DNA from: Natronorubrum aibiense
GTDB taxonomy: Archaea > Halobacteriota > Halobacteria > Halobacteriales > Natrialbaceae
Length of the DNA stretch: 64,000 nt
Assembly: GCF_009392895.1 (NCBI RefSeq)
Contig: NZ_CP045488.1
Coordinates: forward strand, 2,108,001-2,172,000
Direction: 5' to 3'
Shown: in pieces, positions 1 to 64,000 of the stretch
How the letters are laid out: each line of letters opens with the position of its first letter
Position numbering within the stretch: position 1 is the first letter of the stretch
The notes under the pieces: model-generated
What the model saw: only the letters and a program-made list of their open reading frames with translations
The model's database searches: none
Told to the model about the DNA's origin: nothing
Translations under genes and position numbers: made by a program

Positions 1-1711
1 TGACGACGAAGTTGACCGGCTGGTCTTCGCTGAGAATTCCGAATATGTCCGCCATCGCGTCTGCCCGCTTGCTTCGGTCCGTGGACGTTCGCACGGTGTG
101 AAAACGACTAGCCAGGTCGGCGTCGGGAACGTAGCCGAAGTAGTTCGCCGATGCGCGCTCGGTCCAGAACGCGTCGATCGCCGCCGGTGTCCGCGGATAC
201 GTATTAAACGAGTTGCCGTACATCAGATCCCAGTCCATCTCGCTTCGAGTGTTCTCACGAGGGCCGGCGTTGTTCGGGCCGCTGGACCACGGTGGGTCGT
301 CGTCGCCCTGCCACTCGTTTCGGACGTACTGCTGGAGCAGTCGATCGAACGTGACGTCGTCGAACTCGACGTCGATCCCGATCGACGCGAGTTCGTCGCC
401 GATGAACTCCGCCGTCGTCTTGACCGTCTCGCTCCCGCGTGCGTAGGCCATCGTCAGCGTCACCTGTTCGCCGTCGGGGCCGACCAACGTTCCGTCATCG
501 TACCCGTAGTCTGCGCTCAGGTTGTCCTCGAGCAGGGTGCGGGCTGTCGCCGGATCGTAGCTGTCTCCTTCGCCGAACTCGGTGACAGCAGCGGCGTCGT
601 ACCACTCCGACCACGCCGGCTGAAACGTCTGTGCCGTCTCGGCGTAGCCGCGGTGGATGGCCTCCGCGATTTCGGTTTTGTCGATCGCCATCGAGAGGGC
701 CTGTCGAACGCCCTTCGTCCGGAGTTCCGCCCACCCGTTCATCCGCTGGTTGTAGGCCAGAATTCGCAGATACGGGAAAGGGACTTCGGTGACGTCGATA
801 TCGGGGTTGCCTTCGAATCGTTCGACGCGATTCGACGGAACGGTGGTTTCGGTGACCTCACCCTGCTCGAAGGCAGTCAGTCGCGTACTCTGCTCGTCGA
901 TCGACCGCCACGAGAACTCGTCGAAGTTGGGGCTCTGTTGCCACGCGTCGATCTGCTCGTCGGTGACGAACGACGGAAACTCCTCGGCGTCGAGTTCTCG
1001 CATGTAGTAGCTGTCGTTCCGAGTCGCGACGAACTCGGAGCCACGTTCCCACCGCTCGAGCGTGTACGGGCCGAGATTGCCCGTGTAGGCGAGCTCCTGT
1101 ATCTCCTCGTCCTGATCGAGTCCGTCCCCATCCCGATCGTCGACGTACGGCTCGAGGAGTCCCTTCGGGAGACAGTACGCTCCCCACAGCGTCGGCTCCA
1201 TCGGCCAGTCAGCGTTTGGCTCCTCGAGTTCGATCTGGAACTCGAGGGTGCCGGTGGCTTCGACCCTGATGCCGTCCCAGTTGCCCGCGGCCGCCGACAG
1301 CGCCCAGTTGTCCGGCCCTTGGTGGACTTCCTGAATCATGTAGACCCAGTCTTCGGCCGTCATCTGGCCGTAGCCAGCACCCCACTCGAGGTTATCGCGG
1401 AGGGTGGCAACAAACACCGTCGCGTCGCCGCTGTCCTCGAGATCGAGCCACAGTGGAAACAGATTCAGTTCGGGAGTGATCGCGTACGCACCGTCCATCG
1501 TCAGTCTGAGACGGGCGTTCGTATTGTCGTCTGCAACCTGGATTACGTTCATCGACTCGGGGTCGGTACTGTCGGCTACCGTGTACCTGACGGTGCCGTC
1601 GTCGTCACCTCCCAGACAGCCAGCAGCTCCCGCAAGCCCTGCTGTAGCCACCCCCTGAAGAATCCGTCGGCGAGTTACAGTCACCGTCTCGTGACTGTAT
1701 TCTTGACCCAT
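1..1711 (-). CDS. ABC transporter substrate-binding protein, family 5 (peptide/dipeptide type), 3' end cut off
   Basis: Lipoprotein that would capture oligopeptides or similar solutes outside the cell and pass them to an ABC permease. About 570 codons are present and the C-terminus runs off the left edge. The N-terminus has a twin-arginine motif (TVTRRRILQGVA, residues 11-22) followed by a lipobox ending in Cys32 (LAGAAGC), so it is a Tat-exported lipoprotein as is usual in haloarchaea. The body reads as an SBP_bac_5 protein (for example RQALSMAIDKTEIAEAIHRG around mid-length). The ATG at 1711 is preceded by a TATA box at the distance expected for a leaderless mRNA. Permease and ATPase genes would lie beyond the left edge. 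A long open frame on the opposite strand is only a GC-bias shadow. Substrate is not determined. Confidence 0.9.
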   Translation of the reverse strand, partial: MGQEYSHETVTVTRRRILQGVATAGLAGAAGCLGGDDDGTVRYTVADSTDPESMNVIQVADDNTNARLRLTMDGAYAITPELNLFPLWLDLEDSGDATVFVATLRDNLEWGAGYGQMTAEDWVYMIQEVHQGPDNWALSAAAGNWDGIRVEATGTLEFQIELEEPNADWPMEPTLWGAYCLPKGLLEPYVDDRDGDGLDQDEEIQELAYTGNLGPYTLERWERGSEFVATRNDSYYMRELDAEEFPSFVTDEQIDAWQQSPNFDEFSWRSIDEQSTRLTAFEQGEVTETTVPSNRVERFEGNPDIDVTEVPFPYLRILAYNQRMNGWAELRTKGVRQALSMAIDKTEIAEAIHRGYAETAQTFQPAWSEWYDAAAVTEFGEGDSYDPATARTLLEDNLSADYGYDDGTLVGPDGEQVTLTMAYARGSETVKTTAEFIGDELASIGIDVEFDDVTFDRLLQQYVRNEWQGDDDPPWSSGPNNAGPRENTRSEMDWDLMYGNSFNTYPRTPAAIDAFWTERASANYFGYVPDADLASRFHTVRTSTDRSKRADAMADIFGILSEDQPVNFVV

Positions 1712-1732
1712 GGTGAGTTATGTGAAATGAAG

Positions 1733-1739
1733 ATATAAA
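1733..1739 (-). promoter_or_regulatory. TATA box of the substrate-binding protein gene
   Basis: On the minus strand the sequence reads TTTATAT, centred about 25 bases before the ATG at 1711, the spacing expected for a leaderless haloarchaeal transcript. Confidence 0.6.
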
Positions 1740-2047
1740 TATGCATTGTCCTAATTTACATAGTAACTTATCTGTTACTAATAGGTCTTCTCGGCGGTCA
1801 AACGGCTGTATATCGGCATTCTGTATGCTCACGTGTCACAATCCGAATGTATTTTCAGATAGAGGACACTCTATATGTACGCATCAGAAAAAATATATGA
1901 TGAGTGATCGAACGGCTACGCTGTCCGGACTGTTGGATGCCGACATTGCCGAAACGAGGAGTCGACTCGTAGGTCATACGGTCTGCTGTACCGATGTACC
2001 GCCGATCTCCAGCGGCGGGGTCGGTAATTTGACGACAGCAGTCCGTA
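1740..2047. other. intergenic region, no gene seen
   Basis: AT-rich spacer between hpt and the substrate-binding protein gene. Short open frames on both strands have unconvincing composition. It presumably holds the hpt terminator and upstream control sites; I see no clear repeat. Confidence 0.5.
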
Positions 2048-2617
2048 TCAGTCGTCGCCGTCTTCGTCGATGATGACGACCTCACCGTCGATAACGTCGA
2101 CGTTGATCAACGTCTTGATGTCGTAGCCGGCGTCCGCAGCCTTGTTCTCGCCGCCGACTTTCTTGATGACGGCAACGGTGTCGATGACTTCGGCACCGAT
2201 CTCCTCGAGCGCCTCGAGGACCGAGGCGAGCGTGCCACCAGTCGAGAGGACGTCGTCGAGGACCAGCACGCGCTCGCCCTCGCGGACGTCGTTGATGTAC
2301 ATCTCGTTCTCCGAGTAGCCCGTCTGCTGGGAGATCGCGACTTCGTCTTCGAGCCCATACTGGCGCTTTCGGATGACGGTCAGCGGGATGTCGGTCATCA
2401 GCGAGACCGCGGTCGAAATGTGAATCCCCATCGCTGCGGGGGTCACGATCCGGTCGACGTTTTCGAGTTCGGCTTTGCGGATGATTCGGATGACGATCTC
2501 GCGGAGCAGGCCCGGGTCGAGTTTCGGGACGCCGTCGCTGATCGGGTGGACGAAGTAGTGATACCCGTTTTTCTCGATGATCGGCGCCTCGAGAAGTGAC
2601 CGCTTCAACTGATCCAT
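2048..2617 (-). CDS. hpt: hypoxanthine/guanine phosphoribosyltransferase (HGPRTase-like)
   Basis: Purine salvage enzyme, 189 aa, transferring the phosphoribosyl group of PRPP to a purine base. It matches the archaeal Hpt family end to end: the N-terminus [20 protein letters not shown] and the PRPP-binding loop [13 protein letters not shown] (around residues 125-137). The start at 2617 is chosen because the family begins MDQLK and a TATA-like TTTTAC lies 27 bases upstream; an in-frame extension to 2770 lacks family similarity. It stands alone, and the C-terminal tail is acidic, as normal for a halophile. Adenine versus hypoxanthine preference cannot be read from sequence. Confidence 0.93.
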
Positions 2618-2640
2618 GTCGTGGGTCGGTCGGTAGTGGA

Positions 2641-2646
2641 GTAAAA
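2641..2646 (-). promoter_or_regulatory. TATA box of hpt
   Basis: Minus strand TTTTAC centred 27 bases upstream of the hpt ATG, fitting a leaderless transcript. Confidence 0.5.
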
Positions 2647-2789
2647 GTTGACGATCCATCGGAAGCGAGACATCCTCACGGTCACACCCTCGAGCGCCGT
2701 TGTGATGGTTGCCCGAGGGGCGCAGCGGTTGGTCGGTCCGGTCAAGACGCGAGGCGGCGCTGAGAGACACCTCGGATCGGGACGTCCGT

Positions 2790-3374
2790 TCAGTCGTCGC
2801 TGCCGTAGCTGAGTTCCGGCGGCTGGTCGCCGTGGCCGAGTCGCATGTTGCGTTCGTGGTAGATGTGTACAGCGGCCGTCGTCGTCACCGTCACAGCGAT
2901 GATCCCTGTCCAGGTCAGATTCGAGAACATCGTCAGCGGATAGATCTCGAGCCACAGGGCGGCGACCAGCGCACAGCTAATCGCGCCGAGCGAAAGATAG
3001 AGTTCCCGCCAGGCGAACTCGTGGCCGGGAACGATCTCGAGATAGATACTGAGGTCCTGCGTTCGCTCCGTGGCCTCGATGACACCGTTGTCGGAGTCGA
3101 ACAGGAGGATTCCGGACTGATCCATCTTCGGGAGATGGGTCTGCTGGAGCGTCGTGTAGACGCGTTTTCGTTGTTCCGGTGTGACGCGTTCGGGCGTCGT
3201 TTCGTACTCCCACGCGGCGACCTGCTGGGCGAGGTCGCCGAGTTCGACGGGACGGCTGTCCTGTTTGAGATACTGGAGAACGTAGCGCCGTCGCTGGTTT
3301 CGCAACACTTCGAAGATTTCGCCTTTCGACAGCGTGCCACTGTCGTCCGGCCGGGTGGTGTGTCGTTGTGCCAC
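2790..3374 (-). CDS. DUF7344-like winged-helix protein with two C-terminal membrane helices
   Basis: 194 aa, GTG start. Residues about 15-105 form a winged-helix-like domain (starts [20 protein letters not shown], with a second helix block [28 protein letters not shown]), the pattern of haloarchaeal DUF7344 regulators. Residues about 120-165 contain two hydrophobic segments, so the DNA-binding-type domain would sit at the cytoplasmic face of the membrane. It is upstream of hpt on the same strand but separated by 172 bases, so co-transcription is doubtful. No ligand or target can be inferred. The family name is from recall; the HTH-plus-membrane architecture is visible directly. Confidence 0.75.
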
Positions 3375-3557
3375 CGCAGATCACCTCAGGGGGACGGCAG
3401 TCGCCGCCCCGCCGATCGATTCCTCGTCGAGAGTCAACGCTGGGTCCATTCTGAAAGAGACATCCCCCATTGAAACCGGTCGCATACCTGTTAATTCGTC
3501 CGACGAACGCCTCCTATATAACATCCGTGTCGGGATTATCAGTCCGGATATTCTGCC

Positions 3558-4760
3558 TTACGCGTCGCCGACGATGGCGGCGATCGAGTCGGCGATTTCG
3601 CCGCCCAACTCCGCTTTCGGTCCCTCGTAGCGAGCCACGTCTCGCTCGTGGACGAACAGCGCTTTCGTCGCATCCGCACCCATGACGCTCGCATCGTTGG
3701 CGACGACGAACGCCAACTCCGCGCGCGACAGCGTCTGGCGTGCCTGCTCGATCATCGCCGCTTCGTCGCCCGACGTTTCGGCTTTGAAGCCGACGATCGG
3801 CAGCTTGGGGTGGTCAGCTCGGAGTTCGTCGATGAGCTTCGGTGTCGGCTCGAGGTCGAGCGTGAGGTCCTGTCCCGACCGGATCTTTTCGTCGCTTCCC
3901 GCGACGGTGTAGTCGCCGATGGCGGCCGCCGACACCAGCGTATCCGCGTCCTCGCAGGCCTCGCGAGTCGCCTCGAGCATCTCGGCGGCGCTCTCGACGG
4001 GGCGCACCGTCGCGTATGGGAGCTCGCCGTTCGGGTGGACGCCGTCTCGCATCACCGGCTGTGGGCCGACGACGCCGTGGACCAGCGTCACGTCGGCTCC
4101 GCGAGCGTAGCAGGCCTTCGCGACGGCGCGGCCCATCTTTCCCGACGAGCGGTTCGTCAGCACGCGCACGGGATCGATCGCCTCGCTCGTCGCGCCGGTC
4201 GTGATGACGATCTGGTTGCCCGCGAGCGATCGCTCGCCGGCGACTCGAGCGACGTCACAGACGATCGCCTCTTCGCTTGCGATTTTGGCTTTCCCCTCCT
4301 CGATACGCGGGTCGACGAACTCGACGCCCCAGTCGGCGACGGTGTCGATGGCCTCGAGGACGCCGGGGTGGTCGTACATCGGTTCGTGCATTGCGGGGGC
4401 GATGACGACCGGCGTGTCGGCACCGAGTGCGGTCGTGGCACACGTCGTAACGGGGGTGTCGTCGACGGCCCCGGCGATCTTGCCGACGGTGTTGGCCGTC
4501 GCGGGCGCGATCAGGAAGACGTCGGCCCAGCCGTCGTATCCACAGAGCTCGACGTGTTCGACGCGTCCCGTGATCTCCGTGACGACATCGTTGTCAGTTG
4601 CGAACTCGACGGCCCAGGGGTGGACAATTCCCTGTGCACTGCCGGTCATTACGCCCCGAACGTCGGCACCCTGTCGTCGCAACTCGTGGGCCAGTTCGAC
4701 TGTCTTGACGGCAGCGATCGAGCCCGTCACCCCGAGCGCAACGTTGACTCCCTCGAGCAT
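3558..4760 (-). CDS. coaBC: bifunctional phosphopantothenoylcysteine decarboxylase / phosphopantothenate-cysteine ligase
   Basis: Coenzyme A biosynthesis in two domains, 400 aa. The N-terminal flavoprotein decarboxylase (about 1-185) has the start GVNVALGVTGSIAAVKTVEL, the active-site His region VEHVEL and the substrate-recognition motif PAMHEPMY. The C-terminal ligase (about 188-400) has TTGATSEAIDPVRVLTNRSS and SAAAIGDY. Length and domain order match archaeal CoaBC. CoA supply suits the many acyl-CoA genes elsewhere in the window, but no operon links them. The next gene downstream of the promoter side, a CinA-like protein, is on the same strand 66 bases away. Confidence 0.95.
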   Translation of the reverse strand: MLEGVNVALGVTGSIAAVKTVELAHELRRQGADVRGVMTGSAQGIVHPWAVEFATDNDVVTEITGRVEHVELCGYDGWADVFLIAPATANTVGKIAGAVDDTPVTTCATTALGADTPVVIAPAMHEPMYDHPGVLEAIDTVADWGVEFVDPRIEEGKAKIASEEAIVCDVARVAGERSLAGNQIVITTGATSEAIDPVRVLTNRSSGKMGRAVAKACYARGADVTLVHGVVGPQPVMRDGVHPNGELPYATVRPVESAAEMLEATREACEDADTLVSAAAIGDYTVAGSDEKIRSGQDLTLDLEPTPKLIDELRADHPKLPIVGFKAETSGDEAAMIEQARQTLSRAELAFVVANDASVMGADATKALFVHERDVARYEGPKAELGGEIADSIAAIVGDA

Positions 4761-4826
4761 TCGTCTGCTAGTCTCTCTCGGGGTGTGTTAAGCGTAGCGA
4801 GGCGTCGCCGCGCTGCGTGGCGATAG

Positions 4827-5561
4827 CTACTCGTCTTCGACGAGTTTGATCCGCTCAGCCAGCCACTCGAGGGCCGCGTCGACGGTTGCGGGATCGGTAC
4901 CAGTCACCTTCAACCGATTTTGTCGCTCCGTGGCCGGATAACTACCGATCGTCACGTCGAACCGCTCGCGAACGCCGTCGATGGCTTCGGTCATCGTCCC
5001 CTCCGGCTGGGGCGTGTACGCGACTTGCGAGATCGTCTCACCATCGAACTCCGCGGCGACCTGCTCGAACAGCGCCTGCATCTCCGCTGGCACGCCCGGG
5101 AACGCGTAGACGCTCTCGAGCACGCAGCCGGGACAGAGCCCCTCCGGATTTAGCAGGGGTCGGCTCCCAGCGGGCAGCGCCGCCCAGGCCTCGACGTCGA
5201 AGTCGAGTTTTGCAGCCGTAACCGTCTCGGGATCGAGGTCCCGGTACGCCGCGACGGTCTCGACGACGTCCTGCTTGACGGCCTCGTCGACGACCAACTC
5301 GCGGTCGAACACATCTGCAAGCGCGTCGGCGGTGACGTCGTCGTGGGTGCCGCCGAGGCCGCCGGTCACGATCACGGCGTCGACGTCGGTCGTCCACTCG
5401 TCGATCGTCGTCGCGATGCGGTCGCGGTCGTCCGGGATCGTCAGGATTCGGTCGACGGTCGCGCCGCTGTCGGTCAGCCGAGCCGCGAGCCACTGTGCGT
5501 TCGTGTTCGCGATGTCCCCGGCAAGTACTTCGTCGCCGACGGTGAGGATGGCGACCTCCAT
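4827..5561 (-). CDS. CinA-like molybdopterin-binding domain protein
   Basis: 244 aa. The first 170 residues are a MoCF_biosynth (MoaB/MogA/CinA N-terminal) fold: EVAILTVGDEVLAGDIANTN at the start and VIVTGGLGGTHDDVTADAL in the middle, the latter the conserved GGxGxTxDD signature. The C-terminal NMN deamidase domain of bacterial CinA is absent. In bacteria CinA acts on nicotinamide nucleotides (pyrophosphatase/deamidase); the archaeal single-domain protein has no proven function, so nucleotide pyrophosphatase or molybdopterin binding are both possible. Same strand as coaBC and possibly transcribed with it. Confidence 0.85.
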   Translation of the reverse strand: MEVAILTVGDEVLAGDIANTNAQWLAARLTDSGATVDRILTIPDDRDRIATTIDEWTTDVDAVIVTGGLGGTHDDVTADALADVFDRELVVDEAVKQDVVETVAAYRDLDPETVTAAKLDFDVEAWAALPAGSRPLLNPEGLCPGCVLESVYAFPGVPAEMQALFEQVAAEFDGETISQVAYTPQPEGTMTEAIDGVRERFDVTIGSYPATERQNRLKVTGTDPATVDAALEWLAERIKLVEDE

Positions 5562-5617
5562 CGGTCGAATCGACGCACGCAGTCAGCAAAAGGATACGGT
5601 TGCGTCGTCTGGCTGAC

Positions 5618-6394
5618 TTAGTCCTGCTCGACGCTCGGATGCATCGTCGGCCGTTCGTCGAGCGGCTCGGCAAACGCCTCGAGCATCCGTTCTCGAGCCC
5701 GTTCGTCGCGCTTTCGCCGTTCCTCGTCGCTGATCTCCTCACAGCCCGGCGGCACCTCGCGCCCGCGGCCGGTGAAGTAGCCCTCGGAGGCGACCCAGTC
5801 GTAATAGAAGTTCGCGTCGGAGTCGTGGATCACGGCGAGCGCGACTTTCGCGCCGTGGCCGGCCGCGACGATGGCCTGATGGGGCTCGTTCGCGAGTCGG
5901 CCCGCGGCGTAGATGCCGTCGACGGCCGTCCGGCCGGCGTCGTCGACCGAGACGAAGTGTTTGCTCCCGCGCTGGATGCGCCCGACGTCGAGCGGGACGA
6001 GATACTCGCTGTCGGCCCACGAGGCCGCGATCACGCGCCGCGCATCGAGTGGCTCGCCGCCCTCGGTCTCGAGGACGAATCCGGCCTCGAGATCGGACTC
6101 GTCAACCGGCTCGACGCGCGTGACGCGCCCGAGTTCGATCGTCGTGCCTGCGGTCTGGGCCTGTTCGCGCGTCAGGTCCAGATACCGGCGGGCGTCGACG
6201 CCGTCGGGAAAGCCGGGGTAGTTCTCGAGGCTGGCGTTGCGCTCGAGGATCGATCCGTCGCTGGACTGTGTCCGGCTGTTCGGGGGAGTTCGTCCCCCGC
6301 TATCGATGACCAGCGTGTCCAGTCCCGCACGCGCCGTGAAAATCGAGGCGGCGAGGCCAGCGACGCCGCCGCCGACGATACAGACGTCTCGCAT
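5618..6394 (-). CDS. FAD-dependent pyridine nucleotide-disulphide oxidoreductase-like protein
   Basis: 258 aa flavoprotein. It opens with a dinucleotide-binding loop, VCIVGGGVAGLAASIFTARA, and carries the second FAD contact TAVDGIYAAGRLANEPHQA near residue 170. It resembles thioredoxin reductase-type proteins but is shorter and shows no CxxC pair and no obvious second (NADPH) Rossmann loop, so it is not a normal thioredoxin reductase. The start at 6394 puts the FAD loop at the very N-terminus; the longer frame to 6613 has no related sequence. Divergent from the SRPBCC gene at 6515. Electron donor and substrate are unknown. Confidence 0.8.
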   Translation of the reverse strand: MRDVCIVGGGVAGLAASIFTARAGLDTLVIDSGGRTPPNSRTQSSDGSILERNASLENYPGFPDGVDARRYLDLTREQAQTAGTTIELGRVTRVEPVDESDLEAGFVLETEGGEPLDARRVIAASWADSEYLVPLDVGRIQRGSKHFVSVDDAGRTAVDGIYAAGRLANEPHQAIVAAGHGAKVALAVIHDSDANFYYDWVASEGYFTGRGREVPPGCEEISDEERRKRDERARERMLEAFAEPLDERPTMHPSVEQD

Positions 6395-6514
6395 ATCCCG
6401 GCGTTTCGAGTGGGCGATATAGAAGGTGCCGACTCTCGGTTTCTGTCCAGTCGTGTTCGTCGCTTGAACTGTCCGGATGGCAACTCTTACTTTTCGAGCC
6501 GTCGTACGGGCCCT

Positions 6515-7036
6515 GTGGATCGAATTCTCCTCAGTACGCTCGCCTATCGCTCGCCCGAGGAGGTGTTTCCCTACGTCCAGTCGTTTACCGACTACCCGCG
6601 GTACACGGACCACTTACAAGAGGTTCGCGTCCACGGGGACGGTGGCGTCGGCTCCGTCTACGACCTCCGGCTGACGTGGTGGAAGCTCAGCTACACTGCC
6701 CGTTCGAAGGTGCTCAGCATCGACGCTCCCCACTCCCTCGAGTGGGAACTGATCAACAACCTCCACGCCCACGGCGAGTGGCGCGTCGAACCGGAGCCCG
6801 AGTCGGCTCCCGATGGGGTCGAGACGGCGAGTCGGATCTACTTCGAGGCCGCCTACGATCCGTATTCGGCCGACAAAAGCGTGCTGTCGCTGCCGCGGTT
6901 CGTCTCGCTCGATTGGGTCGTTCGGAAGGTCAAACCTAAGCTGCTGGCCGAAGCCGAGACCGTCGTCGAACGGCTAGTCGCGGATATTGAAGGCCAACAG
7001 CGAGCCGTCGAGTTGACCGTTCACGAGATGCCGTAG
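6515..7036 (+). CDS. SRPBCC (START/Coq10-like) family protein
   Basis: 173 aa with a GTG start. The pattern VDRILLSTLAYRSPEEVFPY at the N-terminus and the later SLEWELINNLHAHGEWRVEP fit the polyketide cyclase/Coq10 lipid-binding fold, a beta-sheet grip around a long C-terminal helix (about 130-160). Such proteins bind hydrophobic ligands, for example quinones; no catalytic residues can be assigned. The GTG at 6515 is chosen because the fold starts there and no in-frame ATG lies nearby. The gene diverges from the FAD oxidoreductase across a 120-base promoter region. Confidence 0.75.
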   Translation: MDRILLSTLAYRSPEEVFPYVQSFTDYPRYTDHLQEVRVHGDGGVGSVYDLRLTWWKLSYTARSKVLSIDAPHSLEWELINNLHAHGEWRVEPEPESAPDGVETASRIYFEAAYDPYSADKSVLSLPRFVSLDWVVRKVKPKLLAEAETVVERLVADIEGQQRAVELTVHEMP

Positions 7037-7133
7037 CCTCTCGGCGGTCGGACGGCTGGCGCTAGCTGCACACGACGCCACGAGCGCTCGAGGAGTGGCC
7101 GTATTTTTCACTGCGAGGAACAATACGCCGCGT

Positions 7134-8192
7134 ATGGACAACCAGCGACGACAGTTCCTCGATGAGTTGCTCGAGACCGCGACACCCTCGGGGTTCGAAA
7201 CGGCGGGCCAGCGCCTGTGGATCGAGTACGTCGAGGAGTTCGTCGACGAAGTGCGAACTGACGAGTACGGAAACGCCGTCGCCGTCGTCGAGGGCGGCGA
7301 GCCGTCGGTCGCGCTGACGGGCCACGGCGACGAAATCGGCTTCATGGTGCGAGATATCGAGGACGACGGCATGCTTCGAATGACCGCGATCGGCGGCTCG
7401 GACCGAACGGTTTCGAAGGGCCAGCACGTCCGCGTCCACACTTCCGACGGCGTGGTTCCGGGTGTCGTCGGCCAGGCCGCGATTCACCTCCGCGACGCGG
7501 ACGACGAGTCGATCGACGACATCGACGAGCAACACGTCGACATCGGGGCTGCCGACGCGGACGAGGCGGCAGAACTCGTCGAGCGCGGCGATCCGATCAC
7601 GTTCGACCAGACGGTGTCCGAACTGGCGAACGACCGCATTGCGGCCCGCGGACTCGATAACCGAATCGGTATCTGGGCCGCGGCGGAAGCGCTCCGCCGG
7701 GCGACAGCACGCGACCTCGAGGCGACGATCTACGCCGTGTCGACGGTTCAGGAGGAAGTCGGCCTTCAGGGGGCGAAGATGGTCGGGTTCGACCTCGATC
7801 CCGACGCGGTCGTCGCGGTCGACGTGACCCACGCTACGGACGCGCCGGGAACGCCGTCGGCCCGGAAAACGGGTGTCGAACTCGGCGCGGGGCCGGTCGT
7901 CGTCCGCGGCAGTGCGAACCATCCGCGCCTCGTCGATGCTATCCGAGACGTCGCCGACGCGGCAGACATCGACGTGCAGCTACAGGCCTCGGGGAACCGA
8001 ACCGGGACGGACGCCGACGCCTTTTACACCTCCCGCGGCGGGATTCCGTCGGCGAACATCGGTGTTCCAAACCGCTACATGCACACGCCCGTCGAAGTAT
8101 TAGATCTCGATGATCTCGACGCCGTCGCGGACCTGCTCGCCGAATTTGCCGCCGTCGCCCACGAACACGAGTTTTCGGTCAACGTGCGATAA
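7134..8192 (+). CDS. M42 family metallopeptidase (glutamyl aminopeptidase-type)
   Basis: Cytoplasmic dinuclear zinc/cobalt aminopeptidase of the tetrahedral TET family, 352 aa, trimming N-terminal residues from peptides. Visible ligands: HGDEIGFMV (metal His), LDNRIGIWAA (bridging Asp), STVQEEVGLQGAK (catalytic Glu pair), AVDVTHA (metal Asp) and the terminal RYMHTPVEV (metal His). Length is typical. Start at 7134 (MDNQRRQFL) is favoured over an upstream in-frame codon because the family begins close to the TPSGFE motif. Monocistronic. Confidence 0.93.
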   Translation: MDNQRRQFLDELLETATPSGFETAGQRLWIEYVEEFVDEVRTDEYGNAVAVVEGGEPSVALTGHGDEIGFMVRDIEDDGMLRMTAIGGSDRTVSKGQHVRVHTSDGVVPGVVGQAAIHLRDADDESIDDIDEQHVDIGAADADEAAELVERGDPITFDQTVSELANDRIAARGLDNRIGIWAAAEALRRATARDLEATIYAVSTVQEEVGLQGAKMVGFDLDPDAVVAVDVTHATDAPGTPSARKTGVELGAGPVVVRGSANHPRLVDAIRDVADAADIDVQLQASGNRTGTDADAFYTSRGGIPSANIGVPNRYMHTPVEVLDLDDLDAVADLLAEFAAVAHEHEFSVNVR

Positions 8193-8270
8193 TCGCGTGC
8201 AAGCGCGGCGGCGTTTGTCGTCGCGAGGTATCCGATACGTGTGTCTTTTACGATGTGGACACAACCGCGG

Positions 8271-8279
8271 AGTATTAAC
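8271..8279 (+). promoter_or_regulatory. TATA box of the thiolase gene
   Basis: AGTATTAAC centred about 28 bases before the ATG at 8303, fitting leaderless transcription of the thiolase/DUF35 pair. Confidence 0.5.
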
Positions 8280-8302
8280 GGGATGACCTGTTAGACGTGT
8301 GT

Positions 8303-9469
8303 ATGAGTAACGTGCGTGTCGCAGGTGTCGGGTTAACGCCGTTCGGAAGTACTCCCGAACGGACCGGCCGGGACCTCTTCGCGGAAGCGAGTATCAAGGC
8401 GTTCGAAGACAGTGGCGTCCCGCGTGACGATGTCGACGCCCTCCTCTATGGCAACTTCATGGGCGAACTGTCGGAACATCAGGGCCATCAAGGGCCACTG
8501 ATGGCCGAAGCCGCTGGTATCCAGGCACCGGCGACTCGCTACGAGTCTGCGTGTGCCTCGAGCGGGGCCGCGGTTCGGGACGCGGTGATGCGCGTCCGCA
8601 ACGGCGAAGACGACGTCGTCCTCGTCGGCGGTGCCGAACGAATGACCAACCTCGGCACGGCGGGCGCGACGGAGTCGCTTGCGATCGCCGCGGACGACCT
8701 CTGGGAGGTCCGCGCCGGAACGACGTTCCCCGGGGCGTACGCGCTGATGGCGCAAGCGTACTTCGACGAGTTCGGCGGCGAACACGAGGATCTGGCCCAC
8801 ATCGCGGTCAAAAACCACGAGAACGCATTGACTAACGACAAAGCTCAGTACCAGCGCGCGATCGAGGTCGCAGACGTCCTCGAGGCCCCGCAGGTCTCGA
8901 GTCCGCTCGGCCTGTACGACGCCTGTCCGATCTCCGACGGCGCTGCGGCCGTCGTCCTCACGAGCGAGGAATACGCCGACGAACACGACCTCGAGGCACC
9001 CGTCGCGATCACGGGCACCGGACAGGGCGGCGACCGCATGGCCCTCCACGACCGCGAGCACCTCGCACGCTCACCTGCCGCCCGCGAGGCCGGCGCGGAG
9101 GCCTACGCCGACGCCGGCGTCGACGCGACTGACGTCGACCTCGCGGAGGTCCACGACTGCTTTACCATCGCCGAAGTGCTGGCGCTCGAGGCGCTCGATC
9201 TCGAGCCGATCGGCGAGGGAATCACGGCAGCTCGGGACGGTCGAACGACGGCCGACGGTGAGACGCCGATCAACCTCTCGGGCGGCCTGAAAGCGAAGGG
9301 ACACCCAGTGGGTGCGACCGGCGCCTCCCAGATCGCCGAGGTCGCGAAACTGCTCGCTGGAACACATCCGAACAGTTCGGCCGTCGAAGAGGCGACGACC
9401 GGCGTTGCCCACAACGCGGGTGGGACGGTTGCCAGTGCAACGGTTCACGTGCTGGAGGTGGTCGAATGA
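8303..9469 (+). CDS. thiolase family protein (SCP2/acetyl-CoA C-acyltransferase type)
   Basis: 388 aa thiolase-fold enzyme that would cleave or form 3-ketoacyl-CoA. The nucleophilic Cys lies in YESACASSGAA (around residue 80) and the acid/base His in GGLKAKGHPVGATGASQI. At the C-terminus, where classical thiolases have a second reactive Cys, this one has GVAHNAGGTV, the pattern of archaeal SCP2-type thiolases that work together with a DUF35 protein. The downstream DUF35 gene overlaps by four bases (ATGA), so the two are translationally coupled. The two thiolase-DUF35 subunits normally form one complex, for example in HMG-CoA or beta-oxidation routes. An in-frame GTG at 8297 is an alternative start. 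Confidence 0.9.
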   Translation: MSNVRVAGVGLTPFGSTPERTGRDLFAEASIKAFEDSGVPRDDVDALLYGNFMGELSEHQGHQGPLMAEAAGIQAPATRYESACASSGAAVRDAVMRVRNGEDDVVLVGGAERMTNLGTAGATESLAIAADDLWEVRAGTTFPGAYALMAQAYFDEFGGEHEDLAHIAVKNHENALTNDKAQYQRAIEVADVLEAPQVSSPLGLYDACPISDGAAAVVLTSEEYADEHDLEAPVAITGTGQGGDRMALHDREHLARSPAAREAGAEAYADAGVDATDVDLAEVHDCFTIAEVLALEALDLEPIGEGITAARDGRTTADGETPINLSGGLKAKGHPVGATGASQIAEVAKLLAGTHPNSSAVEEATTGVAHNAGGTVASATVHVLEVVE

Positions 9470-9861
9470 CGGACCCCGAAACCGGCGTGCAAGACGCCGG
9501 CTTCGACGACTGGCTCGACGCCACCGAAGAGGGCGACGCGTACTACCTCGAGTGTGCCAACGGCCACGGCTCGCTCCCGCCGCGGCGGGTCTGTCCCGAC
9601 TGCGGTTCGACGGACCTCGAGGAAGTTCCGCTGCCCGAGACGGGCGTGATCGAGACGTTCACCGTCACGCACGTTCCGACGCCGGCGTTCGAAGACGACG
9701 CACCCTACGCGACGGCCGTCGCCGACTTCGGTCCCGTGGCGCTTACGGGACAGGTCGTCGGCATCGATCTCGACGCGATCGAGACCGGCCTCGAGGTCGC
9801 TCTCGAGATCACGGTTTCGGAGACGACAGGCAAGCGCGTGATCGGGTTCAGTCCGGTCTAA
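9466..9861 (+). CDS. Zn-ribbon OB-fold DUF35 protein, thiolase partner
   Basis: 131 aa. An N-terminal helix and a zinc ribbon (Cys/His in YLECANGHGS, then VCPDCGSTDL) precede a C-terminal OB-fold of about 65 residues. In archaea such proteins bridge thiolase and HMG-CoA synthase or stabilise a thiolase and may bind CoA. One of the usual ribbon cysteines appears to be replaced by His (C-x3-H instead of C-x2-C), visible in the sequence. It overlaps the thiolase stop codon by ATGA, supporting an obligate partnership. Confidence 0.88.
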   Translation: MTDPETGVQDAGFDDWLDATEEGDAYYLECANGHGSLPPRRVCPDCGSTDLEEVPLPETGVIETFTVTHVPTPAFEDDAPYATAVADFGPVALTGQVVGIDLDAIETGLEVALEITVSETTGKRVIGFSPV

Positions 9862-9867
9862 AACGAA

Positions 9868-10824
9868 CTACTCTTTTGTCGGTTGGTCGCCGTCAGCGCC
9901 GACGGATGATAGCTCCGCGGTCAGATACTCGACGAACTTCTCGGGGTGTTCGGCGTGGGGCAACAGCGTCGCGTAGTCGATCACGACGAGTTCGAGGTCG
10001 GCCGCGTCGGCGAGGTTCCGACCGTCACGCAGCGGCACGAGTTCGGCATCACGGCCCCAGACGAGCGTGGTCGGCGTCTCGAGGGCGGCGAGTTCGGTCT
10101 GGAGGTCGAAGTCGGGATCGAGCGTGCCGGACGCGAAGGAGGCGGGCGCGTAGCGGGCGCCGGGCTGGTGGGCGCTGTGCCAGGCGTACTCGATCGTCTC
10201 GTCGTCGACTCGAGACGCGTCGTAGTAGCCGTCGCGGTCGTAAAAGTAGCGAATCGAGGGCTTGCTCGCGAGCAGATTAAAGAGCGTCGTCCCGACGATA
10301 GGCGTCCGAACGAGGGTTCGCAGCCACGGCCGCTCAGTGGCGGTTTCGTCGGTTGGACAGATCAACACGAGCTGTTCGAACTCGCTCTCTGTGGCGGCGT
10401 CGACGGCGAACGCGCCCGTCAGCGAGGAGGCGACGACGATCGGCTCGTCCGTAACGTCGCGTGCGAAATCGCGGATGAACTCGGCGTACAGCATCGACGA
10501 GTAGACCAGCGGCGGCCGCTCGGAGCGACCGAAGCCGGGGAGATCGACCGCGATCACGTGGTAGTGTTCGGCCAACTGCTCGACGATCGACGCGAACTCC
10601 TGGCTGCTCGCGGCGGCGTGAATCCCGTGACACAGGAGCATGTCCGGGTCGTTGGGGTCGCCGGCGACTGTGTAGGCCGTCTCGATCCCACGCCAGCGAT
10701 ACGTCCGTTCGACGCCGACGATCGGGTTTTCGAGGTCAGTCGCACGGTTCGCCAGCAGCCGGTTCCCGAGGACTGCCGTGCCGACGGCACCGACCGCTGT
10801 ACCGAGCACTGTTCGGACGTTCAT
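9868..10824 (-). CDS. alpha/beta hydrolase
   Basis: 318 aa. Hydrolase-fold landmarks in order: oxyanion segment LLCHGIHAAASS (around residue 70), VIAVDLPGFGRSERP, nucleophile elbow VASSLTGAFAVD (Ser), VWGRDAELVPL (Asp) and LLPHAEHPEKFVEYL (catalytic His). The N-terminus (MNVRTVLGTAVGAVGTAVLG) is hydrophobic and could be a membrane anchor. Substrate unknown; probably an esterase or epoxide-hydrolase relative. Start at 10824 is preferred to 10854 because the hydrophobic segment begins there. Convergent with the thiolase operon, ending six bases away. Confidence 0.85.
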   Translation of the reverse strand: MNVRTVLGTAVGAVGTAVLGNRLLANRATDLENPIVGVERTYRWRGIETAYTVAGDPNDPDMLLCHGIHAAASSQEFASIVEQLAEHYHVIAVDLPGFGRSERPPLVYSSMLYAEFIRDFARDVTDEPIVVASSLTGAFAVDAATESEFEQLVLICPTDETATERPWLRTLVRTPIVGTTLFNLLASKPSIRYFYDRDGYYDASRVDDETIEYAWHSAHQPGARYAPASFASGTLDPDFDLQTELAALETPTTLVWGRDAELVPLRDGRNLADAADLELVVIDYATLLPHAEHPEKFVEYLTAELSSVGADGDQPTKE

Positions 10825-10893
10825 ACCTGTCAGTAGATCGCCACCGTTCTTCAACCTGCGGTTTGGGTTCAGAATCTGCCGGCGAGAAATCCG

Positions 10894-11967
10894 CTACGTG
10901 TTCTCGACGCCGGCCTCGAGTTCGTCGATACAGTCTTCGACGGGGGTCAGCAGTTCGTCGGCGATCGTGTACGGATCGGTCTCGCCGTTGCGGACGGCTT
11001 CGGCGAGGTCGTCGATCCCGCCAGCGGCCGCGAGTTCGTCCTCGAGGATGTCGTGGACGTCCTCGCGCAGGAGGGTTCGGATCTCCTCGGCATAGCGCTG
11101 TCGAACCTTCTGGGCGTGGGTGCCGGAGTCGATCAGATACGTCTGGTGGTTCGCGAGTTCCTCGATGAACGTCTCGACGCCGTCGCCGTTCGTGGCGATG
11201 GTTTCGACGATCGGCGTGGTCCAGCGCTGCTCCTCGTCGGCCGTGTCGCCCCAGTCGTCGGCGTCGCCCATCGCATCGGCGCCGTGGTGGCCAGTTCCGC
11301 CAGCCCCGAGGCCACCGCCGCTGCCGAGGTGGATCATTTCTTGGAGTTCCTGGACGGTCCGGTCGGCACCCGGCCGGTCGGCCTTGTTGACGACGAAGAC
11401 GTCGGCGATCTCCAAGATGCCGGCTTTCAGCGTCTGGATGTCGTCGCCCGAGCCCGGCGGGACGAGCACGGCGACGGTATCTGCAGTCCGGACGATATCG
11501 ATCTCGTTCTGGCCGGCACCGACGGTCTCGATGATGATCTTGTCCTTGCCGAAGGCGTCCATCGCCTTGACGGCGTCTGCGGTCGCCGTCGAGAGGCCAC
11601 CGAGCGTGCCGCGGGCACTCATCGAGCGCACGAAGACGTCCATGTCGCCCACCGACGACGCCATCCGGATACGGTCGCCGAGCACCGCACCGCCGGAAAA
11701 CGGCGACGACGGATCGATTGCGATCACGCCGACCGTCTCGCCGCGTTCTCGGTAGGTCTCGGCGAGTTTGTCGACGAGCGTCGACTTGCCCGCTCCCGGT
11801 GAGCCGGTGATCCCAACGACGTCGGCGTCGCCGGTATGGGCATAGAGCGCCGACACGAGCTCTCGGTACCCCGGCGAGCGGTTCTCGATCTTCGAGATTA
11901 CTCTGGCCAGCGCCCGGTGTTCGCCCTCGAGCAGCCCTTCGAGTAAGGCAGCGTCGTCCGCGTTCAT
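10894..11967 (-). CDS. meaB: methylmalonyl-CoA mutase-associated GTPase MeaB
   Basis: G3E-family GTPase, 357 aa, that gates loading of adenosylcobalamin onto methylmalonyl-CoA mutase and protects the enzyme. Motifs: Walker A GITGSPGAGKSTLVDKLAE, Walker B region GVIAIDPSSPFSGGAVLGDR, the ETVGAGQNE segment, and the guanine-specificity motif VVNKADRPGAD. It overlaps the upstream B12-binding subunit gene by four bases, so translation is coupled. It contains an unusual Gly/His/Asp-rich insertion of about 35 residues (around 212-250) before the last helices. The large catalytic mutase subunit is not in the window. Confidence 0.95.
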   Translation of the reverse strand: MNADDAALLEGLLEGEHRALARVISKIENRSPGYRELVSALYAHTGDADVVGITGSPGAGKSTLVDKLAETYRERGETVGVIAIDPSSPFSGGAVLGDRIRMASSVGDMDVFVRSMSARGTLGGLSTATADAVKAMDAFGKDKIIIETVGAGQNEIDIVRTADTVAVLVPPGSGDDIQTLKAGILEIADVFVVNKADRPGADRTVQELQEMIHLGSGGGLGAGGTGHHGADAMGDADDWGDTADEEQRWTTPIVETIATNGDGVETFIEELANHQTYLIDSGTHAQKVRQRYAEEIRTLLREDVHDILEDELAAAGGIDDLAEAVRNGETDPYTIADELLTPVEDCIDELEAGVENT

Positions 11968-12380
11968 CGCTCGGGGGCGTTCTCGCGGACGAACTCGATC
12001 GTCTCTTCGATCGACGTCCCGGGACCGAAGACGGCCGCGACGCCCTGTTCTTTGAGTTCGTCGCGGTCTTCATCCGGAATGACGCCGCCGGCGAGGACGA
12101 GTGTGTCTTCTTTCGCGCCGTACTCCTCGAGTCCATCCATGATCTTCGGGACGAGCGTGTCGTGAGCGCCCGAGAGAATCGAGATGCCGAGGACGTCGAC
12201 GTCTTCCTGGACGGCCGCCTGAACGATCTCGTCCGGCGCTTTGTGCAGGCCGGAGTAGATGACCTCGAAGCCGGCGTCACGGAACGCACGGGCGATAACG
12301 TGTGCGCCACGGTCGTGACCGTCGAGCCCTACTTTCGCGACGAGACATCGAATCGACTCCTGCTCCTGTTCGCTGCTCAT
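11964..12380 (-). CDS. methylmalonyl-CoA mutase B12-binding (small) subunit
   Basis: 138 aa cobalamin-binding Rossmann-like domain. It has the base-off signature DGHDRG (DxHxxG; the His ligates cobalt), then SGLHKAPDEIVQAA and GISILSGAHDTLVPKI. In haloarchaea the mutase is split, with this domain encoded apart from the catalytic subunit, as here. Together with MeaB it serves the conversion of methylmalonyl-CoA to succinyl-CoA, feeding propionyl-CoA into the TCA cycle. Upstream on the plus strand an HD-domain gene diverges. Confidence 0.93.
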   Translation of the reverse strand: MSSEQEQESIRCLVAKVGLDGHDRGAHVIARAFRDAGFEVIYSGLHKAPDEIVQAAVQEDVDVLGISILSGAHDTLVPKIMDGLEEYGAKEDTLVLAGGVIPDEDRDELKEQGVAAVFGPGTSIEETIEFVRENAPER

Positions 12381-12587
12381 ACCACTACTTCCCGAGCCGC
12401 CTGTTTGACTTTAACGGAAATTCGTGGGTGATCGGTCGATCGGCCGCGCAGTCGTCGACACGCGCCAGCGCGCCGTGTCGTGTTCCCATCATGTTCGCGC
12501 AGAACTATGCTGAACCAAAGGCTAAAGAGCGAAACGACCGAACATTCTGCTAATGACTATCGTTCGTTTACTGCGGAGGGATCTCTC

Positions 12588-13259
12588 GTGGGCGTCGAAA
12601 TAAAAGAGACGAGGGTGACCGATGCTGAGTTCGAGGAGATGAAAGGGTTCGTCTTCGAGTATCTCGCGGCTAGCGTCGAGAAAGAAGAGGAAGGTGGCCG
12701 CATGCGCTGGTACCCTTGGCACTCCGCCGAGTACCGGCACAACCACATCCTCAACGTGGTCTCGCTGTCCGAAGAGATCGCGCGCAAGGAAGGCGCGGAC
12801 GTCGACGTCACGCGCGTCGCCGCTCTCTTTCACGACGTGGCCAAACTCGAGACGGATCAGGAACTCCACGCCGAAGCTGGCGCTCGCGTCGCTCGCGAAT
12901 ACCTCGAGTCCCGAGCCGGGTATCCCGAGTCGTTCATCGAGCAGGTGTGTCGAGCGATCGAACACCACTCGTTTCAGGGCGATCTGACCGATCTCGCCCT
13001 CGAGACGCAGTGTCTGATCGAAGCCGACTTACTCGATAAGGTCGGTGCGAACGGCACGGCGCTCATGCTGTTGCGCATGGGCTATGAGGCACGCACTCAC
13101 ATGGACGCCGGCGAGATGGTCGACCGCGTCTTAGAGCGCGGCTACGACGCCGCCTCGCGCGTCCAGAGCGAGACTGCAGAGAGCATCGCCCATCAGCGAC
13201 TGAAGCGCGTGAAGTGGTTCCGCGAGTGGCTCGAAGACGAGATCGCGGCGATGGGATAA
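12588..13259 (+). CDS. HD domain-containing phosphohydrolase
   Basis: 223 aa, GTG start. HD superfamily metal ligands are visible: the first His in YRHNHILNVV, the HD pair in AALFHDVAKLE, and later AIEHHSFQGDL plus the Asp in CLIEADLLDKVGANG. Related proteins hydrolyse phosphate esters of nucleotides; no substrate can be given. The GTG at 12588 begins the family-typical VGVEIKETRV; an in-frame ATG at 12480 would add 36 residues of unrelated sequence. It diverges from the mutase/MeaB operon across about 200 bases. Confidence 0.85.
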   Translation: MGVEIKETRVTDAEFEEMKGFVFEYLAASVEKEEEGGRMRWYPWHSAEYRHNHILNVVSLSEEIARKEGADVDVTRVAALFHDVAKLETDQELHAEAGARVAREYLESRAGYPESFIEQVCRAIEHHSFQGDLTDLALETQCLIEADLLDKVGANGTALMLLRMGYEARTHMDAGEMVDRVLERGYDAASRVQSETAESIAHQRLKRVKWFREWLEDEIAAMG

Positions 13260-13301
13260 CAGCGCGTCCTAACAGCGGCCCCTTTTCGACTGCCGACCGT
13301 C

Positions 13302-13979
13302 TCAGACGACTCGTGCCGTTCCCGCGACGAGAAAGAGGAGCCCGAACCCCGCCAGCACGACGGCGCTGAGGCCAGCGACGGCGGGCGCGAAGTTATCGAC
13401 GCGTCGACCCGCTGCGACCAGCGTTGCGGGATAAATGACGATCCAGATCGCGATGCCACCGAAGAATCCGGCGAGCAGCGCCGGCGACCCGGTCTGGACG
13501 ATCAGTTCCCCAGCAAGCGCCGCACCAGCGCCTGGGACGTGGGCGAGAACGTCGAGCGTCCCGGACTCGAGTAAGCCGACGCCGACGGTGAGCCAGAACC
13601 CGATCTGGTAGGGGTTGGTCAGCGAGAGCGCGAACGTTTTCCGAAAGCCGTTCGACTCGTGGCGGCCGCCGTCGGTAAACGACGTGGCGGCGCGGGCCTC
13701 TTCGATCGCGCCGACGGCGAAATACAGCATCAGCAGGCCGCCAGCGAAGTAGAGTACTGGCCGGACGATCGGATAGCGGTCGATCACGGCCATCGCACCG
13801 GCGAGTGTGAGGACGAAAAAGAGGACGTCCGCGACCATCGCACCGAGGCCGGCCCGAAAGCCGGCCGGCCAGCCGCTGACGACGCTTTCCTCGGCGATAA
13901 TGGCGTTCATCGGTCCCGGCGGTGCAGCGAGGGCGAGTCCGAAGACGACACCCGCAAGCGCTGTCGTAACGACACTCAT
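13302..13979 (-). CDS. LysE family transporter
   Basis: 225 aa with about six hydrophobic segments. It starts MSVVTTALAGVVFGLALAAP with the LysE signature PPGPMNAII just after the first helix, and NPYQIGFWLTVGVG later. LysE/RhtB proteins export amino acids or other small solutes in antiport with protons. Start at 13979 begins directly with the first membrane helix; the longer frame to 14093 adds a hydrophilic, non-conserved stretch. Convergent with the HD gene. Confidence 0.88.
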   Translation of the reverse strand: MSVVTTALAGVVFGLALAAPPGPMNAIIAEESVVSGWPAGFRAGLGAMVADVLFFVLTLAGAMAVIDRYPIVRPVLYFAGGLLMLYFAVGAIEEARAATSFTDGGRHESNGFRKTFALSLTNPYQIGFWLTVGVGLLESGTLDVLAHVPGAGAALAGELIVQTGSPALLAGFFGGIAIWIVIYPATLVAAGRRVDNFAPAVAGLSAVVLAGFGLLFLVAGTARVV

Positions 13980-14185
13980 GTCCGTTTGCGCACACTCCGT
14001 CGGCAGCCGTGAAAAGCCCAGTGACTTCGACGCGAGCCGACACGAGCGCCCCACTGACGCCTGAGACGGACTGTTGTAACTATGGATCGCCAATCGCCAG
14101 AACGAGGCCGGCGATCCGCGAGTCGTGACTACAGGAGACCGTCTGAGACGACGGCTTTGATGTGATTGCCGCCGTAGACGCAGTC

Positions 14186-14854
14186 ATGGTTGACGTGCTT
14201 TCGGACGAGATCGGGCGCTTCATTCGGGCGGTCGGTCCGGATCCCGACGAACAGCTTCGCGAGATGGACGACTACGCCGACAGCGAGGGATTCCCCCACG
14301 TCGGCCCCGAGGTCGGCGCGTTTCTCCGGTTCGTCGCCCGCATGAGCGACGCCGAGCGAATCTTCGAGTTCGGCTCCGGCTACGGCTACTCGGCGTACTG
14401 GATGGCCGAGGCGTTGCCCGCTGACGGCGAACTCGTTCTCACCGAAGTCGACGAAGACGAACTCGAGTTGGCTCGCGACTATCTGACCGCAGGCGGCTAC
14501 GACGACCGCGCGCGGTACGAACTGGGAGATGCATTGGCAACGGTCAAGCGCTACGACGGCCCGTTCGATGTCGTGTTGATCGACCACCAGAAACACCGGT
14601 ACGTCGACGCTTTCGAGGCCATCCGCGAGAAGGTGCCGGTCGGCGGCGTCGTCGTCGCGGACAACGCGATCACCGCCGGTCCGATCCAGTTCGAGAAACT
14701 ACTCGAGATCGCAGACGGCGGAACGCCCGAAGACGTCAACGAGCATACTCGAGGGATCGCCGACTATCTCGAGCGCGTCGGCTCTGATCCGGCGTTCGAA
14801 ACGATCGTAGTGCCCCTTGGCGAAGGAATCGCGGTCAGTTATCGAGTCGAGTAG
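14186..14854 (+). CDS. O-methyltransferase (class I SAM-dependent)
   Basis: 222 aa, catechol O-methyltransferase-like fold (Methyltransf_3). SAM-binding motif I is EFGSGYGYSAYWMAEALP, followed by LTEVDEDELELARDYL (the acidic ribose-binding position) and the divalent-metal/post-I motif VVLIDHQKHRYVDAFE, with VVVADNAITAG downstream. Such enzymes methylate hydroxyl groups of small aromatic or carboxylic molecules; substrate unknown. ATG 14186 gives a start matching the family; an earlier in-frame codon adds eight residues. Its 3' end overlaps the convergent membrane-protein gene by 16 bases. Confidence 0.88.
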   Translation: MVDVLSDEIGRFIRAVGPDPDEQLREMDDYADSEGFPHVGPEVGAFLRFVARMSDAERIFEFGSGYGYSAYWMAEALPADGELVLTEVDEDELELARDYLTAGGYDDRARYELGDALATVKRYDGPFDVVLIDHQKHRYVDAFEAIREKVPVGGVVVADNAITAGPIQFEKLLEIADGGTPEDVNEHTRGIADYLERVGSDPAFETIVVPLGEGIAVSYRVE

Positions 14855-15294
14855 TCGGACGTCTCGCCTTCGAGAATCTGTTCTTCGGGCGTGTCGGCGC
14901 TCGACGTGGCTCCATACTCCCGGAAGCCGAGAAACGCCGTCGTCGAGCCGGCCGAGAGCAGCGTCGCCCACGTGACCGCCAGCAGCCCGCTGACGACGGG
15001 GTCAACGGGACCCGGAACGGTCGCACCAACCGTTTCCAGCCCTAGCATGTGCACACCCGCAACGGCGATGAAGACGGCCCAGAGCGCGAGTGCGAGATGG
15101 GCAAGCGTTCGTCGCGAGACTCGAGTTGCATACTGAGCGACACAGTAGACGCCAGCGATCGCGACTGCCGTCGCCCCGGCGGTCGGGACGAGTGCGTCGG
15201 CGCCACCGGTCGTGCCGGCAACGGCGAAGCAGACGAGCGATATGGCGAACAACTGCCGATCCGAACAGGTAGTAGTCGGAATCACGTCGTGCAC
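14839..15294 (-). CDS. four-helix membrane protein, paralogue of the one at 19013-19471
   Basis: 151 aa, GTG start (another in-frame GTG at 15285 is possible). About four hydrophobic segments span residues 15-125, followed by a short charged tail. The last helix and tail (GFREYG, then ADTPEEQILEG) match the other small membrane protein upstream of the histidine kinase (GFAQYG, then PSPEKRIL), so I infer paralogy. It is the last gene of a minus-strand trio: membrane protein, histidine kinase, membrane protein. No known family is recognised. A membrane anchor or signal partner for the soluble kinase is a guess. Confidence 0.7.
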   Translation of the reverse strand: MHDVIPTTTCSDRQLFAISLVCFAVAGTTGGADALVPTAGATAVAIAGVYCVAQYATRVSRRTLAHLALALWAVFIAVAGVHMLGLETVGATVPGPVDPVVSGLLAVTWATLLSAGSTTAFLGFREYGATSSADTPEEQILEGETSDYSTR

Positions 15295-15362
15295 CGCTTT
15301 GCTGGGACGAATAGGCGATCAGATATATAGCTGTTGGATCCTCGTGTGAACAGCCCACACAG

Positions 15363-18300
15363 TTATGCGCTCCGATCAGCCGCTGGAAGCGTCATCGAGA
15401 ACGTCGTCCCCTCGCCGGGTTCGGTCTCGACCCAGATCTCGCCGCCGTGGCGGTCGACGATTCGCCGACACAGCGCCAGCCCGATTCCGGTCCCCGGGTG
15501 TTCCTCGTATGTGTGCAACCGCTGGAACACCTCGAATATTTCATCAGTCTTGTCGGGGTCCATGCCGATTCCCTCGTCGCTGACCGAGACGACCCAATCG
15601 CCGCCATCACGCTCGGCCGAGACGTGGACCCGCGGTGGCTCGTCGCCGCTGTACTCGAGCGCGTTCGAGAGGAGGTTCTGGAACAACTGGCGCAGCTGTC
15701 CCGTGTCTCCGCGAACACGGGGCAGCGACGACGTTGTCACGGTCGCGTTCTGTTCGTCGATCCGAAACGCCAGCGTCTCTCGAACGTCCTCGACGACGGC
15801 CTCGAGGTCGACCGGCTCGAGTTCGTCACCTCGCGTTTCGACCCGCGAGTATTCGAGCAGGCCGTCGATCATCGCCGACATGCGATCGGCACCGTCGACG
15901 GCGTAGTCGAGAAACTCCAGTCCGTCGTCGTCCAAGACGTCCTCGTAGCGACGTTCGATCAACTGGAGGTAACTCGAGATCATCCGTAAGGGCTCTTGCA
16001 GGTCGTGAGAGACTGCATAGGCGAACTGTTCTAAGCGTTCGTTTGACGCCTCGAGTTTGCGCTGGTACTCCGTGCGCTCAGTGACGTCTTGGACGACGAA
16101 CATCCCCGTGGTGATCTCGCCGGGGGTCTCGACCGGGAGGGTGTACGCGAGCAGATCTCGACCATGGGACGTCATCTCGAAGGTTCGCTCCTCGCCCGTC
16201 AGTGCGGCCCGGAAGTGTGGATCGACCTCCGCGGCGAGGTCGTTCGGATACCGCTCGTAGATCGTCTGTCCGATCACGTTCCCCGGATCGATCCCGAGCT
16301 CGCCGATGAGTTGGCCACCGGCGGCAGTAAAGCGGAGTTCGTCGTCGAAGAGGGCGACCACGCCGTTCGGGAAGTTCTCCGCAAGGGTTCGATAGCGCTG
16401 TTCGCTCGCCTCGAGTCGTCGCTGTCGCCTTCGGCGGTCGGTGACGTCCCGGACGATCCCTGCTCGCTGGTAGCCGGTCGCCGCGTCCTCAGTTTGAGCG
16501 GCGTTGCGGTCGTGATCGACGACGTCCGCGGTGCTGCCGCCCGCATTTCCGGCCATCTCTTCGGTCATCGAAATTCCCGTGACGGTCACTTCGATCGGGA
16601 CCTGCGTTCCGTCTCTCGTCTCGAGTGTGGTCTCGATCGTCGACGACTCGCTGTCGTCGGTGAGCACCTGCTTCGTGTGCCCGATCACGTCCTCGCTGGC
16701 GACGAGCGACGCATGAGCGCCGAGCAGTTCGTCTCGATTGTAGCCGGTGAGCGAAGTGTACGCGTCGTTGACGGCCGTAAACCGCCCGTCTTCGTCGATA
16801 ACGTAGATCCCGTCGTCGATGGTCTCGATAATCCGCTCGTACTGCTCGAGTTGTCGTTCCCGTCGCTTTCGGGCCGTGATATCTCGGAAATACACCGACA
16901 GGCCCGTTTCTGAGGGATACACGTGGATTTCCATCCACAGGTCGAGTGACTGTGAGTATCGCTCCCAGGAGATTGACTCCTGTGTCTCCATCGCCTCCTC
17001 GTATCGATCGACGAGCTCGGATCGCGTCCCGCCGGGGAATACGTCCCAGACCCGTTCTCCGACGAGTTCGTCGCTCGAGTAGCCCAGCAGTTCCTCGGCG
17101 CGCTCGTTGACGTGGGTGAACCGCCACGACTCGTCGAGCGCGTAGAACGCGTCCGAAATCCGCCCGAGGATCTCGCTCAACTCCGTCTCGAGTTCGCTCT
17201 TGTGGCGCTCGAGGTCGCGTTCGGCTTCCTTCCGAGCCGTGATATCCTCGGCGATGGCGATCACGCGCGCAAGTGAGCCGTCGCTTTCGGTGACCGGCGC
17301 AGCGTTCACCGAGAGCCAGGTCCGGTCACCCGAAGGGGCCTCGATCACGAGTTCCTCGTCGAGAACCGGGTCGCCGGTCGCCCGGACGCGAGCGGCCGGG
17401 GTATCGTCCGGCGCGAGTGGCTGTGCCGAAGCGTCGGTGACCCGCCACTCATCGGCGGCGGCGAGCGTCGCGAGCGTCGCGTCGTCGGATAGCCCGTAGT
17501 CCTCCCGTGCACGACGGTTGACCAAGAGGACGTCACCGTCGGCGTCGGTGACAGAAATCGCAACCGGAGCCGTGCGAAGCAGTTCCTCAGTCTGGACGCA
17601 CTCGCGCTCGAGACGGTGTTCGTGATGCAGCCGATCGAAGGTCGCCTCGAGGCTCGAGGCGACGATTTTGGCGAGCGAGCGGTCGCCCTCGTCGAACGCA
17701 TTTCGCGTCTCCGACCCGATGATCACGATACCGTGCTCACCGATCGGGAGACAGAGTTCGCTTCGAATCGGTGTCTCCGGATTGTAGACGTCCGGATCGG
17801 ATCTGACGTCGCTGTAGATCGATGGCTCGCCGCTCTCGAAGACCTGCCAAGCGATTCCCTCACCTTCCGCGAACGTCGGCAAGTCTCCGAACAGCGTCGC
17901 TGCGGGATTGGACCAGGCGACCGGCTCGAGACGGTCGGTCTCCGAGTCGTAGAGAAAGACGCCGTTGATCTCGAGTCCGAGAATATCGAGCAAGTCCTGC
18001 GAGACTCGCTTGGCGACGTCCTCGCGGCTGTTCGCACCCATCCACTCGTGAACGGCTTCGTTCAGCCGCCGTAACTGGGAGACCCGGCGGCGCTGTTCAG
18101 TCACGTCGTAGTAGAGTTCGATTCGGCCGCCGGCGTAGGGGCCGGATTCGATCGGCCTGCTCCGGTGCTCGAGCCAGCGTTCCTCGCGGTCGTTACCGGG
18201 GGTGACGTGACACTCGAAGCGTTCGACGTAGTCGGTGTCGTCGTAGGTGGCACCGACGGTGTCCGCGAAGGAGTCCGGGTCAGCGACCCGATTTCGGATC

Positions 18301-18911
18301 GTCTCCTCGATCAGCCGTCGCTTATCGCGACCGAGAGCGGCAGCCCGGTCGAGACCGAAGTAGCGCTCGGTCGCTTCGTTGATCCACGCTACGTTGTGCT
18401 CCTCGTCGAGGACGAAGACGCCGACGTCGGCCTCATCCAGGGTCTGCATAGCTGATTCGAAGGCCGTGTCCGTCAGGGAGCTGCTCGGTCGAGCGCTGTC
18501 CGACTGGTCGACCGCTCGGACGACGCCCACAGCGCCACGGTGCTGTCCATCCGCCCGAACGTGATTCACTCGGAGCCGACAGGGCACGGCCACTCCGTCG
18601 GCGGTCCGGAGTGGGTACTCGAGCGTGGCGACGTCGCCGGCGGCTCGCTGCTGGTCTCGGACGTCTCGTTCGAATCCCGTCATCTCGATGCCCGATAGCA
18701 GCATCGTAACGGGGTTGCCGAGGAGGTCCTCGCGGGCGTACCCCGTTAGCTCGAGGAGCGTGTCGTCGACTGCGACAAACTGACCGTCGGTGTCGAGTCG
18801 AAAGACGCCGCCCTCCATCGTCTCGACGAGCGTCTGGCACCACTGCGGCTCCGTCTGGCTGTCGTCGGCTGCCCAGAACGCCGTGTTTGACGGTTCTGTC
18901 CGGTCGCTCAT
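15363..18911 (-). CDS. multi-PAS/GAF sensor histidine kinase
   Basis: 1182 aa soluble hybrid of sensory modules without membrane helices. Approximate order: PAS 1 (30-145), PAS 2 (150-275), GAF (280-435), PAS 3 (436-560), PAS 4 (579-690), PAS 5 (690-830), PAS 6 (833-950), HisKA (955-1025) and HATPase (1065-1178). The phosphoacceptor is His969 in SHDLQEPLRM; ATP-binding boxes include NLLSNALEYSG (N), SDEGIGMD (G1) and GTGIGLALC (G2). No receiver domain is fused and no response regulator is adjacent; a HalX regulator lies 8 kb away. ATG 18911 is chosen; the frame stays open to 19265, and MQTMSD nine bases earlier is an alternative. Likely integrates several redox, light or ligand signals. Confidence 0.93.
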   Translation of the reverse strand: MSDRTEPSNTAFWAADDSQTEPQWCQTLVETMEGGVFRLDTDGQFVAVDDTLLELTGYAREDLLGNPVTMLLSGIEMTGFERDVRDQQRAAGDVATLEYPLRTADGVAVPCRLRVNHVRADGQHRGAVGVVRAVDQSDSARPSSSLTDTAFESAMQTLDEADVGVFVLDEEHNVAWINEATERYFGLDRAAALGRDKRRLIEETIRNRVADPDSFADTVGATYDDTDYVERFECHVTPGNDREERWLEHRSRPIESGPYAGGRIELYYDVTEQRRRVSQLRRLNEAVHEWMGANSREDVAKRVSQDLLDILGLEINGVFLYDSETDRLEPVAWSNPAATLFGDLPTFAEGEGIAWQVFESGEPSIYSDVRSDPDVYNPETPIRSELCLPIGEHGIVIIGSETRNAFDEGDRSLAKIVASSLEATFDRLHHEHRLERECVQTEELLRTAPVAISVTDADGDVLLVNRRAREDYGLSDDATLATLAAADEWRVTDASAQPLAPDDTPAARVRATGDPVLDEELVIEAPSGDRTWLSVNAAPVTESDGSLARVIAIAEDITARKEAERDLERHKSELETELSEILGRISDAFYALDESWRFTHVNERAEELLGYSSDELVGERVWDVFPGGTRSELVDRYEEAMETQESISWERYSQSLDLWMEIHVYPSETGLSVYFRDITARKRRERQLEQYERIIETIDDGIYVIDEDGRFTAVNDAYTSLTGYNRDELLGAHASLVASEDVIGHTKQVLTDDSESSTIETTLETRDGTQVPIEVTVTGISMTEEMAGNAGGSTADVVDHDRNAAQTEDAATGYQRAGIVRDVTDRRRRQRRLEASEQRYRTLAENFPNGVVALFDDELRFTAAGGQLIGELGIDPGNVIGQTIYERYPNDLAAEVDPHFRAALTGEERTFEMTSHGRDLLAYTLPVETPGEITTGMFVVQDVTERTEYQRKLEASNERLEQFAYAVSHDLQEPLRMISSYLQLIERRYEDVLDDDGLEFLDYAVDGADRMSAMIDGLLEYSRVETRGDELEPVDLEAVVEDVRETLAFRIDEQNATVTTSSLPRVRGDTGQLRQLFQNLLSNALEYSGDEPPRVHVSAERDGGDWVVSVSDEGIGMDPDKTDEIFEVFQRLHTYEEHPGTGIGLALCRRIVDRHGGEIWVETEPGEGTTFSMTLPAADRSA

Positions 18912-19012
18912 TGTCTGCATCAAGCCACTCAGACGCATAAGTCCAGCGTGCACGCAACGCATCCAGTGCCGGTTCGCGAACGCGACGACAGCCGAGGGTC
19001 GGAGGAGCGTCG

Positions 19013-19471
19013 CTACTCGTCCCGCCCGTCGGCGTCGACAAGAATGCGCTTTTCGGGGGAGGGTCGACCCGGATGAATCCCGTACTGAGCGAAGCCGTAA
19101 AGAACTGTTAGTGCCACCGCACAGCAGACCACTGCGGCAGCGACCGACTCGAGTGCGAGTGAGAGGGCGGGGCTGGCAACCGTCTCTCCAACGGCCGCCG
19201 CCGAGTCGCTCGCGGGAGCCGCAACCAGCGCGTACGGGAGAAAGCTGACGAACGCGACCGCCCACCAGCGCTGGGTCGCCAGACGGAGTCGGTCGACGCT
19301 GTAGTTCTGAGCGGAACGAGCGATCACGGCGACTCCAAGGGCTGTCAATCCGAGCCCCAGAAGCAATCGAAACGGTGCGTCCAAGCCAGTATTAATTGTG
19401 ATGCCGACAGCGATGATCGAAACAGCGCCGGCGAGTCGCAAGACAGCGGAGACAGAGAACGGACGAGTCAT
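19013..19471 (-). CDS. four-helix membrane protein upstream of the histidine kinase
   Basis: 152 aa, about four hydrophobic segments (roughly 8-28, 33-50, 63-80 and 100-130) and a charged tail. The end of the last helix and the tail (GFAQYGIHPGRPSPEKRIL) share the pattern GFxxYG...PExxIL with the gene at 14839-15294. Both flank the soluble multi-PAS kinase on the same strand. ATG 19471 is used because the upstream frame to 19570 is unlike a membrane protein. No recognised family; function unknown. Confidence 0.7.
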   Translation of the reverse strand: MTRPFSVSAVLRLAGAVSIIAVGITINTGLDAPFRLLLGLGLTALGVAVIARSAQNYSVDRLRLATQRWWAVAFVSFLPYALVAAPASDSAAAVGETVASPALSLALESVAAAVVCCAVALTVLYGFAQYGIHPGRPSPEKRILVDADGRDE

Positions 19472-19601
19472 GGCTTGACAACGGTAGTCGGTCGTTGTAC
19501 AAAACTCTCGCGAACCGATCGCGATCGATTGGCAGGGAGGCAGTCGTCGGTTGGTTGCGGCCGACAACAAAGGACGTATTACCAGTGCCGACGAGACGAA
19601 C

Positions 19602-20063
19602 GTGAGAACGAATGTGGCCGAACGTCGATCCGAATTCGGAGGACGATTCGTGCAGTTCCTGAAACGACTCTGGAAGCGACACGTGACGGGCCAACCCGAT
19701 CGCTATCAGGCATATGTCTCTCTTCCGACGCGCGACGATCACCTCCCGTTTGGCGAGGTTCACGACCATATCGAGGAACTCGAACACGTCTTTGAGGGCC
19801 GTCTCGACGTGTACGCACGGTTAGGGGGTATCGCGGTAACCACCGACCCCGTCCCGGCCGACCAGTTCGACCGAGACGCGTTCGAAGCCGCACTCGACCG
19901 ACTCGAGGACTGTTACGCCGACACGCACTCGCTAGTGCGACTCGAGAAATGGCGGCCATCGAAGGACCGACTCGTCAAATCATTCGTCATCGTCCCGGTC
20001 AAACCGCTCTTTCCTCGGGAGGAACCCGACGACGCGCCGCGGGTCCGGTCGGCTGCCGACTGA
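19602..20063 (+). CDS. uncharacterised protein
   Basis: 153 aa from a GTG at 19602; GTG 19614 or TTG 19551 are alternatives. GTG 19602 is favoured because a TATA-like GTATTA at 19576-19581 lies at leaderless distance. The protein has a basic N-terminus (FVQFLKRLWKRHVTGQPDR) and an alpha/beta core with LPFGEVHDHIEELEHVFEG and DAFEAALDRLEDCYADTHSL, ending KSFVIVPVKPLF. I recognise no family. It is divergent from the membrane protein at 19471 and convergent with the channel gene downstream. Confidence 0.65.
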   Translation: MRTNVAERRSEFGGRFVQFLKRLWKRHVTGQPDRYQAYVSLPTRDDHLPFGEVHDHIEELEHVFEGRLDVYARLGGIAVTTDPVPADQFDRDAFEAALDRLEDCYADTHSLVRLEKWRPSKDRLVKSFVIVPVKPLFPREEPDDAPRVRSAAD

Positions 20064-20081
20064 CGGGGAATGTCGATCGAA

Positions 20082-20888
20082 TCAGTCGTCGTCGCTTGGA
20101 CCGGGTTCGGATCCAGGTTCACGGTCGGAACGAGAGGACTGACCGCTGGCTGGACGGTCGCCCCCGGTCGTTCGTCCGCCTGAAGCCTCCTCGTCCGGTG
20201 TGACGGTGACAGTACGTCCCATCCACCGGTCGATGTTCTCGGCGACGTAGTCTTTGCCACCCCAGCCGAAAGCGATGCCGGCACCGATGGCGACCGCTGC
20301 GGCGAGTCCCCACGCAAGTGCTCGCGCGAAGACGTAGAGGATGCCGACGTCGATCCCCATCGTATCGAGGCCGATGACGATCGCCGTAAAGTACAGGAAC
20401 ATCCGTGCGCCGTTGGCGAACCAGCTCGCGTAGGCTGTTTTGGTCGCCGCTCGCGTCCGCTCGATAACGTCACCGATGAAGTCGGCGACAACGAATCCGA
20501 TGACAATGACAAGCAGGCCGGCGATGAAGGCCGGCAAGTAAGCTACTGCCGTCGAGATCCACTCTGAGAGGAGTTGGATCGCGAGCGCGTTGGCGGCCGC
20601 GAGGATGGCGATGCCGTAGACGAACCATTTCGCGAGCGAGCCGAACGCGCTAGAGACGGCTCGTTCCGTGCCGCCGAGTATGCGGCCGAGCGGGGTCTCG
20701 AGAACCATTCTGTCGAGTTCAATTCCATCGGCGAGCCGTCGAACGGCTCGCGCGGCGATGCGACCGACGATCCAGCCGACGAAGAGGATCACCAACGCAC
20801 CGATCAATCGCGGGAGGAACGTGACGAGTTCTGCGGCCGGATCTTGTAGCCAGTCGGGAACTTGTTGGGCGGGTTGTTGCTGTAGCAT
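20082..20888 (-). CDS. mechanosensitive channel family protein (CmpX-like conserved TM helix protein)
   Basis: 268 aa with about five membrane helices (starting near residues 26, 80, 120, 165 and 200). The repeated pattern LIGALVILFVGWIVGRIAAR and LPAFIAGLLVIVIGFVVADF is the conserved TM helix of MscS-related CmpX proteins. The glycine-rich exit GIAFGWGGKDYVAENI resembles the MscS pore-to-beta junction, but the large cytoplasmic MscS vestibule is missing. The acidic/Ser-rich tail (about 225-268) is disordered. Probable small-conductance channel responding to osmotic change. ATG 20888 is chosen ahead of a longer upstream frame. Confidence 0.82.
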   Translation of the reverse strand: MLQQQPAQQVPDWLQDPAAELVTFLPRLIGALVILFVGWIVGRIAARAVRRLADGIELDRMVLETPLGRILGGTERAVSSAFGSLAKWFVYGIAILAAANALAIQLLSEWISTAVAYLPAFIAGLLVIVIGFVVADFIGDVIERTRAATKTAYASWFANGARMFLYFTAIVIGLDTMGIDVGILYVFARALAWGLAAAVAIGAGIAFGWGGKDYVAENIDRWMGRTVTVTPDEEASGGRTTGGDRPASGQSSRSDREPGSEPGPSDDD

Positions 20889-21494
20889 GTGTGAACATCG
20901 TTGTTGTGCCCCGTGCTTTGTAATTGAGTGCCTATCAAAATGTAGTGAAAACAACCAATCATAGCCGAAGACGGCGCCTCGATTGAAGTATCCGTTATCC
21001 CGAATTGTACGTCCAGTGGATCATAACGAAACGATGGTGGAAGCAACAGATAGACTGAGAAGACTAAACAGGAAGCGGTGTGATGACTGTCTCGCCCGCT
21101 AGCGATAAACGACAATTGCTGTCGATGCCGCGCTTTGAGTGATCGATCACGCTGTGGCGCTGTCCAGTTCGGGGAGCATCACGCCGTCGTATCTACCGAG
21201 TTCCTTTCATGATCGTGTCCCGACTGATCCGCCGCTTCCCATCCATAGCGAGGGTCAGATCCATTGAGTACATCCGTGCACAGTCGATCGGTTCACGAGC
21301 GACGGCTGATGCGATAGAATCCCGGTGAGAACGTTACAAGCCGTCGAATTCGATAGATACGTCACTGTAGATCACGACAAGTGATATGAATTAGGTCGAC
21401 AGTAGCGCACATTGACTGCCATATATTTAACATGAATGACTGTTTTGGTAATGAGTGGTTAGCTAGACTGGACCTGCAGCTTCCGGGAGCGAGC
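20889..21494. other. 606-base intergenic region, no intact gene
   Basis: AT-rich near both ends (for example 21361-21460). Between about 21205 and 21330 the minus strand has a 45-codon open stretch with plausible protein composition (contains LAMDGKRRISRDTIMKGTR) but no start, TATA box or continuation; it could be a decayed gene fragment. Nothing else is recognised. Confidence 0.4.
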
Positions 21495-22286
21495 CTATGT
21501 GCCTCTATCAGGCTGCGGATCGACGTGTGGTTCCGGCAGGAGGTCCTCGAGCGGCTGGTCGTCGAGCCACTCGAGTAATCTCACGAGCTGTTCCGAAGCG
21601 GCCTCGAACAGCTGGGTGCCGATTTCGGGCGTCGCATCTGTTTGGTCGCCGAAAACGCCGTTCTGACTGTTTTCGATTGCATCGTAGAAGGTGGTCGCGC
21701 CGTGGACGCGTTCGGCGTCGTAATCGAAGACGGTACCGCCGTCACGAGCGTCCTCGAGGCGGTCTTCGCGGACGAGCGTTTCGGCGATGTGCATGATCAT
21801 GGCAGTTTCCTTGGGGCCGCCGTGGGGTCCGGGGGTCTCGAAGACCTCCTCGATCAGGCCGGGGATCGATTCGTCCCACATCCACTCGATGGCATAGGCC
21901 GTGGCGTCGTCGTGGAGACGGCGGCCGACCTCCCGGAGATGGTCGACGTTGCCACCGTGGGCGTTGACGTAGACGATCCGGTCGATACCGTGGTAGGTGA
22001 GATTCCGCGAAAAGCTCTCCACGAAATCTCGAAACACCGGCGCCTCGATCCACATCGTTCCGTGAAACTGCCGGTGGTGGGAACTGACTCCAATCGGGAT
22101 CGGTGGCGTACAGAGATGGCCCGTCCGTTCGGTTGCCTCGCGGGCGAGCGCTTCGGCGATCATGTAGTCGGTCCCCTCCGGCAGATGGGGGCCGTGCTGT
22201 TCGGTCGATCCGAGCGGGACAACCGCGAGCGATTCGTTTGCGACGTACTCACCGAGATCTGGCCACGTCTGATGGGGGAGGTACAT
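21495..22286 (-). CDS. creatininase family amidohydrolase
   Basis: 263 aa. Metal-binding signature of the family: the Glu/His in VPLGSTEQHGPHLPEGTD, then SSHHRQFHGTMWI, IVYVNAHGGNVDHLREV and the Glu in GGPKETAMIMHIA. The family includes creatininase, the archaeal formamide hydrolase ArfB (an early step of riboflavin and F420 synthesis) and mycofactocin-pathway peptidases. Haloarchaea generally carry several copies, so ArfB is possible but not proven; no riboflavin or F420 genes are adjacent. TATA-like sequence lies around 22319-22328 on the minus strand. Confidence 0.85.
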   Translation of the reverse strand: MYLPHQTWPDLGEYVANESLAVVPLGSTEQHGPHLPEGTDYMIAEALAREATERTGHLCTPPIPIGVSSHHRQFHGTMWIEAPVFRDFVESFSRNLTYHGIDRIVYVNAHGGNVDHLREVGRRLHDDATAYAIEWMWDESIPGLIEEVFETPGPHGGPKETAMIMHIAETLVREDRLEDARDGGTVFDYDAERVHGATTFYDAIENSQNGVFGDQTDATPEIGTQLFEAASEQLVRLLEWLDDQPLEDLLPEPHVDPQPDRGT

Positions 22287-22618
22287 ACCTACTGGTCACG
22301 TTGGAGCCAGAAAACTGTCTAGTAAACTTTCGTTTCGACACTGGCCTCGACCCGGTCTTGGCACTCGATCGGGAGACGCAGCTACCGAGTCTCCGTCGCC
22401 ACTTTCCGTCAGTACACACCCGACCACGCGACGACCCTACATCGATTCGGACCTCGGTTCAGTTGTCGGTGTGACATCGATCGTCTCAGATAGTGGTGTG
22501 TCAGATAATCGTTCTGATCAGTGCAGACTCCCTTTCGGATGCCGGTTTTCACGGTTCGAGATCGATCGACCCGGGATCCATGATAAGCCTTAATAGATAA
22601 TGGCCGTCGAGTTATTAT
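22287..22618. other. divergent promoter region of creatininase and nikR
   Basis: No gene seen. It holds TATA elements for both flanking genes; I found no clear long inverted repeat that could serve as a NikR operator. Confidence 0.45.
22591..22597 (+). promoter_or_regulatory. TATA box of nikR
   Basis: TAATAGA centred about 26 bases before the nikR ATG, within an AT-rich stretch; consistent with a leaderless mRNA. Confidence 0.5.
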
Positions 22619-23047
22619 ATGGCAGTCGTAAGCGTCTCGATGCCGGACGAACTCCTCAAGCGACTCGATCAGTTCGCGGACGAACACGGCTACACCGGCC
22701 GGAGCGAAGTCGTCCGGGAGGCCTCTCGGAATCTGCTCGGCGAGTTCGAAGACACCCGTCTCGAGGACCGTGAGCTAATGGGCATCGTCACGGTGTTGTT
22801 CGACTACGAGACGACCAGCGTCGAAGAGCGGATGATGCATCTCCGCCACGAACACGAGGATCTCGTCGCCTCGAACTTTCACAGCCACGTCGGGGACCAC
22901 TACTGTATGGAACTGTTCGTTCTCGAAGGCGAACTCGAAGACATCTCGACGTTCGTCGGCAAGATCCGAGCGACCAAGGACGCGCTGACGGTGGATTACT
23001 CGGTGATTCCGGTCGACAGCTTCGATCCGATCTCGCAGGACAACTAA
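22619..23047 (+). CDS. nikR: nickel-responsive regulator NikR family
   Basis: 142 aa. Residues 1-45 form a ribbon-helix-helix DNA-binding domain ([19 protein letters not shown], then [12 protein letters not shown]); residues 55-135 form the ACT-like metal-binding domain. The full set of high-affinity nickel ligands is present with exact NikR spacing: His77, His88, His90 and Cys96. NikR tetramers bind nickel and then repress nickel uptake genes. No nickel transporter or nickel enzyme is visible next to it, so its targets must be elsewhere, or it autoregulates. A paralogue with another metal cannot be excluded. Confidence 0.92.
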
Positions 23048-23222
23048 AGCAGAGGTTGCCAGCGATTCGTGACGGCGCTGTTCGTCGTCCGTCAGCGAGC
23101 CCGTTCGGTCGTCTAGCTGGCTGAACAGCTGTCGATCGATATTTCTCGATTTGGGCACCGAATTTATCACTCACTTCGAGCGAACAGTATTGTTTTACCG
23201 TTTGCCCATCCAAGGGTCGGGC

Positions 23223-23594
23223 ATGAGCTATCGGAAGGTCAACTACGAGGAGGTCGAGCAGGTCTCGAGTGCGATGCATTTCCTGAGTGATCCACTCGAG
23301 ACCGAGCAGGTGGGTGTGACGGTAGCACGGTGTGATCCGGGGTGGAACAGCAAGCCACACGACCACACGGACAACGATCACGAGGAGGTCTACGTGCTCA
23401 TCGAAGGCGAAGCAACGGTGGTCGTCGACGACGAACCGGTCGCGATGGAAACCGGAGACGCCCTCTGGCTCCCGCCGGAGTCGACACGTCAGATCCGAAA
23501 CGGCGACGAGGAGAGCGCGTTCGTCCTCGTCAGCGCCCCGAGTATCGGGGACGAGGACGGCGACGAGTGGTTGCTCTCGGGATTCGCTGGCTGA
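23223..23594 (+). CDS. small cupin domain protein
   Basis: 123 aa single-domain cupin. Metal-binding motif 1 is HDHTDNDHEEVYVLIEGEA (His, His, Glu) and motif 2 falls around METGDALWLPPEST, followed by RQIRNGDEESAFVLVSAP. Start at 23223 is supported by a TATA-like TTTTACC about 27 bases upstream (leaderless). Cupins range from dioxygenases and isomerases to sensors, so no specific reaction is assigned. Confidence 0.8.
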   Translation: MSYRKVNYEEVEQVSSAMHFLSDPLETEQVGVTVARCDPGWNSKPHDHTDNDHEEVYVLIEGEATVVVDDEPVAMETGDALWLPPESTRQIRNGDEESAFVLVSAPSIGDEDGDEWLLSGFAG

Positions 23595-23701
23595 GCACTC
23601 GAGCGGGTGCCGGCCTCCGATACCCTCTCGCTGGTGGTCAACACAGCCGCTACTCGAAATCGAGTCGCTCGAGCGACGGGCTGTGCTCGAGTGCGTTCGA
23701 C

Positions 23702-23723
23702 GTAACACCGGAAGTGGTGGGGT
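23702..23723 (+). repeat. origin recognition box 1 (upstream of orc)
   Basis: Matches the three boxes on the far side of the orc gene: core TAACACCGGAAGTGGTGGGG, compared with TAACAGCGGAAGTAGTGGGG in box 2. It ends in the G string typical of archaeal origin recognition boxes. It lies about 80-100 bases before the orc start codon. Confidence 0.7.
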
Positions 23724-23746
23724 TGCTACTATATAATTCATTGGAT

Positions 23747-23767
23747 ACAGCGGAAGCAGCGGAACCA
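23747..23767 (+). repeat. two overlapping partial origin boxes in the orc leader
   Basis: ACAGCGGAAG followed directly by CAGCGGAACCA; each repeats the central core of the full boxes but lacks the G-rich end. Position just before the orc start suggests a role in autoregulation by Orc protein; this is inference. Confidence 0.5.
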
Positions 23768-23801
23768 AAGGATAAAGCCGTCCGCCGAGACATCCTACAC
23801 A

Positions 23802-24989
23802 ATGTCGGATTTTAGCTTCAAGCCGACTGGGAGCATCTTCAAAGAGCGTGAAGCACTCTTAGAGGAGTGGACACCCGACGAACTGGTCGGCCGGGACGAA
23901 GAACTCAGGCAGTATCATGCGGCACTGCAACCCGTCATCGAAGGTGAGACGCCCTCGAACATCTTTCTGTACGGGAAAAGCGGCGTCGGGAAAACCGCCG
24001 CAACCCGATTTCTCCTCCAACTGCTCGAGCGCGACGCCGGGAAGGTCGATGGGCTCGAACTCCATACGGTCGAAATCAACTGCGACGGTCTCAACTCCAG
24101 TTACCAGACGGCCGTCGCGCTCGTCAACGAACTCCGTGATCCCGCAAATCAGATCTCGAACACCGGCTATCCGCAGGCGTCGGTTTACCAATTCCTGTTC
24201 GACGAACTCGATGCACTCGGTGGCACCGTCCTCATCGTTCTCGACGAGGTCGATCACATTCGTGACGACAGTCTCCTCTACAAACTCCCGCGAGCACGCT
24301 CGAACGGCGACGTAACGGCTGCACGACTTGGCGTAATCGGCATCTCAAACGACCTCGATTTCCGAAATCAGCTCAGCTCGAAAGTCCGCTCGAGTCTCTG
24401 CGAGAAGGAAGTCTCGTTCAGCGCCTACGACGCGACCGAACTCTGTGAAGTGCTCCGCCAGCGTGAGGCAGTCGCGTTCGAAGACGACGTCCTCGACGAC
24501 GGCGTCATCGAGATGTGTGCCGCCTACGGCGCGAAAGATTCCGGTGACGCACGACAGGCACTCGATCTCTTACTCGAGAGTGGCGACATCGCCCGTGAAA
24601 CCAACGCCGAGTTGGTGACGGAAGCCCACGTCCGCGAAGCCAGAGAGCGACTTCAGACCGATCAGGTGGTCGAAGGGATCAGCAACTACTCGATGCACGG
24701 CCAACTCGTCCTGTGGGCGTTGACGATCTTAGAAGAACGGGGGCAGACGCCGGCGCGCACCCGTGACGTCCGTGAGCCATACGAGATGCTGTGTGAACGC
24801 GAGGGGAACGATCCCGTCTCCGACCGTGCGGTGCGTGAGTATCTCGCCGAACTCGAGACACTCGGCATCATCTCTTCGACGCAGGTCAATCGCGGCAAGG
24901 GCGGCGGAAAGTACAAACAACACGAGTTGGATCAGTCGGTCTCGAGCGTGAAAGCCGGACTGTCGGAGCTGTTAGATACCGCTGCGTGA
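23802..24989 (+). CDS. orc: Orc1/Cdc6 family replication initiator
   Basis: 395 aa AAA+ initiator that binds origin recognition boxes and loads the MCM helicase. Motifs: Walker A LYGKSGVGKTAATRF (around residues 53-67), Walker B IVLDEVDHI, sensor 1 GISNDLDF and sensor 2 region GDARQALDLL, followed by a C-terminal winged helix (about 300-395, RAVREYLAELETLGIISS). Length is typical. The gene is bracketed by repeats sharing one consensus and followed by an AT-rich segment, so it is the cognate initiator of the adjacent origin. Haloarchaea carry several orc genes; whether this is the main chromosomal one cannot be told here. Confidence 0.96.
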   Translation: MSDFSFKPTGSIFKEREALLEEWTPDELVGRDEELRQYHAALQPVIEGETPSNIFLYGKSGVGKTAATRFLLQLLERDAGKVDGLELHTVEINCDGLNSSYQTAVALVNELRDPANQISNTGYPQASVYQFLFDELDALGGTVLIVLDEVDHIRDDSLLYKLPRARSNGDVTAARLGVIGISNDLDFRNQLSSKVRSSLCEKEVSFSAYDATELCEVLRQREAVAFEDDVLDDGVIEMCAAYGAKDSGDARQALDLLLESGDIARETNAELVTEAHVREARERLQTDQVVEGISNYSMHGQLVLWALTILEERGQTPARTRDVREPYEMLCEREGNDPVSDRAVREYLAELETLGIISSTQVNRGKGGGKYKQHELDQSVSSVKAGLSELLDTAA

Positions 24990-25111
24990 CCGTCAGTTTT
25001 GATTCTGTTGTGTGTCCTTTCTCTCATGCCTTTGCTGGTTTTCCGAACGTTGACTCTCCCAATTGGCTCGGCTGTTCACTCAATCGACCCCAATTAATCT
25101 GACTACACTCG

Positions 25112-25133
25112 ACCCCACTACTTCCGCTGTTAC
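25112..25133 (-). repeat. origin recognition box 2
   Basis: On the minus strand the core is TAACAGCGGAAGTAGTGGGG. It differs from box 1 at only two positions in 20. Confidence 0.75.
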
Positions 25134-25156
25134 GGGGGACTGTGTGTTACACCCCC

Positions 25157-25178
25157 ACCCCACTGGTTCCGCTGTTAG
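25157..25178 (-). repeat. origin recognition box 3, left arm of the inverted pair
   Basis: Minus strand core TAACAGCGGAACCAGTGGGG with a longer run of G beyond it. Identical to box 4 in opposite orientation; the perfect arm extends over 25154-25178. Confidence 0.85.
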
Positions 25179-25233
25179 TGGCTTCAGGGGCTACCGACCT
25201 CGTTCATCCCGGTCCGGATGCCCGCTCATATCG

Positions 25234-25282
25234 GTCAAGAGAAATAGTATAGAATTAAGTACGATTGCTAAAAACTGTATCC
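25234..25282. other. AT-rich duplex unwinding element candidate
   Basis: The most AT-rich stretch between boxes 3 and 4, lying in an otherwise GC-rich genome; the position is where strand opening would start. Confidence 0.6.
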
Positions 25283-25346
25283 GCAAGCCGTTCATCACTA
25301 TCTACAAATTACCCCCTCCTACGGGGGTGATGCAGTCGTCTCACCG

Positions 25347-25368
25347 CTAACAGCGGAACCAGTGGGGT
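25347..25368 (+). repeat. origin recognition box 4, right arm of the inverted pair
   Basis: Core TAACAGCGGAACCAGTGGGG followed by a G-rich run; exact inverted copy of box 3, identity continuing to 25371. Confidence 0.85.
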
Positions 25369-25493
25369 GGGAGGGGTCCACGACGCTGGACGACTCGAGT
25401 GTGATCAGGTGTTGATTGACGTTCAGTGGCTACTATAGCTCCGTCCTGGTTTCCGTCGGCGGTCGCTCGAGGCTTGCACAGTTGCCCCGCGGC

Positions 25494-25498
25494 TATAT
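25494..25498 (+). promoter_or_regulatory. TATA box of the first acyl-CoA dehydrogenase gene
   Basis: TATAT, 28 bases upstream of the ATG at 25524; leaderless transcription expected. Confidence 0.55.
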
Positions 25499-25523
25499 CC
25501 ACAGTGCGACCGTGTGACAGGTT

Positions 25524-26675
25524 ATGGAACTACTCGAGGACAGCATCGTCCCGGAACACGCACGCGACATCAAAGCCGAGGCGCGTGAGTTCGCGCGCGA
25601 ACACATCGAACCGAACGCGCAGGAACACTTTCAGGCCGGAACGTACCCCGAAGAGATCCTCGAAGCAGGCCAAAAAGCAAATCTCGTCGCACAGGACATC
25701 CCCGAGGAGTGGGGTGGCCGCGGGCTCGACCTCCCGCAGTTGCTCGCGCTGACGGAGGAGTTCTACCGGGCCGATGCCGGGATCGCACTGACTCTGCAAC
25801 TGGCGAGTTTCGGCTGTGAGATCACTTATAAGTACGGCACCGACGAGCAATGCGAGGAGTACATCCGACCGGTCGCGGAAGGCACACAGCGCTCGGGGCT
25901 CGCCGTATCGGAACCGGAGACGGGAAGTGACCTCGCCGGAATGCAGACCACGGCCGAGAAAGACGGCGACGAGTACGTCTTAAACGGCGAGAAGTACTGG
26001 ATCGGTAACGGTGTCGAAGCCGATTGGGTGACGGTCTACGCCCGGACGGGTGAGGACGAGGACAACCGGTACGGCAACCACTCGATGTTCATCGTCCCCA
26101 CCGACACCGACGGCTACGAGGCCGAACACATCCCCGAGAAGATGGCGATGCGCGCCTCGAAGCAAGCCCACATCGAGTTCGACGACTGCCGGATTCCCGA
26201 ATCGAACCTGATCGGCCACGAGGGAGCCGGCTTCATGATGCTCGCGGAGTTTTTCAACCACGGTCGAATCATCGTCTCCGGCCACAGCCTGGGTCTCGCC
26301 GCGGCCGCCATCGAAGAGACCTGGGCCTTCGTCCACGACCGCGAGGAGTTCGGCCGAACGATCAACGAGTTTCAGGCAGTTCAACACGGCCTTTCGGATA
26401 TGCTCATCGAGTTCGAGCGCGCTCGAGCGCTCACCTGGCGGGCCTGCGAAAAGGTCGAAACCGGTGAGCACGCTGGCTACTGGGCGGCGCTATCGAAGAC
26501 GAACGCGACGGAGGCGGCGACGGCCGTTTCCGAACAGGGGATGCAGTTTCACGGCGGTCGCTCCGTTCTCGACGAGCGTCGGATCGCCCGCGTGTTCCGC
26601 GACGCCCGAATTCCCGTCATCTACGAGGGGGCAAACGAGATTCAGCGCAACCTGATCTACGGGCAAGCGCCGTAA
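25524..26675 (+). CDS. acyl-CoA dehydrogenase
   Basis: 383 aa flavoenzyme introducing the alpha-beta double bond into acyl-CoA, with electrons going to ETF. Landmarks: N-terminal helical domain (1-115), FAD/substrate segment RSGLAVSEPETGSDLAGMQT, KYWIGNGVEADW, HEGAGFMMLAEFFNHGR, and the C-terminal FQAVQHGLSDM followed by EGANEIQRNLIYGQ. The catalytic-base position is read as the Glu in YEGANEIQ. Similar in length and layout to the second copy at 29717 but clearly diverged, suggesting a different acyl chain. Lies immediately beside the origin and is transcribed on its own. Confidence 0.93.
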   Translation: MELLEDSIVPEHARDIKAEAREFAREHIEPNAQEHFQAGTYPEEILEAGQKANLVAQDIPEEWGGRGLDLPQLLALTEEFYRADAGIALTLQLASFGCEITYKYGTDEQCEEYIRPVAEGTQRSGLAVSEPETGSDLAGMQTTAEKDGDEYVLNGEKYWIGNGVEADWVTVYARTGEDEDNRYGNHSMFIVPTDTDGYEAEHIPEKMAMRASKQAHIEFDDCRIPESNLIGHEGAGFMMLAEFFNHGRIIVSGHSLGLAAAAIEETWAFVHDREEFGRTINEFQAVQHGLSDMLIEFERARALTWRACEKVETGEHAGYWAALSKTNATEAATAVSEQGMQFHGGRSVLDERRIARVFRDARIPVIYEGANEIQRNLIYGQAP

Positions 26676-26819
26676 ACCGAATCAGACGTCGCCGTCAGTA
26701 TCGACGGGACACCGATACTCGGCGTTCGAGACAGTCACTGCCGAGCACGCGGATGGGCCGCGGTCGAGAGAACGAAGGGGCGAGGAGAAGGGTTGGCTTC
26801 GAGTTCGATGGCGATGTGG

Positions 26820-27392
26820 TCAGTTCTCTGATTGGAGGTCTTCGAACGCTCCAACGAACTCATCGTGAGATTTCATTTCTGAGATCGTCCCGTCGACACG
26901 ATCCCGGAGTTCCGTGACACGCGCACAGAGTTCTCGATACTCGTCGTTGTTCGCGAGTTCGCGTTCGACCTTCTCGGATTCCAGCAGGGCTTTTTTCGAG
27001 ACGAGCGCGTAGTACTTCCGAATGTCCGATTCATACTCCGATCGGCTGGCCACGTCGTCGACGATCGTGACGAGTTCGTCCTTCGAAACCGGTTTGACGA
27101 GGTAATCGTCGAAGCCCATCTCGATGATATCGAAGTCCGGGTCGACTGCGGTTACCATCACGACCCGCGAGTCGTAGCCGTGGTCTCTGATCTGCGAAAG
27201 GACCTCGTCGCCGGACAGGCCTGGCATTCGCCGATCCAGCAAGACGACCTCAACGGAGTCGAGCATCTTTTCGAGCGCCTCGTCACCGTCGTAGGCTGTG
27301 TCGACGACCCATTCGGTCTCGAGCCATGCGGCAAACAGATCTGCGAGGCGAGCCTCGTCATCTACGACGAGTACCTCGAGTGTCTCACTCAT
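26820..27392 (-). CDS. HalX-type response regulator
   Basis: 190 aa. A receiver domain (1-120) with phosphoacceptor Asp53 in VVLLDRRMPGLSG, acidic pair Asp11-Asp12, conserved Thr in VMVTAVDP and Lys in YLVKPVSKDEL, is followed by a HalX domain (about 125-185), a helical coiled region found only in haloarchaea. There is no DNA-binding domain. No histidine kinase is adjacent; the multi-PAS kinase at 15363-18911 is one possible partner in this window. Output probably through protein contacts. Confidence 0.92.
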   Translation of the reverse strand: MSETLEVLVVDDEARLADLFAAWLETEWVVDTAYDGDEALEKMLDSVEVVLLDRRMPGLSGDEVLSQIRDHGYDSRVVMVTAVDPDFDIIEMGFDDYLVKPVSKDELVTIVDDVASRSEYESDIRKYYALVSKKALLESEKVERELANNDEYRELCARVTELRDRVDGTISEMKSHDEFVGAFEDLQSEN

Positions 27393-27618
27393 CGGTTGTC
27401 CCCTTTGTCCTCGTCATCGATTGAAGCCACGACTTACCAATAGTCCCTCCGGATGATAAATCTCGCGACCGGTCGTGGGAGCGCCACTGCTAGCGGGATC
27501 GGTTGTCTCGGGCCGTTGCCGGAACGGTTCTCCCCGAGACGCCAATCAGTGTTCAACGGCGCGTGTCACCGTTGTTGGTACGATAAAACGAGATCGGGTG
27601 TCGAAGGCAGCAGGCGAG

Positions 27619-29601
27619 TTACTTACCTTCGAACTCGGGGTCGTCGTCGCCGAAGAACGCGTTGATACCCTCGTGGACGTCCTCTGAGTTGACGACGTGA
27701 CCGAAGCCCATCGACTCGACCTCGAGGCCGGCTTCGTGGTTGTCCCAGCCTTTGTGCATCGCACGCTTCGTAAAGCGCATCGCGAGTGGCGGGCCACCGG
27801 CGAGTTTCGCAGCGTAGTTCTGTGCAGCCGACTCGAACTCGTCGGGTTCGACGACCTCGTTGACGAAGCCGAACTCGGCCATCTCCTCGGCCGGGGACCG
27901 GTCTGCGGTGAAGATGATTTCCTTTGCACGGCCCATGCCGACGATGCGCTGGAGGCGCTGGGTGCCGCCCCACCCCGGGAGCAGACCGAGGTTGAACTCG
28001 GGCTGGCCGAACTCAGAGCGCGAGGTCGCGATCCGGACGTCGGCACAGGTTGCAAGTTCCATCCCGCCGCCGAGACAGTAGCCGTCGATGGCAGCGACGA
28101 CCGGCATTTCGATCTCCTCGAGGCGACCGAACGTCTCCTGACCGTACTTGGAAAGTTCGACCGCGTCGAACGGATCCGCTCCGCCGCCGGCGATACTCAT
28201 GAAGTCCGCGCCTGCGGAGAACGCCTTCGAGCCGGCACCCGTCAGCAGGAGTGCACGAACGCTATCGTCGTCCTCGAGGCGGTCGATCGCGGCGTCGAGT
28301 TCCTCGATGAGCTCCAGGCTGATGGAGTTCATCTGCTGGGGCCGGTTGAGTTCGATCTGTGCGACCTTGTCGCCGGGATAGGTCAGTTCGATCGTGTCGA
28401 ACTCCACTGCGCCGTTTTCCTCGTCCGCGCCGTCGTAGAACCCACCTTCGTCGGCGACGGTGGCGAGGTGGTCGAACGGCTCGTAGCGTGGGTGGTCGGT
28501 CTCCTCGTAGGCAGCCTCGAGTGCGTCAGCGAGTTCGGCGACGCCGTACTCGTCGGCGAACTTCGCGGGGCCTTTCGGCCAGCGACCGCCGAGTTTGACC
28601 GCGGTGTCGATCTCTTCGGGTGAGGCGACGTCATCTCCGACGAGGTAGGCGACTTCGTTCGCGAGGACGGCGAGCAGGCGTTCTTTGACCGTCTCGCTGA
28701 ACAGGTCGTCATCCATCGAGACGTCCGCGCCGTCTCCGTCCTCGTAGTCGTAGAATCCTTTGCCGGACTTCTGGCCGAACTCTTCGTTTTCGACCTTTTT
28801 GTTCATCAGCGGGCACGGCTCGTAGCGGTCGCCCGCGACCTCGTGCATGTACTCGAGGACGTGATAGCCGACGTCGATACCGACGTAGTCCGCGAGTTCG
28901 AAACTCCCCATCGGAAGCCCGATGTCGAACTTCGTCGTCGCGTCGACCGCTTCGATGGTGGCGACGTCGTCTTCGACGAGCCACGCGGCTTCGTTCATCA
29001 GCGGAACGAGAATGCGGTTGACGATGAAACCGGGGACGTCCTTGCGGACGCGGACCGGGGTCTTTCCGATGTCCTCCGCAAGGGCCTCGACGATGTCGAG
29101 CGTGGCGTCGTCGGTGTGTGCACCGGAGATAACCTCGACGAGATCCATCCGGATCGGCGGGTTGAAAAAGTGCATCCCACAGAAGGCGTCGGCTCGGTCC
29201 GTGAACTCGGAGAGATCCGTGATCGAGAGACTCGAGGTGTTCGTCGCGAAGATCGCGTCGTCGGGGGCGACCGACTCGAGTTCCTCGTAGACGTCCTGTT
29301 TGATTTCCATCTTTTCGGGGACGGCCTCGATGACGACGTCGGCGTCGCCACAGGCCTCTGCCATGTCGACGAGCGGCGTGATCCGCGCTAAGGTGGCGTC
29401 GGCTTCCTCCTGGGTAAGCTGGTCGTTCTCGGCGAGCTTGTCGAGCGACCACTCGATCTGTTCGTATCCGTTCTGGACGAACTCGTCGTTGATATCACGT
29501 AGGTTGACGTCGTAGCCAGCCATCGCGACGACCTCCGCGATACCGTGGCCCATATTTCCTGCGCCGAGAACTGCGACGGTGTTGATGTCTTCCAGCTCCA
29601 T
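27619..29601 (-). CDS. 3-hydroxyacyl-CoA dehydrogenase / enoyl-CoA hydratase fusion
   Basis: 660 aa bifunctional beta-oxidation enzyme. Domains in order: NAD-binding Rossmann (starts [20 protein letters not shown]), two 3HCDH C-terminal helical repeats (catalytic His in [16 protein letters not shown]; the Pro-rich FVGY-equivalent is [13 protein letters not shown]), then a crotonase domain (about 395-660; [41 protein letters not shown]). The order is dehydrogenase then hydratase, opposite to bacterial FadB, as known for archaea. Both catalytic Glu of the hydratase lie in the region [11 protein letters not shown] and upstream. Diverges from an acyl-CoA dehydrogenase gene across a symmetric palindrome. 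Confidence 0.95.
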
Positions 29602-29647
29602 GGTCACAGTTCCAATCGGCACGGGTTTCAACGTTTCCCTATTTCCT

Positions 29648-29669
29648 AAAGAAAACTATAGTTTTGTTT
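29648..29669. promoter_or_regulatory. palindromic operator candidate in a divergent promoter
   Basis: Perfect 14-base palindrome AAAACTATAGTTTT (29652-29665), extended by three more matching pairs on each side after one mismatch. Its centre is almost exactly equidistant (57.5 and 58.5 bases) from the two divergent start codons at 29601 and 29717. It could be a regulator site controlling both genes. Confidence 0.6.
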
Positions 29670-29716
29670 ACTGTCGGTTACAAAGCTCTTTACCGCTGGC
29701 CTCGGAACTCGTTGGC

Positions 29717-30868
29717 ATGGAATTCGGTCTCACCGAAGAACAGGAACAGATTCGCGACGAGGTCAGGCGGTTCGCCGAGAACGAAATCGTCCCGAACGCC
29801 GAAAAGTACGACGAAGAGGAGACGTTCCCCCACGAGCTCGTCGACGAGGCCGCCAAGATGGGACTGGTCGGCTCCTCGATCCCCGTCGAGTACGGCGGCG
29901 CGGGCTACTCGACGCTCGAGACGGTCCTCATCGCCGAGGAACTGTTCTCCTACGACCCCGGCATCGCGCTCTCGATCATGGCGTGTTCGTTCGGGACCGA
30001 AGCCATTCAGGAGTTCGGGACCGAAGACCAGAAAGAGCGCTTCTTAGAGCCCGTCGCCATGGGCGAGAAGATTTCGGGGGCGGCAATCTCTGAACCCGAC
30101 ACCGGCTCGGACGTCTCCTCAGTTTCCACGCGCGCAGAGAAAGATGGCGACGAGTGGGTGATCAACGGCAACAAGATGTGGATCACCAACGGGACCGTCG
30201 GCGACTTCTTCGTCATGCTGTGTAAGACCAACCCCGACGCCGAGGGACGCTACAACGGCTTCAGCCAGATCGTCGTCGAGTCCGACCGCGACGGCTTCTC
30301 GGCCGACAAGATCACCGGCAAGATGGGCATCCGTGCCTCGGACACGGCCGAACTCATCCTCGACGACGTCCGCGTTCCCGAGGAGAACCTGATCGGCACC
30401 CGCGACGCCGCCTTCATGCAGCAGATGCAGTTCTTCGACGCCACTCGGACCGGCGTCGCCGCACAGGGCGTCGGTATCGCGAAAGGGGCACTGCGCGAAG
30501 CCCTCGAGTACGCCCAGGACCGCGAACAGTTCGGCCAGCCGATCAGCGAGTTCCAGGCTGTCCAGCACAAACTCGCTGACATCGCGACGGAGACCGAGGC
30601 TGCTCGGAACCTGACGTACAAGGCCGCCTGGAAGGTCGATCAGGGCGAGAATATCACCAAACTCGCCTCGATGGCCAAGGAGTACGCCTCACGGGTTGCC
30701 GTCGACGCCGCGAACGAGGCCGTCCAGATCCACGGCGGTGCGGGCTACGTCAACGACTTCCCCGTCGAGCGACTCTATCGCGACTCGAAGATCACCCAGA
30801 TCTACGAGGGGACGACCGAGATCCAGAAGAACATCATCGCGCGCGAACTGCTCGGCAAGGGCTTCTAG
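29717..30868 (+). CDS. acyl-CoA dehydrogenase
   Basis: 383 aa, second copy in the window. Starts [20 protein letters not shown]; has [20 protein letters not shown] and [12 protein letters not shown] (FAD site), [34 protein letters not shown], and the C-terminal [19 protein letters not shown] with [18 protein letters not shown], where the Glu of YEGTTE is the usual catalytic base of short/medium-chain enzymes. It shares a divergent promoter with the hydratase/dehydrogenase fusion, so the first three steps of one beta-oxidation cycle could be co-regulated. ATG 29717 is used; an earlier in-frame codon at 29579 overlaps the neighbouring gene. Confidence 0.95.
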
Positions 30869-30889
30869 AGACGAACTTTTGCTCTGCGT

Positions 30890-31143
30890 GGGGTCGCTCT
30901 GCGACCCCACTCGGCAAAATCTTCAAAAGAGCGCTTCGCGCTCTTTTGGACCTCGCGGGATCTTCGATCCCGCTCAGCTTCGATGAAAAGCACTCCTCCT
31001 TCCGTTCTCTCACTCCTTACAGTCGTTCGTTTACATCAGTCGTCGGCCCGCTCGCTCGCCCTGCGGGCTCGCTAGCGGCTGTATCCACTGACACAGCCTG
31101 CCCTCCCCCGGATCGCGTGCTCGGCGAATCTCGCCGAGCACGC
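30890..31143. repeat. cluster of four perfect DNA hairpins between convergent genes
   Basis: Stems and loops: 30890-30909 (8-bp stem GGGGTCGC, loop of 4), 30925-30949 (11-bp stem CAAAAGAGCGC, loop TTC), 30956-30974 (8-bp stem GCGGGATC, loop TTC) and 31115-31143 (13-bp stem GCGTGCTCGGCGA, loop ATC). A weaker GCCCGC/GCGGGC pair with an 11-base loop lies at 31046-31068. The 316-base space has no gene. They lie between convergent genes, so termination from both sides is possible, but the density and the 3-4 base loops suggest a palindromic repeat family. Confidence 0.75.
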
Positions 31144-31184
31144 TCTCGGCCATCGGCAACGCCCTCGTTCTCGATCGGGTTCCG

Positions 31185-31655
31185 TCATCCGTCACTGTCG
31201 GAGTCGGAATCTCCGTCGTTGCTGTCGGAGTCAGTGTCCCCATCGTCAGTATCCGAATCGGAATCCCCATCGTCCCGATCAGAATCGGTGTCAGTGTCTC
31301 CACCGACCCGATCGGAATCAGTGTCGGTATCACCGTTCCCACCACTCGGCGGACTTCGATCGACGCTGTTCGCGTGCGCTCGCGGCGTGGCCGATCGCTC
31401 CGGCTCGCTGAGGTCCGACTCGTCCGGCGACGTGGGTCCCTTCTTGGGTGCGAAACTGGGCTCGAACACGTACAGGATGACGGGCGGGAGAACGTACGAC
31501 CCGATCGCGAGCGCCGCGAACCACGGGTCGACGAAGACGAGGATGCCGAAGATGGCTAGCGCGGCGGTCGCGGCGGTGTGGATCGCTGTGTGCGTGTAGC
31601 CGCGGTAGAACGACCAGAACTCATGGAGCGGGCCCGCGACCGGTGGAAACGTCAT
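31185..31655 (-). CDS. membrane protein with an Asp/Ser repeat tail
   Basis: 156 aa (start 31655; an upstream ATG at 31676 adds seven residues). Residues 1-70 hold two or three hydrophobic segments (HTAATAALAIFGILVFVDPW and LAIGSYVLPPVILYVFE); residues about 110-156 are an extremely acidic low-complexity tail made of Asp-Ser, Asp-Thr and Gly-Asp units (for example DGDSDSDTDDGDTDSDS). The tail is internally repetitive at DNA level too. Related to small haloarchaeal membrane proteins of unknown function. The tail length is probably variable by slippage. Function unknown. Confidence 0.7.
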   Translation of the reverse strand: MTFPPVAGPLHEFWSFYRGYTHTAIHTAATAALAIFGILVFVDPWFAALAIGSYVLPPVILYVFEPSFAPKKGPTSPDESDLSEPERSATPRAHANSVDRSPPSGGNGDTDTDSDRVGGDTDTDSDRDDGDSDSDTDDGDTDSDSNDGDSDSDSDG

Positions 31656-31813
31656 TGGGACGACGTACGTTTCCAAGGAGGAAATCCGTTGGTGTGCGGC
31701 GGCTTCGGCGCTCGGGTCAGGTTACCACGGCGTCAGTCGTGGACTGCCCTCGAATTCGGGTGAATCCCCGCGAACGCGTGCCGAAACCTCGGTCCGGTGG
31801 ACAGCCGAATACC

Positions 31814-33658
31814 TCAGTCGCGTCCGCGATCGCGGCCGACCCGATCGAGTCCGACGGCCTGGCCGCTACGGTTCGGATCGGCCGCGCCGGTGAGTTCGTC
31901 CTCACCGATGTCGATGACCTGGACGTTGCCGAGGGTGCTGGGTGACTCGTCCCATTCCAGGCCCCAGGCGGCAGTGGTTTCGCGAGCCTCGGGCGGGACG
32001 CCGTCGTCCCAGCCAATCCCGCCGCAGTAGTGGGTGTAGATGTTCGGCTCCGTGACCGCCTCTAGCGGGTCGAGGCCGTAGACGTACCGGTACAGGATCG
32101 TCTGCAGCGTCGTCGAGATAATCGACCAGCCGCCGGGCGACCCGGCGGTGAACTCCGGCCGCCCGTCCCGAAGGACCATCGTCGGACTCATACTGCTCAG
32201 CGGGCGCTTCCAGCCGTTCGGCTGGTTCGCACCGCCCGGCGCGAAGTCGAAGTCCGTGAGTTCGTTGTTGATCATGAACCCGCGTCCAGGGACCATCTTG
32301 CCCGACCCCATGAACTGCTCGATCGTCGACGTGTACGAGACCGCGTTGCCCCACTGATCGACGACCGAAAAGTGCGTCGTCTGGCCGTTATCGTGGATTT
32401 GCTCCGGATTACCGCCGCCAAAGCATCCCTCGGTGTCGCCCATGACCGACCGCCCAAGTTCGATCAGATTCGCTCGCTCCTGCAAGTACTCGTCCGAGAG
32501 CAGCGCGTCGGTTGGGTCGTCGATGAATTCGGGATCGCCCATGTACTCCATTCGATCGCCCCAGGCGACGATCGTTGCCTGGGCGATCAGGTGGTACATT
32601 TCGGGCGATCGGAGAGCGTGCTCGTCGATACCGAGGTGCTCGAGCATTCGGAGGACCATCGCCACAACCGTTGGTCCGGAACTCGGAAGCGGCTGGCCGA
32701 CGAGCTCGACATCGCGCCACTCTGTACGGACCGGCTCGTCGAGCGTGACGTCGTAGTTCGCGATGTCGTTCGCGTCGACGGCGCGATCAGGATCTCTGGC
32801 GTGGCGCTGGATTTCGGCCGCGAGATCCTCGGCGATGGGTCCTTCGTAGAAGGCCTCCGAACCGTCGCGTTTGATCTGTTCGAGGGTCTCCGCCAGGTCG
32901 AGGTTCGTCATCGTGTCTCCCTCGTCGTAGAGGGTCCCGCGCTCGTCGCTGAAGGTGTCGAGGGCCGCGTCGTTGAACTTCCAGGTGTTGTTCGCGATCT
33001 GTTCTGCGAGGAACCAGTCGACGGTGAAGCCGTTGCGGGCGAGGTCGATCGCCGGGGTGATCAGCCGCTGGCGCGGCTTGCTCCCGTACCGTTTGCGTGC
33101 CGTCTCGAGCCCCTTCACCGTGCCGGGCACACCCATCGACTCGCCGGTCTGGATCGCCCGGTCGAAGTCGAGCTCGGTCCCCTGATCGTCGAGGAACATG
33201 TCGGGTGTCGCCCCTTGGGACGCGCGCTCGCGGCTGTTGACGACGTCGACCGAATCCGACTCGGCGTCGTAGATGACCATGAACCCGCCGCCGCCGATGC
33301 CCGACCCGTGGGGTTGCGTGACGGTCAGGACGTACTGGAGTGCGATCGCGGCGTCGACCGCGTTCCCGCCCTCCCGAAGGACGCGCGCCGCGACGCCACC
33401 GGCGATCGGGTCGACCGTCGACACCATCCCGTCGGCGGCAGTCACTTCGCGACCGCACGTGAACTGCGGATGGTCGCAACGGAACCCGGAGACATCCGTC
33501 ACCTCTTGGTACTCCGTATCCGCAGTTACCGGATTCGACCCGATCGTGAGTGCGCCGGCCGTCGTCCCGGTGAGAGCGAGGAATCGACGACGATTGATTC
33601 TCCGCCCGTCGAACCCACCTTGCTGTTGTCCGTCAGATGTGTTGTATCTTCCCGCCAT
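31814..33658 (-). CDS. ggt: gamma-glutamyltransferase, Tat-exported
   Basis: 614 aa Ntn-hydrolase cleaving gamma-glutamyl peptides outside the cell. A Tat signal (INRRRFLALTGTTAGALTIG, near residues 22-41) lies at the N-terminus. The large-subunit signature is GSGIGGGGFMVIYD with NSRERAS (substrate carboxylate binding). Autoprocessing should occur before Thr427 in the conserved TTHFSVVDQWGN, making it the N-terminal nucleophile, and GGWSII with PLSSMSPTMVL follow in the small subunit. All key residues are intact. Haloarchaea use gamma-glutamylcysteine as their main low-molecular-weight thiol, a plausible substrate (inference). ATG 33658 precedes the signal by a normal distance. Confidence 0.95.
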   Translation of the reverse strand: MAGRYNTSDGQQQGGFDGRRINRRRFLALTGTTAGALTIGSNPVTADTEYQEVTDVSGFRCDHPQFTCGREVTAADGMVSTVDPIAGGVAARVLREGGNAVDAAIALQYVLTVTQPHGSGIGGGGFMVIYDAESDSVDVVNSRERASQGATPDMFLDDQGTELDFDRAIQTGESMGVPGTVKGLETARKRYGSKPRQRLITPAIDLARNGFTVDWFLAEQIANNTWKFNDAALDTFSDERGTLYDEGDTMTNLDLAETLEQIKRDGSEAFYEGPIAEDLAAEIQRHARDPDRAVDANDIANYDVTLDEPVRTEWRDVELVGQPLPSSGPTVVAMVLRMLEHLGIDEHALRSPEMYHLIAQATIVAWGDRMEYMGDPEFIDDPTDALLSDEYLQERANLIELGRSVMGDTEGCFGGGNPEQIHDNGQTTHFSVVDQWGNAVSYTSTIEQFMGSGKMVPGRGFMINNELTDFDFAPGGANQPNGWKRPLSSMSPTMVLRDGRPEFTAGSPGGWSIISTTLQTILYRYVYGLDPLEAVTEPNIYTHYCGGIGWDDGVPPEARETTAAWGLEWDESPSTLGNVQVIDIGEDELTGAADPNRSGQAVGLDRVGRDRGRD

Positions 33659-33875
33659 AAGCACGAAAAAAGTACTGACACGGTACAATGAACACCACGT
33701 CAGACATCACGTACTGATAACGAAGTGATGGCGAACCAACAGAGCGTGCGGATACGGGCCGAACTCGCTCGGATCGTGGAGGGAGGGCGTTCGCAGAGCG
33801 ATCTTTCGGTCGAACTGGACTGTCGTTCGGTCGGTGACCGGGAACCCTATTCCGAGTGACCACGTGTGCACTAGT

Positions 33876-34628
33876 ATGAGAGAGTTCGTCTTCGCCCTCG
33901 AGTACGAGCCGGATGCGAATCCGGTCGCCGACGTCCTCGCCGACCACCCGGCGGCGTCGATCCGGTCGCTGTCGTGTCACGTCACCGAAGACAGCCTCTG
34001 GCGGGTCGACCACGCCGAGGGGCCACCGGAGGCACTCGAGGCGCTCGAGGACGCCTATAAAAATGCGGACTTCTTCGCGGACTGTCTCGTCAAAGACGAT
34101 TGCGGCGCAGACTGCGAGGTACAGGTACTCGACCGCTCGAGTGACACGCTGGTAGTCTACACCTACTGGGATCGCACCGAGATCTGTACGTCGGTCCCCC
34201 ACGTCGCCCTCGAGTATCTCGGCGAGGGGCTGTTGTTCGAGACCTACCGCGAAGGGCGCCGGTACCGCTGGCGAATCGTGCTGGGCAGCGACGCGCCGAT
34301 ACACGAGTTCTTCGACGCGTTGGGCGAGGAAGTCGGCGAGTGTGCGGGCATGGAGATGCTGCGGCTGACGGAACTCGACCCCGAACGCAACGGGATCGAG
34401 TCCGACCACGACCAACCGCTCCCGAGCGAACAACGGGATGCGTTGCAGGCGGCCGTCGAGTACGGCTACTACGAGACTCCCCGGCGGATCGATCTCTCTG
34501 AACTCGCCGAGCGACTGGACGTGCCCCGATCGACGCTCTCCTACCGGCTTCGGCGGGCCGAAGCCAGCCTCGCCACGGCGTTCGTCGCCGACGATCAATC
34601 GCTCGAGGCACTACCGGCTGAGCTGTGA
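33876..34628 (+). CDS. Bat-type HTH regulator with Cys-rich N-terminal domain
   Basis: 250 aa. The C-terminal 60 residues are the HTH_10 (Bat) domain: LPSEQRDALQAAVEYGYYE, then LSELAERLDVPRSTLSYRLR. The N-terminal domain (1-170) is not the usual GAF/PAS type; it carries a cluster DCLVKDDCGADCEV (three Cys within 12 residues, around residues 69-81) plus TEICTSV and ECAGMEML, which could bind a soft metal. The next gene on the same strand, 98 bases away, is a heavy-metal P-type ATPase, so I infer that this is its metal-responsive regulator. It diverges from ggt. Confidence 0.85.
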   Translation: MREFVFALEYEPDANPVADVLADHPAASIRSLSCHVTEDSLWRVDHAEGPPEALEALEDAYKNADFFADCLVKDDCGADCEVQVLDRSSDTLVVYTYWDRTEICTSVPHVALEYLGEGLLFETYREGRRYRWRIVLGSDAPIHEFFDALGEEVGECAGMEMLRLTELDPERNGIESDHDQPLPSEQRDALQAAVEYGYYETPRRIDLSELAERLDVPRSTLSYRLRRAEASLATAFVADDQSLEALPAEL

Positions 34629-34706
34629 GCGAGTCGGGTTCAGCTGCTACTGACCGAGATGAACCCGGCCCCGAGTTGGCGCACGCCAAATAACCCGTAT
34701 GGTCCA

Positions 34707-34724
34707 CGAGTGATTACTGACTCG
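34707..34724 (+). promoter_or_regulatory. inverted repeat before the P-type ATPase start
   Basis: CGAGT-N8-ACTCG, ending two bases before the ATG at 34727, with an AT-rich TATA-like AAATAA at about 34688. Possible operator of the adjacent Bat-type regulator. Confidence 0.35.
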
Positions 34725-34726
34725 TA

Positions 34727-37291
34727 ATGAGTGAGTCATCGCCGTCGGCGCCGCCCGACTCGAGTCGCACGCTCGAGTTACGGGTGCCCGAGATGGACTG
34801 TCCGTCCTGTGCCGGGAAGGTGACAAACAGCGTCGAGCGGTTGGCGGGGATCGACGGGATCGAGCCGCGGGTGACGAGTGGCCGACTCGTCGTCGAGTAC
34901 GACCCCACGCAAACGAGCGACGCCGAAATCCGCGAGCGGGTCCGTGCGGCGGGCTACGAAATCGTCGACTCGGCGTCCGAACTGACGCTGTCGGTCCCCG
35001 ACATGGACTGTGCCTCGTGTGCCAGCAAAGTGGAGAACGCACTCGAGAGCGCCGACGGCGTCGGCGAGATCGAGACGCGGCCAACGTCGGGCCGTGTCAC
35101 CGTCTCGGTCACCGACGAGACCGACCCCGAGTCGGTCGCCGACGCGATCGGCGCTGCCGGCTACGACGCGACGCCTCTTCAGGACGGCACCGATGCCGTT
35201 GTCGACGAACAGCCGATCTGGCAGAGCCGCCGAGCCATCGGGACCGCGATCGGTGCCGCGATCGTCACGGTCGGGATGGCACTCTCATTTGTCGTCCCGG
35301 CGCTCGATCCGACGCTCGGGACCGTCGCCGGCCGCACCTACGCGCTGTCACACCTCCTGTTCATCGTCGCCGCACTAGTCTCCGGGACGCCAATCTTGCG
35401 GAACGGCTACTACTCCGCGCGCAACCGGAGTCTCGACATCGACTTCCTGATGAGCGTCGGGATCGTCGCCAGCGTGGCGGCTCATCACCCCTTCGAGGGG
35501 GCGATGCTCGCAGTGCTGTTTTCGATCGCCGAGTTGCTCGAGCGGTTCTCGATGGATCGGGCTCGTGACTCGCTGCGGGAACTGATGGATCTCTCGCCGG
35601 AGACGGCGACGATCAAGCGCGCAGACGGCAGCGAGGAAACGATTCCGGCTGATGACCTCGCGGTCGGCGACACAGTCGTGGTCCGGCCAGGTGAGAAGAT
35701 TCCGGCTGACGGAACCGTTCTCGAGGGCGAGAGCGCGATCGACCAGTCACCGATTACGGGCGAAAGCGTCCCCGCCGATAAGGCCGCGGGTGACGAGGTC
35801 TTTGCGGGGACGATCCTCGAGTCGGGCTATCTCGAGGTCGACGTCGAGAGCGAAGCCGACGAGTCGACGATCGCACGGATCGTCAGCATGGTCGAGGACG
35901 CCGAACGGGAGAAGACCGACCGCGAGCAGTTCGTCGACCGCTTTGCGAGCGTCTACACGCCGATCGTCGTCGTGCTCGCGATTGCCGTCGCCGTCGGGCC
36001 GCCGCTGCTCGTCGGGGCGTCGTGGAATACCTGGTTCCTCCGCGGACTGACGTTGCTGGTCATCGCCTGTCCCTGCGCGTTCGTCATCTCGACGCCAGTT
36101 AGCGTCGTCTCGGGGATCACCAGCGCCGCGCGAAACGGTGTGTTGATCAAAGGCGGGCGACACCTCGAGTCCGTCGGCGAAACCGACGTCCTCGCGGTCG
36201 ACAAGACCGGGACGCTGACAACGGGCGATCTCTCCGTGACCGACGTGATCCCGCTCGAAGGAGCCGACGAGGAGACTGTTCTCCGGCGGGCACACGCCGT
36301 CGAACGGCGAAGCGAGCATCCGGTCGGACAGGCGATCGTCGGCTACGCCGACGAACAGGGCGTCGTTCCCGAGACGGACGAACACGACGTGTCGAACTTC
36401 GAGGCCTTGACGGGGAAAGGCGTCCGCGCCGAGGTGGATGGGACGACCCACTACGTCGGCAAGCCCGACCTCTTCGATGATCTCGCCGACTTAGCACACG
36501 TTCACCGGACGACCGACGGAGGGACGACGCTCGAGTCACCCGCCGACTGGCCCCAGTGTGACCGTGAGGGCTGTCTGGACGTCCTGAGCGAGGTCGTTCC
36601 CGACCTCGAGGCCGAGGGCAAGACGGTCGTGATCGTCGGTACCGAGGACGGCCCGATCGGCGTCATCGGCGTCGCAGATCGCGTGCGTCCCGACGCTGCG
36701 TGGGCCGTCTCGCGACTGCAAGCACAGGGTGTCCGCGTCGTGATGCTCACTGGCGACAACGAGGGGACCGCACGCGCAATCGCCGACAGCGTCGGTATCG
36801 AGGAGTATCACGCCGAACTCCTCCCCGACAAGAAACTCGAGTGGATCGACCGGCTCGCGGACGACCACGGCGGCGCGGACGGGACGGGCCACGTCGCCAT
36901 GGTCGGCGACGGGATCAACGACGCGCCAGCGCTCGCGACGGCAGATGTCGGCATCGCGATGGGGGCTGCGGGCACGGATACGGCCCTCGAGACGGCCGAC
37001 GTCGCACTGATGGGCGACGATCTGACGCGGCTACCGTATCTCTTTGCCCTCTCAAGCAAGGCAACTGGCGTTATTCGCCAGAACATCTGGGCGAGTCTGG
37101 GCGTCAAGGCCGTCCTCGCCGCCGGCGCGCCGTTCGGTATCGTGACCGTGATCCACGCGGTCGTCATCGGCGACATGGGAATGAGCCTCGGCGTGACCGG
37201 CAACGCAATGCGACTGGCGAGCGTCGAACCGGAACTTCCAGACGACCTCGAGGGAGAGTCCCTCGAACGTCGAGGCGCGATCGACCGGTGA
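34727..37291 (+). CDS. heavy-metal translocating P1B-type ATPase (Zn/Cd/Pb type)
   Basis: 854 aa efflux pump. Two N-terminal HMA domains with Cys25-x2-Cys28 and Cys95-x2-Cys98, eight membrane helices, the transport motif Cys448-Pro-Cys450, phosphorylated Asp492 in DKTGT, ERRSEHPVGQA (nucleotide-domain His-Pro) and VGDGINDAPAL near the end. The last helices carry the LGVKAV Lys and the DMGMSLGVTGNAMRL Asp, the arrangement of ZntA (P1B-2), not the copper CopA type. So Zn/Cd/Pb is the best guess. The regulator just upstream likely controls it. Removes metal from the cytoplasm. Confidence 0.93.
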   Translation: MSESSPSAPPDSSRTLELRVPEMDCPSCAGKVTNSVERLAGIDGIEPRVTSGRLVVEYDPTQTSDAEIRERVRAAGYEIVDSASELTLSVPDMDCASCASKVENALESADGVGEIETRPTSGRVTVSVTDETDPESVADAIGAAGYDATPLQDGTDAVVDEQPIWQSRRAIGTAIGAAIVTVGMALSFVVPALDPTLGTVAGRTYALSHLLFIVAALVSGTPILRNGYYSARNRSLDIDFLMSVGIVASVAAHHPFEGAMLAVLFSIAELLERFSMDRARDSLRELMDLSPETATIKRADGSEETIPADDLAVGDTVVVRPGEKIPADGTVLEGESAIDQSPITGESVPADKAAGDEVFAGTILESGYLEVDVESEADESTIARIVSMVEDAEREKTDREQFVDRFASVYTPIVVVLAIAVAVGPPLLVGASWNTWFLRGLTLLVIACPCAFVISTPVSVVSGITSAARNGVLIKGGRHLESVGETDVLAVDKTGTLTTGDLSVTDVIPLEGADEETVLRRAHAVERRSEHPVGQAIVGYADEQGVVPETDEHDVSNFEALTGKGVRAEVDGTTHYVGKPDLFDDLADLAHVHRTTDGGTTLESPADWPQCDREGCLDVLSEVVPDLEAEGKTVVIVGTEDGPIGVIGVADRVRPDAAWAVSRLQAQGVRVVMLTGDNEGTARAIADSVGIEEYHAELLPDKKLEWIDRLADDHGGADGTGHVAMVGDGINDAPALATADVGIAMGAAGTDTALETADVALMGDDLTRLPYLFALSSKATGVIRQNIWASLGVKAVLAAGAPFGIVTVIHAVVIGDMGMSLGVTGNAMRLASVEPELPDDLEGESLERRGAIDR

Positions 37292-37529
37292 CGCGGGTCG
37301 GTACGGTACCGTCCGCCCGGCCGTCGACTTCCACGGGACGAGGCCAGCGAGCGAATCGGCAACGGGTGCGACTGGCAAGGTCCCCGGCTGACTGACCCGT
37401 TCTGGAACGCATCGCTACTCCGGAACTGATCGGACCTAACCCCTCGAGTAGCGTCCGAACGGCCTCGCTTTCGGCTGCTTGCGTAGTTTGGTGAGAGAGC
37501 TTTACTCGACCGGACCATATCTTCTCGTG

Positions 37530-39392
37530 ATGACACAAATACCGCCTGCTGACCACGGTGTACCGGCGGCCGACGATGCCGGCGGCATCGACGGCCGACT
37601 GCCACAAGGCGGAGCCGAGGCTGACGACCGCGACCACGAGGTCACGTCCGACATCGTCACCACATCGGTGCTCGTCATCGGGGCGGGCGCTGCCGGAGCT
37701 CGAGTCGCCATCGAACTGGCCGAGTCGGGTCTCGAGCCGCTCGTCGTCGGTAAACGCGATTACGGCGACGCCCACACGACGTGGGCCGCCGGCGGAATCA
37801 ACGCCGCGCTCGGCTCGCTCGATCCGGAAGACGACTGGCCCATTCACGCCGCGGACACGCTGAACGAAGGCCACCATCTGAACGACCCGGAGGCCGTCGA
37901 GCTGACGACCAAACACATGCCCGACCGGATCCGCGAACTCGACGAATGGGGGCTGTCGTTCGCCCGAACCGACGACGGGGCGATCAACCAGCGATACTTC
38001 GGCGCGCAGTCCTATCGTCGAACCTGTTTCGTCGGTGATCGAACCGGCGAGGCCATGCTCGAGACGCTGATCGACCGCGCGAAAGCGCTCGAGATCCCCT
38101 ACCGCGAGAACGTGATGATCACCCGGCTGCTCTCGGACGGCACGCGCGTCGACGGCGCGGTCGGCTTCGACATGGAGACCGGCGAGGGGCTGTTGTTCCG
38201 AACGAACCACGTCGTGTTGGCGGCGGGTGGCTTCTCGGCGGCCTACCAGCGCCACTCCTCGCGAGACGACGAGAACAACGGCGACGCACAGGCGCTGGCG
38301 CTCGAGGCGGGAGCCCGACTGCTCGACACCGAGTTCGTCCAGTTCCACCCCACCGGCATGGTCGGAGAACGCTACGGCGAGGAGTGGGACGGTCGACTCG
38401 TGACGGAGGCCGTCCGCGGAGAGGGTGGCCGACTCTACAACGCGGATGGCGAGCGGTTCATGGAGCGGTACTCGCCGGACCAGATGGAACTCGACGCCAG
38501 AGACGTGGTCGCGCGAGCGATTGCAGCGGAGATCCGCGAAGGGCGGGGAACCGAACACGGCGGCGTCTACCTCGACATCTCCCACCGCGATTCGAAGTAC
38601 ATTCGCGAGCGACTGCCGACGATGGTCGACCGGTTCGAGAAACTCGGCGTCGATATCACGGCGGAACCGATGGAAGTCGGGCCGACGGCCCACTACACGA
38701 TGGGCGGCGTCGATATCGACTTCCGGACAGGGGAGACCGGCGTCGACGGACTGTACGCCGTCGGTGAGGCGGTCGCGGGCGTCCACGGGGCGAACCGCCT
38801 CGGTGGCAACTCGCTGGCCGAAACTGTTGCGATCGGTAAACTCGTCGGCGAGCACGTCAGCGAACAGGTCACCGCAGCCGACCACGAGCCCACGATCACC
38901 GACGGCCAGCGGGCGCTTGCCGAACGCGAGTTTGCCGCTCTCGCGGAGCTAGCCGCCGCCGACGGCGACGCCACGCCCGAGACGCTGCTCGAGGAACTCG
39001 GCGACCTGCTGTGGACCCACGCCGGGATCCTCCGCAACGAGGACGGGCTCCGTGAGGGGCTGGACCATCTCGAGGACCTGCGCGCGCGGACAGCCGATCT
39101 CCAGATCGACGGCGACCGCACCTCCCGATCGTTCGAGTACGCCGTCGACCTCTCGATGAGCCTCACCGTCGCCGAGGTGTTGCTCCGGACGGCCCTCGAG
39201 CGGACCGAGTCCCGCGGTGCACACTATCGAACGGATTTCCCGGAGACGGACCCGGATTGGCGACAGAACCTCATCGTCTCGGCCGACGAGCGCGGGCTCT
39301 CGATCCGACGCCGGGGCGTCGCCGAACCGAGCGAGCCGGTCCGTGAGGCGCTCGAGGAAGGGTACGCACTCGACTACCACCACCTCGAGTGA
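37530..39392 (+). CDS. FAD-dependent L-aspartate oxidase / fumarate reductase-like flavoprotein
   Basis: 620 aa of the SdhA/FrdA/NadB family. FAD loop VLVIGAGAAGARVAIELAES, flavin-linked region HTTWAAGGINAALGS, substrate loop VQFHPTGMVGERYG, HYTMGGVDIDF and NRLGGNSLAETVAIG are present, and a helical C-terminal domain covers about 480-590. It stands alone, unlike the sdhCDBA operon. In archaea this isolated form is usually called L-aspartate oxidase (first step of NAD synthesis, giving iminoaspartate), but the family signatures do not separate it from a soluble fumarate reductase. A 50-residue hydrophilic N-terminal extension is unusual. nadA and nadC are not visible. Confidence 0.85.
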   Translation: MTQIPPADHGVPAADDAGGIDGRLPQGGAEADDRDHEVTSDIVTTSVLVIGAGAAGARVAIELAESGLEPLVVGKRDYGDAHTTWAAGGINAALGSLDPEDDWPIHAADTLNEGHHLNDPEAVELTTKHMPDRIRELDEWGLSFARTDDGAINQRYFGAQSYRRTCFVGDRTGEAMLETLIDRAKALEIPYRENVMITRLLSDGTRVDGAVGFDMETGEGLLFRTNHVVLAAGGFSAAYQRHSSRDDENNGDAQALALEAGARLLDTEFVQFHPTGMVGERYGEEWDGRLVTEAVRGEGGRLYNADGERFMERYSPDQMELDARDVVARAIAAEIREGRGTEHGGVYLDISHRDSKYIRERLPTMVDRFEKLGVDITAEPMEVGPTAHYTMGGVDIDFRTGETGVDGLYAVGEAVAGVHGANRLGGNSLAETVAIGKLVGEHVSEQVTAADHEPTITDGQRALAEREFAALAELAAADGDATPETLLEELGDLLWTHAGILRNEDGLREGLDHLEDLRARTADLQIDGDRTSRSFEYAVDLSMSLTVAEVLLRTALERTESRGAHYRTDFPETDPDWRQNLIVSADERGLSIRRRGVAEPSEPVREALEEGYALDYHHLE

Positions 39393-39478
39393 GCACGCAG
39401 ACGGACTCCTGTCCGTCAGTTCCGGCGGCGTACTCGCCCGCCAGCGGTGCCGCCGGGACACAGTGACAGCAGACCGTC

Positions 39479-40078
39479 TCAGGCCTCGTACTCGGCCCAG
39501 ATGTACCGCGACGCGAGACTGCGGTAGGGCCGCCACGGCTCGGCCACGTCTCGCATCTCGGCTCGCGTCAGTTCTGCCCCATCGTTGTACAGCGATTCGA
39601 TGCCGCGTCGAATCGCCAGATCGCCGAGCGGCAACACGTCCGGTCGCTGGAGAACGAACATGAGGTACATATGGGCGGTCCACTCACCGATCCCGGTTAT
39701 CTCGGTGAGTTCTGCGATGACCGCTTCGTTCGTGTACCCGGCGAGGCCGGCCCGCGTGAGATCGCGCTCTTGGAATGCACGGGCGGCGTTTTCGACGTAG
39801 TCGGCTTTCGTCCTCGAGAGCCCGGCCTCGAGCAGGTCTGCTCTGGACGCTTCGAGGACGGCTTCGGGCGTAACGTCTCCCCCGAGAACGTCGAAGACAC
39901 GCTCGCGGACGGCAGCCGCACTCGCCGTCGATAACTGCTGGTTGATGATCGACACGCAGAGGCGTTCGTACTCGTTCGGGTTCGACTCGAGTGGATGTGG
40001 CTCGCGGCGGTCGATCACGCCCGCCATCACGGGGTCGGCTCGGAGGACGGTCTCCGGATCAGGATCGGCGTCGGCCAT
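39479..40078 (-). CDS. AlkA-like DNA glycosylase (HhH-GPD)
   Basis: 199 aa, helix-hairpin-helix glycosylase removing alkylated bases such as 3-methyladenine. The HhH motif is LTEITGIGEWTAHMYLM (around residues 121-137), followed by the catalytic Asp in LPLGDLAIRRG (about 148). N-terminal helices QQLSTASAAAVRERVFDVLG complete the fold. The length and the absence of a Cys cluster separate it from Nth/MutY. Start MADADPDPE at 40078 is preferred to 40108. Convergent with the flavoprotein gene. Confidence 0.9.
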   Translation of the reverse strand: MADADPDPETVLRADPVMAGVIDRREPHPLESNPNEYERLCVSIINQQLSTASAAAVRERVFDVLGGDVTPEAVLEASRADLLEAGLSRTKADYVENAARAFQERDLTRAGLAGYTNEAVIAELTEITGIGEWTAHMYLMFVLQRPDVLPLGDLAIRRGIESLYNDGAELTRAEMRDVAEPWRPYRSLASRYIWAEYEA

Positions 40079-40194
40079 GCTCGGTGGCTCGAAGGCTCGA
40101 GTGGACAAAAAGACGGTGGTCGAAAAGCGAGCGGCCGTCGTTGCTCGAGTCGGCGACCGACTCGGGTTCGGTCAGATCGGGGTGCTGTTCCGAG

Positions 40195-42901
<2,707 letters not shown>

Positions 42902-44245
42902 TTACTCTTCTTCTTCGGGCGTGTCGTGAGCGTCGCTGTCCGTCCGTCGGCTGACATCGACCTGGTAGTTCTCGAGGATGTCGCGGCCGAGGATGACGGG
43001 GTAGTCCATGTGGCTGCGGTCTTCGACGCTTGCGGTGACGGTGTGTTGGTTCCCGCCGACGCCGATGACGACGTCGACGACGGGACGACTCTTTGCGGTC
43101 TTGCTACTGCCGGAGCGGATCCGCGTGATGGATTTGATCGGGCCGGCCCCGATGTCGGCCGCGAGTCCAGTGTCGATACTCGTCCGCGTCGCACCGGTGT
43201 CGGATTTCGCCATCACGGATTTCGAGCCGCTGGTTCCCGAGAGGACGATCTCCTCTGTGTAGCCGATCACAGCCGGCTCGGCGTCCGGTTTGGACGACCG
43301 GCTCGGCTGGGCCGTCGGCCGGGAGTCATCGAGGACGTTCGAGAGTTCCTGGACGCGCTCTTCGTCGACTTCACCGCCCGCGCGCTCGATCGCGAGCTTT
43401 GCGATGTAGGGTGCCGGACTGACGTGAGTCGCCTCGTACAGACCCTTGAATCCCGCCGTTGGGTTGACCTCGAGGACGAACCAACCGTCGTCGCCTTCGA
43501 CAAGGTCGACGCCGGCGTAGTCGAGACCGATGGCGTTGGATGCCTGTCGAGCCATCGCTCGAGCCTCTTCGGGGAGGTCGTCGGTCGCGTTTTCGACGGA
43601 GCCGCCGAGGGCGACGTTGGTTCGCCAGTCGTTGTCGGGTGCGTAGCGGTACATCGCGCCGATGATCTCGCCACCGACGACGTAGACGCGAACGTCTCGG
43701 TGTTTGGCCCCGTCCCGGTCGATCAGTTCCTGCAAGAATGCGTATCGGTTGCCGACTTTCGCGTTGATCGGCTCGTCGCGGCCGACTTTCCAGGTGCCGC
43801 CGCCGTGAGTGCCGATCGCTGTTTTATAGACTGCTTCCTCGCCGTAGCGGTCGCGTGCGGCGTTGAGCTGTTCGCTGTTGAGCGCGAGGGTGACGTTGGG
43901 GGTCTGGACATCGTTCGCGGCGAGCGTCGTCGCCGTCGAGAGCTTATGCATTGCCGTCAACACCGTCGCCGGCTCGTTCAACATCGGCATCAGCTGTGCG
44001 AACGTGTTTGCAAGCCCGAGTTCTTCAGCGGGCTGTTCGGTGTTCGACAGCAGCATCCGATTCGCGATGACGTCCACGTCCGGCTCGAGGACGACCTCAC
44101 CGTCAGTGACGCTGACGGCAGTGTTCTCGTTTCGAAGCCATTCCGTATCGTGACCCAGTGCCTCGACCGCGTTCAAAATCGCCTTTGTCTCTTTGCTTGT
44201 ATGAAGACTCAATACCCCGACAGTGACAGGATCTGCAACAGCCAT
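42902..44245 (-). CDS. RimK-type ATP-grasp ligase fused to a retropepsin-like zinc-dependent protease domain
   Basis: 447 aa. Residues about 1-285 are an ATP-grasp glutamate ligase of the RimK family: VYKTAIGTHGGGTWKVG (flexible glycine loop), RDVRVYVVGGEIIGAMYRYA and VDLVEGDDGWFVLEVNPTAG (Mg-binding Glu/Asn). Residues about 310-447 form a retropepsin-like domain (RimB/ATP-dependent zinc protease type) with the DTGA catalytic signature in AKSDTGATRTSID and YPVILGRDILENYQVDV. RimK adds glutamates to a protein or peptide; RimB-type proteases remove or trim such tails. The fusion joins both activities in one chain, separated by a Ser/Pro linker (about 286-308). Partners nearby: flippase, GNAT and aspartoacylase-like enzyme. 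Confidence 0.9.
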   Translation of the reverse strand: MAVADPVTVGVLSLHTSKETKAILNAVEALGHDTEWLRNENTAVSVTDGEVVLEPDVDVIANRMLLSNTEQPAEELGLANTFAQLMPMLNEPATVLTAMHKLSTATTLAANDVQTPNVTLALNSEQLNAARDRYGEEAVYKTAIGTHGGGTWKVGRDEPINAKVGNRYAFLQELIDRDGAKHRDVRVYVVGGEIIGAMYRYAPDNDWRTNVALGGSVENATDDLPEEARAMARQASNAIGLDYAGVDLVEGDDGWFVLEVNPTAGFKGLYEATHVSPAPYIAKLAIERAGGEVDEERVQELSNVLDDSRPTAQPSRSSKPDAEPAVIGYTEEIVLSGTSGSKSVMAKSDTGATRTSIDTGLAADIGAGPIKSITRIRSGSSKTAKSRPVVDVVIGVGGNQHTVTASVEDRSHMDYPVILGRDILENYQVDVSRRTDSDAHDTPEEEE

Positions 44246-44471
44246 ACGGAGTCACAGGGCAACGTAGGCAAAAAGTATACTGTCATCGTAACCGACAGAA
44301 ATCTGAGGTATGACTTCGTTCGATCGCCCGACGGCAGCGTAATCGGCGGCTATGATGTGCGTGGTATTCTCTAACTGACTGTCGGATCCGGTGATGCGTT
44401 CATTGACCGACCTCGACGAACTCACATCCCAGAGTGTGGTAACCGTGTTTCCCCACTGATCGCGTCGCAAG

Positions 44472-45941
44472 TCACGTCACTGTGGATCGAACCGCTTGGG
44501 GATCGACGAGTCCGCTCACAACGGCGAGGATCGCCCACGTCACCGCGCCGAGTGCGATCGCGCCGATCAACATGAGTGGACTCGAAACCAGCGGCGTCAC
44601 GAGTAACACGGCGAGCGCCATCACGCCGGTGATCCCACAGATCAGTCCCATCGTCTTGCCCAGTCGACGAAGTCGCAGCGAGAGTTCCGAGTGGACGATG
44701 TAGAGGTTCACCGCGACGTACACCGAGTGGGTGGCGACCGTCGCGATCGCCGCGCCGACGACACCGATCGTCGGAATGAGCACGAGATTGAGCCCGAAGT
44801 TAGCCGCCGAGGTCCCCCCTTTCGCGATGGCCCGCGCTCGAGCGCGGCCGAGATAGTCAAGACTGTCGCTGGTCAGGTTCGTAATCGCCTGCAGGATGAT
44901 GAAGACGGCGAGGACCTGCAAGACGGGGACTGCGCCCGCATAATCGCCGCCGAAAACCATCGTGACGAGCGGGTCCGCGACGATGACGAGTCCGACGGTC
45001 GCCGGAATGTAGAGCAACATCGTATTCGTCAGCGACGTCTCGTAGATCCGACGTGCCTGCTCGAGTTGGCCCGTCGCTTTCTGCTCGCCGAAATTCGGTG
45101 AGATGGTAAAGCCGAGCGATTCGGCGGGTGCGAGGACGAAATCCGAGATCTGCTTTCCGAGCGTGTAGAACGCAACCGCGGTCGGGGTTAGAAAGACGCC
45201 GACGAGCACGGTGTCGATCTGCTTGTCGACTACGTTCGCACTGCGCGTCGCCGTCAGCGGCACGCTGTACTCGAGGAGTCGCTGTGAGAGTCCGTCCTCG
45301 TACGTCTCGGCTGGTTCGTAGCGGGCGTAGAATTTGTAATACAACAGGGCGAGTCCGATCGCGGCCGAGATCGCGTAGCCAACAACGTAGCCGAAAAAGG
45401 CCCCGAGTGCGCCCAGTCCCATGAGGACGAATCCGACGGCAAAAGCGAGGCGAGCGGCACCACTGACTGCCTGAACGATCGCGCTGTATCCGAGGTTATT
45501 GAATCCCTGAAAGGCGATCTGTGTGAAGGTACTGAACGAGAAGACGGTGATGTAGATGACACCTGCTGCGAGAAACGGCGCGGCCGACGGTTCGCCCAGA
45601 CTGATCGCAAGCTCCTCGTGAAACACCACGAGAAGGTAGGAAACGAGCGTGATGATGACGATCTTAACCGAGATCGTCGTCTTGATCAGGTGGGGGATCT
45701 GTCCCGGCGCTTTCTCCCGGTACTCCGAGAAGTACCGCGCTGCCGACTTCCCGAGGCCGAGATCCGCGACCAACTGAACCATCGCGAGCACCCCGATCAC
45801 CCAGTACAGCGTCCCGTAGCTGTCCGGATCGAGGAGATACCGCGCCAGCAAGAACATTAACAGCGCGCTCGAGAGCATGTAGACGGCTCGAGCGACGAGC
45901 GTTGCCTTGAACCCGTGGACGATGTGATCCTGTCTACTCAT
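44472..45941 (-). CDS. Wzx-type oligosaccharide flippase
   Basis: 489 aa with about 12-14 membrane helices, polysaccharide biosynthesis protein/MVF superfamily. N-terminal MSRQDHIVHGFKATLVARA, then AARYFSEYREKAPGQIPHLI and a C-terminal hydrophobic region. Such flippases turn lipid-linked glycans or peptides across the membrane, for example for S-layer glycosylation or capsule. It is on the same strand as the RimK fusion but 226 bases upstream, so not clearly in one operon. No glycosyltransferases are visible nearby except possibly a remnant at 45954-46157. Confidence 0.9.
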   Translation of the reverse strand: MSRQDHIVHGFKATLVARAVYMLSSALLMFLLARYLLDPDSYGTLYWVIGVLAMVQLVADLGLGKSAARYFSEYREKAPGQIPHLIKTTISVKIVIITLVSYLLVVFHEELAISLGEPSAAPFLAAGVIYITVFSFSTFTQIAFQGFNNLGYSAIVQAVSGAARLAFAVGFVLMGLGALGAFFGYVVGYAISAAIGLALLYYKFYARYEPAETYEDGLSQRLLEYSVPLTATRSANVVDKQIDTVLVGVFLTPTAVAFYTLGKQISDFVLAPAESLGFTISPNFGEQKATGQLEQARRIYETSLTNTMLLYIPATVGLVIVADPLVTMVFGGDYAGAVPVLQVLAVFIILQAITNLTSDSLDYLGRARARAIAKGGTSAANFGLNLVLIPTIGVVGAAIATVATHSVYVAVNLYIVHSELSLRLRRLGKTMGLICGITGVMALAVLLVTPLVSSPLMLIGAIALGAVTWAILAVVSGLVDPQAVRSTVT

Positions 45942-45953
45942 GTGAAAGACATC

Positions 45954-46157
45954 TCACTCGAGCGGTGGTCGGCCGCTCGACCGACGCGCGGCGTCGAGAT
46001 ACTCGACGTGAAGCGTGAATCGCCAATTGTAATGCGGTGACAACAGGTATCCGAACGCGATATCACGAGTGAACGCTCGGCTTACGCCGTCGATCTCTGC
46101 CCAGCGTTTGAATCGGGGCCGTCGTCGGCTTTTCCTCGAATCGGCGTGCTGGCCCAC
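45954..46157 (-). pseudogene. possible gene remnant or small gene before the flippase
   Basis: 67-codon open frame on the minus strand ending 12 bases before the flippase start. Its C-terminal two thirds (GVSRAFTRDIAFGYLLSPHY, then WRFTLHVEYLDAARR) has a natural protein-like composition, while the N-terminal part is Arg-rich and reads like noise. This suggests the 3' end of a longer gene, interrupted upstream by frameshift or deletion. I do not recognise the family; a glycosyltransferase tail is only a guess from position. Confidence 0.35.
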
Positions 46158-46237
46158 CGTGGTAAGTGCCCCGTACCGTGCTCAGAAATCCAGCCACCGT
46201 GGTCGAACCTAGCGTGACCGAGCCCGTCTGTGCGACC

Positions 46238-46987
46238 CTAGAGATACGACGAGTCCCACCGCGTCGCCTTCCGTCGGTTCCCACAGACGTTACATTCGAC
46301 ACGCCCCATCGCGTCCATGGCATTGTCGATCGAGTTGCAGTTTCCACAGAGCAACGCGTACTGCTCCGTCCGATCCTCGTTCTTGTACGCGCTGTAAAAC
46401 GGTGCTTTCGCACCGCGGGACGCCTCGCCGTAGCTCACGTAGATCGTCTCGCCGTCGACCTCGAGTTCGTCGACAGCGCCCCAGCCTTCCTCACCGATCT
46501 CGCTTTCGACGTAGACGTTTTCGGTAAACGTCTGGTCACCGATCTCGACCTCGCGCTGGCCGGCCTGCTCGAAGCCGTGATCCTGGTAAAACTCGTTGCC
46601 ACCCTCGTTGTCCTCGAGGACGAGACACTGGATGTGGTCGGCTCCTTCCCCGAGCAGCCGCTCGCGGGTTCGGACGAGCAAGCGGACACCCGTGCCACCG
46701 CCACGGTGGTCGGGATCGATGTGGAGCCACAACAGTCGGCCGGTGTCGTAGCGTTGGCCGACCAGATCACTCTGTGAGAAGCCAACGATCTCGCCGTCGC
46801 GTTCGACGACGAGGACGAGCGAGTGATCGTCCTCGAGTTCGTCGTCAAACGAGTCGCCGTACCACTGTTCGACGGCCTCGTCGATCGTCTCGCCGCCGAG
46901 GAAGTCAGTGTACGTCGAGTTGAGCGAGCGATGGGCGATCGAGCGAATGGTATCGATGTCGGCAGTAGTCGCTTCACGAATCTCCAT
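46238..46987 (-). CDS. GNAT acetyltransferase with C-terminal zinc ribbon
   Basis: 249 aa. Residues 1-150 are a GNAT domain (EIREATTADIDTIRSIAHRS, acetyl-CoA-binding loop DPDHRGGGTGVRLLVRTRE, FYQDHGFEQAG). After a linker, residues about 215-240 form a zinc ribbon: CGNC ... CNVC (two CxxC pairs 16 residues apart). Acetylates an amino group of an unknown substrate; the zinc ribbon could bind protein or nucleic acid. Start 46987 gives the family-typical MEIREA. It diverges from the aspartoacylase-like gene at 47151. Confidence 0.88.
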   Translation of the reverse strand: MEIREATTADIDTIRSIAHRSLNSTYTDFLGGETIDEAVEQWYGDSFDDELEDDHSLVLVVERDGEIVGFSQSDLVGQRYDTGRLLWLHIDPDHRGGGTGVRLLVRTRERLLGEGADHIQCLVLEDNEGGNEFYQDHGFEQAGQREVEIGDQTFTENVYVESEIGEEGWGAVDELEVDGETIYVSYGEASRGAKAPFYSAYKNEDRTEQYALLCGNCNSIDNAMDAMGRVECNVCGNRRKATRWDSSYL

Positions 46988-47150
46988 GCGTGGGGGTAAC
47001 ACATCATCCTACAAAACATATGCCCACGGGGAGACTTTTTCCCCGACTCTCGTTCGATGGAACGACGATCTTTTCCGTAAAATCAACACTGACGCCGGCT
47101 CATCGGACCAACAGGAGAAGATTCACATTGCTCCCACCGGAGATACTGCT

Positions 47151-48248
47151 ATGAGCGACGATATCGACGAACCACCCGACTCGAGCGACGTCGGCGACGC
47201 CGAACCGTTTACGTACAACGGCGGCCGCGTCGATCCGGGCGAATCGGCGAACATTCGGTACGGGATCAGCGAAACGTATCTCGGCGATCCGGTTCGGATC
47301 CCCGTGACGGTGATCAACGGCGAACATCCGGGTCCGACCGTCTTTCTCTCGGCGGCGGCCCACGGCGACGAACTCAACGGAATTGAGGTCGTCCGAGAGG
47401 TCGCCCACGACTGGGACCACTCGAACCTCCACGGCACACTGATCTGTTTGCCCGTGATGAACGTCCACGGCTTTCTCGCACAGGAGCGCTATCTGCCGAT
47501 CTACGACCGGGACCTGAATCGGTCGTTCCCCGGCCGTGCGGGGTCGACGAGCGCGCGACGGATGGCCCACCAGATCTTTACGAACTTCATCGAACCCTGT
47601 GACATCGGGCTCGATTTTCACACCTCCACGCGCGGGCGAACCAATATGTTGCACGTTCGAGCGAACATGGAGAACTCGAAGGTCGCCCGCGTCGCGAAAG
47701 CGTTCAGTTCGAACGTCATCATCGCCGGCGAGGGGCCGTCCGGGACGCTTCGGCGGGAGGCGACACAGGCCGGCATTCCGACGATCACCATCGAAATGGG
47801 CGAAGCACACCGGTTCCAACGGCAGTTGATCGACCGTGCGTTGACCGGCGTCGCGAGCGTCCTCGCCGAGTTCGGGCTTCATCCGGAGTCGTCGGTTCAC
47901 TGGCCGGGCTGGCGGACCATTATCGACGACGACAACGAGAAGACCTGGATCCGCGCGGACGCGGGCGGCATCGTCGATATGAAACGCGGACGGGGTGAAC
48001 TCGTCAAAGAAGGTGAAGTGATCTGTGTGATCACCAATCCGTTCAAAGAAGAAGAGGACATCGTCACCGTCGAAGCGCCGTTTACGGGCCTCATCGTCGG
48101 CGTCCTCGAGAATCCGGTCGTCTATCCGGGGAATCCGCTGTGTCACCTCGTCGGGCTCTCGCCGGACACGCTAACGGCACTGGAGCGTGAACGAACCACG
48201 GATCGCTCGAGAGCGGACCGGCGAACCTCCGAATCGACACTCGACTGA
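47151..48248 (+). CDS. succinylglutamate desuccinylase/aspartoacylase family zinc hydrolase
   Basis: 365 aa M14-like deacylase. Zinc ligands: His and Glu in SAAAHGDELNGIE (around residue 70-80), His in CDIGLDFHTSTRGRTN; catalytic Glu in ITIEMGEAHRF. A C-terminal beta-rich barrel-sandwich domain (about 270-350, ADAGGIVDMKRGRGELVKEG) resembles biotinyl/lipoyl folds and is typical of this subgroup. Known members cleave N-acyl amino acids. Homologues occur next to RimK-type ligases in bacterial genomes, as here. Start ATG 47151 follows an upstream non-conserved open frame. Confidence 0.88.
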   Translation: MSDDIDEPPDSSDVGDAEPFTYNGGRVDPGESANIRYGISETYLGDPVRIPVTVINGEHPGPTVFLSAAAHGDELNGIEVVREVAHDWDHSNLHGTLICLPVMNVHGFLAQERYLPIYDRDLNRSFPGRAGSTSARRMAHQIFTNFIEPCDIGLDFHTSTRGRTNMLHVRANMENSKVARVAKAFSSNVIIAGEGPSGTLRREATQAGIPTITIEMGEAHRFQRQLIDRALTGVASVLAEFGLHPESSVHWPGWRTIIDDDNEKTWIRADAGGIVDMKRGRGELVKEGEVICVITNPFKEEEDIVTVEAPFTGLIVGVLENPVVYPGNPLCHLVGLSPDTLTALERERTTDRSRADRRTSESTLD

Positions 48249-48392
48249 GACCGCCGAGACGGTTCTGGTGGAAACGCGATGAGCAATCCGGGTCGGGTCG
48301 CGGGTTCGGGCCGAATCCGAGACGTTAAAAAATTACTCCGTTTCCGACTCAACAGTTATACGAAAGGGGGCAACGGAAGCGATAAAAGTAAC

Positions 48393-48400
48393 TTCTATAC
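48393..48400 (+). promoter_or_regulatory. TATA box of the sdh operon
   Basis: TTCTATAC, centred 25 bases upstream of an ATG at 48422. This places the transcript start on the first ATG of a three-codon reading frame (ATG AGC GTA TGA, 48422-48433), whose ATGA end overlaps the sdhC start. Confidence 0.55.
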
Positions 48401-48429
48401 CCCAGCGGTCTAACGGACCACATGAGCGT

Positions 48430-48825
48430 ATGAGTCAGTCTTACAATCGCGGTCTCATCGAGGACTTCGGTCGCTGGAAGGAGTTCTCGGCCGGCATGTG
48501 GGCGTGGATCTTCCACAAGTTCACCGGGTGGATGCTGATCGGCTACTTGTTCACCCACATCGCCGTGCTGAGTAGCTCGCTTACCGGCCCCGAAGCGTAT
48601 ACGAACACCATTCAGGGTCTCGAGAGCCTCTTCATTATTCGAGTGCTCGAAGTCGGACTGCTCGCCGTGGCAGTCTTCCATATCCTGAACGGACTCCGCT
48701 TACTGATGGTCGACCTCGGCGTCGGCCTCGACACACAGGACAAGAGTTTCTACGCCTCGCTGGTGTTGACGGCAATCATCACCGTCGCGAGCGTCCCAAC
48801 CTTCATGGACGGGGTGACGATCTAA
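48430..48825 (+). CDS. sdhC: succinate dehydrogenase cytochrome b556 subunit
   Basis: 131 aa, three membrane helices. Anchors the complex and carries haem/quinone-binding residues: [20 protein letters not shown] and [15 protein letters not shown] (His ligands). First gene of sdhCDBA. It overlaps sdhD by one base (TAATG). A three-codon reading frame overlaps its start codon, so initiation may be by re-initiation. Complex II of respiration and the TCA cycle, in the membrane. Confidence 0.92.
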
Positions 48826-49190
48826 TGGCAGAACGATACTCTTCGTTCACGCCCGGCGGCACGACGTGGCTCCTCCAGCGGGTTACGGCGGCCTTCTTAG
48901 TCGTGGTGCTCGCATTCCACTTTTTCCTCTTGCACTTCGTCAACCACGCTGCGGACGTGACGTTCGCCGGAACGCAGGCTCGAATGGAGAACGTCGGCTA
49001 CTTCCTGACGATGGTGTTGTTCCTGATCGCCGGAACGTTCCACGGCGTCAACGGTGTCTACAACGCCCTGGTCAACCAGGGACTCAAGGGGACCCAAAAG
49101 AAAGTCGTGCTTGCAGTCCTTGTTATCGCGAGCCTGGCACTCATCGCCCAGGGAACCTACGTTGCAACCGTCATGGCGGGGTGGACCTAA
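48825..49190 (+). CDS. sdhD: succinate dehydrogenase membrane anchor subunit
   Basis: 121 aa with three hydrophobic helices. Starts [20 protein letters not shown]; the segment LAFHFFLLHFVNH provides likely haem-facing His residues, and GTFHGVNGVYNALVNQ the quinone side. Pairs with SdhC as the membrane half of complex II. The start overlaps the sdhC stop by one base; sdhB follows one base after the stop. Confidence 0.92.
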   Translation: MAERYSSFTPGGTTWLLQRVTAAFLVVVLAFHFFLLHFVNHAADVTFAGTQARMENVGYFLTMVLFLIAGTFHGVNGVYNALVNQGLKGTQKKVVLAVLVIASLALIAQGTYVATVMAGWT

Positions 49191-49191
49191 C

Positions 49192-50070
49192 ATGAGTACT
49201 CAACAACAAAAACCCGAGACGCAAGAGTCACCGGAAGACCCGGAGATGAAAGGCGCAGAGTCGCCCCAACAGGAGCGACTCAAAGAGAAAGAAAGTGGCA
49301 TGGTCGACGAGCGGTCGGCCGACGAGTCCGAACTCGACGGTGAGACGGTACACATCAAAGTGTTCCGGTACGACCCCGAAGTCGCGGACAAACAGGAGCC
49401 GCGCTTCGACGACTTCCACGTTCCCTTCAAGAAGGGGATGACCGTCCTCGACGCGGTCATGTACGCGCGGGACACCTACGACTCCTCGTTGACGTTCCGA
49501 CACTCCTGTCGACAGGCCGTCTGTGGCTCTGACGCCTTCTTCGTCAACGGTAAACAGCGGCTGGGCTGTAAGACGCAGATCTCCGAACTCGAACACCCGG
49601 TTCGTATCGAACCGCTTCCACACCAGGAGGTCGTCAAGGACCTGGTCGTCGACATGGACCACTTCTACGACCAGATGCACGCTGTCGAGCCGTACTTCCA
49701 GAACGAGGATACGCCCGACGCGAGCGACCTCGAGGAACAGCGACAGTCCCGTGAAAACCGCGAGAAAGTCAAGATGTCGACGCGCTGTATCTGGTGTGCG
49801 TCGTGTATGTCCTCGTGTAACATCGCGGCCGGCGACAACGAGTATCTCGGCCCGGCAGCGATCAACAAAGCCTATCGCTTTGCGATGGACGACCGCGAAG
49901 GCGACGAGATTAAAGAACACCGACTCCGTATCTTAGAGCAGGAACACGGCGTCTGGCGGTGCCAGACCCAGTTCTCCTGTACCGAAGTGTGTCCGAAAGA
50001 CATCCCGCTCACCGAGCACATTCAGGAGCTCAAGCGGGAAGCAGTCAAGAAGAACCTGAAGTTCTGGTAA
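49192..50070 (+). CDS. sdhB: succinate dehydrogenase iron-sulphur subunit
   Basis: 292 aa electron-transfer subunit. [2Fe-2S] ligands in SCRQAVCGSDAFF and the later LGCKTQ (third position is Asp, as in E. coli SdhB); [4Fe-4S] cluster CIWCASCMSSC; [3Fe-4S] cluster in CQTQFSCTEVCPKDIPL. A highly charged N-terminal extension of about 50 residues (1-50) precedes the ferredoxin fold, a common halophilic feature. ATG 49192 is used. Third gene of the operon, three bases before sdhA. Confidence 0.97.
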   Translation: MSTQQQKPETQESPEDPEMKGAESPQQERLKEKESGMVDERSADESELDGETVHIKVFRYDPEVADKQEPRFDDFHVPFKKGMTVLDAVMYARDTYDSSLTFRHSCRQAVCGSDAFFVNGKQRLGCKTQISELEHPVRIEPLPHQEVVKDLVVDMDHFYDQMHAVEPYFQNEDTPDASDLEEQRQSRENREKVKMSTRCIWCASCMSSCNIAAGDNEYLGPAAINKAYRFAMDDREGDEIKEHRLRILEQEHGVWRCQTQFSCTEVCPKDIPLTEHIQELKREAVKKNLKFW

Positions 50071-50073
50071 ACC

Positions 50074-51912
50074 ATGTACGAACACGACGTTATCGTGGTC
50101 GGCGCCGGCGGCGCCGGCCTCCGGGCTGCGGTCGCAGCGGACGAGGCAGGTGCAGACGTCGCACTGGTCTCGAAACTCCACCCAGTTCGCAGCCACACGG
50201 GTGCGGCCGAAGGGGGAATCAACGCCGCCCTGCAGGAGGGTGACGACTGGGAACTCCACGCCTACGACACGATGAAGGGATCCGACTATCTGGGCGACGC
50301 CCCGGCAGTCGAGACCCTCGCGAAGGACGCCCCCGAAGACACGATCAGACTCGAGCACTGGGGGATGCCGTTCTCCCGTGAAGAAGATGGCCGTGTCTCC
50401 CAGCGACCGTTCGGTGGGCTCTCGTACCCACGAACGACCTACGCTGGAGCCGAAACCGGCCACCACCTGCTGCACGTGATGTACGAGCAGGTCGTCAAGC
50501 GCGGTATTCAGGTCTACGACGAGTGGTACGTTATGGACCTCGCAACGACCGACGAAGACGACCCCAACGACCGCGAGTGTCACGGCGTCGTCGCCTACGA
50601 CGTCCAGTCTGGCAAGATTGAAGGGTTCAAAGCGAATCAGGGCGTCGTCCTCGCGACCGGTGGTCCCGGACAGGCGTTCGACCACACCACTAACGCCGTC
50701 TCCTGTACCGGCGACGGCCACGCGATGGCCTACCGCGCCGGCGCACCGCTCGAGGACATGGAGTTCATCCAGTTCCACCCAACCTCGCTTCCATCCACTG
50801 GTGTCCTCATCTCCGAGGGTGTCCGTGGCGAAGGTGGGATCCTCTACAACAACGAGGGCGAGCGGTTCATGTTCGAGTACGGCTACGCGAACAACTCCGG
50901 CGAACTCGCCTCCCGCGACGTCGTCGCGCGTGCCGAACTCACCGAAGTCAACGAGGGCCGCGGTGTCAACGACGAGTACGTCCACCTCGACATGCGCCAC
51001 CTCGGCGAAGAGCGCATCATGGACCGCCTCGAGAACATTCTCCACCTCGCGGAGGACTTCGAGGGCGTCGACGGTCTCGTCGAGCCGATGCCGGTCAAGC
51101 CCGGCCAGCACTACGCGATGGGCGGCATCGAGACCGACGAGAACGGTCAGACCTGTATCGACGGCCTCTATGCGGCCGGCGAGTGTGCCTGTGTCTCGGT
51201 CCACGGTGGCAACCGTCTCGGCGGCAACGCCCTGCCAGAACTGATCGTCTTCGGCAAACGCGCGGGCTATCACGCCGCCGGCAAGGACCTTGGCGATGCC
51301 AGAATCAAGACCGGCTACGGCGACGACGTCGAAGACGAAACTGACGCCGACCTGCCGGTCGAACCCGGTGCGTCCGGCCTCGATACGTCCGGTGGCGTCG
51401 CTGCAGACGGTGGTGTCACCGCCGACGCCGAAGGCGTCTTAGAGCGTACCGTCGAGCAGACCCGCGAGCACATCGATTACCTGATCGAGAAAGACGACGG
51501 CGTCCAGCACGCCGAAATTCGCTCGAAACTCCAGAAGGCGATGACCGACTACGTCAACGTCTTCCGCACCGAGGAGGGCATCAAGAAGGCGCTGAAGATC
51601 ATCCGCGAGTGTCGCGAGGAGTATCAGGACGTCTACGTCGCTGATCCGTCGCGAACGTTCAACACCGATCTCCAGCAGACGATCGAAACGCGTAACCTGA
51701 TCGACGTCGCCGAGACGATCGCGCTCGGTGCGCTCGTTCGCAACGAGTTCCGCGGTGCCCATTGGCGTCAGGAGAACCAGATCCGTGACGACGAGAACTG
51801 GCTCAAACACACGCTCATCTCGTGGGACGACGGCGAGCCGTCGATCTTCTACCGTCCAGTCATCCTCGAGGGTGAGGACAAGACCTACGAGCCGAAGGTT
51901 CGCAGCTACTAA
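50074..51912 (+). CDS. sdhA: succinate dehydrogenase flavoprotein subunit
   Basis: 612 aa catalytic subunit oxidising succinate to fumarate. FAD loop VIVVGAGGAGLRAAVAADEA, covalent-flavin His in VRSHTGAAEGGINAAL, active-site FIQFHPTSLPSTG, HYAMGGIETDE and VHGGNRLGGNALPELIVFG. C-terminal capping domain intact. The operon ends here; a T-run terminator follows 15 bases downstream. Together with sdhCDB it forms complex II and takes up the succinyl-CoA-derived succinate from propionyl-CoA breakdown. Confidence 0.97.
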   Translation: MYEHDVIVVGAGGAGLRAAVAADEAGADVALVSKLHPVRSHTGAAEGGINAALQEGDDWELHAYDTMKGSDYLGDAPAVETLAKDAPEDTIRLEHWGMPFSREEDGRVSQRPFGGLSYPRTTYAGAETGHHLLHVMYEQVVKRGIQVYDEWYVMDLATTDEDDPNDRECHGVVAYDVQSGKIEGFKANQGVVLATGGPGQAFDHTTNAVSCTGDGHAMAYRAGAPLEDMEFIQFHPTSLPSTGVLISEGVRGEGGILYNNEGERFMFEYGYANNSGELASRDVVARAELTEVNEGRGVNDEYVHLDMRHLGEERIMDRLENILHLAEDFEGVDGLVEPMPVKPGQHYAMGGIETDENGQTCIDGLYAAGECACVSVHGGNRLGGNALPELIVFGKRAGYHAAGKDLGDARIKTGYGDDVEDETDADLPVEPGASGLDTSGGVAADGGVTADAEGVLERTVEQTREHIDYLIEKDDGVQHAEIRSKLQKAMTDYVNVFRTEEGIKKALKIIRECREEYQDVYVADPSRTFNTDLQQTIETRNLIDVAETIALGALVRNEFRGAHWRQENQIRDDENWLKHTLISWDDGEPSIFYRPVILEGEDKTYEPKVRSY

Positions 51913-51926
51913 CGGCCGCGATCGCG

Positions 51927-51932
51927 TTTTTT
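51927..51932 (+). terminator. T-run terminator after sdhA
   Basis: Six T following a GC-rich GGCCGCGATCGCG stretch, 15 bases after the sdhA stop. Confidence 0.5.
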
Positions 51933-51995
51933 CGTTGTGTTCGACCGCTTCGGATCACCACGCCTAAGAGCGACGGCAGGGTATCCAGGGTCGGA

Positions 51996-53291
51996 ATGTT
52001 ACTTTCGGGGACGGTAGTTGCTGACGCCGAAACGGTGATCCACGACGGGGCAGTCGTCGTCGAGGACGACGTGATCGTCGCCGTTGGGGATCGAGAAATC
52101 TGCCTCGAGCGGTATCCGGACCACGTCCACGAGCGGTACGACGTGCTTATGCCGGGGACTGTCGGGGCACACGTCCACTCCGTCCAGAGTCTCGGCCGGG
52201 GTATCGCCGACGACACGGAACTGCTCGACTGGCTCTACGAACACGTCCTGCCGATGGAGGCGTCGCTGTCGCCGAAAGCGATGCACACAGCCGCCGAACT
52301 CGGCTATCTCGAGTTGATCGAAAGCGGGACGACGACCTGCATCGATCACCTCTCGGTCGCCCACGCCGAGGAGGCGTTCAAGGCGGCCCGTGAACTCGGG
52401 ATTCGCGGTCGCCTCGGGAAGGTGATCATGGACAAAGACGCCCCACCGGGGCTGTTAGAGGAGACCGACGCGGCACTCGCCGAAAGCGAGCGACTCATTC
52501 GCCAGTATCACGGCGTCGACGATGGCCGAATTCAGTACGCCGTGACGCCCCGGTTCGCCGTGAGCTGTACCGAGGTCGCCCTTCGCGGGGCTAGAGACCT
52601 CGCAGACACTCACGACGGGGTGATGATTCACACTCACGCAAGCGAGAACCGCGGCGAGATCGCGGCCGTCGAGGAGGAAACCGGCCGACGGAACATCCAC
52701 TGGCTCGACGAGGTCGGGCTGACCGGCGAAGACGTCGTCCTTGCACACTGCGTCTGGACCGACGAGTCGGAGCGAGCGGTACTCGCGGAGACCGGCACCA
52801 ACGTGACCTACTGCCCCTCCTCGAATATGAAACTCGCCAGCGGCGTCGCGCCGGTTCTCGACTATCTGGACCGGGGAATCAACGTCGCGCTGGGCAACGA
52901 CGGCCCACCGTGTAACAACACGCTCGACCCGTTCACGGAGATGCGACAGGCGAGCCTGCTCCAGAAAGTCGATCGCCTCGAGCCACAGGCGCTGCCCGCG
53001 AGAACGGTGTTCGGGATGGCGACGAGAAACGGGGCGCAGGCGGCGGGTTTCGACCGTGTCGGCAAACTCCGTGAGGGATGGAAAGCCGACGTGATCGGCC
53101 TCGAGACGGACGTCACCCGCGCGACGCCGATCCACGACGTGCTCTCGCATTTGGTTTTCGCCGCCCACGGAGACGACGTTCGCTTTACGATGGTCGACGG
53201 CGAGGTGCTCATGCGTGACGGAGAAGTCCTCGTCGCGGACGCTGACGCCATCAGAGCACGAGCGCGCGAGTTCGCCGCCGACCTCGAGTGA
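51996..53291 (+). CDS. amidohydrolase, S-adenosylhomocysteine/5'-deoxyadenosine deaminase family
   Basis: 431 aa zinc deaminase of the MtaD/DadD/TrzN group. Metal ligands: HxH in GAHVHSVQSLGRG, His in VMIHTHASENRGE, His in VVLAHCVWTDESE, and catalytic Asp in ALGNDGPPCNNTLD. Would convert 5'-deoxyadenosine, methylthioadenosine or SAH to the inosine derivative, recycling SAM by-products; guanine or atrazine-like substrates are possible for the family. Deeply related proteins in methanogens deaminate 5'-deoxyadenosine. Follows sdhA on the same strand after a terminator-like T run. Confidence 0.85.
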   Translation: MLLSGTVVADAETVIHDGAVVVEDDVIVAVGDREICLERYPDHVHERYDVLMPGTVGAHVHSVQSLGRGIADDTELLDWLYEHVLPMEASLSPKAMHTAAELGYLELIESGTTTCIDHLSVAHAEEAFKAARELGIRGRLGKVIMDKDAPPGLLEETDAALAESERLIRQYHGVDDGRIQYAVTPRFAVSCTEVALRGARDLADTHDGVMIHTHASENRGEIAAVEEETGRRNIHWLDEVGLTGEDVVLAHCVWTDESERAVLAETGTNVTYCPSSNMKLASGVAPVLDYLDRGINVALGNDGPPCNNTLDPFTEMRQASLLQKVDRLEPQALPARTVFGMATRNGAQAAGFDRVGKLREGWKADVIGLETDVTRATPIHDVLSHLVFAAHGDDVRFTMVDGEVLMRDGEVLVADADAIRARAREFAADLE

Positions 53292-53333
53292 ACGGACTCG
53301 GTTCGACAGCCGACGTATGGGATCAACGATTGT

Positions 53334-53528
53334 CTAGAATCCGAACGAATCGAACACGTCGACGCTGACGTTTGCCGCCTGTACCAACTTATATCCCAGA
53401 TAGATGCCGACGATTCCCATCAATCCTGGAAGCTCCGGTGGTGCCGGAATGGGGACATCGAACAGCGCGAAGAACGCACCGGTGAGCGTGCCGGTCAGCA
53501 AGCCGAGCGCGATGAGTTCGTGATTCAT
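53334..53528 (-). CDS. XapX domain small membrane protein
   Basis: 64 aa. Two hydrophobic segments connected by a Pro-rich turn: LGLLTGTLTGAFFALFDVPI and PGLMGIVGIYLGYKLVQAAN, the XapX pattern. Start ATG 53528 (MNHELI). Function of the family is unknown; it is often found near membrane or transport genes. Confidence 0.75.
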   Translation of the reverse strand: MNHELIALGLLTGTLTGAFFALFDVPIPAPPELPGLMGIVGIYLGYKLVQAANVSVDVFDSFGF

Positions 53529-53711
53529 ACCGGTGAGGGAGGTCGGTGACGACAAAAATACACTGACTTGGACGCGCCCACGTGAGTTATTCGACCGTTC
53601 TTGTGACCCGATCGCGATCACGAAACCGCACCCAGTGGCTGCTCTCGAGCCCCGTGTTTCGACAGATGACGAAGCTTAGTTTTAATATCGTCGAACAGCT
53701 GAACGAGTAGT

Positions 53712-53936
53712 ATGCATTACGACGGACAGTCACGTTCGAGTGTATCGATTCCGACCGACCTCGAGTCGCCGCGAGCGAAACTCGTCTACCTCTATCTGTC
53801 CGCGTGGCCGACAGCGACGACGGAGGAACTCTGTACTGCTCTCGACCTCAATACCGGAACCGTCCTCTCGATTACCAGCACACTTCGAACCCGGGGTTAT
53901 CTCGAGCGGACGGATTCCGGGTTCGAACTCGCCTGA
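53712..53936 (+). CDS. small winged-helix protein
   Basis: 74 aa. After a 20-residue lead, residues 22-72 fit a winged helix: KLVYLYLSAWPTATTEELCT, ALDLNTGTVLSITSTLRTRG (recognition helix), YLERTDSGFELA (wing). Similar short HTH proteins are common in haloarchaea and act as transcription regulators. No target is evident; it faces away from the XapX gene. Confidence 0.75.
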   Translation: MHYDGQSRSSVSIPTDLESPRAKLVYLYLSAWPTATTEELCTALDLNTGTVLSITSTLRTRGYLERTDSGFELA

Positions 53937-54059
53937 ACGCGAGTCACCGAGCGGAAGCGGGCAGTCGTGAGTCAGGCACGACCCGCCGGACCCGTCGGTA
54001 AGGTCAATTGAAAAGGACAGGAACTCTGCGCACAGCAAACCCGGTCGCCGAACGTCGCT

Positions 54060-54875
54060 CTAGAGTTCGATTCGCTCGACCAGCTGTTCGCGGTTCTCGT
54101 TCGTATTGACCGCGACGATCCGGATCTGATCTTCGAGCCCGGAGCCGTTGAGTTTCGCTTTCAACAGGTTGTCGACCTGATAGACGCCGGCGGCGTTCGT
54201 CATGGCGATTTCGACCATGACGGGACTGGTCTCGCCTTCCTGCAGCGTGACGCGGCTGATCGCCTGACTCGACAGGGTGTTGATGCCGCGGCCGCCGTGT
54301 TCGTAGGGAATTCGCGAGCGGCCACGCTCCATATCCAGCGCGTCGGCGACACGGATAACGCCTGCTTCGGTCGTTAGCGGGGTCTCCGATCGGTGGTGAC
54401 AGAGGATGGCGTGAAGGACTTCGCCTTTCACGCGGACCGATTCGGCGACGTCGTAGAACTCGGGCAGAACGCGATCGAGGATGTCCGAAGCCAGCGGGAT
54501 CGAGTAGTAAGCGTGTTGGTCGCGATGGACGACGTGACCGACGTCGTGGAGGGTCGCCGCGAGCGCGATGATGACCGACTCGTCTTCCTCGGCGAGCCCC
54601 TGCTGGCGTGCGCCGTTGAAATCGACGTTGCCGGCTTTGAGCAGGTCGTACAGACACAGCGCCCGATTGCGGACGATCTCGATGTGTTTCGAGCCGTGAT
54701 CGTTGTACTGCATCCGATCGACCGCGTTGACGTTTTGGGCCTCGAGATACGTCTCGATCTCTTCGTCCTCGGTGATGAACTCGAGGACGCGGTTGAGTTT
54801 CGCGTCGGGGAAGTTGTGGTCGGCGTCAGGGGAGTAAACACGACGAGCAGAGTCGTCACCAGCAGAATCGCTCAT
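54060..54875 (-). CDS. HD domain phosphohydrolase
   Basis: 271 aa. HD signature: His in NDHGSKHIEIVRNRA, the HD pair in AATLHDVGHVVHRDQHA, further His in LHAILCHHRSETPL and Asp in VIRVADALDMERGRS. The C-terminal 75 residues (TLSSQAISRVTLQEGE onwards) form a separate beta-rich domain not in the other HD protein of this window. A metal-dependent phosphohydrolase acting on a nucleotide or phosphoester; substrate unknown. It ends close to the winged-helix gene on the opposite strand. Confidence 0.85.
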   Translation of the reverse strand: MSDSAGDDSARRVYSPDADHNFPDAKLNRVLEFITEDEEIETYLEAQNVNAVDRMQYNDHGSKHIEIVRNRALCLYDLLKAGNVDFNGARQQGLAEEDESVIIALAATLHDVGHVVHRDQHAYYSIPLASDILDRVLPEFYDVAESVRVKGEVLHAILCHHRSETPLTTEAGVIRVADALDMERGRSRIPYEHGGRGINTLSSQAISRVTLQEGETSPVMVEIAMTNAAGVYQVDNLLKAKLNGSGLEDQIRIVAVNTNENREQLVERIEL

Positions 54876-54998
54876 ACGCGAACGTCGACTGCGGACTAAA
54901 AAAGCCCTGCGGCGATAGCTGTTCGATGATCGTACCTCGAGAGAACCGCCGTAAAAACGCGATTTCGGGGAGCGTTGCTCGTGGCTACCCGGACCGCT

Positions 54999-55478
54999 CT
55001 AGGCTGTGTCCTCGACGGCGGCCTCGACGTCGTCGTAGTCGGGTTCGACACCAGGGTCGTCGCTGACCCACGCGTAGGTGACCTCGCCGTCGCCGTTGAC
55101 GACGAATACCGAGCGCTTGGCGACACCGTAGACGCCGAGGTCGGCGAAATCCATCTCGATGTCGTAGTCGGCGATAATCTCCTTGTTATAATCGCTGAGG
55201 AGACCGAACTCGAGGCCGTTCTGGTCGCGGAACTCGTTCAGCGCGAACGGGGAGTCACGGCTGACGCCGTAGACGGTGGCGTCGAGCTCGTTGAACGCGG
55301 CCAGACGGTCTTGGAACGTACACATCTCGTCGGTACAGACGCCGGTGAACGCGCCGGGGAAGAACGCGAGGACGATCGGTGCTTCGTCCTCGAGGCGCTC
55401 CGAGAGCGTAAAGGAGTCGACGTCGCCGTTTGCAAGCGGTGCGGTGAAATCGGGTGCAGCGTCTCCAGTTTCAGGCAT
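54999..55478 (-). CDS. peroxiredoxin (AhpC/TSA-type)
   Basis: 159 aa thiol peroxidase. The peroxidatic Cys is in AFFPGAFTGVCTDEMCTFQD with a second Cys four residues on (CTDEMC), as in 1-Cys/atypical 2-Cys BCP-like peroxiredoxins. The conserved Arg and the end KRSVFVVNGDGEVTYAWVSD are present. Reduces hydrogen or organic peroxides with a low-molecular thiol or thioredoxin. Start MPETGDAAPD at 55478; an upstream open frame to 55646 is not conserved. Confidence 0.93.
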   Translation of the reverse strand: MPETGDAAPDFTAPLANGDVDSFTLSERLEDEAPIVLAFFPGAFTGVCTDEMCTFQDRLAAFNELDATVYGVSRDSPFALNEFRDQNGLEFGLLSDYNKEIIADYDIEMDFADLGVYGVAKRSVFVVNGDGEVTYAWVSDDPGVEPDYDDVEAAVEDTA

Positions 55479-55822
55479 CACTGGGTGCTTACGGGTAAAC
55501 GGGAAAGACAGTTTCGTTCGCGGAACTGATCGTTCTCGAACGACTCTGTGAATACGACTACCGGACCGACGACGAACTCGACTCGAGACGCCCGTATTCG
55601 AACGCTGAGTGGAGCGCTCACTGACTCCGATGACGCTGAATATCATTGCTTTTATATTTACTGCTGTAAGTCACTTCGATCAGTTTGAACGATAATTATA
55701 TTACCGAAAGTACGACGTTGTAATTAGTTCGATAACCCGGCTCAAACGGACTGTCGCCGAAACATGGTTTACTGAGTGGTCCAAAAAGGTTATAATTGCC
55801 AGCGGGTAAGCAATGCATAGAG
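55479..55822. other. 344-base intergenic region with the tatA promoter
   Basis: Contains a strongly AT-rich stretch (55650-55730) and the tatA TATA at 55790-55795. No gene seen. Confidence 0.5.
55790..55795 (+). promoter_or_regulatory. TATA box of tatA
   Basis: TTATAA about 30 bases before the ATG at 55823; near-leaderless transcription. Confidence 0.55.
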
Positions 55823-56119
55823 ATGGTAGCCGAAATCGCACCGCTGTTCATCCCCGGCGCACCCGGGGGGCCGGAACTACTGATCATCCTTTTCATCGCC
55901 ATCCTGCTGTTCGGGGCGAACAAGATCCCGAAGCTGGCTCGGTCGACTGGCGAGGCCATGGGCGAATTCCAGAAGGGGCGTGAAAAGGTCGAAACGGAAC
56001 TTGAGGAAATGCGTGAGGGCGGCTTCGAGGAGGACGAACTCGACGAGGAAGACGACTTCGTCGACACGGAACCCGTCACGCAGGAGGACGAAACGGAAAC
56101 CGAGACGGAAACCAACTAA
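55823..56119 (+). CDS. tatA: twin-arginine translocase TatA
   Basis: 98 aa. A single N-terminal membrane helix (GPELLIILFIAILLFGANKI), the hinge FGANKIPKLARSTG and an amphipathic helix GEAMGEFQKGREKVE are classic TatA/Hcf106; the C-terminal third is extremely acidic (Asp/Glu/Thr repeats). Forms the Tat pore; Tat export is dominant in haloarchaea, and two predicted Tat substrates (the peptide-binding lipoprotein and GGT) lie in this window. Start ATG 55823. tatC is not in the window. Confidence 0.93.
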   Translation: MVAEIAPLFIPGAPGGPELLIILFIAILLFGANKIPKLARSTGEAMGEFQKGREKVETELEEMREGGFEEDELDEEDDFVDTEPVTQEDETETETETN

Positions 56120-56123
56120 CGGA

Positions 56124-56129
56124 TTTTTT
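56124..56129 (+). terminator. T-run terminator after tatA
   Basis: Six T directly downstream of the tatA stop and eight bases before the tRNA-Arg gene. Confidence 0.45.
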
Positions 56130-56136
56130 CTCGAGG

Positions 56137-56209
56137 GGGCGTGTGGCCTAGCGGAGAGGGCAGAAGGTTCCTAACCTTCTGATCGCGGGTTCGAATCCCG
56201 TCACGCCCG
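56137..56209 (+). tRNA. tRNA-Arg (anticodon CCT)
   Basis: 73 nt cloverleaf. Acceptor stem GGGCGTG/CACGCCC closes perfectly, discriminator G; anticodon stem GAAGG/CCTTC with loop TTCCTAA giving anticodon CCT (reads AGG); T-arm GCGGG TTCGAAT CCCGT with one G-T pair. No CCA is encoded. No intron is seen. Confidence 0.93.
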
Positions 56210-56381
56210 TGCAGCGAGCCATGTAGTGGCGAGCGAACCGGCATGGCGGGTTCGAACTAGATCGAGGCTCTGCGAGCGCCAGCGAAGAGGTTCTCGGGCG
56301 TAGTTCGAATCTCGCCGCACTCGCTTTCTCCTTGCGTTTGTCGAAAGCGGACACTGAAACCTAACCGACTCGAGGCAGTCC

Positions 56382-57134
56382 TTACGCTGGGGTGTGCTGG
56401 CCGGAGAACGTGATGTTTCCGACGACGAGTAGTGCGCCAGCGCCGATGGCGACGACGGCGACGGAGAGGTGAAGCGGGAGGACGATCGCCAGGAGCGCAC
56501 CGGCGACGGCACCGCCGACGAATCCGGCCTGCAATACGCCGATAGTGAGCGCAGCGATCGGCCGCCCTCGTTCCGAGTACAACCCACCCACGACGGCGGT
56601 CTCGAGGGTTGCGTGCCCGGCGACGACGAGTGCACCGGCCAGCCCGATGGTCGAACCGCTCTGGTAGAGCGCAACCAGTGCGACCCCTTCGATCGTCCGG
56701 TGGGTGACGAGGGTGCCCAACGCCAGTTCTGCGTGGTGGTTGTGCTCGGCGTGGGTCGTGAGCGATCGCGTGAGGAACCCGCCGCCAACGAGCCCGGCGA
56801 CGGCGACCGTGGGGTACTCGGCCACCGCTGACAGCCCGAGTGTCACGCCGAGGATGACGAGCAAGCCGCCGAGACACCGATCGAACAGCGTGTGGTGTCG
56901 CGCACGCAGCGACGTTCCCGTGAGAATCACTGCCAGACCACCGAGGATGCCCACCGAGACCACGGCGACGACGACCACCGCGAGCGACAGGGGATCGCCG
57001 TTGCTGGGCTGGTCGGCCGCCACCTCGTGGGCCTGGACTGTCGTCGATCCCACAGCGACGAGCGTGAGCGCTGCCGCTATCGCGAGCCGCAAACGGCGGC
57101 CACCGACGGCGGATCGACGTGTCTGGGTCGTCAT
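56382..57134 (-). CDS. ZIP-like metal transporter membrane protein
   Basis: 250 aa with about seven or eight helices and a cleavable-looking N-terminal hydrophobic segment ending before AHEVAADQP. The ZIP transport signature is visible: a His-rich loop (LTTHAEHNHHAELALG), HRTIEG on helix 4 and HATLETAVVGG on helix 5. It would import a divalent metal such as Zn, Mn or Fe. It starts by overlapping the ferredoxin stop by four bases (ATGA) as the last gene of an SBP56-ferredoxin-ZIP operon. Confidence 0.7.
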   Translation of the reverse strand: MTTQTRRSAVGGRRLRLAIAAALTLVAVGSTTVQAHEVAADQPSNGDPLSLAVVVVAVVSVGILGGLAVILTGTSLRARHHTLFDRCLGGLLVILGVTLGLSAVAEYPTVAVAGLVGGGFLTRSLTTHAEHNHHAELALGTLVTHRTIEGVALVALYQSGSTIGLAGALVVAGHATLETAVVGGLYSERGRPIAALTIGVLQAGFVGGAVAGALLAIVLPLHLSVAVVAIGAGALLVVGNITFSGQHTPA

Positions 57135-57454
57135 CGCCACGGGTTCTCGAACAGATCTGCACGGACGTCGGCCCCGACCTCGAGCGTGCAGTCGGACGCC
57201 GGCGTGGCGATACACGGCAGGACGTAGTCGTCCGCGAGGTGACGAGGCTTGAGCGCGCGCGGCTTTCGGCGGTGGGTAATCTCGCCCTCGAGACACCGTG
57301 CAGTACAGGTCCCGCAGACGCCGGTCCGACAGCCAAACGGGAGCCCAACGTCAGCGACATCGGCGGCCTCGAGGATCGACTCGTCGGGCGACGCCGTGAT
57401 CGTCTCGTGACGACCCGAGCGCCACTGCAGGATCACCGGAACGGTCGGGATCAC
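57131..57454 (-). CDS. [2Fe-2S] plant-type ferredoxin
   Basis: 107 aa from a GTG at 57454 (GTG 57460 possible). Cluster ligands Cys42, Cys47, Cys50 and Cys81 (spacing C-x4-C-x2-C-x30-C) are those of plant-type ferredoxins; the sequence is GCRTGVCGTCTARC and LPCIATP. The GTG overlaps the SBP56 stop codon (GTGA), and its own stop overlaps the ZIP start (ATGA): tight translational coupling on both sides. It likely carries electrons for the enzyme encoded just before it. Confidence 0.88.
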   Translation of the reverse strand: MIPTVPVILQWRSGRHETITASPDESILEAADVADVGLPFGCRTGVCGTCTARCLEGEITHRRKPRALKPRHLADDYVLPCIATPASDCTLEVGADVRADLFENPWR

Positions 57455-58857
57455 TGCCACACGTCGCTGGTGCAGTCGCCACCGGGCCAGCGAATCTCGT
57501 GGGCGCGAGCGGGACCCGCTGGCAGGTCGCCGAAGTCGACCAGGAAGTCCTCGTCGAGTTCGAGCGTGCCCTGTTCCTGATCGACGTCGGCTTTGAGCAT
57601 CACCGAGCCGCGCTCGGCCTCCTCGGGGAAGAACATATCGTCCCAACTCGAGTACAGCGACGTCGTCCAGTAGAGGCGGCGTCCGTCGAGGCTCAACTGC
57701 ACCATTTGGGGCCCAGCAACCAACTCACGGCCGTTGACCGCCTGTTTCTCACCGAAGTAGCCGCCGATCGAGATGGAGTCGGCGTGTCGCGGATTCGCCG
57801 GATCCGAGATGTCGTACATCCAGACCTCGCCGTGGAGCCAGTTTGCGCCGAACAGATAGCGGTCGTTCATCGAGATCAGGATGTCCGTCGGAAGCGCGGG
57901 GACCGGCATATCCCAGCCCTCGAGGTCCCGTCCCTCGAAGTCGATGACCTTCTCCGCGCGCCACTCGCCATCCTCCTCGAAGAAGTGGAAGATGTTCGAC
58001 GAGAGCGCCGCGTTGACGTAGCCGTGGGTTGACTCCGGATTGTGACAGAAGCGCACCTCGAGGGGAACCATTCCCTCTTCGCCGAGATCGATCGTCTGCT
58101 CGACCGTCCGGTCCGTCCAGTTCCAGAAGTGTAACCGCTGGCCGTACTTCCCGGCCTCGACGTCCTCGAGGTCGAACCCGGGCTGGTAGGTCTTCGGCGC
58201 GGCCCACTCCGAGGAGATCATCACGTTCTGGCGTGGCTGGTACCAGAAGTCGTAGTTCATCTCGATCTCACCGGGTTCGTCCCAGCGACCTTCGAGCTCG
58301 AGGTTTTCGTCGAGGAGGAGGAAGCCGCCGGGGAGGTCGCCGTCGGCGTTCCCGAGCATGCTGATCATCACGCCGCCGCCGGCCGGACAGTGAACAGTGT
58401 GTGGCGACGAGAGATCGTACTCGTGGATGGCCTCGGGCTCGATGACGTCGACGATCTCGGGGCCGTCGTCGGCGAGCGTATCGACGATGTGGATCCGCGA
58501 GGAACGGTTCCCGGGAACGACCAGGTACCGTCGCTCGAGGTCGCCGACGTGGCAGGACGACGAGCAGGCGTTCCAGCCGAAGTGATGGAGTTCGTCGCCT
58601 TTCGTGGGCATCGAGAGTTGATCGACGATTTCGCAGTACGTCTCGGAGTCGGGATCGAGGTCAACGACGGCGAGGAAATCCGGTTCGTCGACGTCGCTAC
58701 CCGTGTAGAGGCCGACGACGTAGGCGCGCGTCTCCCGTTCGGATTCCTCGATAGCCGCCTGCGGCGTCGCGTACCCGGGTCCCTCGACCTCGTGGTCGTG
58801 TTCGTGATGGTGGTCGTGCGTGCTGTGCCCGCCAGACGGGTGGGAACTGTCGCTCAT
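57451..58857 (-). CDS. SBP56 family protein (selenium-binding protein / methanethiol oxidase)
   Basis: 468 aa seven-bladed beta-propeller family. The conserved Cys motif is DELHHFGWNACSSSCHVGD (Cys98, Cys102), aligning with the CSSC-type site of the family; His-containing copper-site-like segments include LSSPHTVHCPAGGGVM and EVRFCHNPESTHGY. The N-terminus is His-rich (GGHSTHDHHHEHDHEVEG, residues 9-26), suggesting a metal-loading tail. Bacterial members oxidise methanethiol to formaldehyde, hydrogen peroxide and sulphide with copper. ATG 58857 is used (58866 is also in frame). First gene of an operon with ferredoxin and ZIP-like transporter; a Bat-type regulator diverges from it. Confidence 0.9.
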   Translation of the reverse strand: MSDSSHPSGGHSTHDHHHEHDHEVEGPGYATPQAAIEESERETRAYVVGLYTGSDVDEPDFLAVVDLDPDSETYCEIVDQLSMPTKGDELHHFGWNACSSSCHVGDLERRYLVVPGNRSSRIHIVDTLADDGPEIVDVIEPEAIHEYDLSSPHTVHCPAGGGVMISMLGNADGDLPGGFLLLDENLELEGRWDEPGEIEMNYDFWYQPRQNVMISSEWAAPKTYQPGFDLEDVEAGKYGQRLHFWNWTDRTVEQTIDLGEEGMVPLEVRFCHNPESTHGYVNAALSSNIFHFFEEDGEWRAEKVIDFEGRDLEGWDMPVPALPTDILISMNDRYLFGANWLHGEVWMYDISDPANPRHADSISIGGYFGEKQAVNGRELVAGPQMVQLSLDGRRLYWTTSLYSSWDDMFFPEEAERGSVMLKADVDQEQGTLELDEDFLVDFGDLPAGPARAHEIRWPGGDCTSDVWQ

Positions 58858-58933
58858 CGGCTTCACCAGCTACTACTAATGTCAATCGTCGCAACGCCGT
58901 TTGCCTTCAATAGTATCGACCGGGGGTCGAAGA

Positions 58934-58952
58934 TAGTGGCGTGTCACCACTA
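58934..58952. promoter_or_regulatory. inverted repeat in the SBP56/Bat divergent promoter
   Basis: TAGTGG-N7-CCACTA between the two divergent genes; candidate operator. Only six-base arms, so moderate weight. Confidence 0.35.
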
Positions 58953-59087
58953 CACAATATGTGGGTGGTCGAGCATCGACGTCGAACCGTCGAGACACCC
59001 CCAGACATCTTAGCCTTCGAAGTCGAACGTGTATGGGACTGGCACGGACTCGAGCGTCGAGGGCCGACCAGCCTATCAAGTGACCAA

Positions 59088-59741
59088 ATGACCGTTATCG
59101 CCGACATCACCGTTCCTGCGGACGCGTTCGTCTTGGGACGCGCCCTGCAGGACGTCCCGAACGTAGAGGTCGAACTCCAGCGTGTCGTCCCGTTGTACGA
59201 ACAGGTCGCCCTGCTGCTGTGGGTCGTCGAGGGCGACCGGCGAGCAGCCGAAACCGCCCTCCGTGACTCCCCAGAGATCGACGTCGTTACCATGATCACA
59301 AATACAGCCGGCGGGACGCTGTTCGAGGTCGAGTGGGCGAACGATCTCGACGGCGTCGTCCGGGCGCTCCGTGAGTCCAGAGCGCGGGTGCTCGAGGCCT
59401 CGGGAACGGCGGAGAGTTGGAACTTTCGGCTTCGATTCACCACTCACGAGAACCTGTCTCGGTGCAACATTCTCCTCACCGAGGACGGAATCCCCGTGAC
59501 GTTGCGTCACCTGTACGATCCGGCACACCTTCCGAAACCGGAGTCGCTATCGACCAAACAACGCGATGCGCTCCTGACTGCCTACCGTAACGGCTACTTC
59601 GAGGTCCCACGGGGGATCACCCAGACCGAACTCGCCGAGCGACTGGACCTCAGCGATAGCGCCTTCTCCCAGCGAGTCCGTCGAGGTGTTGCCTCACTCA
59701 TCGAACAGATGTTGCTCTCCGAGGAGCAGCCGCGACGGTGA
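59088..59741 (+). CDS. Bat-type HTH regulator
   Basis: 217 aa. N-terminal domain (about 1-150) is the GAF/HTH-associated module of Bat proteins, beginning MTVIADITVPADAFVLGRAL; the C-terminal HTH_10 reads LSTKQRDALLTAYRNGYFEV, then LAERLDLSDSAFSQRVRRG. Likely controls the divergent SBP56 operon or itself. The start ATG 59088 is chosen because the family begins there; an upstream in-frame extension (from 58941) lacks similarity and overlaps the promoter. Confidence 0.9.
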   Translation: MTVIADITVPADAFVLGRALQDVPNVEVELQRVVPLYEQVALLLWVVEGDRRAAETALRDSPEIDVVTMITNTAGGTLFEVEWANDLDGVVRALRESRARVLEASGTAESWNFRLRFTTHENLSRCNILLTEDGIPVTLRHLYDPAHLPKPESLSTKQRDALLTAYRNGYFEVPRGITQTELAERLDLSDSAFSQRVRRGVASLIEQMLLSEEQPRR

Positions 59742-59933
59742 GCAGGCCTCGAGACTCGACAAACCACGCCCCCGTCCTCGAGCGGTATCGATGCCGTCGA
59801 ACTGCTCGCCGTCGTCGGCCCCCTCGAGACGTGGCCCCGTTCCGGTTTCCCGAAGTGTTTAACCTCGTTTGCCCGCAACATGAGTGCAGTGTTTGTTCAA
59901 TGATGACTGTTCCCACTGTCTGCGGGTGGTTCG

Positions 59934-61037
59934 ATGAGCGATGAGACGTATCTCGATCGGTTGGTCGACCGAGATCAGCTCCGGTCGTATCTTACGGATG
60001 CACTCGGTCCGGCCGATCGACTCGAGGTCGAACGCGTCGACGCCGGTCACTCGAACGAGACGCTGTTCGTGACGTGGGGCGGCCAGGAACTGGTCGTCAG
60101 GCGACCGCCGCCGGGGAAGACCGCCGACACGGCCCACGACGTCCTTCGGGAACACCACGTCGTCGACGCGTTACAGGAGACGGCCGTGCCGGTTCCGACA
60201 ACCGTCCTCGCGTGCGACGACCACGAGGTCATGGGCAGTGATTTCTACGTGATGGAGAAACTCGAGGGCGACGTCATCCGTACCGAGGAGCCATCGTGGC
60301 TCGCGCGCCCGGACGCCCGCAGACAGCTCAGTACCGAACTGGTCGATACCCTCGCGGCGATTCACGACGTCGACTACGAAGCCGTTGGGCTCGGCGAGTT
60401 CGGCTATCCGGAGGGGTTCACGCAGCGACAGGTCGACCGCTGGGGCGAGCAGTTCGAGTGGGCACGAGAGACGACCGCCGACCATCGCGACCTCCCAATG
60501 CTCGAGCGGATCACGGAGTGGCTGCAGGCGAACGTCCCCGAAGACCACCCAGAAACGCTCGTGCAGGGCGATTATAAACTGGACAACGTGATGTTCGCCC
60601 CCGCGGACGAAGGGGTCACGGCGGGTGACGATGCGGCCGCCGACGCCAGGCCGGAAGTGATCGCCGTCTTCGACTGGGAACTGGCCACGCTCGGCGATCC
60701 GTTTACGGACCTTGGCTGGATGCTCTCGTTCTGGCACGACGAGGACGATCCCGAGCCACCCGTTCAGGGGCTGTATCCGACGCTTACGGCACGCGAGGGC
60801 TATCTCACACGCAGCGAGCTGATCGAGCGCTACGAGGCCCAGACCGGCCGTCCGTTCGATAATCCTCGCTTTTACACCGTGCTCGCGACCTACAAGATGG
60901 GCGCGCTCGGCGAGATGTTCTTCCGACGCCATCTCGAGGGCAACAGCGACGACCCACTGTATCCGAAGATGGAGGACGGCGTTCCGCGGCTGCTCGAGCA
61001 GGCGACGGCGATCGTCGACGGCGAGTACGAGATCTAG
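59934..61037 (+). CDS. phosphotransferase family protein (ACAD10/11-type kinase)
   Basis: 367 aa APH-like kinase. N-terminal lobe ends at LVVRRPPPGKTADTAHDVLR; catalytic loop VQGDYKLDNVMF and DFG-like FDWELATLGDPFTDLGW. The catalytic loop starts with Gln where homologues usually have His (HGDxxxxN). Eukaryotic relatives fused to acyl-CoA dehydrogenases act on 4-hydroxy fatty acids, so phosphorylation of a hydroxyacyl-CoA is plausible. Two tiny overlapping reading frames precede it (59880-59944). Confidence 0.85.
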   Translation: MSDETYLDRLVDRDQLRSYLTDALGPADRLEVERVDAGHSNETLFVTWGGQELVVRRPPPGKTADTAHDVLREHHVVDALQETAVPVPTTVLACDDHEVMGSDFYVMEKLEGDVIRTEEPSWLARPDARRQLSTELVDTLAAIHDVDYEAVGLGEFGYPEGFTQRQVDRWGEQFEWARETTADHRDLPMLERITEWLQANVPEDHPETLVQGDYKLDNVMFAPADEGVTAGDDAAADARPEVIAVFDWELATLGDPFTDLGWMLSFWHDEDDPEPPVQGLYPTLTAREGYLTRSELIERYEAQTGRPFDNPRFYTVLATYKMGALGEMFFRRHLEGNSDDPLYPKMEDGVPRLLEQATAIVDGEYEI

Positions 61038-61067
61038 TCGGCTGCAGATCGAACGAAGATCGGCTCG

Positions 61068-61073
61068 AAAAAA
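61068..61073 (-). terminator. T-run terminator of the SDR/ligase operon
   Basis: Six A on the plus strand (T on the transcript side) about 45 bases downstream of the SDR stop codon. Confidence 0.45.
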
Positions 61074-61117
61074 CGAATCAATCGAATCAGTCGGATCGGA
61101 CGCGGTCGTCAGTTCGA

Positions 61118-61885
61118 CTACCGCGACGTCCAGCCGCCGTCGACGGCGAGCACCGATCCGGTAACGTAGCTCGCAGCGTCGCTCGCGAGGAAGACCGCCG
61201 GTCCGGCGATCTCTTCGGGCTCGGCGAAGCGCTCGAGTGGCGTGCGATCGATGATCGACTGGCGAAGTTCCTCGTTTTCCTGCAGGCCGGTCGTGAGTTC
61301 CGTCGCGACGTAGCCCGGCGCGATCGCGTTGACGCGCACGTCGGGTGCCCAGTCCATCGACATGCTCTTCGTGAGGCCGACGAGCCCGTGTTTCGAGGCG
61401 ACGTAGGGGTGCTGGCGCGGCAAGCCGACCAATCCGCCGACGCTAGCGACGTTAATGACCGAGCCGCCGTCGCTCTCGAGCAGCGAGTCGGCCGCCGCCG
61501 TCGTCACCTCGTACGCTCCATTGAGGTTGACGTCGAGGACCCGATCAAAGCTCTCGGTCGAGACGTCCTCCGGCCGACCGAGGGCGTCTGCTGGGTTGAA
61601 GCCGGCGTTGTTGACGACGACGTCGACGTTGCCGAACTCGGCCTCGGCTCGGTCGATGGCGCTCGTGACGGCATCCGGGTCGGTGACGTCAGCCGAAACG
61701 GCGAGCGCGTCGCCGCCGTTGGCTTCAATCTCGTCCGCCACGGCTTCGATCTCGTCGGTCGAGCGGGCCGACGGGACCACTGCGGCCCCGGCGTTTGCGA
61801 GTTCGACGGCGATGGCGCGGCCGATGCCACGTCCGCCGCCGGTTACCAGTGCGACACGTCCGGAGAGGTCGAAGAGATCACTCAT
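61118..61885 (-). CDS. SDR family oxidoreductase
   Basis: 255 aa, classical short-chain dehydrogenase. Cofactor loop VTGGGRGIGRAIAVEL (TGxxxGxG), NNAG in VVVNNAGFNPADALG, catalytic Ser in INVASVGG and YVASKHGLVGL (Tyr-x3-Lys), C-terminal VFLASDAASYVTGSVLAVDG. NAD(P)-dependent oxidation or reduction of a hydroxy/keto group; by context possibly a 3-hydroxyacyl derivative. Its start overlaps the preceding CoA-ligase stop by eight bases, so the two are co-translated. Confidence 0.93.
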   Translation of the reverse strand: MSDLFDLSGRVALVTGGGRGIGRAIAVELANAGAAVVPSARSTDEIEAVADEIEANGGDALAVSADVTDPDAVTSAIDRAEAEFGNVDVVVNNAGFNPADALGRPEDVSTESFDRVLDVNLNGAYEVTTAAADSLLESDGGSVINVASVGGLVGLPRQHPYVASKHGLVGLTKSMSMDWAPDVRVNAIAPGYVATELTTGLQENEELRQSIIDRTPLERFAEPEEIAGPAVFLASDAASYVTGSVLAVDGGWTSR

Positions 61886-63488
61886 CGTCTATCACCACGT
61901 CGATCCGATCGCGTAATCCTTTCTTGTCGAACTTCCCGGTCGCCGTCTTCGGGATCGATTCGACCGTCCTGATCTCGTCGGGGAGCCACCAGTCGGGTTG
62001 GTCGAGTTCGTCGGCGAGATGGGTCTGTAACGTCTCCTCGTCGGTGTCGCGTCCATCTCCAAGTACGACGCAGGCCAGCGGCCGTTCCTGCCATTTCTCG
62101 TGGGGCACGCCGATGACGGCTGCCTCGACGACCGCCTCGTGGGCCATCAGCGCGTTCTCGAGTTCGATCGAGGATATCCACTCGCCGCCGCTTTTGATGA
62201 CGTCTTTGGCGCGGTCGACGACCTCGAGGTAGCCGTCCTCGTCGACGGTGACGATATCGCCGGTTTTGAGCCACGACTTTTCGAAATCGTCTGCGGTCGC
62301 GTCGGGTCGGTTGTAGTACTCCGAGACGACGGTGGGCCCGCGAACCCAGAGCTCGCCGGCGGCCTGCCCATCCCACGGAACTTCCTCGCCGGCATCGTTC
62401 ACGACGCGCATCTCGAGGCCCGGCGAGAGCAATCCCTGCTTCTTGCGCTTGTCGTACTTCCGGCCGCGGTCCCAGTCGTCCATCTGCGATTTCGGCCGGG
62501 AGACGGAGCCGATGCTCATCGTCTCGGTCATCCCCCATGCGTGTTCCATCGTGACATCGAACTCGTCTGCGTACCGGCGCATAACGTCTTCGGGGGCCGC
62601 GCTGCCGCCGACGACGATTCGCTCGAGGGAGGAGAGGTCGCCGCCGTGTTCGTCGATGTGCTCGAGTAGGTTGATCCAGACCGTCGGGACGCCGGCGGTC
62701 AGCGTGACGCCCTCGCGTTCGATCAGTTCGAGCAGGTCGGAAGACGTCGGAGACGGGCCGGGATAGACCTGGGTCGCGCCGGCCATCGTCGCCGCGTAGG
62801 GGAACTCCCAGGAGTTGACGTGGAACATCGGCACGACGGGCATCACGACGTCGCGCTCGCTGATGTTCAGCCCCGCGGGCGTCATCACCATCATCGCGTG
62901 AGCGTAGATCATCTTCTGGGTGTACTCGACGCCTTTCGGTCGCCCGGTCGTCCCGGACGTGTAACACATGCCGGCAGGAAGGTCTTCCTCGAGCGGCGGC
63001 AGCTGCTCGTCTGCGATCGGATCGTGCGCGTCGAGCAGATCCTCGTAGGCGATCGCGTCGATCTCAGTGTCGGGGACGGAGTCGGCCATGACGACGACCT
63101 CGTCGACTGGGAGGTCGTCCCAGAGTCGTTCGATCGTCTCGAACGGGTCCCCCGGATCGACGAACAGGATGTCGTCGTCGGCGTCCTCGACGATGTGGAC
63201 GATGTCCTCGTCGCCGAGCACGGCGTTGATCGTGTGCAACTGCGCGCTCGATAACGGGGCCGCGAAGTAGGTCTCGAAGTGTCGATGATGGTTCCAGCCG
63301 ACCGTGCCGATCCGATCGCCGGGACCGAACCCGCGGCCGGTGAGCGCGGCGACCAGCGATCGCACGCGGTCGCCGAACGCGTCGTACGTGTAGTCGGAGA
63401 TCCCGTCGTGAGTCCGCGAGACGACCCGCGTTTCGGGGTAGAGATTCGTCGGCCGCCAGAAAAACGGCCGCAGCGTCAGGTCGGTCAT
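61878..63488 (-). CDS. acyl-CoA ligase (AMP-binding, FadD-like)
   Basis: 536 aa ANL-superfamily enzyme activating a carboxylic acid with ATP and CoA. P-loop-like motif CYTSGTTGRPKGVEY, then YAATMAGATQVYPG, the hinge GWAMTETMS-like HAWGMTETMSIGSV, LKTGDIVTVDEDGYLE and the C-terminal catalytic Lys region PKTATGKFDKKGLRDR. Start ATG 63488, one base after the LivF stop at 63490. With LivF and SDR it forms an operon that would import and activate an organic acid. Confidence 0.94.
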   Translation of the reverse strand: MTDLTLRPFFWRPTNLYPETRVVSRTHDGISDYTYDAFGDRVRSLVAALTGRGFGPGDRIGTVGWNHHRHFETYFAAPLSSAQLHTINAVLGDEDIVHIVEDADDDILFVDPGDPFETIERLWDDLPVDEVVVMADSVPDTEIDAIAYEDLLDAHDPIADEQLPPLEEDLPAGMCYTSGTTGRPKGVEYTQKMIYAHAMMVMTPAGLNISERDVVMPVVPMFHVNSWEFPYAATMAGATQVYPGPSPTSSDLLELIEREGVTLTAGVPTVWINLLEHIDEHGGDLSSLERIVVGGSAAPEDVMRRYADEFDVTMEHAWGMTETMSIGSVSRPKSQMDDWDRGRKYDKRKKQGLLSPGLEMRVVNDAGEEVPWDGQAAGELWVRGPTVVSEYYNRPDATADDFEKSWLKTGDIVTVDEDGYLEVVDRAKDVIKSGGEWISSIELENALMAHEAVVEAAVIGVPHEKWQERPLACVVLGDGRDTDEETLQTHLADELDQPDWWLPDEIRTVESIPKTATGKFDKKGLRDRIDVVIDDE

Positions 63489-63489
63489 G

Positions 63490-64000
63490 TTAGGCGACCT
63501 CCTCCGGTGAGACGGCGAGGTACTTCTCGAGGAGGTCCTCACGCGCTTGGATCTCCTCGACTGATCCTTCGAAGACGATCGATCCGGTGTCGATGACGTA
63601 GCCACGCGTCGCCAACTCGAACGCGAAGTTGACGTTCTGCTCGGAGAGCAGGACAGTCACGTCCTCGTCGACGACCGCCTGAAGCATCTCCTGTAAGTCG
63701 TCGACGATGACTGGGGCGAGCCCTTCGGTTGGTTCGTCGAGCAAGAGCAACGAGGGCCGTTGCACGAGCGCGCGTGCGACCGCGAGCATCTGCTGTTCGC
63801 CCCCACTCAAATTCTGGGCGTCGCTCGTCCGCAGGTCGTCGAGGATCGGGAACAGTTCGTACATCTCCTCGATCGGTTTCGGGTCGGCGGCGAGTTTGTG
63901 TGCAAGCACGAGGTTCTCGTGAACCGATAGGGTCGGGAACACCCGGCGGTCTTCGGGCACCAGATTGATGCCGCGCTCGTTTAATTTGTCGGGCGATTTC
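63490..64000 (-). CDS. livF: branched-chain amino acid-type ABC transporter ATPase (LivF), 5' end cut off
   Basis: At least 170 residues at the C-terminal side are present; the start lies past the right edge. ABC signature [19 protein letters not shown], Walker [15 protein letters not shown]-loop and the switch-like [10 protein letters not shown], plus the LivF-typical [19 protein letters not shown]. One of two ATPases of a HAAT-type importer. Followed immediately by a CoA ligase, suggesting that the imported substrate is a carboxylic acid rather than an amino acid (inference). Confidence 0.92.

Follow-up and report, generated by a model that had tools for sequence, protein, structure and literature searches.

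A probable plasmid-derived orc1/cdc6-linked origin module at a syntenic chromosomal site in Natronorubrum

Results

Boxes and overall layout

Analysis of the window, a 64,000-nucleotide stretch of Natronorubrum aibiense DNA (C1:2108001-2172000, inside a 3.35-Mb contig), revealed an orc1/cdc6-linked origin module, and its possession of boxes specific to its own type of Orc is well supported. It is probably a self-contained haloarchaeal initiator-plus-origin unit of plasmid derivation, which would have entered the chromosome once, in the ancestor of a Natronorubrum subgroup, and been lost again in one member.

A pattern search of the window gave four exact matches to TAACASCGGAANNRGTGGGG, the same four boxes with a shared consensus that an earlier note on this DNA had described. 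Sites with up to three mismatches are expected by chance 0.05 times, and four boxes were found in none of 100 shuffled sequences. In the whole 4.35-Mb genome, a scan found sites with 0-1 mismatch at these four positions only, so that copies of the box far from any orc gene, which would speak against an origin, do not occur at this level of similarity. The next-best sites (2-3 mismatches) are mainly the boxes of a paralogous orc gene at C1:745 kb. The probability of a chance or low-complexity resemblance is negligible; no point in its favour was found, and it is already refuted by the excess of exact matches over expectation and by the conservation of the boxes in other genera. The features of the module and its surroundings are as follows.

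23223..23594, plus strand: cupin gene, left neighbour of the insertion site (Pfam)
23703..23722, plus strand: box 1, TAACACCGGAAGTGGTGGGG, promoter box at -99 from the orc start (exact pattern match)
23730..23737, plus strand: presumed TATA element of orc, TATATAAT, at -72 from the orc start (sequence)
23748..23766, plus strand: tandem half-boxes CAGCGGAAG-CAGCGGAAC, at about -54, across the expected transcription start
23802..24989, plus strand: orc1/cdc6 initiator gene, intact, 395 aa (Pfam domains)
25113..25132, minus strand: box 2, extra box between orc and the origin core (exact pattern match)
25158..25177, minus strand: box 3, left inner origin box with extended G-string GTGGGGTGGGGGTGT (exact pattern match)
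25178..25347, unstranded: origin core between the inner boxes, 170 bp; its AT-rich part, 25231-25310, is the presumed unwinding element
25253..25298, plus strand: conserved core motifs AATTAAGTA ... CTAAAAAC ... TCCGCA ... CGTTCATCAC (alignment of cores)
25311..25328, unstranded: G-rich inverted repeat ACCCCCTCCTACGGGGGT, within the inner boxes, in most of 19 aligned cores
25348..25367, plus strand: box 4, right inner origin box with G-string GTGGGGTGGGAGGGG (exact pattern match)
25524..26675, plus strand: acyl-CoA dehydrogenase gene, right neighbour of the insertion site (Pfam)

Boxes 3 and 4 form an inverted repeat of 28 nt (25154-25181 and 25344-25371) in which 27 of 28 positions pair (96% complementary), its perfect part being the 25 nt at 25154-25178 and 25347-25371. 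The perfect 25-base inverted pair bracketing an AT-rich core that the note had reported was thus recovered, as was the intact orc gene beside the boxes. Both inner boxes carry G-string extensions, GTGGGGTGGG, which supplies the minimum of two inverted ORBs with G-strings that such an origin requires. Treatment of all four boxes as a single origin array was also considered and then abandoned: box 1 is part of the orc promoter, while boxes 2-4 lie downstream of the gene.

The orc gene and its promoter

An Orc1/Cdc6 initiator should exceed 300 aa and possess AAA+ and winged-helix domains. The 395-residue product has the Pfam domains AAA, Cdc6_lid (E=1e-24) and Cdc6_C, a winged helix (E=3e-23), together with Walker A (GKSGVGKT) and Walker B (IVLDEVD) motifs. 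The closest solved structures by sequence in the PDB are those of Sulfolobus Orc1-1 (2qby_A) and the Aeropyrum initiator (2v1u_A), with E values of about 1e-62. Among three Natronorubrum species that carry the module, dN/dS for orc is about 0.02, compared with about 0.07 for a neighbouring gene in the same species pairs. Such values indicate strong purifying selection on the gene in these carriers, from which we conclude that the module does something useful in them.

Upstream of orc, the layout of the promoter is fixed. In 24 of 26 related loci the box starts between -97 and -101, a TATA-like element lies at -70 to -75 in all 24 loci with an Orc of at least 73% identity, and a tandem half-box pair, CANCGGAARCANCGGAAN, is kept in 26 of 26 loci at -52 to -62. 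This constant arrangement (box at about -99, TATA at about -72, half-boxes at about -54) suggests autoregulation by Orc, and it follows the DnaA-like logic of placing initiator boxes at the initiator's own promoter. The half-boxes are the presumed autoregulatory operator. On the Halosimplex pelagicum chromosome (L152 2744-2925), a 32-bp tandem array of six boxes directly precedes the orthologous orc gene and looks like box amplification at the promoter.

Fixed promoter distances of box 1 and the half-boxes would also be seen if the boxes were operators for a regulator of orc or of its neighbours with no role in replication. We regard this as very improbable, since the downstream pair, with its 175-201 bp spacing around a conserved AT-rich core, has no gene start between its boxes. 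Moreover, the pair travels with orc to other sites and replicons, its sequence tracks the identity of the Orc, and the G-strings typical of haloarchaeal ORBs would be left unexplained.

The origin core

The likely origin, at 25158-25367, lies downstream of orc. Origins require an AT-rich unwinding region between the ORBs; here, AT content reaches 65% over the 80 bp of 25231-25310 while averaging 37% in the surrounding 380 kb, and only 0.15% of 80-bp windows are as AT-rich. Alignment of 13 downstream cores and six upstream ones, the latter reverse-complemented, revealed a conserved asymmetric order of AATTAAGTA, AAAAAC, TCCGCA or TCCGTA, and GTTCATCAC, with the G-rich inverted repeat at the far end. 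The repeat, which is degenerate in a few of the 19 cores, resembles the oriC1 enhancer of Haloarcula hispanica (PMC3936714) and by analogy may have a similar role here.

In orthologous loci, the origin part consists of one to five minus-strand boxes and then a single plus-strand box 175-201 bp past the last of them. The inner two boxes usually have an extended G-string, and in most orthologues one to four additional minus-strand boxes occupy the position of box 2. An inverted pair with this spacing is present in 14 of the 15 genomes, our own included, that carry an Orc of at least 83% identity; the exception, G083, has the orthologue without a close inverted pair.

Relatives in Haloarcula (Orc about 80-82% identical) have the inverted pair upstream of orc, with one to three plain boxes left downstream. 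The Haloarcula core matches the Natrialbaceae core in reverse complement: averaged over 13 x 6 comparisons (Natrialbaceae x Haloarcula), the local alignment score is 69 for the reverse complement, 22 for the forward orientation and 18 for shuffled sequences. Whichever side of orc the core occupies, its AAGTA end is the one nearer the gene, and the G-rich repeat is at the far end. Because the Haloarcula core is upstream while plain boxes stay downstream, the core moves independently of the 3' boxes.

These comparisons bear on whether the downstream cluster is mainly a site for titration of Orc, with the true origin upstream or elsewhere. There is a precedent in oriC2D of H. hispanica, an ORB-rich region of 11 boxes downstream of cdc6E that has no origin activity (PMC3936714), and the boxes here are downstream too. 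However, oriC2D lacks an origin layout, whereas two of the three boxes downstream of the present orc form an inverted pair enclosing a conserved AT-rich core. That pair, its core and the G-rich repeat are all on this side, the upstream side having only the promoter box and half-boxes, and in Haloarcula it is the homologous core that is upstream, with plain boxes alone remaining downstream. Titration as the main role is therefore unlikely, although box 2 alone could act in this way and may be a site that soaks up spare Orc.

Taking the downstream region as the origin, we infer a mechanism in which Orc would bind the inverted boxes 3 and 4 around the core downstream of its gene, the DNA would open at the AT-rich core, and MCM helicase would be loaded, so that replication would proceed in both directions when the origin fires in the cell. 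Through the box at -99 and the tandem half-boxes on the promoter, Orc would restrain its own production, and any surplus may be titrated by the extra box 2.

Co-divergence of boxes and initiators

Orthologues of the window Orc with at least 83% identity occur in 14 other genomes of the 125 in the family, and in all 15, our own included, boxes lie beside orc. Among the other 110 family genomes, 19 have any box at one mismatch or fewer, in several cases beside broken or more distant orc genes. We scanned 43 loci for the type of box. CGGAA boxes only were found at 29 of 29 loci with an Orc at least 63% identical to that of the window; where the Orc is 54-58% identical, 13 of 14 loci have CGGAC boxes only and one has both types. 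As lineages are non-independent and some genomes enter twice, these counts describe a clean split and not a probability. CGGAA versus CGGAC thus tracks the type of Orc, as required of a box specific to the adjacent Orc family.

The note had further proposed that the boxes are recognised by the adjacent Orc. The co-divergence favours this, as does published genetics on other members of the family: the origins of H. hispanica need their own adjacent cdc6 gene (PMC3936714), which by analogy makes recognition of the boxes by the window Orc likely. At 52 Orc positions the A (CGGAA) and B (CGGAC) families show consistent differences, and the wing residues R364E, K366R, K370T and K372R are, from the sequences, attractive candidates for determinants of specificity.

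About 14 relatives of Orc are encoded in the genome. The nearest paralogue, at C1:745 kb, is about 55% identical and is flanked by GAACAGCGGACAWRGTGGKG-type boxes. Boxes at other chromosomal orc genes are ATACAGCGGAAACGTGGGG (604 kb), ATACGTCGGAAACRTGGGG (1855 kb), TTTCACTCTGAACGAGGGGTG (2483 kb), TTACATCGGCACTCCGGGGTG (31 kb) and TTACAAACGCGAGGGGGGTG (3016 kb). With at least six other chromosomal orc genes having box sets of their own, the general statement of the note, that haloarchaea have several orc-adjacent origins each with its own box variant, holds for this genome, and the window is one of at least seven candidate origins on the chromosome. Many orc-linked origins per genome have been reported in other haloarchaea (PMC3528665). 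For the oriC1 candidates of the genome, PDB scores gave no separation; the locus at C1:3016 kb, with a 57-nt inverted repeat and its TTACAAACGCGAGGGGGGTG boxes, would fit the ancestral oriC1. The module of the nearest paralogue, module B (L034, C1 ~741.4-747.5 kb), has boxes on both sides of its orc gene; another inverted pair lies about 4 kb past that gene, near 741.4 kb.

Tentatively, we propose that the core of about 180 bp is a directional, separable element that can be moved and inverted while keeping its polarity towards orc; that together with orc it makes up a minimal, removable plasmid-origin cassette of 1.8 kb; and that the change from CGGAA to CGGAC separates two paralogous initiator systems in one cell.

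Insertion site and history

The cupin and acyl-CoA dehydrogenase genes on either side of the module are neighbours in 10 of 10 Natronorubrum genomes. The gap between them is 1933, 1784 and 2051 bp in the three carriers; in the seven non-carriers it is 110-139 bp (three genomes) or 681-793 bp (four). The promoter sequence common to the congeners' acyl-CoA dehydrogenase gene begins at about 25471. Boxes, spacing and core are intact in all three carriers, and inspection of the junctions by eye recognised no target-site duplication, integrase or transposase. The four congeners with the 681-793 bp gap (L123, L124, L126, L127) have an unrelated small ORF there, membrane-protein-like by eye.

A tree of four genes has the form ((G108,G101),(own,G106)), with support of 0.97-1.0. 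The 139-bp gap of G101 was considered as the pre-insertion site and rejected; G101 groups with the carrier G108 and is better explained by secondary loss. In view of this tree, the most economical history is a single gain before the group followed by a single loss in G101, although separate lineages may alternatively have gained the module by recombination. The divergence of orc between carriers is about that of the neighbouring gene and therefore fits vertical descent since insertion.

In finished Natrialbaceae genomes, the orthologues are on plasmids: on plasmid 2 of Natronococcus occultus, where the orthologous orc adjoins a ParA gene, and on four others. This points to transfer from plasmid to chromosome. 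In Halosimplex pelagicum the orthologous orc is on the chromosome, and a search of viral contigs gave no relatives of the window Orc. On the N. occultus plasmid (L175 100-969, 4942-6159), ParA is divergent from the orthologous orc, and with a second orc and an SMC-related gene nearby the region is a plasmid replication and partition cluster.

Some loci have lost part of the module. Broken orc orthologues (matches of 110-185 residues) stand beside intact boxes at L133 6203-7118, L135 5674-6297 and L138 6523-7334, which are apparently origins caught in decay. At L134 6530-6896 (G073 C1:210.5-210.9 kb) there are five boxes of the window type, including an inverted pair spaced by 193 bp, together with a homologous core, in a genome without an orc of the window family; the nearest orc gene, 2.5 kb off, encodes a protein 46% like a different Orc of our own genome. 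This locus may be a relic, or else an orphan origin that depends on a different Orc.

Activity of the origin

The note had called the locus an active or potential origin. Its classification as an origin module stands, and it may be active. GC skew, which the note had suggested computing around 25 kb, shows no switch at the locus over 380 kb: among 280 split points, the change here ranks 200th. In addition, at least six other orc genes on the chromosome have box sets. Since the genome has many origins, the missing skew signal is weak evidence either way; it is expected if the origin is dormant, recent or one of many. We found no published replication test for a member of the window-Orc family, the nearest tested relative being oriP-cdc6K of pHH400.

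There is accordingly a realistic possibility, somewhat short of an even one, that this is a dormant or relic origin, correctly built and unused while other orc-linked origins do the work. Such an origin would share everything with the module we describe except firing. The skew result and the many other box sets are consistent with it, as are the decayed relatives with truncated orc genes and the loss of the module in one close relative; moreover, Haloferax mediterranei has documented dormant origins that can be activated (PMC4595724). Certain relatives retain box arrays but have no intact orc of the window type, so boxes can outlive function. Against dormancy, a useless module should decay, and here orc evolves under tighter constraint than its neighbour while boxes, spacing and core persist in the three carriers; yet selection could also keep a reserve or conditional origin.

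Discussion

The kind of origin described here is already known, as almost the same box was printed in 2012: Wu et al. list the near-identical TAACAGCGGAAACAGTGGGGTGGGGGGGT as an ORB-like element (PMC3528665). Three features were not found in the main texts of the related papers, whose supplementary files may record them: a cassette-like module inserted cleanly between syntenic genes, a directional core that has changed sides, and a promoter operator at fixed spacing. The gain and loss of origins in archaea is an open question, and the published cases consulted lie in variable regions with transposases. With a clean syntenic site and both carriers and non-carriers in one genus, the gain, use and loss of an extra origin become directly testable. 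Two paralogous Orc/box pairs that differ little in their boxes and share one genome likewise offer a simple system for finding the residues that determine initiator specificity.

Among known systems, origin II of Halorubrum lacusprofundi (Hla_3512) and Haloquadratum walsbyi (HQ2959A) has the same box core, a G-string and an orc/cdc6 neighbour (PMC3528665). In the origin II systems two unlike origins share one orc, whereas the window has one box type per orc, with the origin boxes downstream and a promoter box upstream. The haloarchaeal oriC1 (PMC3936714) resembles the window in its inverted G-string ORBs enclosing a G-rich inverted repeat. The window differs in its box, its Orc and its variable location, and its G-rich repeat, a short hairpin, lies at one end of the core. 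Furthermore, oriC1 should be present at a syntenic place in every haloarchaeon, whereas the full-length Orc at 83% identity or above is found in 15 of 125 family genomes and the module is absent from seven Natronorubrum congeners. Compared by layout, oriC2-cdc6E and oriC2D of H. hispanica (PMC3936714) have boxes on both sides of cdc6, as in the window, where it is the downstream side that has the layout of an origin.

The oriP-cdc6K origin of H. hispanica pHH400 is experimentally essential (PMC3936714), and its initiator is about 57% identical to the Haloarcula member of the window-Orc family. As in the window, inverted G-string boxes surround an AT-rich region and tandem half-boxes lie near the orc start; unlike the window, it has CGGACA boxes instead of CGGAAnn, and its origin is upstream. 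Given these boxes, oriP-cdc6K belongs to the sister (B) family, the family represented in the present genome by the paralogue at C1:745 kb.
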